A model generated the notes under the pieces. The model was not told the origin of the DNA. It saw only the letters and a list, made by a program, of their open reading frames with translations, and did not search any database. The translations under genes and the position numbers were made by a program. From an uncultured Bacilli bacterium (GTDB lineage Bacteria; Bacillota_I; Bacilli_A; RF39; UBA660): a stretch of DNA of 37,248 bases. Positions 1-37,248 of this stretch are shown in pieces. The stretch lies in the NCBI GenBank assembly GCA_944332555.1, contig CALVKF010000010.1:1-37248 (forward strand), in the 5' to 3' direction. The stretch's first letter is position 1, and every line of letters starts with the position of its first letter.

Positions 1-105
1 GTTTGGTTTATTTTAACGTCTTCATTGACGGTTTTCAGTATGTCTTAATTTTGTAGTTTTATTTTCAACCTTAACACATCCAACTAAATTATATCACACG
101 ATAAC
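1..105. other. Left-edge stretch without an assignable gene
   Basis: No complete gene is visible. Two forward frames are open from the window edge (frame 1 stops at 46-48, frame 3 at 54-56), so this could hold the last codons of a plus-strand gene, but neither tail is recognisable. A small inverted repeat (CGTC, six-base loop, GACG) lies at 17-30. I make no functional claim. Confidence 0.3.
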
Positions 106-135
106 AAAAAATGCCTTAAATTTAAGACATTTTAT
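106..135 (-). terminator. Terminator of the flavodoxin operon
   Basis: On the minus strand an AAATGTCTTAA...TTAAGGCATTT stem (one G-T wobble) is followed by a T run (forward A run 106-111). It overlaps the stop codon of the flavodoxin gene at 132-134 and closes the minus-strand operon that starts near 2200. Confidence 0.7.
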
Positions 136-761
136 AAACCTAAAGGATCAATCCATTCTTCGACATCACTCATAGCATTATCGACATTATCACCTAAAAC
201 TGTGAAACCATCAGTTACTGTTGCATCTGGTTCTAATTCTCTAATTGTTCCAACAGTTCTAGATAATCCACTACCACCAGAGGTATTAAATGGTGCTATA
301 GTTTTTCCAGATAAATCATAAGTATCAAAGAATGTATAAATAATCATTGGCATATCGCCCCACCAATTAGGGTATCCAATAAAAATAGTATCATAATCCT
401 CTATATCAATATTTAAATCATTAAATTCTGGTCTAGCATCACTTTGTTGTTCTTCCTGGGCTACATCTAAAAGGTCATTGTAATCTTCTGGATAAGCAAC
501 AGTTGGTTCAAGTGCTACTATATCTCCACCAACATAATTGTGAATAAAGTTAGCTAGTATTTCTGTATTACCACTATTAGAAAAATATACTACTAATGTA
601 GATAATTCATCTGTTTCATTATTTTCATCATTATTGTTGTTATTATTAACTGGAGCATTTTCATTATTTTCTCCACTATCTTTAGTAAATAAGTAAATTC
701 CGCTCCCAATTAATACAAATACTACTAAAACTATTATTAAAACTAATACTTTTTTATTCAT
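132..761 (-). CDS. Membrane-anchored flavodoxin
   Basis: 209-residue protein with one N-terminal hydrophobic helix (about residues 4-26), an Asn/Glu-rich spacer (about 30-52) and a flavodoxin domain (about 55-209). The FMN phosphate loop is visible as SNSGNTE (61-67), followed by the GYPNWWGDMP and NTSGGSG segments typical of flavodoxin_4-type proteins. By family knowledge it is a one-electron carrier or quinone/flavin reductase-like protein binding FMN. The anchor and spacer suggest display on the outer membrane face, which is unusual for a flavodoxin; I see no lipobox cysteine. Last gene of a four-gene minus-strand operon, 19 bases after the soluble paralogue, and ended by a terminator overlapping the stop. 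Confidence 0.85.
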   Translation of the reverse strand: MNKKVLVLIIVLVVFVLIGSGIYLFTKDSGENNENAPVNNNNNNDENNETDELSTLVVYFSNSGNTEILANFIHNYVGGDIVALEPTVAYPEDYNDLLDVAQEEQQSDARPEFNDLNIDIEDYDTIFIGYPNWWGDMPMIIYTFFDTYDLSGKTIAPFNTSGGSGLSRTVGTIRELEPDATVTDGFTVLGDNVDNAMSDVEEWIDPLGL

Positions 762-780
762 TTAACCATTCCTTTCTAAA

Positions 781-1245
781 TTATGCTAACCAATTTTGAA
801 TTTCTTCATTATCTAAAGAGCTTGATAATAATTTTCCACTAATAATATTTAAATTAGGATATTCTCTTTTTAAGTAAGTAACACTAGTATTGATATTAGA
901 GCCACCAGAAGTTGCAAATAAATATATTTTTTTATTTTCTAAATTATTTTCTTCAATAAATGTATTAATTATCCTTGGAGGTACTCCCCACCAGATAGGA
1001 TAACCAATTAATACTATATCATAATTAGATAAATCAATTTTTTCTTTAACTTCTGGTCTAGATGCTGGATTATCATTTTCAATTGACGAACGACTTGTTT
1101 TGTCCATCCAATTTAAATCAGCATCACTATAACTTTCTACTGGTTCTATTTCAAATAAATCAGCATTAATCATATGAGCTAGATTGCGAGCAACATTTTT
1201 AGTTGTTCCACTAGCCGAAAAATAACACACTATCGTTTTATTCAT
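781..1245 (-). CDS. Flavodoxin
   Basis: Soluble flavodoxin of 154 residues. The FMN-phosphate loop SASGTTK is at residues 10-16 and the later GYPIWWG and TSGGSN segments match the family. I chose the ATG at 1245, preceded by AGGTGG (1251-1256) at a five-base spacing; an in-frame GTG at 1254 would overlap that site and is less likely. The start overlaps the stop of the cupin gene by eight bases, implying translational coupling. It pairs with the membrane-anchored flavodoxin downstream. The cupin and cyclophilin-like neighbours suggest a stress or redox detoxification operon, but the redox partner is unknown. Confidence 0.87.
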   Translation of the reverse strand: MNKTIVCYFSASGTTKNVARNLAHMINADLFEIEPVESYSDADLNWMDKTSRSSIENDNPASRPEVKEKIDLSNYDIVLIGYPIWWGVPPRIINTFIEENNLENKKIYLFATSGGSNINTSVTYLKREYPNLNIISGKLLSSSLDNEEIQNWLA

Positions 1246-1675
1246 TTGAGCCACCTAAAGTGTTATAATATTTATCATTTACTTTTTCTAACCACTCATT
1301 AGAAGTATTTTCTCCAGGAACTTCAATGGAAATATGACTAAACCAAGAGTCTTTCTTAGCCCCATGCCAATGTTTTACATTTGCAGGTATTACTATTACT
1401 TTACCTGGTTCTAAACTAATGGCTTCTTTTCCTTCTTCTTGATACCATCCAAAACCTGCAGTACAAATAAGTATTTGACCACCACCAATATCTGCATGAT
1501 GAATATGCCAATTATTACGGCATCCTGCCTCAAATGTCACATTAGCTAAAAACAAAGGACTTGTTTTATCTACTAATGGATTTAGATAACTTTTCCCAAT
1601 AAAATACGTAGCAAAAGCATCATTAGGTTCTCCTTTCCCAAATACATTAACACGCTCAAATTCTTTTTCGTTCAT
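1238..1675 (-). CDS. Cupin-domain protein
   Basis: 145-residue single-domain cupin. The metal-binding motif 1 is visible as HIHH (57-60) followed by a glycine-rich turn, and motif 2 contributes KHWH (101-104). Proteins like this are often annotated as carboxymuconolactone decarboxylase-type or quercetin dioxygenase-like cupins and are commonly found beside flavodoxins and aldo/keto reductases in gut Firmicutes. A substrate cannot be read from the sequence. A strong GGAGG site (1679-1684) lies just before the ATG. It is the second gene of the minus-strand operon and overlaps the following flavodoxin. Confidence 0.85.
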   Translation of the reverse strand: MNEKEFERVNVFGKGEPNDAFATYFIGKSYLNPLVDKTSPLFLANVTFEAGCRNNWHIHHADIGGGQILICTAGFGWYQEEGKEAISLEPGKVIVIPANVKHWHGAKKDSWFSHISIEVPGENTSNEWLEKVNDKYYNTLGGSNE

Positions 1676-1714
1676 TTTTTCTCCTCCTAAAAAAATCTAT
1701 TTAAGTTTATAATT

Positions 1715-2200
1715 TTATTTTTCCCACCTTACATTTACATTACCTATTCCTACAGCAGTTTTTAAATTGCTTGTATTTTCTATATGGCCAATTTTAGTAT
1801 ATGAATAACTTGTATTAAATGATTCATAAAATAAAACTAGACAATCATCACCATAAAGCATTATATCACCAGCATTTATATATCCTATTCTATCACTATT
1901 TGTTGGCAAATTTTCATCCAAATAATAATACTTTTCATTACCATTAAGTTCACTCATTTCTACATCCATTGGTAACATATCCACTAAAGCTTTAGCAGTT
2001 GCATTATTTTCTAATACAACTTCAAATTCACTTCCATTAATATTTAATTTCATAACATTATCCTCCGTTTCATTATTTATATTTGTGTTGATAACTGCAT
2101 TATTTAGGGCATCATTTTCAAATTTTTTATAAATAAACCAAAATAAAACTGTCCCTAATAATAATAAATAACAATTATAATTACTTTTTTCATATTCCAT
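1715..2200 (-). CDS. Cyclophilin-like fold protein
   Basis: The conserved part (about residues 50-161) matches the cyclophilin_like_2 type: MKLNINGSEFEVVL start, central DRIGYINAGDIMLYGDD and C-terminal GNVNVRW. The domain alone would start at the ATG at 2053, which has an excellent GGAGGA site (2061-2066), giving 112 residues, the usual size of the family. The upstream 49 codons encode a hydrophobic helix and an Asn-rich spacer and may be real. An alternative ATG at 2193 with a better-placed AGGA opens as MKKVIIIVIYY in another frame before stopping, so the anchor may have suffered a one-base shift. First gene of the operon; catalytic role unknown. Confidence 0.7.
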   Translation of the reverse strand: MEYEKSNYNCYLLLLGTVLFWFIYKKFENDALNNAVINTNINNETEDNVMKLNINGSEFEVVLENNATAKALVDMLPMDVEMSELNGNEKYYYLDENLPTNSDRIGYINAGDIMLYGDDCLVLFYESFNTSYSYTKIGHIENTSNLKTAVGIGNVNVRWEK

Positions 2201-2206
2201 CCTACA

Positions 2207-2243
2207 TTAATATCATATCATTTAAAGCTAACTTCAAGTCAAG
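2207..2243 (-). promoter_or_regulatory. MerR-type promoter of the flavodoxin/cupin operon
   Basis: On the minus strand a TTGACT -35 (2237-2242) and a TATGAT -10 (2212-2217) are separated by 19 bases (2218-2236). The spacer carries the imperfect dyad TGAAGTTAGCTTTAA. A 19-base spacer with AGT-ACT-like dyad is the hallmark of promoters activated by MerR-family proteins of the AdhR/NmlR kind. A closely similar promoter precedes the DUF362 gene at 9761-9791. Confidence 0.75.
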
Positions 2244-2366
2244 AAAAAAAGAAGAAATTTTATTCTTCTTGATGTTAAGTAATCTTTATAACTGATATTT
2301 AAATCACTTATTGATAGACTTTTTAATAGTTGTTGTGTATAATTAAATTAGAAAGGAGACTAAATT

Positions 2367-2856
2367 TTGAAAAAGGTTATTGCATCATTATTAATTATAA
2401 CTAGTTTGTTTTTACTAACTGGCTGTGAATCTGATAAAGAATATACTATTGATGATTTAACTATTACTTTACCTAGTTCTTTTACAAAGCAAGACATGAC
2501 TGGTTTTTTAGCTTATTTAGAAAATGATGAAGGGAATCACAGTAGCAGAAGAAACATTTACTGATTTAGAAGCAATAGGATTAAATAGTGAATCTACATT
2601 AGAAGATTATGCAGCTGCAGTAATGGCTAGTAATGATACTGAATATGAATTAAATAATGCCGAAGATTACATTTATTTTTATTATGATTCAACAGTAGAT
2701 GACACAGATTATCATTATATGAGTGCGTTACTTAAAGGCGATGACGAATTTTATTTAATAAGCTTTTTCTGTTTTGCAGAAGATAGTGAAAAATATGATT
2801 CAATATTTAAAAATTGGGCTGATACAATAGTTGTAAATATTGGTGTTCTTGAATAG
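2367..2856 (+). pseudogene. Small lipoprotein gene broken by a one-base frameshift
   Basis: The 5' part (TTG start at 2367, AGGAG site 2354-2358) encodes a signal peptide with lipobox LLTGC (Cys20) and continues to ...LENDE before running out of frame. The next frame, entered around 2529-2535, resumes with GITVAEETF and continues to a TAG at 2856. Removing one G from the GGG at 2532-2534 restores a single reading frame of about 162 residues. The product would be a secreted lipid-anchored protein of unknown function. A TATAAT (2338-2343) precedes it. It may be a true pseudogene or a sequencing error; the second half still looks well preserved, which favours a recent event or error. Confidence 0.75.
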
Positions 2857-2863
2857 TGCATAT

Positions 2864-2889
2864 AAAAAAACTCCTACGGGAGTTTTTTT
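2864..2889. terminator. Bidirectional terminator
   Basis: Perfect hairpin AACTCC-TACG-GGAGTT bounded by an A run (2864-2870) and a T run (2884-2889). It serves the plus-strand lipoprotein and the minus-strand sufC-to-CDF operon, whose last stop codon is at 2888-2890. Confidence 0.9.
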
Positions 2890-3775
2890 AATGGTGATGA
2901 TGTGTAGTATTTTTAATATTTTTTACTTCACAATCTAATTCATCGCATTTAGAGTCTTTAGATTCTATTTCAATAGTACTATGAACTATGCCATGTTCTT
3001 CTAATTCTTTTTTTAATTCTTTTTTAACTTTTTCAAAGTCTTTAGTATTAATTACAGCATGAATAGTAGCATAATTATTAACCCCATCCATACTCCATAC
3101 ATGAATATGATGAATATCACTAACATTTTTAACTTTTAATAGTTCTTTTTTTAGTTCATCAATATCCACATTTTTTGGAGTTTTTACTAAAAATAAGTCT
3201 AATACTGATTTTAAATTTTCTAGAGCATGAATTAAAATATAAATTGCAATGATTATACTCATTATGGAATCTATATAAGTTATATCTGTAAATTTCATAA
3301 GAATAGAACCAATAAATACTATAACCCAACCAAGAACATCTTCAAGCATATGCAAGTTTACTGATTTTTGATTTAGAGAATCTCCTTCTCTTGTCTTGTA
3401 AGCTGCGATAAAATTTACTACAATACCAATAATTGAAATAATAATCATGCCATTATAATTAATATCCGCTCTATTAAATAATCTATCTACAGCCCCAATG
3501 ATTACAATAATAGAACCAACAAGTAAAAATGTTGTAGTAATTAAAGCCCCTAGTACTGAATAACGAATGTAACCATAAGTATATTTATAATTTGGTTTTT
3601 TCTTACTCTTTTTTTCTAAAAGATATGATAAACCAATACTAAAGGCATCAACAAAATCATGAAATGCATCAGATATAATGGCAATACTATTAGTTAGTAT
3701 TCCTCCGATAATTTCAAAAATAGAAAAGCCTAAATTAAGTAAAAAAGCTACTAAAATATTTTTATCAGTCTTCAT
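2888..3775 (-). CDS. Cation diffusion facilitator (CDF) transporter
   Basis: 295-residue integral membrane protein with about six hydrophobic helices in the first 205 residues and a cytoplasmic C-terminal domain. Metal-site residues are visible: D36/D40 with H39 in helix II and H142/D146 in helix V. The C-terminus is His-rich and ends in HHHH. CDF proteins export Zn, Mn, Fe, Cd or Co by proton antiport; which metal is not decided by sequence alone. Its ATG lies inside the end of the tetR gene (11-base overlap). Being last in a sufC-sufB-tetR operon, iron or a thiophilic metal that poisons Fe-S assembly is an attractive substrate, but that is inference. Confidence 0.88.
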   Translation of the reverse strand: MKTDKNILVAFLLNLGFSIFEIIGGILTNSIAIISDAFHDFVDAFSIGLSYLLEKKSKKKPNYKYTYGYIRYSVLGALITTTFLLVGSIIVIIGAVDRLFNRADINYNGMIIISIIGIVVNFIAAYKTREGDSLNQKSVNLHMLEDVLGWVIVFIGSILMKFTDITYIDSIMSIIIAIYILIHALENLKSVLDLFLVKTPKNVDIDELKKELLKVKNVSDIHHIHVWSMDGVNNYATIHAVINTKDFEKVKKELKKELEEHGIVHSTIEIESKDSKCDELDCEVKNIKNTTHHHH

Positions 3776-4367
3776 ATATATCCTCCATCATATATTCTAT
3801 CAAATTAATTGTTTCATCAATCATGTAATTATAATTAAAATCTTCATGTTGATGATAAATTATTTCATGAGACACATTATCAATTAAATGAATCATTAAA
3901 TGCACTCTTTCTTTTAAGTTTGGTCTTTCAGGAAATTTCGCTATAAACTTTTCGGTAACTGCTATTTCATTAGAACTAAATATAGCAAAAACATCTTTAT
4001 CTAAACAACTCATCGACATAAGTTCTTGATGAGCATTTTTAGTTAATGTATGAACATTGATAGTTTCTTCAATTATTTGTTTTAATACTTTTTTAAAGTT
4101 ATTTCTAGTAATTGTTACATTATCTAATATGTCTAACATCGGAAACATAATTTCTTTCATATGTTTATTAGCACCCGCAACAAAGATATCTAATTTATCT
4201 TTAAAATATTGATAAATTATACCTGTTGAAACACTCGCAGCAGCTGCAATATCTATGCAAGTTACATTATGATATCCTTTTTCACACATAAGGCGAAAAC
4301 CGACATCTATTATTTTTTCTTTCTTTTTTAAAGAAGATTCTTTTACTGGAATTCTAACATTACCCAT
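3765..4367 (-). CDS. TetR-family transcriptional regulator
   Basis: 200 residues. The N-terminal helix-turn-helix (about 15-60) has the TetR pattern of a KKEKIIDVGFRLMCEKGY helix, then VTCIDIAAAASVSTGIIYQYFKDK. The ligand domain is helical and not assignable. It starts eight bases after the sufB stop and overlaps the CDF gene by 11 bases, so all four genes appear co-transcribed. An imperfect palindrome at the sufC start site (6007-6026) is the obvious candidate operator for autoregulation. The inducer is probably a metal or a signal of Fe-S demand, by context only. Confidence 0.85.
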   Translation of the reverse strand: MGNVRIPVKESSLKKKEKIIDVGFRLMCEKGYHNVTCIDIAAAASVSTGIIYQYFKDKLDIFVAGANKHMKEIMFPMLDILDNVTITRNNFKKVLKQIIEETINVHTLTKNAHQELMSMSCLDKDVFAIFSSNEIAVTEKFIAKFPERPNLKERVHLMIHLIDNVSHEIIYHQHEDFNYNYMIDETINLIEYMMEDIYED

Positions 4368-4375
4368 TGTTACAC

Positions 4376-5293
4376 CTATTTTAGGAAACCTGTAATTATG
4401 GCTTCTTCAGCTTCTTTTTCACTCATTCCTAAAGACATAAGTTTTAACAATTGTTCTCCCGCAATTTTACCTATAGCTGCTTCATGAATTAGGTTAGCAT
4501 CAACACTTTTTGCATAAATCTCGGGTATCGCTAAAACATTACCATTGTCTTTAAGAATGGCATCACATTCAACATGAGCATAACACTTGGTATTACCTGC
4601 AACTTTAGAAATAAACTCTTGATAAGAAGAATCTGTAGCAACTGATCTTGATACTACATGAGTACTAGAATCCTCCCCATTTAATTCAATATTAAATTCT
4701 GTTTTAGCAATGTTTGAATTATTAGTAAGTATTTTTTCATTAATAACTAATGTAGCATTTTGATCAAGTTCAGCGTAAGTTTTTCTAAAAGTATCATCTA
4801 CTCCTTTAATTTGGGTAGTATTCATCGTCATAGATGAATCTTTTTTCATATATATTTCCGTTGTGGGATTAAGAATTCTTTTACCATTTCCACTACCTTC
4901 GCCGTAATGTTTTTCCGTATACTTAACAGTGGAATTTTCGCTTAAGAAAAAGCGATGTATTCCGTCATGCTTGCTATCTTCATGTAAATCATTATGAATA
5001 CCACAACCAGCAAGTATTATCACATTAGCATTTTTGCCAATATAAAAATCATTATAAACAACATCCTTTAAACCACTTTTAGTAAGAAGCACGGGAATAT
5101 GAACTATCCCAAATTTAGTATCATCTTTAATATAGACATTAATTCCGTTTTTATCAGTTTTAGATTCTATTTCGATATATGGTGATACTTTTCTTCTAGT
5201 AGACTTTCCATCTATTCTTATGTTATAAGCATCAGCTTCTTCATATTTAGATTGATCAAGTTCACTTAATAATTTATCTTCTACTTTATTCAT
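4376..5293 (-). CDS. sufB: SufB/SufD-type Fe-S cluster scaffold
   Basis: 305 residues, the short form of the SufBD family (beta-helix core without the long N-terminal region of E. coli SufB). C-terminal landmarks are HVECDAIL (Cys243) and IHEAAIGKIAGEQ (Glu271); the Cys and Glu spacing resembles the scaffold/ATPase-coupled pair of SufB, although residue equivalence is inferred. Only one SufBD protein is present, with no sufS, sufU, sufE or sufD beside it, so this resembles the minimal two-gene SufBC (SMS-type) arrangement. It overlaps sufC by eight bases. With SufC it should form a scaffold for cluster assembly in the cytoplasm. Confidence 0.85.
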   Translation of the reverse strand: MNKVEDKLLSELDQSKYEEADAYNIRIDGKSTRRKVSPYIEIESKTDKNGINVYIKDDTKFGIVHIPVLLTKSGLKDVVYNDFYIGKNANVIILAGCGIHNDLHEDSKHDGIHRFFLSENSTVKYTEKHYGEGSGNGKRILNPTTEIYMKKDSSMTMNTTQIKGVDDTFRKTYAELDQNATLVINEKILTNNSNIAKTEFNIELNGEDSSTHVVSRSVATDSSYQEFISKVAGNTKCYAHVECDAILKDNGNVLAIPEIYAKSVDANLIHEAAIGKIAGEQLLKLMSLGMSEKEAEEAIITGFLK

Positions 5294-5993
5294 TATTCAC
5301 CACCCCACAACATTCACTTGTTACAATTAATGGCATCATTTCATCTTTACTGCCAATTTTATTAATTTTACCATTTTCTAAGAGTATTATTTCATCAGCA
5401 ATATCCAGAATTCTTTCTTGATGAGTTATTACTAAAGTTACGCCATTATTAGTTTTTTCTAATTCCTTAAATATATTGTTTAGGGCTTTAAAGCTCCATA
5501 AATCAATACCCGCTTCGGGTTCATCAAAAATAGCTACTTTAGGATTTCTCGCTAAAATGCTAGCTATTTCTATTCGTTTTAATTCGCCACCAGATAAGGA
5601 ATTATCAATTTCCCTATCTACATAATCTTTAGCACATAATCCTACTTTAGCTAAATATTTACAAGCATCCATTCTATTGATATCCTTATTCATAGCAAAT
5701 TTAAGCAAATCAAAAACTGTAATACCTTTAAATTTTACTGGTTGTTGAAAAGCAAAAGCTATCCCCATATTAGCTCTTTCGGTTATATTTTTATTAGTAA
5801 TGTCTTCGCCATTATAAAAGATACTACCACTAGTTGGTTCTATTAAACCCATAATTATTTTGGCAAGTGTTGATTTACCACTACCATTAGGTCCAGTAAG
5901 AGCATAAAATTTAGTATCATCTAATTTTAAATTTATATTATCTAAAATTTTTTTATTATCTTTTATAAAACTTATATTTTTTAATTCTATCAT
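5286..5993 (-). CDS. sufC: SufC-type Fe-S assembly ATPase
   Basis: Soluble ABC ATPase of 235 residues from the chosen ATG at 5993, which has AAAGG at a six-base spacing; the open frame continues upstream to 6017 but the added residues contain that ribosome site. Walker A GPNGSGKST is at residues 34-42; the signature LSGGELKR and Walker B VAIFDEPEAGID follow, and the LSGGE(x)KR form with PEAGID is characteristic of SufC rather than importer ATPases. It powers the SufB scaffold. First gene of the operon sufC-sufB-tetR-CDF. Confidence 0.9.
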   Translation of the reverse strand: MIELKNISFIKDNKKILDNINLKLDDTKFYALTGPNGSGKSTLAKIIMGLIEPTSGSIFYNGEDITNKNITERANMGIAFAFQQPVKFKGITVFDLLKFAMNKDINRMDACKYLAKVGLCAKDYVDREIDNSLSGGELKRIEIASILARNPKVAIFDEPEAGIDLWSFKALNNIFKELEKTNNGVTLVITHQERILDIADEIILLENGKINKIGSKDEMMPLIVTSECCGVVNNE

Positions 5994-6006
5994 GTTATTC
6001 CTTTCT

Positions 6007-6026
6007 ATGTGAAACATATTTCATAT
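6007..6026. promoter_or_regulatory. Palindromic operator candidate at the sufC start site
   Basis: ATGTGAAA-CATA-TTTCATAT: two eight-base arms with one mismatch, placed over the predicted transcription start and leader of sufC. A repressor here would block transcription; the TetR protein encoded in the same operon is the natural candidate. Confidence 0.55.
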
Positions 6027-6028
6027 TA

Positions 6029-6057
6029 ATTATATAATCTATTATATATATAGTCAA
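6029..6057 (-). promoter_or_regulatory. Promoter of the sufC operon
   Basis: Minus-strand TTGACT (6052-6057), 17-base spacer, perfect TATAAT (6029-6034). The start point would fall near 6022, inside the operator-like palindrome at 6007-6026. Confidence 0.8.
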
Positions 6058-6069
6058 TAGTTATATATT

Positions 6070-6092
6070 AAAAAAAAGCTATTGCTCTTTTA
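6070..6092 (-). terminator. Weak terminator after the methyltransferase gene
   Basis: On the minus strand AAAAGAGC-AATA-GCTTTTTT forms a short stem with one G-T pair running into a T tract (forward A run 6070-6077), three bases after the stop codon of the 6095 gene. Confidence 0.55.
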
Positions 6093-6094
6093 AA

Positions 6095-6550
6095 TTATAA
6101 CTTATATTCAATTTTCTCTAAATCTAGCAAATATTTTTTTCTATCTAGACCATATGCAAAACCTGTAAGACTTTTATCTTTACCAAGTACTCTATGACAA
6201 GGAATAATTATAGCTATCTTATTTTTGCCAACAGCATTACCAACAGCTCTAGCAGATGTATTTAGTTTTTTTGCAATATCGCCATAACTTGTATATTTTC
6301 CATATTCTATATTTTCTAAAAATTGCCATACTTTTATTTGATATGATGTTCCTCTAAATTTAACGGGTATTTTAAAGTTAGGATTTTTTCCTGCAAAATA
6401 AATATCTAACCAATTTTTAGTTTCATCAAAAATTTTTAAATCAGTTATAATACTAGGAATATGTTCATCAAAATATAATCCAATTAAATATACTCCATCA
6501 CTTTCTAAAACAATATTGCCAATATTTGATAAATAAACATTATAATACAT
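6095..6550 (-). CDS. Methylated-DNA-protein-cysteine methyltransferase
   Basis: 151 residues, full length for the short Ogt/MGMT family. The acceptor cysteine is Cys118 in IIPCHRV, the helix-turn-helix recognition segment TSARAVGNAVGKN precedes it, and GFAYGLDRKKYLL follows as expected. It repairs O6-alkylguanine by irreversible transfer of the alkyl group to Cys118. It lies two bases after the stop of the ABC permease and may be read through from that operon. Confidence 0.92.
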   Translation of the reverse strand: MYYNVYLSNIGNIVLESDGVYLIGLYFDEHIPSIITDLKIFDETKNWLDIYFAGKNPNFKIPVKFRGTSYQIKVWQFLENIEYGKYTSYGDIAKKLNTSARAVGNAVGKNKIAIIIPCHRVLGKDKSLTGFAYGLDRKKYLLDLEKIEYKL

Positions 6551-6552
6551 AA

Positions 6553-8124
6553 TTACCTCAATCTAAATGTCTTCGGTGCTAATTTATAAACTAAAATTAG
6601 TGATACCAAAGAATAGACAATTGCAAAAGCAATCATAATTATACCAAAAGTTAATGATGAAACTTCTATATCAGATATATAGTAACAAACCCAATAAGTA
6701 ATAAGACTAGTAATAGTAAACGAAGCACTTTTCATCTCCATTCCAATATTATAAGGTTGAAGCAAATAATAAAGTACTAAATTATGCACTGAGAAAAATA
6801 TTGACATCGATAATATTGAGAAGAATATTACTACATAAGTAATTAGTGATGCACCACCACTTACAAAAAGAATAATAGAAATCATTAAACTAAGAGTTAA
6901 CGCCGGTATTAAGTTTAGTATTATTAAAGTTTTTAATCTTTCTCTAAATAAAGAAAGTAAAGTTTGGGGTTGCCTAAAAAAGCGATAACTAAGCATTGAA
7001 TGATCACAATTCATAAACATAGCATTAGTAACTGCTTTGCCGGTATTAATAAAATACATTAAAAGTAAAACAAAAGGTAAGTAATTTAAAATAATTTTAT
7101 TAGCAACACCTTTAAATTCTGGAAAAATATAAAGCAAAACAATTAAAATAAGACCAATAATAAATATACCTGTTGTTGTTTTTTTAGCACTTTTAAGTAA
7201 TATTTTACTATGTCTTTTAACAAACAAATCATGAAAATATTGAAAACCGGATTTTTCACTAGTAATACTTGTATCTACACTTATTTGTTTTAAGTTAGTA
7301 CTTATTTGAGCATCTCTTTGTACAGCAAAATTATCCAAAAATATATTATCTTTATTTAATAACTTTTTATATAATTTAGCATAATTTGGATAAGTAATAA
7401 CTTTTTTAATAGATATTATTCCAAGTATAAAGATAATACTTGCAAAAATCCAAAATACATATTCCGGCATAATTAAATCAAAATAAGGTAACCCATAAGC
7501 AAGGCCTAAAAAGAGGATTATCAATAAACAATATAAAAGCCATGATTCTGGTTTATTTTCATTAATTACTTTACCACTTTTCTTCATGCGATAAAAATAA
7601 AAGTTAACGGCAATAAATTTAAACATTACCATTAAAGTAACTAATAAACCTGCATAATACCAAGGAATAGATGTAAGTAAAAGTAATGCTACTAGTTCTC
7701 CAATAAATATGCCACCAACAAAATAAAGAAAAGCTCCAATTGTATGTGAGTAGGCATCCATTCTCATTAAAACAAGCATATAATATTTATCTTTAGTAGG
7801 ATTAAATATTTCGGTATTAATAAAACTACCAAGGATTGCTAAAAAAATAAATATTTGCATTAATTCTAAATAATTTGCTTCCGTATTAAATGGAAATATT
7901 AAAAAGAAATAAATATACAATAATTTATAACCAAATATTTTAATAATATTATAAATTATACTAATTATAATACTTATTATTTTGAATATTTTATATTTAT
8001 AAAATTCACTTGGAATAAGTTTTCCTATTAAAGGAATTCTTGATATATTATAAATAAGTTCATTAACAATATAAGCATTTTTCACCCTAAATGATATTAA
8101 AAAATTATTCAGCATCTTCTTCAC
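6553..8124 (-). CDS. ABC transporter permease (ABC-2 like)
   Basis: 523-residue polytopic membrane protein with roughly 10-12 hydrophobic segments distributed along its length and a hydrophilic loop in the middle (about 265-305). There is no recognisable binding-protein or FtsX domain; the pattern resembles ABC-2 type export permeases. Its start overlaps the ATPase gene by 20 bases, so the two are translationally coupled and form one transporter. Substrate not predictable. Confidence 0.75.
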   Translation of the reverse strand: MKKMLNNFLISFRVKNAYIVNELIYNISRIPLIGKLIPSEFYKYKIFKIISIIISIIYNIIKIFGYKLLYIYFFLIFPFNTEANYLELMQIFIFLAILGSFINTEIFNPTKDKYYMLVLMRMDAYSHTIGAFLYFVGGIFIGELVALLLLTSIPWYYAGLLVTLMVMFKFIAVNFYFYRMKKSGKVINENKPESWLLYCLLIILFLGLAYGLPYFDLIMPEYVFWIFASIIFILGIISIKKVITYPNYAKLYKKLLNKDNIFLDNFAVQRDAQISTNLKQISVDTSITSEKSGFQYFHDLFVKRHSKILLKSAKKTTTGIFIIGLILIVLLYIFPEFKGVANKIILNYLPFVLLLMYFINTGKAVTNAMFMNCDHSMLSYRFFRQPQTLLSLFRERLKTLIILNLIPALTLSLMISIILFVSGGASLITYVVIFFSILSMSIFFSVHNLVLYYLLQPYNIGMEMKSASFTITSLITYWVCYYISDIEVSSLTFGIIMIAFAIVYSLVSLILVYKLAPKTFRLR

Positions 8125-8812
8125 CTTTTAAGACATTAATAATTTTTTCTTTAAATTTAGCATTATTAAGATTACTTTTACTAACACGCTCAAGCATTCC
8201 ATTATTAAGTACTACTATTTCATCACATAAATCCAAAGCCAATTCTAAAATATGTGTTGAAAATATTAAAATGCGATTTTCTTTAGTTTTCTTAAGTAAT
8301 TCTTTCATTTCTTCAGCAACAACTACATCAAAACTAGTGAGTGGTTCATCTAATAGTAAAATACTAGGATTAGCAATAATATTTACTAACATTTGCATTT
8401 TATTTTTCATTCCATGAGAATAATCTTTCATAAGTTTATCTCTATCACTTACATCAAGTTTGATTAAATCAAAATATTCATCAATACTTTTTAAATCAGT
8501 TATTTTATCTTTATTAATATCAATAAAAAATTTCAAAAATTCTCTACCTGTTAAAAACTCTGGAACAACTGGAGTAGATAAAACATAACCAATATCACTA
8601 GCTTCAACCTTACGGGTTTCTTTATCTTCTATAAAAAAGGAACCATTATCAATTTCTAAATCTTCATTCAAGCAGTTAAAAAGAGTCGTTTTTCCTGCAC
8701 CATTACGACCGAGTAGTCCATAAATTTTACCACTTTCAAATTCAAAGTTAATATCTTTTAAGACCTCTTTGGTCCCGAATTTCTTTTCTAAATTTTTAAT
8801 TACCAATTTCAT
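8105..8812 (-). CDS. ABC transporter ATP-binding protein
   Basis: 235 residues. Walker A GRNGAGKTT is at about 35-43, Walker B ILLLDEP with a following LTSFD, and the H-loop STH. The signature motif is YSHGMKNKM instead of LSGGQ, a departure common among ABC-2 export ATPases. Partner of the overlapping permease. The gene starts 50 bases after the DUF362 stop, with a TATACT promoter-like box just upstream (about 8833-8838). Confidence 0.87.
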   Translation of the reverse strand: MKLVIKNLEKKFGTKEVLKDINFEFESGKIYGLLGRNGAGKTTLFNCLNEDLEIDNGSFFIEDKETRKVEASDIGYVLSTPVVPEFLTGREFLKFFIDINKDKITDLKSIDEYFDLIKLDVSDRDKLMKDYSHGMKNKMQMLVNIIANPSILLLDEPLTSFDVVVAEEMKELLKKTKENRILIFSTHILELALDLCDEIVVLNNGMLERVSKSNLNNAKFKEKIINVLKGEEDAE

Positions 8813-8852
8813 ATAAACATCACTTGTTTAGTATACCATATTTTAGCTAAAA

Positions 8853-8880
8853 GAAAAAGAGATTATATTTCTACAATCTC
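8853..8880 (-). terminator. Terminator of the DUF362 gene
   Basis: Minus-strand GAGATT...AATCTC stem overlapping the DUF362 stop codon (8863-8865), followed by a CTTTTTCTTTT tract on the minus strand (forward 8846-8858). Confidence 0.65.
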
Positions 8881-9741
8881 ATATTCACGACTACCAACGC
8901 CTTCTTCCTCTGCTGCTTCAACAGTGTGTACTCCATGAAGTGATTCGATTCTTTCGATTAACTTATCTTTTCCAGGATCAGCTCTATTATAAACAATATC
9001 TAGACAAGCTTGGTCAACTGCAACAGGATCAAGGCTTGCAAGAATACCTACATCTTTCATACATGGTTCTGTTGCATTACCATCGCAATCACAATCAACT
9101 GATATGTTTTTCATTACATTGATATATACTGCATTACCATTAAAGTGAGCAACAACACTTGATGCCGCATCGGCCATAGCTTCTAGGAATCTATCTTGTT
9201 CTGGCAAATTATTAAATAATTCATATTGATTATCAGTTACACCAGCAGTATGAATTAAAGTTTTACCAGCAGAAGATGCACAACCAATTGAAAGTTGTTT
9301 TAGCGCTCCACCATAGCCACCCATAGCATGACCTTTAAAATGAGATAATACAAGTAAAGAATCATAGTTAGCTAAATTTTTACCAACATAATTTTTATGC
9401 AAAATTTTGCCATTTGGAACATCTAATTCTAAATCGGGTCCTTCAGCATCCATTAAGTCAAACGGAAAATATTTTTCCCATTCATGTTCTTTAATTAATT
9501 CACGATGTTTTTCTGTAGTATTTCTAGCACCTGCATAAGCCGTATTACATTCAACTACAGTACCATTTACATGATTAACTAAATCTTTAACAAATTCTGG
9601 TCTCAAATAATTTTTATTACCGGCTTCACCAGAATGCATTTTAACAGCAACTTTGCCATCTAATTTTTTACCTAATGCTTCATAAATTTTAATTAAAGCA
9701 TCACTACTAATTTCTTTTGTAAAATAAACTTTTGATTTCAC
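8863..9741 (-). CDS. DUF362 domain protein
   Basis: 292 residues. The DUF362 core is visible: VAVKMHSGEAGNKNYLRPEFV near residue 31, the SHFKGHAMGGYGGALKQLSIG segment, and DPVAVDQACLDIV near the end. The ferredoxin-like 4Fe-4S domain often fused to DUF362 is absent; a short Cys cluster CDCDGNATEPC could bind a metal or cluster. The start is GTG at 9741 with GGAGGG (9748-9753); an ATG at 9748 is out of frame. DUF362 proteins are of unknown function, often linked to Fe-S or metal chemistry. It is transcribed from a MerR-type promoter nearly identical in layout to that of the flavodoxin/cupin operon. Confidence 0.87.
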   Translation of the reverse strand: MKSKVYFTKEISSDALIKIYEALGKKLDGKVAVKMHSGEAGNKNYLRPEFVKDLVNHVNGTVVECNTAYAGARNTTEKHRELIKEHEWEKYFPFDLMDAEGPDLELDVPNGKILHKNYVGKNLANYDSLLVLSHFKGHAMGGYGGALKQLSIGCASSAGKTLIHTAGVTDNQYELFNNLPEQDRFLEAMADAASSVVAHFNGNAVYINVMKNISVDCDCDGNATEPCMKDVGILASLDPVAVDQACLDIVYNRADPGKDKLIERIESLHGVHTVEAAEEEGVGSREYEIVEI

Positions 9742-9760
9742 TTTTCATCCCTCCAAATTC

Positions 9761-9791
9761 ATTTTAACACTTAAAGCAGACTCCAAGTCAA
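9761..9791 (-). promoter_or_regulatory. MerR-type promoter of the DUF362 gene
   Basis: Minus-strand TTGACT (9786-9791), 19-base spacer TGGAGTCTGCTTTAAGTGT and TAAAAT -10 (9761-9766). The unusually long spacer and its dyad match the site at 2207-2243 closely (CTTGACTTG-AGT--GCTTTAA shared). Confidence 0.78.
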
Positions 9792-9794
9792 GAT

Positions 9795-10757
9795 TTATTT
9801 TTTAAATTTGCCACTTATTTGTTCTTTATTTTCCTTTGTATATCCTTTTAAAGAATCCGGTAAAATACTCACTAAATCTTGATAAAGCTTCCCATAAGCA
9901 TTTTCATATTCCTCATTAAATTTATGAACTATTCCCACATTATATTTAATATTATCCTTTGTTAAAATAAATATACTTCGCTCATCAACTTTCTTTTTTA
10001 CTCTAGCTTCATACGGATAAAACCAAAGTATTTCATCTAACTTTATAATATATAGTTTTGGTCTATAATTAATTAAATAATTTTTAGTAATAATTGTGTG
10101 ACATATTGTATTATGATTACTACTATTTAATTCTTTATCAGTTATTACTTTTAATACTTTTCTTCTTCTAATTATTTTAATTACATTTATTAATATGAAA
10201 AGTATGCCCACCAAAAACAAAGGTATAACTAATATTCTTGCTTGATTTAAAATATAATCATTAGTCAAAGTAGTATCTAAATAATATTTGCCAATAACTT
10301 CATCAATTGTACTAGCATTAACATCAACATCCATTTCAATTAAATAATCAAGGGCATAATTTTTAATTTCCGCAGGTATTTCTTTTGATCTTCCCTCAAT
10401 TATAACACTTTTTGGTTCTTCAGCATCAGCATTATAAGTATATTCATGTATTTCCTTTAAATTATTAAATTCATTATCATCAAGCACAACTACAAATATA
10501 TTATCATTACTATCAAATACCAAATAAAACCTTTCTAACTCACCAGATTCATTTAAAGTTGCAAAATAATCGGTAAGCAGTGTTACTTCAACATCCGAAG
10601 CTGCATATTCTTTATCTACTTCATTTAAATAAGCTACATCTTCATTTTTTAAATAACTATTTAACAGCAGATAGAATACTAATGAAGTAAAACATATAAT
10701 AATTCCTAAAATTAATAAAATTTTCTTAACTTTAACTAATTTTTTAAATTCTTTCAT
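9795..10757 (-). CDS. Two-TM protein of unknown function
   Basis: 320 residues, not recognised. One membrane helix lies at about 13-32 and another at about 172-190, followed by a basic RRRK stretch. The region between (about 33-170) is acidic and presumably extracellular; the C-terminal 120 residues are presumably cytoplasmic and include an aromatic KLDEILWFYPYEARVKKK stretch that resembles PH-like or DUF domains in small Firmicutes membrane proteins. It lies between the histidine kinase and DUF362 genes on the same strand, 45 bases after the kinase stop, so it may be part of the two-component operon or its target. Function open. Confidence 0.6.
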   Translation of the reverse strand: MKEFKKLVKVKKILLILGIIICFTSLVFYLLLNSYLKNEDVAYLNEVDKEYAASDVEVTLLTDYFATLNESGELERFYLVFDSNDNIFVVVLDDNEFNNLKEIHEYTYNADAEEPKSVIIEGRSKEIPAEIKNYALDYLIEMDVDVNASTIDEVIGKYYLDTTLTNDYILNQARILVIPLFLVGILFILINVIKIIRRRKVLKVITDKELNSSNHNTICHTIITKNYLINYRPKLYIIKLDEILWFYPYEARVKKKVDERSIFILTKDNIKYNVGIVHKFNEEYENAYGKLYQDLVSILPDSLKGYTKENKEQISGKFKK

Positions 10758-10802
10758 TTTGCCTCCGCAATTATTATACTAAATAATTAATATTTAAGCA
10801 AA

Positions 10803-11987
10803 TTACTTATAATACCTTATTATAAATTTTGTTCCCTTATTAACTTCCGATTTAACTATAATTTTCCCATTATCTTTAGTAATTATTTCTTTAGCTAAAG
10901 ATAAACCAATTCCAAAATTATTACTATTAGTACTACTCCCTTTATAAAACCTTTCAAAAATTCTATTTTTTTCTTTCTCGCTCATCCCTAAACCTTCATC
11001 TTCTATAATAATTTCTGTGTATAAAGATTTATCTTTAAAACTAATATATATATTTTTATCATTTAGTGTATGTTCTATAGCATTTTTTATTATATTACTT
11101 ATTGCCTCACTCTCCCATTTATAATCTCCAATAAATTCTACATCATTTGCTCCACTTACATGAATATTGATATTTTTAACTTCTCTTATGACATCTAAAT
11201 TCTTCATACACTCTAAAATTAATTTTTTTACATTAATATCATCTTTTTTAAAAGTTATTACATTGGCATCAAACCTAGATAATTTAAGTAAAACAATAAC
11301 TAAATAATTGATATTATCAACTTGTCTTTTAATATCATTTAAAAACTCCAGTTCTGTTTTCTTATCAACTTCTTCATCACACAAATTATCAACTAAAATT
11401 GATATTGAAGTTAAAGGTGTTTTTAATTGATGAGAAATATTAGCTAAATTTTCTTTTAAAGTAATTTTATCAAGGTATTCGCGACTTGCCATTTCTCTTA
11501 ACATTACTGTTGTTGTATAGATTTCATTTTTAAGTATTGATAAAATTCCTTCACTATTTAAATCAATTTTTAAATCATAATTTCCCCGATTTAATTCTTT
11601 TAAATAATCAATAATCTTATCAAGTTCTCTTTTTTCCTTTTTATCATAGAAAAAAATTAATAAAAATATAACTATAGATATTACTAATAACACTATACTA
11701 TTAATAATTAAATTACGATAAAAATTATCATTAATGCTTTTAAGTACTCCCATAGAATTTATATCAATTCCAAAACTCGCTAAAATATCACTAGCCTCAT
11801 TATCAGAACTATTAATAATTTCAATTATTTCTTCTTCAGTTACATCCGGATAGTTATTTACTAATGTACTAATTATATTATTAGTAAAATTATTAGTTAT
11901 TCTAACATAACTATTATAATCTACAAAAGAAATTATAAAGAATGTAATTACTACAACTATCCATACTATAATAAAATGTTTTTTCAT
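10803..11987 (-). CDS. Sensor histidine kinase
   Basis: 394 residues. TM1 about 5-23, a small extracytoplasmic domain (about 24-90), TM2 about 91-113, a linker, then HisKA with LANISHQLKTPLTS (phospho-acceptor His186) and HATPase_c with NIIKNAIEHT, DEGLGMS and FGIGLSLA boxes. It should autophosphorylate on His186 and pass phosphate to the response regulator encoded just upstream, with which it overlaps by four bases. The ligand of the small sensor domain is unknown. Confidence 0.93.
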   Translation of the reverse strand: MKKHFIIVWIVVVITFFIISFVDYNSYVRITNNFTNNIISTLVNNYPDVTEEEIIEIINSSDNEASDILASFGIDINSMGVLKSINDNFYRNLIINSIVLLVISIVIFLLIFFYDKKEKRELDKIIDYLKELNRGNYDLKIDLNSEGILSILKNEIYTTTVMLREMASREYLDKITLKENLANISHQLKTPLTSISILVDNLCDEEVDKKTELEFLNDIKRQVDNINYLVIVLLKLSRFDANVITFKKDDINVKKLILECMKNLDVIREVKNINIHVSGANDVEFIGDYKWESEAISNIIKNAIEHTLNDKNIYISFKDKSLYTEIIIEDEGLGMSEKEKNRIFERFYKGSSTNSNNFGIGLSLAKEIITKDNGKIIVKSEVNKGTKFIIRYYK

Positions 11988-12628
11988 ACATCCACCCGAT
12001 AACCTAAGCCTTTAATTGTTTTAATAATATCACTACCTAATTTTTCTCTAATTCTTTTAATATAAACAGTTAAGGTATTATCTTCAACAAAATTACCCGA
12101 GATATCCCAAATTTGTTCCATAATTATTTCTCTAGTTACAATCCTATTTAAATTTTGAAATAGTAATAATAAAATACGATATTCTAAACTAGTAAATATT
12201 ACTTCTACATTATCCACATATACCCTAGCAGCATCAGTATCTATAACAACATTTTTAACTTTAATTAAATTGTTGTCTTTATTCTTTCTAATTATTTTAT
12301 TTATTCTAGAAAGTAGCTCTTTAGCTTTAAAAGGTTTAACCATATAATCTTCTACCCCATTATCTAGAGCATCACTAATTACATCTTCATCATCTTTAGC
12401 AGTTAAAACTAAAGTTGGTTTATTGGTTAAATTATTTTTAAAGAAATCAACACCATCGCCATCAGGTAACATTAAATCAAGTATTATTAAATTATAATTA
12501 TTTTCTAAATGTTTTTTAGCATCATTTAAAGTACTAACAACATCCACATCAAAATTATGTTGTTTTAATAAATATACAATTCCTTTAATAATAAACTCAT
12601 TATCTTCGATTAATAAAATTTTATACAT
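11984..12628 (-). CDS. OmpR-family response regulator
   Basis: 214 residues from the ATG at 12628, which has GGTG at a nine-base spacing; the TTG two codons earlier is too close to that site. The receiver domain has the acidic pair ED (8-9), phospho-acceptor Asp51 in LIILDLMLPDGDG, and KPF near 100. The C-terminal winged helix ends with DNTLTVYIKRIREKLG and KGLGYRV. It acts with the following kinase. Its targets are not encoded in an obvious way; the adjacent Fn3 surface protein and the FtsX-type exporter are possibilities only. Confidence 0.93.
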   Translation of the reverse strand: MYKILLIEDNEFIIKGIVYLLKQHNFDVDVVSTLNDAKKHLENNYNLIILDLMLPDGDGVDFFKNNLTNKPTLVLTAKDDEDVISDALDNGVEDYMVKPFKAKELLSRINKIIRKNKDNNLIKVKNVVIDTDAARVYVDNVEVIFTSLEYRILLLLFQNLNRIVTREIIMEQIWDISGNFVEDNTLTVYIKRIREKLGSDIIKTIKGLGYRVDV

Positions 12629-12669
12629 AAGCAATCACACCTATATTTTAACAAATTTAGATGAATATT

Positions 12670-12697
12670 AAAACTGATAAATGAAATTATCAGTTTT
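12670..12697 (-). terminator. Terminator after the Fn3 surface protein
   Basis: Perfect 11-base arms AAAACTGATAA and TTATCAGTTTT with a six-base loop, five bases after the end of the 12702 gene on the minus strand. The T tract is short. Confidence 0.65.
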
Positions 12698-12701
12698 AAA
12701 G

Positions 12702-14360
12702 TTAGTTAATTTTTATGCGAAATGGATTTTCTCGTGAACCATCGCCGGAGTCATATAATACATCGGAGTTTAGGTAGAAACAAGGACGGGTTGAAAATTC
12801 TCTGTTTAAATATCCCCACATATTATCAACATACAAAGCTCCATCAGCACCAATTTGAAAAACAAAATAATCTCCCCACCCTGGAGTTATTGTCCACTCT
12901 AACAGCCCTGAATATAACCAATTTTCAGATATTATACTGTCATATGATTCAATATTTGTTGTCCAATAAGTTGGATTTGCAGCAAATCCATAATCACTAA
13001 CATACATTAAGCCTATTTTGGAATTATCGTTTATACTATTGCTGCTACCTTCCTCTATACTATAAAACTGTGAAGCGGTATAAGTTCTAGACTCATATTC
13101 GATTTCTCGACTACTTTTCCATGTATGAAACGAAATCATACTGTCCCATGTATTTCCAAAATTATTTAAAAAAGTTGTATTTAACATTTCTTTTATATCC
13201 GAGGAGCTCCATATATTACTAGTATTTAAATCCCAAACATAATCTCCAAGAGTAATTGATTTTATTAACTTCACTTGTTCATCAAAAACTCCGATTATTT
13301 GATATAAATTATCATTTGGACATGGTATTGTATCTGTACCAAAGCAGACATAATTATTTGGATTTAATCCTGAATATCTAAATGAGTTGTCTCTAGCGCT
13401 ATTGGATAAACTTGATGTATGATAATATATCCCATTTGAACCCTGAGATGTATAAAGTCCTACAATAAAATCCGCAAGTATAATCGCATTTTCAGTTTCA
13501 ACAGTAACATTATACTTATTAGAAAAAGAACCATGTATATTCTCAATAAAAACTGATATATTATATATAGTTTCAGAGCTTAAATTAGTAAATGAAAAAG
13601 AATTATTTATACTGGTTCCAGAAATATTTTCACTTTCTATAATATAATAATATCTTTCTATTTCCACATCACTTGTTGCATTAACTGTTAAAGTAAAACC
13701 ACTTGTAGTTATATCACTTACTTCTACACTATTTATTACAGGCGCAGATATATCAGTAGTACTAACATTTAATTTATAAATATTTGACCTTGCACTTGTG
13801 CTGTCTACAGCATAGATTTTTATATTATATTCTGTTAATTGATTTAAATTTTCTATTACTATTGGATTTGTACTAATTGATATATATTCACTATCATTTA
13901 GGGAATAATAATAAGTTGTAATATTGCCATTTTCACTGGTAGCACTTACATCTAATATAACTGATGAACCTGTTACATTAGTAATATTTACAGTATCAAT
14001 CCATACTCCGTCATACTTATCAAAATATACATAGCATTGATCTGATTTATTAGACAATAAGTTCACTGTATTATTAATAGAATTATATTCTAATTCTCCA
14101 CCATTCTCACACCCACTTAAGTTTTCATTAAATATATAACCTGATTCGGGCCATGTTGTATCTTTGGTTTCAACATACTCACCTGAACCTGATTCGGTTT
14201 CATACATCATAGTAATCATATTACTATTTATTACTTGTTCATTTTTATTTATATTAGAAATTATATTATTTTCTTTATTTTCCACATTATTAAAGAAAAT
14301 AATAGTTACTAAACTTAATGTTAATAACACACTACTTATCAACAATATTTTTTTATACAT
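12702..14360 (-). CDS. Secreted Fn3-repeat surface protein
   Basis: 552 residues with an N-terminal hydrophobic segment (about 4-24) that could be a signal or anchor. Two fibronectin type III-like modules follow (about 120-200 and 205-290), each with the Y-I-Y/V-V core pattern. The C-terminal half (about 295-552) is aromatic, with W/Y-rich blocks and a closing RPCFYLNSDV...GDGSRENPFRI, resembling a DUF6273-like domain of gut Firmicutes surface proteins. No sortase motif is seen. Four cysteines are present, two in a CYVYFDKYDG context. It probably acts in adhesion or carbohydrate contact, by analogy. It lies next to the two-component genes and diverges from the XRE gene. Confidence 0.75.
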   Translation of the reverse strand: MYKKILLISSVLLTLSLVTIIFFNNVENKENNIISNINKNEQVINSNMITMMYETESGSGEYVETKDTTWPESGYIFNENLSGCENGGELEYNSINNTVNLLSNKSDQCYVYFDKYDGVWIDTVNITNVTGSSVILDVSATSENGNITTYYYSLNDSEYISISTNPIVIENLNQLTEYNIKIYAVDSTSARSNIYKLNVSTTDISAPVINSVEVSDITTSGFTLTVNATSDVEIERYYYIIESENISGTSINNSFSFTNLSSETIYNISVFIENIHGSFSNKYNVTVETENAIILADFIVGLYTSQGSNGIYYHTSSLSNSARDNSFRYSGLNPNNYVCFGTDTIPCPNDNLYQIIGVFDEQVKLIKSITLGDYVWDLNTSNIWSSSDIKEMLNTTFLNNFGNTWDSMISFHTWKSSREIEYESRTYTASQFYSIEEGSSNSINDNSKIGLMYVSDYGFAANPTYWTTNIESYDSIISENWLYSGLLEWTITPGWGDYFVFQIGADGALYVDNMWGYLNREFSTRPCFYLNSDVLYDSGDGSRENPFRIKIN

Positions 14361-14395
14361 GTACTACACCTTACCTTATAAAATTATTATATCAC

Positions 14396-14422
14396 ATTTT
14401 ATCTACGAACGGTAGATAAAAT
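14396..14422. promoter_or_regulatory. Palindrome between the Fn3 gene and the XRE gene
   Basis: Perfect 11-base arms ATTTTATCTAC and GTAGATAAAAT around GAACG. It sits 36 bases before the Fn3 start and 52 before the XRE start, in a divergent promoter region; a TATAAT for the Fn3 gene is adjacent. An operator for the XRE protein is likely, a transcript hairpin is possible. Confidence 0.55.
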
Positions 14423-14473
14423 TTAAACTAATATATTGAGATAATATAAGTAATAAGTGAGTGATTATAAATT

Positions 14474-14713
14474 ATGGATAGAAATGATGAAAATTATATT
14501 TATTATGTAATTGGTCAAAATATTAAAAAACAAAGAAAATTAAAAAACTTAACTCAAGAACAATTAGCAGAAAAATGTAATTATTCCTTAAGTTTTATAG
14601 GCAATTTAGAAAGTACTAAAGTATTTCAAACTATATCTGTAGGAAGTTTATATCACATAGCTAAAGTATTAGATATAAGTATATTAGAATTATTGAAAGA
14701 TATAGATAAGTAA
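14474..14713 (+). CDS. XRE-family HTH regulator
   Basis: 79 residues, essentially a single Cro/CI-type helix-turn-helix: NIKKQRKLKNLTQEQLAEKCNYSLSFIGNLE followed by ISVGSLYHIAKVLDISILELL. No extra domain. Preceded by the palindrome at 14396-14422 and followed 40 bases later by a second, broken XRE gene, so the two were probably a tandem pair. Small stand-alone XRE proteins commonly control adjacent mobile or toxin-antitoxin genes. Confidence 0.85.
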   Translation: MDRNDENYIYYVIGQNIKKQRKLKNLTQEQLAEKCNYSLSFIGNLESTKVFQTISVGSLYHIAKVLDISILELLKDIDK

Positions 14714-14753
14714 AAAAATAACTATTTTAAAACCGGAAAGGTGTGCATCTTCT

Positions 14754-14946
14754 ATGAAAAGATATTCTTTATCAATAATGGTAAGAAAAAATATTAGAAA
14801 ATATCGCAAGATAAGAGGTCTTACTTTACAAGAACTTGCAGATTTATCTGATTTTACCCATGGTTATAGGTAAATTTGCTGATGCTCTAGAAATAGACAT
14901 TAGACAATTATTTGATGATGTAGACACTGACAAATACAAAGATTAA
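14754..14946 (+). pseudogene. Degenerate XRE regulator
   Basis: The ATG at 14754 opens an HTH (VRKNIRKYRKIRGLTLQELADLSDFTHGY) that stops at 14871-14873. The next frame from 14869 continues GKFADALEIDIRQLFDDVDTDKYKD to the TAA at 14944-14946. The recognition helix and the loop normally between these two parts (some 15-20 residues) are missing, so an internal deletion with a frame change inactivated the gene. Its last 48 bases occur again at 16252, beyond the AbiE pair. Confidence 0.8.
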
Positions 14947-14949
14947 AAA
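14899..14949 (+). repeat. Direct repeat, left copy (AbiE cassette flank)
   Basis: 51 bases covering the end of the broken XRE gene, its stop codon and three following A residues; matches 16252-16302 at 49 of 51 positions by my alignment (mismatches at 14903 and 14931). Confidence 0.88.
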
Positions 14950-14998
14950 GATGTTTTTCATAAAATTATACAAATAATTTACAACAAACATCTTTTTT
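14946..14998. terminator. Bidirectional hairpin at the end of AbiEii
   Basis: Arms AAAAGATGTTT (14946-14956) and AAACATCTTTT (14986-14996) around a 29-base loop, with A and T tracts outside. It separates the plus-strand XRE remnant from the minus-strand AbiEii gene. Confidence 0.65.
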
Positions 14999-15701
14999 AT
15001 TTTAAAAATTTATTTTTTTCTAAATATTTAATTGTAGTATTCCATACTTTTTCAAAATCAGGTTTATTTTTAACACCAATAAGTTTATCATATGATTCTT
15101 TGACTAGTTGTTTATTTGATAATAATGTTGAAAAATCTTCAAGTTCCCTCTTATCATATTTTAATATTTCCTTTACTTTTTCTATATCAATATTACAATT
15201 TGAAATTATTAAGTAAACATCTAATATATCTTTAATTCTTCTAAAAATATGAGTATTTGAAAGAACAAATATTTTATCAGCCATCATTTTTTCCAAAGAT
15301 GAATATTTAATATCAACATCATTTATATTACAAATAATATAAAATGGATTATCCTTTATATCTAAATCAATTTTAGTTATAAGATTATTCTTTTCATCAA
15401 CTACCTTAAAACCCATTGATTTATTAATATCTGGTTCACGATATAAGACAACATTATAATTTTTATTAACTTTCTTAACAGCTTTTTCTAAAACTTTAGT
15501 AATCTTTTCCTTATTGTATTTATCTACCCAATTAGCATCAATATCTATCGTTTTTCTATCCACATTAATATTTTCATTTACCAAAAAAAGTAAATCTTTT
15601 AAAGCTAATCCTCCCTTAAAAATTATTGGTGCATCTTCTTTAGATAACTCTTCAATCACTTGATATAAAAAATATTCTAAATTATGATTTTCACGATTCA
15701 T
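14997..15701 (-). CDS. AbiEii-type nucleotidyltransferase toxin
   Basis: 234 residues. The nucleotidyltransferase core shows FKGGLALKDLL (GG at 30-31) and RKTIDIDAN (Asp53, Asp55), then KIDLDI as third acidic strand. AbiEii/MenA toxins of this family transfer nucleotides onto tRNA acceptor ends or otherwise block translation, causing abortive infection. It overlaps its antitoxin gene by 11 bases, the usual AbiE gene order. The whole pair is bracketed by direct repeats. Confidence 0.83.
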   Translation of the reverse strand: MNRENHNLEYFLYQVIEELSKEDAPIIFKGGLALKDLLFLVNENINVDRKTIDIDANWVDKYNKEKITKVLEKAVKKVNKNYNVVLYREPDINKSMGFKVVDEKNNLITKIDLDIKDNPFYIICNINDVDIKYSSLEKMMADKIFVLSNTHIFRRIKDILDVYLIISNCNIDIEKVKEILKYDKRELEDFSTLLSNKQLVKESYDKLIGVKNKPDFEKVWNTTIKYLEKNKFLK

Positions 15702-16152
15702 AAAAATTGACTCCTTCTTCTTTATATTTTTTTGCTTTTCTCACTAATGATTTAGGAATTTCTAACCCATCATAAGAGCAACCATTTTCATAATAATAAT
15801 TTGCAAAAGATTCATATAAAATTTGATCATCAGTATTTTTTCTAGATAACATATCTATTATTGCATCATTAATGCTTGATACTTTTAATCCTTGATAGTC
15901 TTCATAAGGAATATTTTCTAGTTTATCAACCAAAATGCAATTTAAATATGGTTTATCTATATTCGATTCAACATAAATTTTTATTTGTGATCTAAAGCCA
16001 CCGTTAGAAAAACCTAACAAATCTGCCGCCGATTCTAGACAAATAACACAATCTACATCTTTAAGCAAAGTTTTAAATACATCATAATATGTTAAGCAAT
16101 CATTATTTATTTGATTAGCATAATCATATATACTTTTATTATCATCAAGCAT
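15691..16152 (-). CDS. AbiEi-like antitoxin (short form)
   Basis: 153 residues. The segment VDCVICLESAADLLGFSNGG and later SSINDAIIDMLSRK match the C-terminal region of type IV antitoxins of the AbiEi family. The N-terminal winged helix that lets classical AbiEi repress its promoter is not evident, and the protein is shorter than the usual 200 or more residues, so autoregulation may be absent or done by another protein. A strong AAAGGAGG precedes the ATG. Paired with the overlapping AbiEii gene. Confidence 0.75.
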   Translation of the reverse strand: MLDDNKSIYDYANQINNDCLTYYDVFKTLLKDVDCVICLESAADLLGFSNGGFRSQIKIYVESNIDKPYLNCILVDKLENIPYEDYQGLKVSSINDAIIDMLSRKNTDDQILYESFANYYYENGCSYDGLEIPKSLVRKAKKYKEEGVNFYES

Positions 16153-16188
16153 TTATATTACCTCCTTTATAATTTTCCAAGCAATTAG

Positions 16189-16217
16189 ATTATACTATAA
16201 AATAAGTACTTTTTCAA
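16189..16217 (-). promoter_or_regulatory. Promoter of the AbiE pair
   Basis: Minus-strand TTGAAA (16212-16217), 17-base spacer, TATAAT (16189-16194), 37 bases before the antitoxin start codon. Confidence 0.75.
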
Positions 16218-16251
16218 ATTTTAATATTTTGTTTAGATTTTAATAATTAAT

Positions 16252-16302
16252 ATTAAACAATTATTTGATGATGTAGACACCGACAAATACAAAGATTAAA
16301 AA
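16252..16302 (+). repeat. Direct repeat, right copy (AbiE cassette flank)
   Basis: Second copy of the XRE gene 3' end (ATTAAACAATTATTTGATGA... to the TAA and following A residues), 49 of 51 identical to 14899-14949. It has no gene body upstream of it, so it is a duplicated gene end, not a gene. Confidence 0.88.
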
Positions 16303-16329
16303 ACTTACCTGAATCAGAGGTAAGTTTTT
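16300..16329. terminator. Bidirectional terminator (original XRE end / Fic end)
   Basis: Perfect 11-base arms AAAACTTACCT and AGGTAAGTTTT with loop GAATCAG. It directly follows the right repeat and reaches the Fic stop codon (16328-16330). It was probably the terminator of the XRE gene before the AbiE pair was inserted. Confidence 0.87.
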
Positions 16330-17374
16330 ATAATATAATCCAAACTCCTTTCTTTTTACTATTTTTTCTAGTAATTAATCCTTTATTTTGCATTTCAGTC
16401 ATTCTTGTTTTTACTGTTCTTAAAGATTTATTAATAATCCCCGCAATTTCTTCTTGAGTAATCGAAGGGTTATTTTTTATTATATTAATAATTGCTTGTT
16501 CTTCTAAAGTATATTTGATATTTTCATTATTTTCTTCTGTTTGATTTTTATAATCAACATGAGTATATCTATTTTTAAGTTCATAATTAGTATCAGTTAA
16601 AAGATTATAAAAGAATTTTTCTAAAAATGATATATCTTCAAATATATTTTTTTCATAATTTTTATAATTAGCTCTAACTAATGAATTTCTAAAATACCAT
16701 GAGTGTTTAGCAAATGCATCATCATTAATATCAAAGCCAAATGTTTTTAAATATTTAATAATAAATACTGCAACAGTGCGAGTATTACCTTCACAAAAAG
16801 GATGAATTTGCCATATGTTAGAAGTAAATCTACATAAATGTTTTATTGCTTCATCAAGAGTTTTATCTTTATAAGAATATTCTTTTTCTTCATCAAAATC
16901 ACATTTTAAAGCTGCTTCAATTGTTTCAAAAGATGAATAAGTAACTGTATCGCCATTTAAAACCCATTCATTTTTTATAAAGTTATAATTTCTTATTTTT
17001 CCAGCATCCTTAAAGATTCCTGAAAATAATCTTTTGTGAATATTAATTAATTCTGTTGGATTAAAAGTAAAAGATTTTTCACTTAATAATTCAGTAATTC
17101 TTACAGAAACTTTATCGGCTTCTTCACTAGCCTCTTCAAGTGTTCTATTATCTAATACTTTATAATATTGATTAATTCTTTTTTCTGCTTCTTTTAAATC
17201 AATATTACCTTCGATATGTTCTTTGGCGGTTTCAATTAAATATTTCGATGGTTTTAATCCATCAACATCTTGAAGGCCAATAGCAATTTCCCAATTTTTA
17301 GCTTTTTCTACAGTACTATCTTCAGAACTTTTTATATATTCTGATAATTCTAAATTCCATTTTTCCTTTTCCAT
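16328..17374 (-). CDS. Fic family protein with N-terminal antitoxin-like segment
   Basis: 348 residues. The Fic motif HPFCEGNTR is at 191-199 (catalytic His191, Arg199), preceded by the flap region. Residues about 38-72 (GLKPSKYLIETAKEHIEGNI...) resemble the VbhA-type antitoxin helix, here fused in cis, which by analogy would restrain AMP transfer. The C-terminal 65 residues form a winged helix (TQEEIAGIINKSLRTVKTRM), so the protein can probably bind DNA. Fic proteins usually AMPylate target proteins. A 31-base palindrome plus a third half-site precedes the gene and may be its operator. Target unknown. Confidence 0.87.
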   Translation of the reverse strand: MEKEKWNLELSEYIKSSEDSTVEKAKNWEIAIGLQDVDGLKPSKYLIETAKEHIEGNIDLKEAEKRINQYYKVLDNRTLEEASEEADKVSVRITELLSEKSFTFNPTELINIHKRLFSGIFKDAGKIRNYNFIKNEWVLNGDTVTYSSFETIEAALKCDFDEEKEYSYKDKTLDEAIKHLCRFTSNIWQIHPFCEGNTRTVAVFIIKYLKTFGFDINDDAFAKHSWYFRNSLVRANYKNYEKNIFEDISFLEKFFYNLLTDTNYELKNRYTHVDYKNQTEENNENIKYTLEEQAIINIIKNNPSITQEEIAGIINKSLRTVKTRMTEMQNKGLITRKNSKKKGVWIIL

Positions 17375-17424
17375 TTCAATACCTCTTACTACTATATATT
17401 ATATCATTAATTTTCTTATAAAAC

Positions 17425-17476
17425 AATTTAAAGTGCAAAATTTGCACTTTAAATTTAAATAATTGCACTTTAAATT
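17425..17476. promoter_or_regulatory. Palindrome with extra half-site upstream of Fic
   Basis: Perfect 15-base arms AATTTAAAGTGCAAA (17425-17439) and TTTGCACTTTAAATT (17441-17455) around one base, then a third copy TTGCACTTTAAATT at 17463-17476. It lies between the stop of the ABC permease and the Fic start (both minus strand), so it could be an operator for the Fic winged helix, a terminator, or both. Confidence 0.75.
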
Positions 17477-20024
17477 AGATATTATCATTTCTAATAGTTT
17501 CAATTATATTTTGTTTATTAATTTTTTTAACTGAGAAATGCATTATTATACTTATTAATAAAAACACTACAATACTAGCTATAATAATAGACTCCCAAGG
17601 AATAATGTAACCTAAATCATTACCAACTTCAAAAGCTTTATAAATTAGAATTGAACCAATTATACCTAAAGGTATACCAATAACTAATGATTTAGTTCCA
17701 TAAAATAAACTTTCTAATCTAACCATTTTATTAAATTCGTGTTTGGTCATACCAATTGATTTTAACATAGCAAATTCTTTACTTCTTAAATTCATATTAG
17801 TTGTTATTGTATTAAATATATTTGTAATACCTATTAAACTTATAACTATAATAAATCCATAGAGGAATATTGCTACTAAAATAAGCATTGATCTATTAGC
17901 TTGAACTTCAGCATCAACATTATAAACATAAGAATTAAAAGTTGTATTTTTTAAATAATCATTAGTTGTTTTTTCTAAGTTTTCAACATCATTACTACTA
18001 ATATATAATCCTTCATAATTATAAGTTAAATTATCCATAAATTCATCACTTACTATAATGTAGCCAGAATCAGTGTAAACTCCTTCTAGACCCATTGGTC
18101 TTTTTTCAGTCCTTGTAGCAATAGGGATTGTTACATTAGATCCATTAATTACACCACTAAAACTTGTTACATCTTTATAAACATTTATAGTTTCATAATG
18201 ATCAAGTTGATAGGTTGAAACATCATCTATAAGTATTCCTTTATCTTTATAGCCGCTAACATTGCCACCGATTTCTTTAATGAATCTCTCATACTCCTCT
18301 TTGCCTAAAGATATTACAGAAATATTTGCTATTAATTCTTCTTCAGAAGTATCATATCTATTTAAATATTCTCCAAAATTTTGATAGAATCCTTCTTCAG
18401 ACATATAATCACGAGCACTAACTTCTAAAAGAGTTGTTCTGTGAAGAGCATATCTATCAATATCTTCAAAAGATAATATTTCTTCATAAGCTCCTGCTAC
18501 TTCATCTTTATTATCAGAATTAACTAACACCATAAAATTATATTGATAATCACTATAATACATACCAGTTAGTTTAAAGCCATAATTTAGTAGAGAAGAT
18601 AAAGAGATGAATACTGCAACACTTACTACTAAAGAGATAACGGTAGTTCTATATTTCTTACGAGCTCTTTTTAAATTTTTATAAGCAATTTCGCCGCCGA
18701 TACCAAAAAGTTTACTAATTATTTTTGGTGTTTTTAATTTTTTGGAATTAATTTTTATTTCATTATTATTACGAATTGCTTCAATTGGAGAAATCTTACT
18801 AGACTTTCTTGCAGCACTAATTACTGATAGATAAATTGTAATACTAGCTAAAACGATACTTAATAAAATAGGTATTAAAGGAACACTAAAGACAAATTTA
18901 ATATCATTTAGAAAATCTCCCAGTAAAAGATTAATTACTAAAGATAATATGAAACAGGCTAGTATCCCACAAAGTATACCTAAAGGTATAGCAATTACAC
19001 CTAGGATAAAACCTTCATATAAAACATTTTTCTTAATTTGTTTACTTGTAGCTCCAACACTTGCAAGCATTCCATATTGTTTAGTTTTCTCCATTATCGA
19101 AATATTAAAACTATTACGAATTACAAAGATGCTTGTAACAATTATTATACCAATTACAACTCCCGCAATAGCATAAAGCATACTTTGATTGCTATCACTT
19201 AAAGATACACCTTCCCACCTTAATAATTCATTATTTAAATTATAACCATAATTTTTTAGGGCATTAGAATTTTCCAAATTTTCTACAAAGGTTTCATAAT
19301 AACTAGGATTTTTAAATAATAAGGATACATCATAGCCTTGAATGTTTTCTGAATTATAAGTAATTGCAGTAAAACCGGGAGCACTGAATGACTCAATACT
19401 AGTATTAACTCGCTCCATTATGCCTACAACTGTAAATTCCCCGGTATAAGTATTAGCTAAAGATTCATGACACTCATCTATTGTTTCGCCATCTGGTACA
19501 AAGTATGGATTATTTTGATTAAGGCTTGATCCATCACTACAAACTCTATTACCAATTTCTAAGGTGATTCTATCCCCAATTTGCATATTGACTGAAGCAT
19601 TAGTTAAAACTGTCTCCGGTATTACTATTTCATGAGAATTTTCTGGCAAACGGCCATCAATTAAATGAACTTTACTATTTTCTAAAGCTTCTTTATTATA
19701 ACTTAAAATATACAAATATGGCTTATATTCATTTTCACTACCTTCTAAATTTGCATAACCTAATATTCCTACTTTATACATAGTATCAACATAACGATTG
19801 TTTTCAAAATATTTTAAATCATCGGCATTTACATTTTCTACAGTTATATGTCTATTGCCATATTCATCTTTGGCATTTTCTACTAAAGTTGCCATAAAAC
19901 TACTTACCATACCCGCAACAGCACATATAAGAGCAGTTGAGAGCATTATACCAATTATTGTTACTATTGTTCTTTTTTTATTAAATTTTAAATTCTTAAT
20001 AGTTAGTTTATTTAATATATTCAT
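17475..20024 (-). CDS. ABC transporter permease, FtsX/MacB type
   Basis: 849 residues with duplicated topology: TM at about 17-40, a large extracytoplasmic domain (about 45-275), three TMs with the FtsX pattern (about 280-400, including GMLASVGATSKQIKKNVLYEG), TM near 460, a second extracytoplasmic domain (about 485-725) and a final FtsX block (about 730-840, including KEFAMLKSIGMTKHEF). Such proteins work as mechanotransmitters or exporters for lipoproteins, peptides and antibiotics. It follows its ATPase by two bases. Related exporters are often controlled by two-component systems; the one in this window is 5 kb away, so no link can be claimed. Confidence 0.9.
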   Translation of the reverse strand: MNILNKLTIKNLKFNKKRTIVTIIGIMLSTALICAVAGMVSSFMATLVENAKDEYGNRHITVENVNADDLKYFENNRYVDTMYKVGILGYANLEGSENEYKPYLYILSYNKEALENSKVHLIDGRLPENSHEIVIPETVLTNASVNMQIGDRITLEIGNRVCSDGSSLNQNNPYFVPDGETIDECHESLANTYTGEFTVVGIMERVNTSIESFSAPGFTAITYNSENIQGYDVSLLFKNPSYYETFVENLENSNALKNYGYNLNNELLRWEGVSLSDSNQSMLYAIAGVVIGIIIVTSIFVIRNSFNISIMEKTKQYGMLASVGATSKQIKKNVLYEGFILGVIAIPLGILCGILACFILSLVINLLLGDFLNDIKFVFSVPLIPILLSIVLASITIYLSVISAARKSSKISPIEAIRNNNEIKINSKKLKTPKIISKLFGIGGEIAYKNLKRARKKYRTTVISLVVSVAVFISLSSLLNYGFKLTGMYYSDYQYNFMVLVNSDNKDEVAGAYEEILSFEDIDRYALHRTTLLEVSARDYMSEEGFYQNFGEYLNRYDTSEEELIANISVISLGKEEYERFIKEIGGNVSGYKDKGILIDDVSTYQLDHYETINVYKDVTSFSGVINGSNVTIPIATRTEKRPMGLEGVYTDSGYIIVSDEFMDNLTYNYEGLYISSNDVENLEKTTNDYLKNTTFNSYVYNVDAEVQANRSMLILVAIFLYGFIIVISLIGITNIFNTITTNMNLRSKEFAMLKSIGMTKHEFNKMVRLESLFYGTKSLVIGIPLGIIGSILIYKAFEVGNDLGYIIPWESIIIASIVVFLLISIIMHFSVKKINKQNIIETIRNDNI

Positions 20025-20026
20025 AA

Positions 20027-20704
20027 TTAATTCCTTACATCACTAACTATTTTTCCATCTTCAATAGTGATAATCCGATTACAAGATGCCGCAATTTCTA
20101 AATCATGAGTAATAACAATAATTGTTTGATTATATTTTTCATTAGATTTTTTTAACAGAGACACAATTTCATCACTAGCTTTAGAATCTAGGTTCCCTGT
20201 TGGTTCATCCGCTAAAACTAAAGCAGGATTATTAATTAGGGCTCTGCCAATTGATGCTCTTTGTTGTTCTCCACCAGAAAGTTCATTAGGTAAATGCTTT
20301 TTTCTTTTACTAAGTCCAAGTGTTTTAATTAAGTCATCTAAATAATCCCCATTAACACTCCTATTATCAAGCTTCGCCGGCAAAGTAATATTTTCTTCAA
20401 TATCAAGTATGGGAATTAAATTATAAAATTGGTAAATTATCCCAACTTGTCTTCTTCTAAAAATTGCTAGGGCATCATTATCCATTTCATAGATATCTAC
20501 GCCATCAATAAATACTTTACCTGTGCTGGGTCTATCTACACCTCCAAGTAAATGTAAAAGTGTTGACTTACCACTACCTGATGCTCCAACAATAGCTACA
20601 AAATCTCCCTTTTCTACTGAAAAAGAAATGTCATCAACTGCCTTAACTATTGTTTCGCCTTTTCCATAAATTTTTGATAAATGTTCTACTTTTAAAATTT
20701 CCAT
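20027..20704 (-). CDS. ABC transporter ATPase, MacB/LolD type
   Basis: 225 residues. Walker A GASGSGKST at 40-48, Q-loop in YQFYNLIP, signature LSGGEQQRASIGRAL, Walker B LVLADEPTGNLDS and H-loop THD, the pattern of the LolD/MacB/SalX group. Forms a transporter with the following FtsX-type permease. AAAGGA lies eight bases before the ATG. Direct repeats upstream at 20741-20758 may be a regulatory site. Confidence 0.93.
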   Translation of the reverse strand: MEILKVEHLSKIYGKGETIVKAVDDISFSVEKGDFVAIVGASGSGKSTLLHLLGGVDRPSTGKVFIDGVDIYEMDNDALAIFRRRQVGIIYQFYNLIPILDIEENITLPAKLDNRSVNGDYLDDLIKTLGLSKRKKHLPNELSGGEQQRASIGRALINNPALVLADEPTGNLDSKASDEIVSLLKKSNEKYNQTIIVITHDLEIAASCNRIITIEDGKIVSDVRN

Positions 20705-20740
20705 TTAATCAGTCCTTTCAATATTAGTATATTTTTCTAA

Positions 20741-20758
20741 AATGACTATTAAATGACT
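20741..20758. promoter_or_regulatory. Tandem AATGACT repeats upstream of the exporter operon
   Basis: AATGACT occurs at 20741-20747 and 20752-20758, an 11-base period (one helical turn), typical of sites for dimeric OmpR-type response regulators. It lies about 36-54 bases before the ATPase start. A TATACT -10 candidate is at about 20728-20733. Not proven. Confidence 0.4.
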
Positions 20759-20768
20759 TTTTATTATT

Positions 20769-21515
20769 TTAGACAAAATTAAAGGAATTATCATAATATT
20801 CTATATTTTCTATTCTATATAATATATCTAAATACTCTTCTTCTAAATCCGTATTAGAAAAATATATGTATTCCCCATCTACTATCCAATCATCTTTATT
20901 ATCACTCAGAAAAGTATAAAATTCTTCATATAAATCAAGCACACTTAAAACAAAATCTAAATTTGATTCAATAGTTAAAGCATCATCTTCAATTGAATCA
21001 GCATCAAATATTAATTCCTTATAATAATCTTTATAATAACTAAATATATTATCATCCAAATAAGACAAAACTACATCTTCTTGTAATAAATTAACAAAAT
21101 TATCTTGTATATCCGTAATTTCTAAAGAAACATCACTAATTATTCTCAAAGAATCATTAAATTCTGGCATATCACCATAAAAGTTTTCCATACTTAAAAC
21201 CATTATAAATTCTTCATTATCATTTAATTCATCAATTCTTCTAGCATAATATAATATATCTTTCAAATACTCTTTGGTAGCTTTTTCCACTACTAAATAA
21301 TCACCAGAACTAACATAATTATTTAATAAATCATCAATTCTTGGATCAAACATATCATAATTTACTAAATAATCTATTTCTGATAAATTATTTTCAATTT
21401 TTAATTCTTGATTTACACTATAAAATATAATTACTCCAAAAAATATCGCAGCAATGGTAAACAAACTGGCTAAAGTAAGAATAATTCCTATTGTTAATTT
21501 ACTGGTTCTCTTCAT
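20769..21515 (-). CDS. Membrane-anchored protein of unknown function
   Basis: 248 residues from the ATG at 21515 (MKRTSKLTIG); a TTG further out at 21551 is possible but falls in the promoter region. One N-terminal membrane helix (about 8-32) and an acidic, helical extracytoplasmic remainder rich in Asp, Glu and Tyr. No recognisable domain. 64 bases upstream of the ABC ATPase gene on the same strand, so it may be an accessory factor of that exporter. Its promoter region coincides with one copy of a 21-base repeat that brackets the DUF3800 cassette. Confidence 0.7.
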   Translation of the reverse strand: MKRTSKLTIGIILTLASLFTIAAIFFGVIIFYSVNQELKIENNLSEIDYLVNYDMFDPRIDDLLNNYVSSGDYLVVEKATKEYLKDILYYARRIDELNDNEEFIMVLSMENFYGDMPEFNDSLRIISDVSLEITDIQDNFVNLLQEDVVLSYLDDNIFSYYKDYYKELIFDADSIEDDALTIESNLDFVLSVLDLYEEFYTFLSDNKDDWIVDGEYIYFSNTDLEEEYLDILYRIENIEYYDNSFNFV

Positions 21516-21542
21516 AATTATCACTACTAAAATTTTATCATA

Positions 21543-21563
21543 AATTACCAAATAATAACAGAG
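21543..21563. repeat. 21-bp direct repeat, left copy (DUF3800 cassette flank)
   Basis: Contains TACCAAATAATAACAGAG and three further bases; identical over 21 bases to 22642-22662. It lies in the promoter region of the 20769-21515 gene. Confidence 0.9.
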
Positions 21564-21611
21564 AAAAAAATAATTTAATGTATAAAAAAAATTATTTTAA
21601 ATATACTAATA

Positions 21612-21645
21612 TTGACAATTACCATAAAAAGTGGTATTATTGTCA
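21612..21645 (+). promoter_or_regulatory. Promoter of the DUF3800-associated RNA within an inverted repeat
   Basis: TTGACA (21612-21617), 17-base spacer, TATTAT (21635-21640). The same bases form an inverted repeat: TGACAAT plus TACCA on the left (21613-21624), TGGTA plus ATTGTCA on the right (21632-21645), with a two-base bulge. A repressor bound there would cover the -35 and -10. Confidence 0.8.
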
Positions 21646-21646
21646 C

Positions 21647-21720
21647 ATAAGAACTCTGTTCAATCCGAAGCTTTATGTTTAGTACATGAAAGGTTTATGT
21701 AGGAAGAACGGAGTTTTTTT
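21647..21720 (+). ncRNA. Structured small RNA facing the DUF3800 gene
   Basis: About 74 bases from the predicted start to the end of a T run. An outer stem pairs AACTCTGTTC (21652-21661) with GAACGGAGTT (21706-21715, one G-U pair), and the seven T residues that follow make it an intrinsic terminator. Inside, TCC (21665-21667) pairs with GGA (21702-21704), and GCTTTATGT pairs with ACATGAAAGG allowing a bulge. No ORF is present. Conserved structured RNAs beside DUF3800 genes were described as the DUF3800 motif series by comparative genomics; this RNA fits that setting, though I cannot match it to one numbered motif. The RNA converges on the 3' end of the DUF3800 gene. Confidence 0.78.
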
Positions 21721-22558
21721 ATTTGGAGTTTTTAGTTAACGATGAATCAAATATACTATTTCTAGATTTAAAACACCAATGTCTATATGGATCTTTCCAG
21801 TTGTTAGTAAAATCTCCTCGACTACTAGTAGAAATACCAATATTAAAATTTGGATATATGGTTTTAATATTCCTTAATATATTTTTATATAACTTTTGTT
21901 TAGCTATAGTTCTTTTTCCACGCCTATTGCTACCTGGTATTTTCTCTTTATCCATATTATTTAATTTAAAATTCATTGCTCCTAAAATAATATCCATACA
22001 TTGCAATATGACATGATTTTTAGAATCTATCTCAGCTATATCTTCATTATAAATATGGACATTATTAATACAAAAGAAATCATTTAAAGCATAAATATAT
22101 CCTTTAAATTCTCTGTTTTTCTTTTTAGTATCAGGTAATTTATCAAAATATAATTTTAATATTACTTGATCTTTCTCTTTAGGATTACAATAATCTATTC
22201 CAAATGCATGTTTTATAAATTGATAATATAAAAGAAAATACTCTTTTTCTTCTTGTTCCTTCGTCAAATTTTGTGGGACTAGTGCATTTTGTCTAAACAT
22301 TATTCTAATTTTAATCTCATTATTTCTAATAAAATCAAAGAAATAATCAATTAACTCCAAATATTTACCTAAATATTGTTCAGTAACTTTTATCCATTTA
22401 ACTTCTTGAAACAAACCTAGTTCTTCTTTTTTAGAATTAAGTTTTTTATTTATCGTTTCTAACTCACTATAGTTAACTAATGCACCACCATAAAAATTAC
22501 TAAAGTATTTTCCTTTTCTATGTGATTCATCTGCATAAATTAAATATTGTTTTTTCAT
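21719..22558 (-). CDS. DUF3800 domain protein
   Basis: About 279 residues from the second of two adjacent Met codons (22558 or 22561). The family start is clear: YLIYADESHRKGKYF then YGGALV, and the basic KKKNREFKGY and NRRGKRTIAKQ stretches follow. DUF3800 proteins carry a conserved acidic DES motif and occur in defence or mobile contexts; their activity has not been settled to my knowledge. The stop codon abuts the T run of the facing structured RNA. The promoter is overlapped by palindromes. The gene and RNA are enclosed by 21-base direct repeats, suggesting a self-contained cassette. Confidence 0.85.
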   Translation of the reverse strand: MKKQYLIYADESHRKGKYFSNFYGGALVNYSELETINKKLNSKKEELGLFQEVKWIKVTEQYLGKYLELIDYFFDFIRNNEIKIRIMFRQNALVPQNLTKEQEEKEYFLLYYQFIKHAFGIDYCNPKEKDQVILKLYFDKLPDTKKKNREFKGYIYALNDFFCINNVHIYNEDIAEIDSKNHVILQCMDIILGAMNFKLNNMDKEKIPGSNRRGKRTIAKQKLYKNILRNIKTIYPNFNIGISTSSRGDFTNNWKDPYRHWCFKSRNSIFDSSLTKNSK

Positions 22559-22577
22559 CATATCACCATTAAAAGAT

Positions 22578-22639
22578 ATTATACCAAATTGTTGATATAA
22601 AGTCTATAAAAACAATAGACTATTTGTAAATTTACAAAT
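22578..22639 (-). promoter_or_regulatory. Promoter and palindromes of the DUF3800 gene
   Basis: Minus-strand TAGACT (22601-22606), 17-base spacer, TATAAT (22578-22583). The -35 is part of an inverted repeat AGTCTAT-AAAAACA-ATAGACT (22601-22621). Just upstream is a second perfect palindrome ATTTGTAAATTTACAAAT (22622-22639). Confidence 0.72.
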
Positions 22640-22641
22640 TG

Positions 22642-22662
22642 AATTACCAAATAATAACAGAG
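22642..22662. repeat. 21-bp direct repeat, right copy (DUF3800 cassette flank)
   Basis: Identical to 21543-21563 over 21 bases and in the same orientation. It lies in the leader of the CotF-like gene pair, just before a TTTGACAAATAATAATTATGG promoter-like stretch. Confidence 0.9.
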
Positions 22663-22707
22663 TAAATACTTTAATTTGACAAATAATAATTATGGGAGGT
22701 AAAGATT

Positions 22708-22923
22708 ATGAAAGATATTCCTGAAATGATATCTACAAAAGATAGTGCATACATAAAAGATATGTTTAATTGGAATTATGTGGCATATAAAAAGTTTGAT
22801 AATTATTTAGAATTTATTCAAGATGAAGAAATTGCTAAATTAGTTGAAAATTTAGTAGATTTACATTTTAATAATTGTAATACTATTTTAAACTTATTAG
22901 AAAGTGGTGGATCAAATGAGTGA
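22708..22923 (+). CDS. Small helical CotF-related protein
   Basis: 71 residues, all helical by composition, no signal peptide. The pattern ISTKDSAYIKDMFNWNYVAYKK resembles the first half of small coat F/ferritin-like proteins of Firmicutes. GGGAGG (22694-22699) precedes the ATG at a good distance. Its TGA overlaps the start of the next gene by eight bases, so both are made from one message and probably interact. Spore-coat role would be by analogy only. Confidence 0.65.
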   Translation: MKDIPEMISTKDSAYIKDMFNWNYVAYKKFDNYLEFIQDEEIAKLVENLVDLHFNNCNTILNLLESGGSNE

Positions 22924-23170
22924 TAAAGAATATATCATGGATATACTGGATACCGAAAAAAGTATGTCCGTCAATATGACATATGCTCTAAATGAAGCAA
23001 GTTGTGATAAATTATATAAAGAATATTTCAAAATGTTTGAAAGTATCAATAAATCTGCTAAAGAAGTATTTAATCTAGCTTATAAAAATGGCTTTTATGA
23101 GTTAGAAGAAGAAACAGGTACTAAAATTAATAAAGCAATTAAAACATTAACTGAAGAATTAGAAAAATAA
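22916..23170 (+). CDS. CotF-like spore coat family protein
   Basis: 84 residues from the ATG at 22916, with GGTGG just upstream; in-frame GTG codons at 22904 and 22907 are part of that site. The sequence MSDKEYIMDILDTEKSMSVNMTYALNEA and VFNLAYKNGFYELEEE follows the CotF layout (a helix with D-L--EK, then a helix ending F---KNGWY). CotF proteins are coat components in Bacillus, but relatives occur in non-sporulating Firmicutes. The pair with the overlapping gene is closed by the terminator at 23175-23208. Confidence 0.75.
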   Translation: MSDKEYIMDILDTEKSMSVNMTYALNEASCDKLYKEYFKMFESINKSAKEVFNLAYKNGFYELEEETGTKINKAIKTLTEELEK

Positions 23171-23174
23171 AATT

Positions 23175-23208
23175 AAGGATTGGTTTTTAAATCAATCCTT
23201 CTTTTTTT
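23175..23208 (+). terminator. Terminator of the CotF-like pair
   Basis: AAGGATTG (23175-23182), ten-base loop, CAATCCTT (23193-23200), then CTTTTTTT. Confidence 0.92.
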
Positions 23209-23245
23209 GTATAATAATATTTTTACACATGCTGATGACATATTT

Positions 23246-23274
23246 TTGACATTCATTAGAACTTGTGATATTAT
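23246..23274 (+). promoter_or_regulatory. Promoter of the second small RNA
   Basis: TTGACA (23246-23251), 17-base spacer, TATTAT (23269-23274); same boxes and spacing as the promoter at 21612-21640. Confidence 0.8.
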
Positions 23275-23280
23275 ACTTAC

Positions 23281-23352
23281 AGAAAGCCGAACAATTCGTG
23301 ATACGAGTGGGCAATTGGAGCCCTCTAACGCAGTAACGATTGTTCGGTTTTT
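23281..23352 (+). ncRNA. Second structured small RNA
   Basis: About 72 bases. The outer stem pairs CCGAACAAT plus CGT (23287-23299, one bulged T) with ACGATTGTTCGG (23336-23347), followed by TTTTT, so the outer stem doubles as a terminator. An inner hairpin pairs GGGC (23309-23312) with GCCC (23320-23323) around AATTGGA. No ORF fits. It lies between the terminator of the CotF-like pair and the end of the minus-strand XRE gene, so it is an independent transcript. I do not recognise a known RNA family; its layout resembles the DUF3800-linked RNA at 21647-21720. Confidence 0.7.
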
Positions 23353-23364
23353 ATGTATGTTTTT

Positions 23365-24885
23365 TTATTCAACTATAGAACTAATATTATTAAGTCTTTC
23401 TTCTAGTTCAGCAATTTTATCTTCTAATTCACTAATTGTTTCATCTTTATTATAATTTTCTTCTTCTAATCTATTAATTTCATTGATATAATATGATTCT
23501 TGTTCCATTTCTTCTTCATACTTGTTTTGTTCTAAAATAGTATTATTTTTCAATGTTTCAATATTACTTGAACTGGTCGTAATAGTAATACTTACATAAC
23601 TAAAATCATCATAATTATATAAAACTTTATCTTTTAAATCATCTTTAAGTAAGTCTAGGTAATTCATAGTTTTATTCCATGGAACATAACTATAAGCATT
23701 TAAATATTTATTAAATATTTCCACATTCATACTTAAATAATCTTCATAATATAAGACATTTACTTTTATTTGATCAGTTAAAGTATCATCAACTACATAT
23801 TCTAAATCATAATAGCCACCAATTGAAACTACTAAATTATCTTGCATATCAAAGACATATTCTTCTGTTTCTAATTTAGCATTGATAGGAAGTTTATCAA
23901 TGTATTCTACCCTAGTAAATTCATAAGTGGCAGTAGCACAACCAATACCAAATACAACAATACTACTCATAAATACCCAAAACATTCTTTTAAAAGGAAT
24001 AGTACTACTTAACAAAAATCTAATTAATAGTTCCGTAATAATTCCTAAAACAACTGTTGCTCCAAGTAAAGTTATAAATACTCCGATAAAATGAATGCCA
24101 ATAAATTCAGCAATTAAAGATAAAGTTGTACCAATTACTAGTATTATAAAGAATAGTAAAACAGGCATTAATATAAAGAATAAACATATCTTAATAAAAA
24201 TTGTAAATAATCTTCCTAGTACATCAAAAATAACAAATGAATGTTTTTCGGCTTTTTCTGGTATTTTTATTTCTTCTTTAATAACTTCAGTTTTTTCTTC
24301 ATTTTCTTCTTTATTAACTTTTTCTTTTGTCTTTACTACACCATTATATTTATCTAAGAATCTACTTTTATAAACAAAGATAAATATTGTAACAAATAAA
24401 ATTAGATAAATTACATTTGATAAAAATAACCAAATACTATTTAAAATATCAAATGCTTTTGGAGAAAAATTAATAAATATATCTCGTACTGATGCATTGA
24501 TATAATTAAATGGTATTTTTAAAACTAATAATATTAAAAATAAAATTATTAATTCTGTAATACATTTAGCAAGTTCTTTTTTGCTCATATTTTTAAACAT
24601 TTCAATACTTTTATTAATCATATCAAGTATTGCATAGAAGATGTTGCTAAAATTATTTTTCTTCTTATCCATTATGTTTTTATCAGTAATTTCATCATTA
24701 GTTAGTTCATCTAGCGAAACATTAAATATTTTACATAGACTTAATAATTTATCCATTTCGGGGTATGTTGTACCACTTTCCCATTTAGATACTGATTGTC
24801 TTGAAACATCTAGTAAATCTGCTAGTTGTTCTTGAGAATACCCTTTTTCCTTTCTTAACTTTTGGAGTTTTTCACAAAACTTCAT
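23365..24885 (-). CDS. XRE-type HTH protein with membrane domain and coiled coil
   Basis: 506 residues. An XRE helix-turn-helix (about 3-58: LRKEKGYSQEQLADLLDVSRQSVSKWESG) is fused to a multi-pass membrane region (helices about 105-125, 145-170, 225-260, 262-290 and 300-320), then an extracytoplasmic or cytoplasmic domain and a C-terminal coiled coil (about 450-500, rich in E, N and L). A charged linker (about 185-215) separates the membrane parts. HTH plus membrane fusions of this kind often act as membrane-bound regulators. It has a leader nearly identical to that of the 40-residue peptide gene at 26292, including the GGTGGTGAATT before the ATG. Confidence 0.82.
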   Translation of the reverse strand: MKFCEKLQKLRKEKGYSQEQLADLLDVSRQSVSKWESGTTYPEMDKLLSLCKIFNVSLDELTNDEITDKNIMDKKKNNFSNIFYAILDMINKSIEMFKNMSKKELAKCITELIILFLILLVLKIPFNYINASVRDIFINFSPKAFDILNSIWLFLSNVIYLILFVTIFIFVYKSRFLDKYNGVVKTKEKVNKEENEEKTEVIKEEIKIPEKAEKHSFVIFDVLGRLFTIFIKICLFFILMPVLLFFIILVIGTTLSLIAEFIGIHFIGVFITLLGATVVLGIITELLIRFLLSSTIPFKRMFWVFMSSIVVFGIGCATATYEFTRVEYIDKLPINAKLETEEYVFDMQDNLVVSIGGYYDLEYVVDDTLTDQIKVNVLYYEDYLSMNVEIFNKYLNAYSYVPWNKTMNYLDLLKDDLKDKVLYNYDDFSYVSITITTSSSNIETLKNNTILEQNKYEEEMEQESYYINEINRLEEENYNKDETISELEDKIAELEERLNNISSIVE

Positions 24886-24930
24886 AATTCACCACCTCGC
24901 CATAATTCTATTAAAGAAATTAAAGTTTAA

Positions 24931-24956
24931 CTACCAACTTTCAGTTGCTTTTTGTT
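24931..24956 (-). promoter_or_regulatory. Shared leader motif, copy upstream of the XRE-membrane gene
   Basis: 26-base motif (forward CTACCAACTTTCAGTTGC plus CTTTTTGTT tail) matching 26458-26483 at 24 of 26 positions, 46 bases before the start codon. A GGTTGC-ATTTC-GCAACC hairpin lies next to it at 24964-24980. Confidence 0.65.
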
Positions 24957-25021
24957 GGAATTAGGTTGCATTTCGCAACCCACTAACATATTTTGATATT
25001 TTTTGGCAACCTGGTAGCAAA

Positions 25022-26242
25022 TTAATCTAAATATCTAATATTTATATCAACATCACCATTAATACCTGCAACTCTGCCATTATTACAAAGTTGCCAAAAC
25101 TCATAATCTCCTTCATAATTAGTTTTAGTTGTGTAATGTGCAAGCCATACTGGATAATCTCCCTTAAACCAAATATCCTCTAAATAATTTTTACTACTAT
25201 AAAGCATGCCTTCGTATCCGGCATCCCGAACAGTTTCAACAAAACTATCAGCCATACTTGATAAACCAAAAAAACTTAAATTAAATTCATTATAAAAACT
25301 CCAGTTTTCCCAATCAAAAGCAATTGGTAAATCAACTTTATAATCTTTGATTTGTTCTACTACCCACAAAGCATCACTTATTGCTCTATCTTCACTATTT
25401 GCATATGAATAAAAATAAATTCCAACTGGAATACCAGCCGTATTAGCTCCCTTAATATTTTGTTCAAACTTACTATCAACTAAATTTTCGCCATTAATAC
25501 CACTAGATGTACCAACCCGAATGATAACAAACTCTACTCCGGCCTCTTTAAGAGCATTAAAATCAACATCGCCTTGCCACTTGGAAATATCGAGGCCAAT
25601 CTCTGTATTTTCATTTTTATGAGTATCCACTACTTCCGAAAATAAAGTTTTAGTACTAACACTTCCACTAGAAGTACCACTACTTTTAGGTTCACGAACA
25701 ATTAAATTAAATTCTTTTTCAGTAACATTACCACTATTATCAGTTGCCTTAAATAATAAAGGATAAGTACCGGCCTCTGACATGTTATATTCTCCAATTA
25801 CCTCACAAGTAGGATTAGGATCTGTATCATCACCACATAAAATTTTATCAGTTAGGGAAATATCACTACCAACATTTACTGTATAACTATTATTTAACCA
25901 AATTAAAGGAGCAACATTATCAACAACATTAATTTCATAATTATATTTAACTTTAATATTATCATCATTTATATATTCAAATTCAATTTTCTTTTTACCA
26001 ATATCTGTTGTGTCAATTACATAATCATCGACAATTGTTCCATTTATATCACTAATAAAATCAGATACTTTAACATCACTTAAAAACTCTGTTTCTAATG
26101 TTTCATCTAAAGTAACTTTAATAACAGCATTTTTAACCCTTAAATAATTAATTAAAAAATAACTACCTATACCAATGATTATAACTAAAAAACAAATTAT
26201 AATTATAATATTTTTTTTAGTTAAAAATTTTTTTAAAAACAT
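25022..26242 (-). CDS. Membrane-anchored GH25 lysozyme-like protein
   Basis: 406 residues. N-terminal anchor (about 12-33), an Ig-like region of two modules (about 38-106 and 108-183; the second has the D--G-V-EKEF pattern of bacterial Ig or HYR-like folds), a Ser-rich linker (about 186-200) and a GH25 domain (about 213-406). GH25 landmarks are GLDISKWQG (Asp218), the FDWENW catalytic strand (Asp310, Glu312) and the WQ near the end. GH25 enzymes hydrolyse the glycan strand of peptidoglycan at the NAM-NAG bond. Likely an autolysin or cell-wall remodelling enzyme held at the outer face. Confidence 0.9.
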   Translation of the reverse strand: MFLKKFLTKKNIIIIICFLVIIIGIGSYFLINYLRVKNAVIKVTLDETLETEFLSDVKVSDFISDINGTIVDDYVIDTTDIGKKKIEFEYINDDNIKVKYNYEINVVDNVAPLIWLNNSYTVNVGSDISLTDKILCGDDTDPNPTCEVIGEYNMSEAGTYPLLFKATDNSGNVTEKEFNLIVREPKSSGTSSGSVSTKTLFSEVVDTHKNENTEIGLDISKWQGDVDFNALKEAGVEFVIIRVGTSSGINGENLVDSKFEQNIKGANTAGIPVGIYFYSYANSEDRAISDALWVVEQIKDYKVDLPIAFDWENWSFYNEFNLSFFGLSSMADSFVETVRDAGYEGMLYSSKNYLEDIWFKGDYPVWLAHYTTKTNYEGDYEFWQLCNNGRVAGINGDVDINIRYLD

Positions 26243-26291
26243 AATATACCACCTAGTAAAAGTATATATTAAATATAATTTTTATGCAACA

Positions 26292-26414
26292 TTAACCAAA
26301 CAATTTAATAACATAAACAATAATCATGAGTATTACTATAACAAATAAAACAAAAATAAATACCCTAGCTGTTGCTTTAACTTCTTCAATAAATTCTTTA
26401 ATTTTATAAAGCAT
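26292..26414 (-). CDS. 40-residue single-pass membrane peptide
   Basis: ATG at 26414 to TAA at 26292-26294; GGTGG at 26421-26425 is correctly placed. The product begins MLYKIKEFIEEVKATARV, an amphipathic start, then one hydrophobic helix of about 20 residues and ends KLFG. Too short for most gene callers. It has a leader shared with the XRE-membrane gene (GGTGGTGAATT before the ATG plus the 26-base motif). Function unknown; small membrane peptides may be regulators, partners of neighbouring envelope proteins, or toxins. Confidence 0.65.
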   Translation of the reverse strand: MLYKIKEFIEEVKATARVFIFVLFVIVILMIIVYVIKLFG

Positions 26415-26457
26415 AATTCACCACCATTTAAAGCATAAAAAAATTAGTAGTTAAATT

Positions 26458-26483
26458 CTACCAATTTTCAGTTTCTTTTTGTT
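26458..26483 (-). promoter_or_regulatory. Shared leader motif, copy upstream of the 40-residue peptide
   Basis: 24 of 26 bases identical to 24931-24956, 44 bases before the start codon. The flanking GCAACCTAGT at 26508-26517 also matches GCAACCTGGT at 25006-25015 in nine of ten positions. Confidence 0.65.
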
Positions 26484-26512
26484 ACTTTTCGGTTTATTTT
26501 TAGCTTTGCAAC

Positions 26513-26821
26513 CTAGTTTACATCATTTATTTCTTCCCATTTAGCAGTAATAGTTAAATCTTTTGTTACGGGTTCATCAAAGTTATATTCAGTATCATCA
26601 ACATACCAACCTACAAATTCATATCCGTCATATGATGGATCTTCGGGTCTTTTTACTGTATCATTTATTTTTACTTGTTGTGTTTCTATTCCCGGACCTA
26701 ATCTAACTTCAAATGTTACTGTAAATGTTCTTAAATAATTCATATAGATAAATATTCCTAAAACTATAATTATTAAAAGAATTCCCCCAAGAATTATTTT
26801 TTTCGTATCTATTTTTTCCAT
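26513..26821 (-). CDS. Membrane-anchored InlB-repeat protein
   Basis: 102 residues: one N-terminal membrane helix (about 9-28) and a single InlB/Flg_new-type repeat (about 33-96) with the family pattern FTVTFEV...VKRPEDPSYDGYEFVGWYVDD...TITAKW. The domain is a beta-grasp-like adhesion or spacer module, here alone. It starts seven bases after the trxB stop and looks like the last gene of the uvrA-lgt-trxB run, although its role there is unexplained. Confidence 0.82.
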   Translation of the reverse strand: MEKIDTKKIILGGILLIIIVLGIFIYMNYLRTFTVTFEVRLGPGIETQQVKINDTVKRPEDPSYDGYEFVGWYVDDTEYNFDEPVTKDLTITAKWEEINDVN

Positions 26822-26828
26822 TATAACC

Positions 26829-27704
26829 TCACTTCATATTATATATAACTCTTGCTCCATCACTCGTTGCTGTAACTAATTGATAAACATCTTTTTTTAT
26901 ACAATCCCCAATAGCATAAACTCCTTTTATTGGAGATGCAAATTTTTCATCTACTTTAACATAACCTTCTTCATCTAAAATCTCATTTGGTACTATCTCT
27001 GTTGCGGGTGTATATCCAATATAAATAAACAAACCAGAAACATCTAGTGTATCATTATTATCTAACAATATACCAGATAATCTTCCGTTCTTTTCTTCAA
27101 GTTCTTTTATATTAGCATTATAAATCACTTCAATTTTAGGATTATCTTTAATGTTTTCTACTAACATTTCTTCTCCTCTGAAGCCATCTCTTCTGTTGAT
27201 AAGATATATCTTATCAACAATATTTGCTAAATATAAAGCTTCTTGCAAGGCACTATTACCAGTTCCAACTACTGCAATAGTTTTATCTTTAAAGAATGCT
27301 CCATCACACATGGCACAAGTAGATAATCCATGACCTAATAATTCCTGTTCATTATCTAACCCTAAAAATTTTGGTTTTCTACCCATTGCTAAAATTATTT
27401 TTTTGGCTTTATATTCTTGATTAGTAGTTTTAACTATTTTTATATCTTTGTCTAATTCTAGACTAATTACTTCTTCTAATACAAAAGGGATATCTAGAGA
27501 ATTTACTTGTTCTAATAAATTAACAGCAAAATCTGGACCACTTATATCTATAAGCCCCGGATAGTTACTAATTTTATCAATATTATTAAGTATTCCTCCG
27601 GGCATACCTTTATCGATAATCAATACTTTTTTATTACTTCTTTTAGCATAAATTCCTGCCGTTATACCAGAAATTCCCATGCCAATAATTATAATATCAT
27701 ACAT
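26829..27704 (-). CDS. trxB: Thioredoxin reductase
   Basis: 291 residues. FAD-binding GMGISGITAGIYA at 8-20, redox pair Cys130-Cys133 in CAMCDG, NADPH-binding GTGNSALQEA (about 147-156), and the closing GVYAIGDC of the FAD site. Reduces thioredoxin with NADPH. ATG follows the lgt stop directly (TAAATG), with GAGG six bases before it. Confidence 0.95.
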   Translation of the reverse strand: MYDIIIIGMGISGITAGIYAKRSNKKVLIIDKGMPGGILNNIDKISNYPGLIDISGPDFAVNLLEQVNSLDIPFVLEEVISLELDKDIKIVKTTNQEYKAKKIILAMGRKPKFLGLDNEQELLGHGLSTCAMCDGAFFKDKTIAVVGTGNSALQEALYLANIVDKIYLINRRDGFRGEEMLVENIKDNPKIEVIYNANIKELEEKNGRLSGILLDNNDTLDVSGLFIYIGYTPATEIVPNEILDEEGYVKVDEKFASPIKGVYAIGDCIKKDVYQLVTATSDGARVIYNMK

Positions 27705-28514
27705 TTAAAACCTCACTGCATTAGTAGAATCTTGATCATATAAGTCTTCATATCTACCTTTTCTACTAGTAATCATTAGCATAAGTAGACCAATTATAAT
27801 CATTACTACTGATACTATTTGAGCAACTTTAAATCCTCCGAGCATTAGAGAATCTGTTCGCATAGATTCAATTACAAATCTACCTATCCCATACCACATC
27901 AAATATATTGCTGTTGGTTGACCAACTTTAGTAATTGGAATTCTTCTTACTATTAAAATAATGATAAGACCAACTAGACACCATAAAGATTCATATAAGA
28001 ATGTTGGTTCATAATATATTCCTCCGATATTCATGCCATCAATAATAAACTGTGGAATATGTAAGTTTTGCAAGTGTTCTAATGTTGTTGCAGCTCCGTG
28101 GGCTTCCTGATTAAAGAAATTTCCCCATCTACCAATAGCTTGCGCCAAAAGTAAGGCTGGTGCCACAAAATCTAGTAAACGAACAAGTCTTGCTTTATAT
28201 TTTTTACAATATATAAGACAGGTAAGAAGGCCAAAAATAATACCACCATGAATAGCAAGACCACCTTCCCAGATTTTAAATATATCCCAAAAGTTGGTAT
28301 ATAAATCTAAATTAAACACTACAAAATAAAGACGAGCTCCAATAATACCAAAGATTATTGCCCAAAAACACATATTAAAAACAAAATCAGTTGGATAATT
28401 GTGCCTTTTAGCTTCCTTCATAATCATTATAATAGCTAGGAATGCTCCAACTATAATGAGTACTGAATACCATTCTACTTTAAAATCTCCAATAGTAAAT
28501 AGATATCTATCCAT
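27705..28514 (-). CDS. lgt: Prolipoprotein diacylglyceryl transferase
   Basis: 269 residues with about seven membrane helices. The Lgt signature is visible as GRWGNFFNQEAHG, with FLYESLW and RFVIESMRTD downstream. It transfers diacylglycerol from phosphatidylglycerol to the lipobox cysteine of prolipoproteins, so the lipoprotein gene at 2367 and others elsewhere depend on it. Between uvrA and trxB, a common Firmicutes arrangement (lgt is often close to uvrA). Confidence 0.95.
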   Translation of the reverse strand: MDRYLFTIGDFKVEWYSVLIIVGAFLAIIMIMKEAKRHNYPTDFVFNMCFWAIIFGIIGARLYFVVFNLDLYTNFWDIFKIWEGGLAIHGGIIFGLLTCLIYCKKYKARLVRLLDFVAPALLLAQAIGRWGNFFNQEAHGAATTLEHLQNLHIPQFIIDGMNIGGIYYEPTFLYESLWCLVGLIIILIVRRIPITKVGQPTAIYLMWYGIGRFVIESMRTDSLMLGGFKVAQIVSVVMIIIGLLMLMITSRKGRYEDLYDQDSTNAVRF

Positions 28515-28539
28515 ATTACCTCCCTATTCTTTATTAACA

Positions 28540-31347
28540 TTATAGCATTTTTTTAAGAAATTCGCCAGTATAAGAGTTCTTACATTTAGCTACTTCTTCT
28601 GGAGTTCCTGTAGCAATGATTTTTCCACCTAAAGAACCGCCATCTGGACCTAAATCGATTATGTAATCGGCTACTTTAATAACATCTAGATTATGTTCAA
28701 TTACAATAACAGTATCGCCATTATCAACAATTCTATTTAATATTACTAATAATTTTTTAATATCATCAATATGCAGTCCTGTAGTTGGTTCATCAAGAAT
28801 AAATAATGATTTACCAGTAGCTTTCTTTTGTAATTCTTTAGCAAGTTTTACTCTTCCAGCTTCGCCACCCGATAAATTAGGGGCTGGTTCTCCTAGTTTT
28901 ATATATGAAAGACCAACTTCATCCATAACTTTTAATTTGTTATAAATTTTTGGTACATTTTCGAAAAACTCTAAAGCTTCACTAACACGCATATCTAAAA
29001 CTTCACTAATATTTTTACCTTTATATTTAATATCTAGTGTTTCCTTATTATATCTTTTTCCTTTACATACATCACAAGGAACATAGACATCTGCTAGAAA
29101 ATGCATTTCAATTTTCTTAACACCATCACCCCAACAAGCCTCACATCTACCACCTTTAACATTAAAGGAAAATCTGCCTTTATCATAACCTCTTAATTTA
29201 GCTTCTTTAGTTTGAGCAAATATATCTCTGATATCATCAAATACGCCAACATATGTTGCGGGATTACTTCTTGGAGTTCTACCAATTGCATCTTGCGTAA
29301 TTTGGACAACCTTATCAATATTTTCAAGTCCAATAATATCTTTGTGTTTACCAGGAACAACTTTACTTTTATATAATTTATTAGCTAAAGTTTTATATAA
29401 TACTTCATTAATAAGTGATGATTTACCAGAACCAGATACACCAGTTACCACAATAAATTTATTTAAAGGAATATCTACTGAAACATTTTTTAAATTGTTT
29501 TCTTTAGCACCTTTAATACTAATCTTTAAGCCATTACCTTTTCTTCTTTTTTTAGGTACTTCTATTTTTAGTTCTCCGGATAAATATTTACCAGTTAAAC
29601 TATTTGGATTATGCATAACTTCTTCTGGAGTACCCACGGCCATAACCTGACCGCCATAAACACCAGCTCCAGGACCTATGTCAATTAAATAATCTGCCGC
29701 AAGCATTGTATCAGTATCATGTTCAACAACTATTAAAGAATTGCCTAAATCACGCATTTCTTTTAGAGAATTAATTAGTTTTTCATTATCTTTTTGATGC
29801 AAACCAATACTTGGTTCGTCTAAAACATATAAAACTCCCGAAAGACGCGAACCAATTTGGGTTGCTAGTCTTATTCTTTGAGCTTCACCACCCGATAAAG
29901 TTCCCGCACTACGAGTTAAAGTAAGATAAGATAAACCAACATTATTTAAGAATTCGAGTCTTGATATTATTTCTTTTAATATAAGTTCACTAATTTCTTT
30001 TTGTTCATTATTTAACTTTAATTTTCTAACAAATTCTAGTAAATCTCCAATTGACATATCACATAAATCATAAATATTTTTACCATTTATATAAACAGAT
30101 AAAACGGACTTTTTAAGTCTTTTTCCCTTACAAACCGGACAAGCAGTTTCCACCATAAATCCTTGTAACCAATCTCTAATCCAACCACTTTTAGTTTCTA
30201 AGTATCTTCTTTCAAGAGTTGGTATAATTCCTTCATAAGTGCCTTTAGCATTTCTTGTATTACCATTTTTAGAAACATAGTTATATTCTAGTATTTCATC
30301 TGTTCCATATAATAAATAATCTAATTTTTCTCTGGGAATATCCTTTACTTTAGCTGTCATATCAATACCATAATAATCACATACGGCACTAACTTGGGTA
30401 AAATAAGTTGTTGAATCCATACTTATTCCATTTATTGCCCCATCTATTATGGATTTATTAGGATCTGGTATAAGTAATTCTTCACTAATTTTTTGTTTAG
30501 TACCTAAACCTTTACATTCTTCACAAGCACCATATGGCGCATTAAATGAAAAAAGTCTTGGTTCAAGTTCGGGAATCGAATAATTACATTTTAAACAAGC
30601 ATATTTTTCACTCATTAGTATTTCTTCATCATCAACTAAAATAACTACTTTGCCATCAGCTCTTTTAGTAGATGCTTCAATTGCTTCAAAAACTCGTGAC
30701 CTTTCAATATCAGCAATAGTTATTTTATCCATAACAATATCAATATTATCTTTTTTGTTTTTTTCTAGTTCAATATCCCCATTTAAACTCATAATTTTAC
30801 CATTAACACGAACTTTAGAAAAACCATCTTTACGAAGTTCATCAAATAAATCTTTATGAGTTCCTTTTTCCCCATGAACTATTGGGGATAATATTGTTAC
30901 AGTAAGACCTTCATACTCCATTACTTTATTAGTCATTTCTTCAATACTTTGACTAGTAATTGGTATGTGATGATTTGGACAATATGGGGTTCCAATCCTG
31001 GCAAATAACAATCTTAAATAATCATATATTTCCGTAATTGTACCCACAGTTGAACGAGGATTTTTATTCGTTGATTTTTGATCTATGGAAATTGATGGAC
31101 TTAAGCCTTCGATTGAATCAACATCAGGTTTTTCAGATACCCCAATAAATTGACGAGCATACGCCGATAAACTTTCGACATATCTTCTTTGACCTTCGGC
31201 ATAAATAGTATCAAAAGCTAAACTACTTTTACCACTTCCAGATACCCCAGTCATTACAACTAATTTATTTTTAGGTATTTCAATATCTATATTTTTTAAA
31301 TTATTTTCTCTGGCACCTTTTATTATTATTTTATCATTATTTGGCAT
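28540..31347 (-). CDS. uvrA: Excinuclease ABC subunit A
   Basis: 935 residues, full length. Two ABC modules: Walker A GVSGSGKSSLAFDT near residue 34 and GVSGSGKSSLINEV near 630, with signatures LSGGEAQR and LSGGEAGR. Zinc fingers CLKC...CEEC (about 254-280) and CEAC...CDVC (about 735-761) are intact. Damage-recognition subunit of nucleotide excision repair. uvrB and uvrC are not in the window. Upstream lie the divergent surface protein gene and two palindromes. Confidence 0.97.
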   Translation of the reverse strand: MPNNDKIIIKGARENNLKNIDIEIPKNKLVVMTGVSGSGKSSLAFDTIYAEGQRRYVESLSAYARQFIGVSEKPDVDSIEGLSPSISIDQKSTNKNPRSTVGTITEIYDYLRLLFARIGTPYCPNHHIPITSQSIEEMTNKVMEYEGLTVTILSPIVHGEKGTHKDLFDELRKDGFSKVRVNGKIMSLNGDIELEKNKKDNIDIVMDKITIADIERSRVFEAIEASTKRADGKVVILVDDEEILMSEKYACLKCNYSIPELEPRLFSFNAPYGACEECKGLGTKQKISEELLIPDPNKSIIDGAINGISMDSTTYFTQVSAVCDYYGIDMTAKVKDIPREKLDYLLYGTDEILEYNYVSKNGNTRNAKGTYEGIIPTLERRYLETKSGWIRDWLQGFMVETACPVCKGKRLKKSVLSVYINGKNIYDLCDMSIGDLLEFVRKLKLNNEQKEISELILKEIISRLEFLNNVGLSYLTLTRSAGTLSGGEAQRIRLATQIGSRLSGVLYVLDEPSIGLHQKDNEKLINSLKEMRDLGNSLIVVEHDTDTMLAADYLIDIGPGAGVYGGQVMAVGTPEEVMHNPNSLTGKYLSGELKIEVPKKRRKGNGLKISIKGAKENNLKNVSVDIPLNKFIVVTGVSGSGKSSLINEVLYKTLANKLYKSKVVPGKHKDIIGLENIDKVVQITQDAIGRTPRSNPATYVGVFDDIRDIFAQTKEAKLRGYDKGRFSFNVKGGRCEACWGDGVKKIEMHFLADVYVPCDVCKGKRYNKETLDIKYKGKNISEVLDMRVSEALEFFENVPKIYNKLKVMDEVGLSYIKLGEPAPNLSGGEAGRVKLAKELQKKATGKSLFILDEPTTGLHIDDIKKLLVILNRIVDNGDTVIVIEHNLDVIKVADYIIDLGPDGGSLGGKIIATGTPEEVAKCKNSYTGEFLKKML

Positions 31348-31410
31348 AAAATCTTCCTTTCTTGCATTAATTATTTTATCACAAATTATAATGATAATAC
31401 AATCATTTTT

Positions 31411-31428
31411 AACAAACTTTAGTTTGTT
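31411..31428. promoter_or_regulatory. Palindrome upstream of uvrA
   Basis: AACAAACT-TT-AGTTTGTT, perfect eight-base arms, just upstream of the likely uvrA promoter (minus-strand TTGTAT, 18-base spacer, TAAAAT). A variant SOS (LexA) site would fit the gene, but the canonical Firmicutes CGAAC/GTTCG form is absent. Confidence 0.5.
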
Positions 31429-31433
31429 TTTGC

Positions 31434-31456
31434 GCTTTACAATTATATTGTAAAGC
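31434..31456. promoter_or_regulatory. Second palindrome in the uvrA / surface protein gap
   Basis: GCTTTACAAT-TAT-ATTGTAAAGC, perfect ten-base arms, ending 14 bases before the -35 of the surface protein promoter. Either an operator or a hairpin. Confidence 0.55.
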
Positions 31457-31470
31457 TAATTATTTTGAAT

Positions 31471-31499
31471 TTGACAAAAACGATGTTTTATGGTAAAAT
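31471..31499 (+). promoter_or_regulatory. Promoter of the Asn-rich surface protein
   Basis: TTGACA (31471-31476), 17-base spacer, TAAAAT (31494-31499). It shows that translation cannot start at the first open codon (31490) and supports the ATG at 31550. Confidence 0.85.
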
Positions 31500-31549
31500 A
31501 TTGTCGACTTAAGAAATATAGGTTTTCCTATTATAAAGGGGGTACTGAT

Positions 31550-33103
31550 ATGTACGAAGAAGGAAACAAAAAATTAAGTTTAGATTGGGGATCACTTGCT
31601 ATTAAATTAGTTATTCTAGCAGTGGTAGTATTTATAGTCTGTTTGATTATAACTAAAGTTGTTGGTAATAATAATAGTTCATCAAATACTTTAGCTATGG
31701 GAGATAATGACTATATAAACAATATTAACATTATGAAGGATGCAGCTTTTGAATATTTCACTTTATCAAACTTACCAGAAAAAATTGGAGGTTCTGAAGA
31801 ATTAACTTTAGGTCAAATGATTGATCAAAAGTTATTAATCGATTTTACCAATGATGGTGAAGTTTGTAATTTAGATGAAAGTTATATTCGAGCTACAAAA
31901 ACCGCTGATGGTAATTATGCATTAAAAGTTAGTTTAGATTGTGATGATAAATCAGATTTTATTGTTACAACTATTGAACAAAGTTCTTGTGTAATTGATG
32001 GAAGTTGTAATAATACTAATAATGATGTAGTTATTGATGATGATGAAGATAATAATAATTCAGGAAGCAGCAATAATAACAATTCCGGTAGTTCAAATAA
32101 TTCTAGTAGCAGTTCTAGTTCAAGCAGTTCAAATAGCGGATCTAGTTCTACTTCAAATAAAACTACTACTACCGTAAAGGTTACAACTACTGTTAAGGTT
32201 AATATTAAATGGAGTGCTAGTGGAAGTAATTGTGGAAGTTGTATTATTATAAATAATAACAACAATAACAATAATAATAACAATAATAATCCAAACACAC
32301 CTGATGAACCAACTACTCCTAGTGAACCTGAAGAACCAAATGAACCAACTACTCCAGAAGAACCAGAAACTGTAAGATGGTATAAACATCAAAGATGGAG
32401 TGAATGGTCTGATGGTTATTCAAATGCTGATGGTGCTGAAAACAGATCAACTACAAAAACAACTTATAATTATTGTAAACTAACTGAAAAAACATATTAC
32501 ACAACAAGTTATGTATCAACTACTGATAAAGCTCCAATGAATTATAATTATGAATTACAAATCCTTGATTTAGATCCTGATGATGTTGTAGATAATTCAA
32601 TTGATTTAGTAAGTTCATCATATTTCTCTAGTGGCTTAACAGATTATAATAATTATTTAGATCAAAGAGATAGATTCTTGGCTATGACAGGAAATACTGG
32701 AGCATATGATGCCGTAATAAATAGTGCTAGTACAATGAGAAATTCAGCTCTTAAGAGTAGTAATTTCACCTATAGAATAAGTGATATTTACTTATCTGGA
32801 GGATTATATAGAGCAGAAGTTAATGTAAATTATCGAAATAATTCGGGAGTTAATGCATATTATGCTAGTAATTTAGGCAAAAGTATTTATCCAGTTCCAA
32901 TTAAATTTGTAATTGAATATGCTGATGCTAATAATTGTGTTAGAGATACTGCAGAAAATAGTAGTAAATATTCTGGATATTACAAAACTGATCCTCAAAC
33001 AGAAACAACTTGGGAACACAGAATACCAGAATATAAATGGACAACAAATAGAACTGAAAGTGGTTGGACATATACTGGTGTTTACGAAGACAGAGAAGTT
33101 TAA
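31550..33103 (+). CDS. Anchored surface protein with Asn/Ser-rich linkers
   Basis: 517 residues from the ATG at 31550, preceded by AAAGGGGG (31536-31542). A cytoplasmic N-terminus, one membrane helix (about 15-37) and then a domain (about 52-145) starting INIMKDAAFEYF and running through DESYIRATK...SLDCDD, which resembles pseudopilin-like modules of related genomes. Next are a Ser/Asn linker, a Thr/Val-rich strand, an Asn run (about 32250-32289), a Pro/Glu/Thr spacer and a C-terminal domain rich in Tyr and Trp (RWYKHQRWSEW at its start). No sortase motif. Likely a displayed adhesin or stalked surface structure; function unknown. Confidence 0.8.
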   Translation: MYEEGNKKLSLDWGSLAIKLVILAVVVFIVCLIITKVVGNNNSSSNTLAMGDNDYINNINIMKDAAFEYFTLSNLPEKIGGSEELTLGQMIDQKLLIDFTNDGEVCNLDESYIRATKTADGNYALKVSLDCDDKSDFIVTTIEQSSCVIDGSCNNTNNDVVIDDDEDNNNSGSSNNNNSGSSNNSSSSSSSSSSNSGSSSTSNKTTTTVKVTTTVKVNIKWSASGSNCGSCIIINNNNNNNNNNNNNPNTPDEPTTPSEPEEPNEPTTPEEPETVRWYKHQRWSEWSDGYSNADGAENRSTTKTTYNYCKLTEKTYYTTSYVSTTDKAPMNYNYELQILDLDPDDVVDNSIDLVSSSYFSSGLTDYNNYLDQRDRFLAMTGNTGAYDAVINSASTMRNSALKSSNFTYRISDIYLSGGLYRAEVNVNYRNNSGVNAYYASNLGKSIYPVPIKFVIEYADANNCVRDTAENSSKYSGYYKTDPQTETTWEHRIPEYKWTTNRTESGWTYTGVYEDREV

Positions 33104-33113
33104 TAATCAATTT

Positions 33114-33142
33114 AAACCGTGCTATATAAGGCACGGTTTTTT
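33114..33142 (+). terminator. Terminator of the surface protein gene
   Basis: AAACCGTGC (33114-33122), eight-base loop, GCACGGTTT (33131-33139), then T run. Confidence 0.93.
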
Positions 33143-33200
33143 AATGATTAGTTATAGTTAATGTTTGCTAAATTCTCTAACCCACTAATCTTGGAGTTAG

Positions 33201-33228
33201 AAAAAACAATCTAGAAATTAGATTGTTT
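33201..33228 (-). terminator. Terminator of the pilus-like operon
   Basis: AAACAATCT and AGATTGTTT arms with a seven-base loop; read on the minus strand it runs into T residues (forward A run 33201-33206), five bases after the stop of the 33234 gene. Confidence 0.85.
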
Positions 33229-33233
33229 ATTAA

Positions 33234-33581
33234 TTAATCTGTTAGTGCATCATAAGCAGCAGAACAAACATCTCCACTTGGGCTTGAAATACATTTAGCA
33301 CATATATCTGCATTATCATTGGCTGAAGTATCTACAACTCCAATTATAAAAGATATTATAGTTGGAACAAAGAAGATACATACAGCAGCAATAACACGCA
33401 TAGCTAAAGATTTTACTGATTTGGAAATAGCTTTGTCATCGCTTGATACTACTGCCTTCCCTAAATCAATTACCCCCAAAATAACTAATATAAGGGGAAT
33501 AACTATTTTAAATATTGTTAAAAAATATCCAACTAAACGCCATATATTTGCAGTTTCAGCGCAAAAAGCTTCTGGTGTCAT
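33234..33581 (-). CDS. VirB2/TrbC-like small membrane protein 1
   Basis: 115 residues from the ATG at 33581, which has AGGAG seven bases before it; the earlier GTG at 33587 is too close. Two hydrophobic segments (about 12-40 and 58-82) flank the polar loop VVSSDDKAISK. The C-terminal tail has Cys in CAKC and later C, and an N-terminal Cys. Two-helix layout and size resemble VirB2/TrbC-type pilin subunits. Its paralogue at 33659 shares W--VGY-L---KIVIPL---ILGVIDLG-AVVSSD. It has its own promoter (33610-33638) although it follows the operon. Confidence 0.72.
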   Translation of the reverse strand: MTPEAFCAETANIWRLVGYFLTIFKIVIPLILVILGVIDLGKAVVSSDDKAISKSVKSLAMRVIAAVCIFFVPTIISFIIGVVDTSANDNADICAKCISSPSGDVCSAAYDALTD

Positions 33582-33609
33582 ACACACACTCCTCTCATTA
33601 CATAATCTT

Positions 33610-33638
33610 ATTTTACGATAAAAACCCTATAAAGTCAA
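33610..33638 (-). promoter_or_regulatory. Internal promoter before the first VirB2-like gene
   Basis: Minus-strand TTGACT (33633-33638), 17-base spacer, TAAAAT (33610-33615). It allows separate high-level expression of the 33234 gene. Confidence 0.8.
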
Positions 33639-33658
33639 CAATTATCCCCAAATTTTAC

Positions 33659-34018
33659 CTAATTAACCGGATAAATTGCATCACTATTTGGATCATATGA
33701 GGTATCACAATTATCTGGTTGAGTTATACATGTAAAACAGTTATCATAATCTTCTTGCATTTCTTCAGAAAAAACCCCAACCATGCTAAATATTAAATCA
33801 ATTATTTGAGGAATAAAGAATATACAAATACCTAATATAACTCTTTTAACTAATTTACCACCAGCATCTTTAATAATCTTTTGATCACTAGATACTACTG
33901 CTCTTCCTAAATCTATAACACCTAATATAATAATTAATAATGGTATTACTATTTTTACAACAGCAAGGATGTATCCAACTATTTGCCATATTCTAGCACT
34001 TTTTAAACAAAATTCCAT
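33659..34018 (-). CDS. VirB2/TrbC-like small membrane protein 2
   Basis: 119 residues with GGAGG correctly placed upstream. Same architecture as the 33234 product: short Cys-containing N-terminus, hydrophobic segment (about 10-38), polar loop VVSSDQK, second hydrophobic segment (about 58-85), tail with CFTC and C. About half of the membrane residues are identical to its paralogue. The conserved tail cysteines suggest disulfides outside the membrane. Fourteen bases separate its start from the end of the TadZ-like gene, so it belongs to the operon. Confidence 0.72.
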   Translation of the reverse strand: MEFCLKSARIWQIVGYILAVVKIVIPLLIIILGVIDLGRAVVSSDQKIIKDAGGKLVKRVILGICIFFIPQIIDLIFSMVGVFSEEMQEDYDNCFTCITQPDNCDTSYDPNSDAIYPVN

Positions 34019-34031
34019 AACCTAACCTCCT

Positions 34032-35021
34032 TTATTTAAATATGCTAAATAATCCCGAAGAGCCTTTTTGATCAATTCTGCTAAATCCTAAAGCTGATAA
34101 AAAGGCATTAAGAATTGGTTGATTATCCAATTTATCATCTAAATATGGTAAATTGAAAAATACTTTACTACCACTTTCTTTTTCAAAATCTTCAACATCT
34201 TTATCACTTAATACACTTCTATTTAATACTATTTTTTTATTACGTAATTTTTCAAATATTTCATTATCTTTTCTAATTAATTTATTTAATTGAATCCTTC
34301 CTGGTTCAATTAAATAAATTATATCGTGACAATATTGTTCAACTGATGAATCATTTAAATCAACTAATATTGCATCACAATCTATATTTTGAGCTAAAAA
34401 ATCATTAAATGTTACACTAGATACACTTTCAAGGGTATCATCATTAAAATATATAAAGTCATTGCCATCTACTTCAACAGCTTTAACTTTATAATTCATC
34501 GCCAGATGAAGTTTTAATAAATATACTAATGTTGTTGCACCAGCATGCTCTGTAACATTTTTAAAGCCAATAATCTTTTGACCAATCTTACCTTTAGTAT
34601 TATCTTTAACATTTTCATTTAATGCTGGTTTTTCAAAACCATTAATATTATGATATTTGGCGACATCTTTATATGAATTTGGATTATTAATTAAATAATT
34701 TATATCATTTACATTAGTTGCAAAATTATATATTCCCATTGATACTAATTGAGATAAATACACTGGTGAATTAACGGTTTCAGAATCATCTAATAATAAT
34801 ATAATCTTTGATGTATCAAAATTAACAGATAAATTTTGAATTACATTAATATCTTGATAATTCTTAATTGCTGTTATATCTATAATCATTTTATTGTAGT
34901 AAAAATTCGCAAATTGAGCAATTAATTCATCGACACTAAATTCCCCTTGAATATTTTTTATTACATCTATATCTAAACTAGATAATAGTGCTTGATATTT
35001 ATTTGCTATAATTACATTCAT
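34032..35021 (-). CDS. TadZ/CpaE-like ATPase with degenerate P-loop
   Basis: 329 residues. A receiver-like N-terminal half (about 1-110) and a ParA/MinD-like C-terminal half, the layout of CpaE/TadZ pilus localisation factors. At the P-loop position it has GFKNVTEHAGATTL (152-165): the GATTL end is kept but the usual lysines are gone. TadZ proteins are known for atypical Walker A motifs. The C-terminal ALGFSRIDQKGSSGLFSIFK tail is also seen in such proteins. Its neighbours are pseudopilin-like proteins, supporting a role in positioning the assembly machine at the membrane. Confidence 0.72.
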   Translation of the reverse strand: MNVIIANKYQALLSSLDIDVIKNIQGEFSVDELIAQFANFYYNKMIIDITAIKNYQDINVIQNLSVNFDTSKIILLLDDSETVNSPVYLSQLVSMGIYNFATNVNDINYLINNPNSYKDVAKYHNINGFEKPALNENVKDNTKGKIGQKIIGFKNVTEHAGATTLVYLLKLHLAMNYKVKAVEVDGNDFIYFNDDTLESVSSVTFNDFLAQNIDCDAILVDLNDSSVEQYCHDIIYLIEPGRIQLNKLIRKDNEIFEKLRNKKIVLNRSVLSDKDVEDFEKESGSKVFFNLPYLDDKLDNQPILNAFLSALGFSRIDQKGSSGLFSIFK

Positions 35022-35039
35022 AAAATCATTTCCTTTCTA

Positions 35040-35504
35040 CTACTCATCTAAAATTTGATTATTACTTCCCATAAAGTTGTCAGTTCTGCCAGTTATAGGA
35101 AATACACTTATTGGTCCTAAAAAAGGGAGAGAAAACTCATAAAATACTTTTATTTCATAATATTCATCATCTTCAACAGTTTTATATCTTTTAAAACAAA
35201 AATTATATCTTTTTCCTTCCACTGCTTCTTCATAATCTCCCTCATAATTTATGACACCATACCAATTATCTTCACCACGGGGACATTGACCAGTATTTGA
35301 ATAGCCTTCACCACGCAACACATTATTAATAAGTGCTAATGATTCTTCTGATATTCCTTCGTGTACTTCAATAATTGATACCATATTATTTTTAACTCGA
35401 TATGCCTTATTATAATTAAGAACTAGAGTTAAGAAACAAGCAAATATTAGAATAAACAATATCATTATTTGAAATACCCAGGTAGATCCACTGACTTCTC
35501 TCAT
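35040..35504 (-). CDS. Pseudopilin-like (TadE-like) protein
   Basis: 154 residues from the ATG at 35504, which overlaps the stop of the previous gene by one base (TAATG); an upstream TTG is less likely. N-terminal MREVSGSTWVFQIMILFILIFACFLTL gives a TadE-like start with one membrane helix (about 9-32), followed by an ectodomain with two cysteines (CPRGEDNWYG and FCFKRYK) and a C-terminal strand region FSLPFLG...ITGRTD. The same ectodomain pattern (CP..., C-K, Y--F-L--P---GxTR) occurs in residues 30-160 of the M15 fusion protein encoded just upstream. Confidence 0.7.
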   Translation of the reverse strand: MREVSGSTWVFQIMILFILIFACFLTLVLNYNKAYRVKNNMVSIIEVHEGISEESLALINNVLRGEGYSNTGQCPRGEDNWYGVINYEGDYEEAVEGKRYNFCFKRYKTVEDDEYYEIKVFYEFSLPFLGPISVFPITGRTDNFMGSNNQILDE

Positions 35505-37021
35505 TATACAGCACTCCAAATATCTGCATTGTCATAAATTGTACAAGTACCTTCAAAATGCCACCATTCACTAGAAATAGATTTGGCTCCTGCACTTAAA
35601 AAATAATTTGTCAATTTTTGAACACTTGGTAGATTATTAGTTTGATATCTCGCCGCCGCTACACTTAATTCGTGCATTACCAACCCATCCATACCACTAG
35701 CAAGTTGAACATCCACTGCACATCCTCTATTATGAACCGAACCATATTGTGATAAAAAGTTACTTGCCACAAAATTATTAGTTAAAAATGTTGTATTAAC
35801 ATAATAATTTAAGTCAGGTCTTGTTCTCAAGAATCTTGTAAATTGATCATAGGCATAAGTTGTAACACTATTAGGACGATATGCTTCATATATTACCAAT
35901 CTATCTCCACCATCTACAGCTTTTTGAGCTGCAACTTTTACAACTTTTGCAAAGCTATATGTACATGGAACAAAATCATTAAATTCATCACTATATAATT
36001 TTCTTCCTGTCAAACCAGTAATGCTTTCACCACCAGTTCTAAATATACTAGAAGATGCGTTAGTAATATTATAAGATGCCTCTGGAATGTAATCTTTTAG
36101 ATTAATTCCCATATTAGCAGTATCAACTAAACCACAAATTTCACCATTATTATAATCTATTGCCCAGCGATTATTAACTTCTCCTTGAATTTTGAATTTA
36201 ACTCCAGCAGTAGCAGTACCAATTACTGATGAGCCATCAGTAGAATAAATTTCTTCGTTAAAGAATGCAACACCACCCATATTTTTTAATGTTTCATCTA
36301 TTCCTAAATCAGAAAAATCACAAGTAGATAAAGTTGAAGTTTCTTCTTCCTCTTCTTCTGGTTCTTGAGTAGTAGTTCCTCCACCCGAAGAACTTACTCC
36401 AGGATTTCTCACAGGATTATTAACATTACTATCATCACCTCTAGTAGGCTCTCTACTATCTAAATTACCTTTATTATCATACGGAGAATCAGGTAAATCA
36501 TCATTAGCACCAACTTTAATTTCATCATTAATATCATCTATGGTATTATAAATTATTCTTGTTTCACCTTTAGTTTGAAAATTAAATATTTGTTTAAAAA
36601 CAGGTATATCTAATTGAAAAAACAATACAACACTATAATATTTACCATCGACAAAATCATCTTGAGCAAAACCACTTAAAGCTTCATCTATTCCACCAGT
36701 AACATCAACTTCTTTAATACAAACAGCAGCATCACTACTATTACTACCTACAGAATTTCCAGCTCTATCAAAACCATCATAATCATCAGGACACTTTCCT
36801 GAAGTTCTATATGAAGTTTCTTGAATAACCTGAACTATTTCTTCATTTAAATCTGCCCCATCTAAATAATTACCATCTAAAGCTTCAATAGCATTAACAA
36901 TAGAATCCTTAACACCAAAAGCATTAGAATTATTTATTGTTAAGCACATTATCGCCGTAAATAGTAAAACGAACAAAATAAATATTTGAAATATAGTTGT
37001 AATACTAATTGACTCTCTCAT
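35504..37021 (-). CDS. Pseudopilin-like protein fused to an SH3-like and an M15 peptidase domain
   Basis: 505 residues. Parts in order: membrane helix (about 8-30) with MRES start; pseudopilin-like ectodomain (about 35-165, Cys77 and Cys101); acidic/Pro/Ser linker (about 170-230); SH3-like region (about 233-300); and a D-Ala-D-Ala peptidase of the M15/VanX-VanY kind (about 335-495). The zinc site is visible as SVHNRGCAVD (His430, Asp437) and EWWHFE (Glu485, His488), and YEAYRP (378-383) is the conserved arginine motif. The peptidase would cut peptidoglycan stem peptides outside the cell. The anchor is a pilin-like one, so cell-wall opening may be coupled to the pilus-like machine. Confidence 0.82.
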   Translation of the reverse strand: MRESISITTIFQIFILFVLLFTAIMCLTINNSNAFGVKDSIVNAIEALDGNYLDGADLNEEIVQVIQETSYRTSGKCPDDYDGFDRAGNSVGSNSSDAAVCIKEVDVTGGIDEALSGFAQDDFVDGKYYSVVLFFQLDIPVFKQIFNFQTKGETRIIYNTIDDINDEIKVGANDDLPDSPYDNKGNLDSREPTRGDDSNVNNPVRNPGVSSSGGGTTTQEPEEEEEETSTLSTCDFSDLGIDETLKNMGGVAFFNEEIYSTDGSSVIGTATAGVKFKIQGEVNNRWAIDYNNGEICGLVDTANMGINLKDYIPEASYNITNASSSIFRTGGESITGLTGRKLYSDEFNDFVPCTYSFAKVVKVAAQKAVDGGDRLVIYEAYRPNSVTTYAYDQFTRFLRTRPDLNYYVNTTFLTNNFVASNFLSQYGSVHNRGCAVDVQLASGMDGLVMHELSVAAARYQTNNLPSVQKLTNYFLSAGAKSISSEWWHFEGTCTIYDNADIWSAV

Positions 37022-37029
37022 TTACATCC

Positions 37030-37248
37030 CTACCCTTTATATAAACATCTCATATCCTCAATTGGCTCACCATCAATACGACAATTTGTACAATATTCAA
37101 TACCATCAATTACTTCTCTGTTAGCACAGTCACATGCGGCCTTTGAACATTGCGATTTTACTGTAAAGTTGGCATTTAATATTGGCCAAAGGAAATAGAA
37201 AAAAAAGGTCAATAAGACCCCAACAGAAATTACTACAACCATAGTCAT
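37030..37248 (-). CDS. Cys-rich pseudopilin-like protein (truncated at window edge)
   Basis: Partial: the frame is open at the right edge, and the codons there read MTMVVVISVGVLLTFFFYFLW, resembling the membrane helix of the next pseudopilins, so the true start is probably a few codons outside. After the helix is a short Cys-rich domain (CSKAACDCANREVIDG...CTNCRI...MRC) with seven cysteines in about 40 residues, likely disulfides or a metal knot. It is followed eight bases later by the M15 fusion gene. Belongs to the pilus-like operon. Confidence 0.65.
   Translation of the reverse strand: MTMVVVISVGVLLTFFFYFLWPILNANFTVKSQCSKAACDCANREVIDGIEYCTNCRIDGEPIEDMRCLYKG

Follow-up and report, generated by a model that had tools for sequence, protein, structure and literature searches.

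In C. difficile the protein AbiF is toxic and is neutralised by a structured RNA, RCd22, which binds it directly; the pair is phage-borne, the RNA has a SigA promoter and a terminator (PMC12373285), and it is the nearest proven analogue of the locus described here. AbiF belongs to the Abi_2 proteins, is linked to Cas13 and, unlike DUF3800, lacks an RNase H fold. The RNA of AbiF is located upstream, is co-transcribed and has two motifs, whereas the RNA considered here is convergent with its gene. The type III toxin-antitoxin systems ToxIN and CptIN would share with the present locus the pairing of a nuclease with an RNA partner in a small two-part unit, but differ from it in toxin fold, in RNA repeats and in operon order. 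Type III antitoxins usually lie upstream of the toxin gene in the same operon, often as tandem repeats (compare, for part of this, PMC8860590); this layout is not found at the present locus, where the RNA is single, convergent and placed at the 3′ end of the gene.

DUF3800 proteins occur as accessory nucleases in some CRISPR systems, where their genes accompany some of types V-A2 and VI-F (PMC10910872, PMC12669027), and a CRISPR-linked DUF3800 protein has an RNase H fold with a rearranged active site (PMC10910872). The DUF3800-associated RNAs held in Rfam are without assigned function. Two of them, DUF3800-I (RF02969) and DUF3800-VII (RF02967), abut the 3′ end of a DUF3800 gene as does the RNA studied here, but they have other folds and accompany other protein clades. 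DUF3800 RNA motifs were reportedly described in an NAR paper of 2017, and the DUF3800-VIII RNA family and its link to DUF3800 were already known. The present analysis adds the near-universal convergence of RNA and gene in one clade and a predicted RNase HII-like fold for the protein of that RNA-linked clade, together with a conserved loop core, a bounded insertion with its empty site, relatives that keep only the RNA, and two unnamed kinds of RNA. The locus is a complete and naturally bounded unit of 1.1 kb that combines a predicted nuclease fold and a mapped RNA core with RNA-only and empty-site relatives; if the RNA does restrain the nuclease, it would represent a further class of RNA antitoxin, with a different enzyme fold.

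The RNA and its convergent gene

The window, meaning the whole stretch of 37,248 nucleotides of Bacilli DNA that was analysed, contains a single Rfam match. This is to the covariance model of DUF3800-VIII (RF03075) at 21650-21717 on the forward strand, where the score is 54.5 bits (gathering score 40.2) and the match takes in the whole of the model (positions 1-64 of 64), so that a full-length member of the family lies beside a DUF3800 gene. A covariance model built in this analysis from 30 RNAs (R1) gives 73.7 bits at 21650-21718. The 74 nucleotides assigned to the RNA in Table 1 fold at -23.3 kcal/mol (z -4.28), and none of 200 shuffles was equally good. With the gene ending at 21719 and the RF03075 match at 21717, the two are adjacent and convergent; the DUF3800 stop codon (21719-21721) directly follows the outer stem of the RNA, and the U-run of the RNA therefore overlaps it. 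An initial annotation, made from the sequence without database searches, had proposed just this arrangement, a compact two-part unit in which a DUF3800-associated structured RNA ends at the stop codon of a convergent DUF3800 gene, and the Rfam match and the coordinates bear it out.

Table 1. Features of the RNA-DUF3800 unit, by position in the window
Feature	Position	Strand	Basis or remark
Direct repeat, left copy, 21 bp, AATTACCAAATAATAACAGAG	21543..21563	+	
RNA promoter, sigma-70-type, TTGACA-17-TATTAT, extended -10 (TG)	21612..21640	+	11/12 consensus positions
DUF3800-VIII RNA, ~74 nt	21647..21720	+	RF03075, R1, covariation, fold z; transcript ends putative
RNA layout			outer helix, internal loop GAA / (A,U)GUA (conserved), inner hairpin, 3′ U-run
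DUF3800 protein, 280 aa	21719..22561	-	PF12686, PDC-M04A, AF2 fold, 1eke, alignment A3
DUF3800 promoter-like site TAGACT-17-TATAAT	22578..22606	-	10/12 consensus positions
Direct repeat, right copy, 21 bp	22642..22662	+	start-to-start spacing 1,099 bp

The promoter that the same annotation had placed ahead of the RNA is present, with the TG of an extended -10 in addition to its hexamers. The promoter-like site ahead of the gene has a -10 region that is kept among relatives; promoter-like sites overall occur at chance frequency, 14 being found where 10.5 are expected. Inverted repeats had been proposed over both promoters. That over the RNA promoter is a near-palindrome (21613-21645, TGACAAT..TACCA / TGGTA..ATTGTCA) which is found again in most close relatives and Bacilli copies, whereas that over the DUF3800 promoter (AGTCTAT/ATAGACT) exists in the window but is not conserved in relatives. 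The arms of the palindrome co-vary in relatives (TACCA/TGGTA against TATCA/TGATA), and it may serve as an operator or form a hairpin in the opposite transcript. The suggestion that the outer stem is the RNA's own terminator survives in part: stem and T-run plausibly act in this way in Bacilli, but a standard scan called no terminator at the window RNA, and in homologues from phyla other than that of the Bacilli the U-run is often missing, which together argue that the stem is more than a mere terminator.

In the RNA an outer helix, whose sequence and length vary, encloses an asymmetric internal loop and an inner hairpin. In an unfitted alignment of 30 RNAs made with MAFFT, standard pairs make up 88% of the pair cells and both partners have changed in 17 of the 20 pairs. 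The covariation score of 0.653 compares with 0.324 for shuffled controls and at most 0.261 for slid ones; covariation among homologues, named beforehand as a test of the RNA, is thus strong. The internal loop is conserved, with GAA on its 5′ side opposite a 3′ strand. Among 51 distinct RNAs, nearly all have UA as the last two bases of this strand, and in 40 it reads (A/U)GUA. Judged by base identity, the GAA/GUA loop presumably forms a bulged-G (sarcin-ricin/loop E) or a UA/GAN motif. In some homologues (L232, L240, L242, L255 and L263) the 3′ side of the loop bears an additional hairpin, ending in AUAG, in place of the GUA side, a variant that requires three changes on a protein tree of 37 rows. 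Compared with the Rfam family, the homologues assembled here include these extra-hairpin variants and also some RNAs that fall below the Rfam cut-off for RF03075, such as that of a Riemerella phage (L127, 34.8 bits).

Distribution of the pair and RNAs of other DUF3800 clades

From a query alignment of three homologues (the window, genome G049 and a Riemerella phage), 59 loci were retrieved from named genomes and eight from viral contigs, and 48 of these loci hold an intact-looking DUF3800 reading frame. A convergent RNA lies at the stop codon in all 48 intact homologues of the clade. In 46 of them R1 detects a single RNA at the locus, opposite in strand to the gene, and in the remaining two (L242 and L263) the RNA was recognised by eye. 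The initial annotation had counted DUF3800 homologues without the RNA as evidence against the pairing; none exists among the 48 intact clade genes. Three loci from which the RNA is absent (L257, L258 and L260) encode truncated or frame-broken proteins, L262 is a short partial match, and L227, L230, L256, L261 and L269 extend past the end of their contigs.

According to record titles and tree labels, the carriers belong to Bacillota (including records labelled Mycoplasmatota), Bacteroidota, Pseudomonadota, Nitrospirota, Chloroflexota, Acidobacteriota and Margulisiibacteriota, so that at least seven phyla carry the pair, as do prophages; named carriers include Mucilaginibacter arboris, Kordiimonas gwangyangensis and Riemerella phages. 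Thirteen Riemerella phage records carry this DUF3800 clade, and the RNA is present in the one in which it was examined (L127). A stricter RNA pattern run over viral contigs matched one contig. No locus found there with a loose pattern carried a DUF3800 relative, and the loose-pattern loci are therefore mostly due to chance. Across 28 distant loci there is no recurrent neighbour family, and the RNA and its DUF3800 gene are a stand-alone unit. A defence-island setting was also considered for these 28 loci; it is weak, as they yield single matches only, such as AbiU and a methyltransferase.

Ten loci retain the RNA beside a DUF3800 gene that is broken or nearly deleted. In two genomes, G570 (92% complete) and G032, all that is left of the gene beside the RNA and a recognisable promoter is a short C-terminal stub, and no intact gene of the clade is found elsewhere in either genome; G566 resembles them, its contig stopping ~80 bp further on. 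In the others (L004, L005, L006, L219, L220, L228, L252 and L259) the RNA is kept and the gene has frameshifts, stops or internal deletions, although some of these loci may be assembly errors. An antitoxin role would agree with this asymmetry, but the asymmetry was set aside as evidence for a toxin: the gene is a target ~12 times larger than the RNA, and with target sizes of 12 to 1 the chance of zero RNA losses in ~10 events is ~0.45, so that the asymmetry is expected by chance. Separately, RF03075 matches in the B. subtilis control genome and PF12686 does not; B. subtilis possibly carries a solitary DUF3800-VIII RNA.

The window's own genome has five DUF3800 genes, each facing a convergent RNA, and these RNAs are of three kinds: DUF3800-VIII in the window, DUF3800-I on contig C2 (L164) and an unnamed kind on C14, C15 and C31 (L165-L167). 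The unnamed kind belongs to protein clade E (with L176, L179, L186, L194, L195 and L198 as further loci) and is a convergent RNA of ~130-150 nt with a promoter, a structured body and a terminator. In seven homologues of clade F (L174, L183, L184, L189, L190, L191 and L192) the convergent RNA is ~80 nt long and has three hairpins with some compensated pairs. Neither kind has an Rfam match. DUF3800-VII occurs elsewhere in the bacterial family, in L136. When R1 was applied to the 69 loci of a DUF3800 family search it found nothing beyond the already known L202; it misses the RNAs of other clades, and the type of RNA therefore tracks the protein clade. Clades B and K are among the DUF3800 clades without such an RNA at the 3′ end, the 5′ flanks being covered by the Rfam scan.

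The orientation of these RNAs varies. DUF3800-I is convergent in L164, L169, L171, L181 and L187, and codirectional with and downstream of the gene in L182 (1727-1851). In further DUF3800 clades the RNA is downstream on the same strand and its promoter is situated where the gene ends; this is seen in L175, L177, L178 and L180, which gave no Rfam match, and in L139, L142, L143, L145-L148, L154, L155 and L162. Some of these same-strand RNAs give weak DUF3800-I scores. On the Citrobacter plasmid pLHC5-1-6.9k a DUF3800 gene is followed by an apparent convergent structured RNA with a terminator-like stem (L128:4285-4396), which has no Rfam match, and an Enterobacter plasmid (L129) encodes a protein stretch identical to the L128 DUF3800.

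Predicted nuclease fold and possible role of the RNA

The protein belongs to Pfam DUF3800 (PF12686; whole-protein score 37.4 bits, cut-off 21). PADLOC catalogues it only as the candidate family PDC-M04A (4e-21), and no paper naming PDC-M04A or PDC-M04 was found in the literature searched. No solved structure matched the protein by sequence. AlphaFold2, run with a 29-sequence alignment, returned a model with pLDDT 93.1 and pTM 0.91, for which RNase HII is the top Foldseek match among solved structures (1eke, E 1.8e-5), and VIA-align to 1eke gave Z 9.8 with 172 residues aligned at 14% identity. The model gives DUF3800 of the RNA-linked clade a predicted RNase HII-like fold within the RNase H superfamily. 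In alignment A3, D11, E12, E53, D140 and D190 (280-residue numbering; D10, E11, E52, D139 and D189 in A3, where numbers are one lower) are invariant in the 29 proteins. The acidic residues of RNase HII come in a particular order, with D-E close to the N terminus and two Asp further along the chain, and D10, E11, D139 and D189 of A3 fit that order. DUF3800 differs from RNase HII in its extra invariant Glu (EIKW), in its associated RNA and in the lack of a profile-profile match: hhalign gave a probability of 0.13% against RNase HII (PF01351), which also had no match in the Pfam scan. As hhalign shows no sequence relation between the two, it is the fold from which the nuclease class is assigned.

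The initial annotation had envisaged a toxin-antitoxin or defence module in which the RNA controls or guides the protein. Of these roles control fits best, and guiding is less likely because the unpaired parts of the RNA are its conserved parts and no segment is variable. We tentatively prefer, at not quite an even chance, a type III-like toxin-antitoxin or defence module in which an RNase H-fold nuclease is restrained by its own RNA. The protein would be a nuclease of the RNase H superfamily, nearest in fold to RNase HII, and the RNA its cognate structured partner, transcribed from its own promoter. Binding through the conserved internal loop would keep the enzyme inactive, and a failure of RNA supply, for example on phage infection or loss of the unit, would release it; the RNA would then act as an antitoxin, as in type III systems or AbiF/RCd22. 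Catalysis, RNA binding, toxicity and release by phage are all presumed in this scheme. The antitoxin reading fits best because the pairing is invariant, the RNAs are clade-specific, the unit occurs as a stand-alone insertion and is carried by phages, and the RNA survives without the protein. A wider generalisation is conceivable, if more doubtful: DUF3800 might be a broad class of RNase HII-like nucleases with clade-specific structured RNAs at the 3′ end. Gene and RNA would then form a new type of toxin or defence module under RNA control, different from both ToxIN and AbiF and spread as a small insertable unit, with at least two kinds of RNA in this bacterial family (those of clades E and F) outside Rfam.

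Much of the same evidence could be claimed for an RNA that does not inhibit the nuclease but is required by it, as an activating cofactor or scaffold in a working and perhaps target-directing RNP. A needed cofactor would be paired with its gene just as invariably, and conserved unpaired elements with covarying helices are to be expected of any tight RNP. RNase H-fold enzymes directed by RNA exist, among them Argonaute and RuvC-type nucleases, and Argonaute chains appear lower down the list of fold matches. DUF3800, with its RNase H fold, is itself an accessory in some CRISPR types (PMC10910872, PMC12669027). However, none of the homologous RNAs has a variable, guide-like stretch, and a guide-RNA reading was dropped for this reason and because the unpaired positions are conserved. 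RNAs that persist without the protein would be of no use as pure cofactors, although recent decay could explain them. A restraining RNA is accordingly favoured over one required for activity, and the cofactor role, while the foremost competitor, is rather unlikely.

It is improbable that the RNA regulates the convergent gene by an antisense mechanism or by transcription interference, although the two do overlap at the stop codon, by ~24 nt in L239 and ~11 nt in L236. Six Bacilli copies (L206, L207, L210, L212, L214 and L218) have a likely mRNA terminator beyond the RNA promoter, and their mRNA would therefore include the complement of the RNA; across the Bacilli copies overall, such terminators occur at a rate near the shuffled rate. 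An antisense RNA would not require covarying secondary structure, yet covariation is strong. With some DUF3800 RNAs, including those of other clades and DUF3800-I in L182, lying downstream on the gene's own strand, complementarity is not the shared feature; structure is conserved rather than complementarity, and DUF3800-I occurs in both orientations, which makes an antisense role unlikely.

The boundaries of the unit bear on a further alternative. In the window it forms an exact insertion of 1,099 bp between 21-bp direct repeats. The flanking genes lie 262-306 bp apart in the same-genus genomes G567, G568, G569 and G571, against 1,353 in the window, and in L275, the empty site in another genome of the genus, both junctions map to a single copy of the repeat. 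The closest copy of the unit (L204) has the identical repeat pair and L222 a different pair of 44 bp. Bacilli copies share the sequence from the DUF3800 promoter to just past the RNA promoter, and their flanks differ. These features, together with phage carriage, would suit a minimal mobile element in which the RNase H-fold protein and the RNA move or home the unit. Most other copies, however, have no flanking direct repeat of at least 12 bp, neither shared ends nor a target motif could be found among the copies, and passive spread as cargo accounts for the flanks, so that we give this explanation little credence. Least probable of all is that the RNA is a substrate or product of the protein or an unrelated hitchhiker, as the RF03075 match in the PF12686-free B. 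subtilis genome and the RNA-only loci might suggest, but against which stands pairing in 48 of 48 cases, at a fixed position and across phyla. Outside the unit, the window encodes a Coat F domain protein of the spore coat type at 22904-23170 (+), in a genome of 1.3 Mb.
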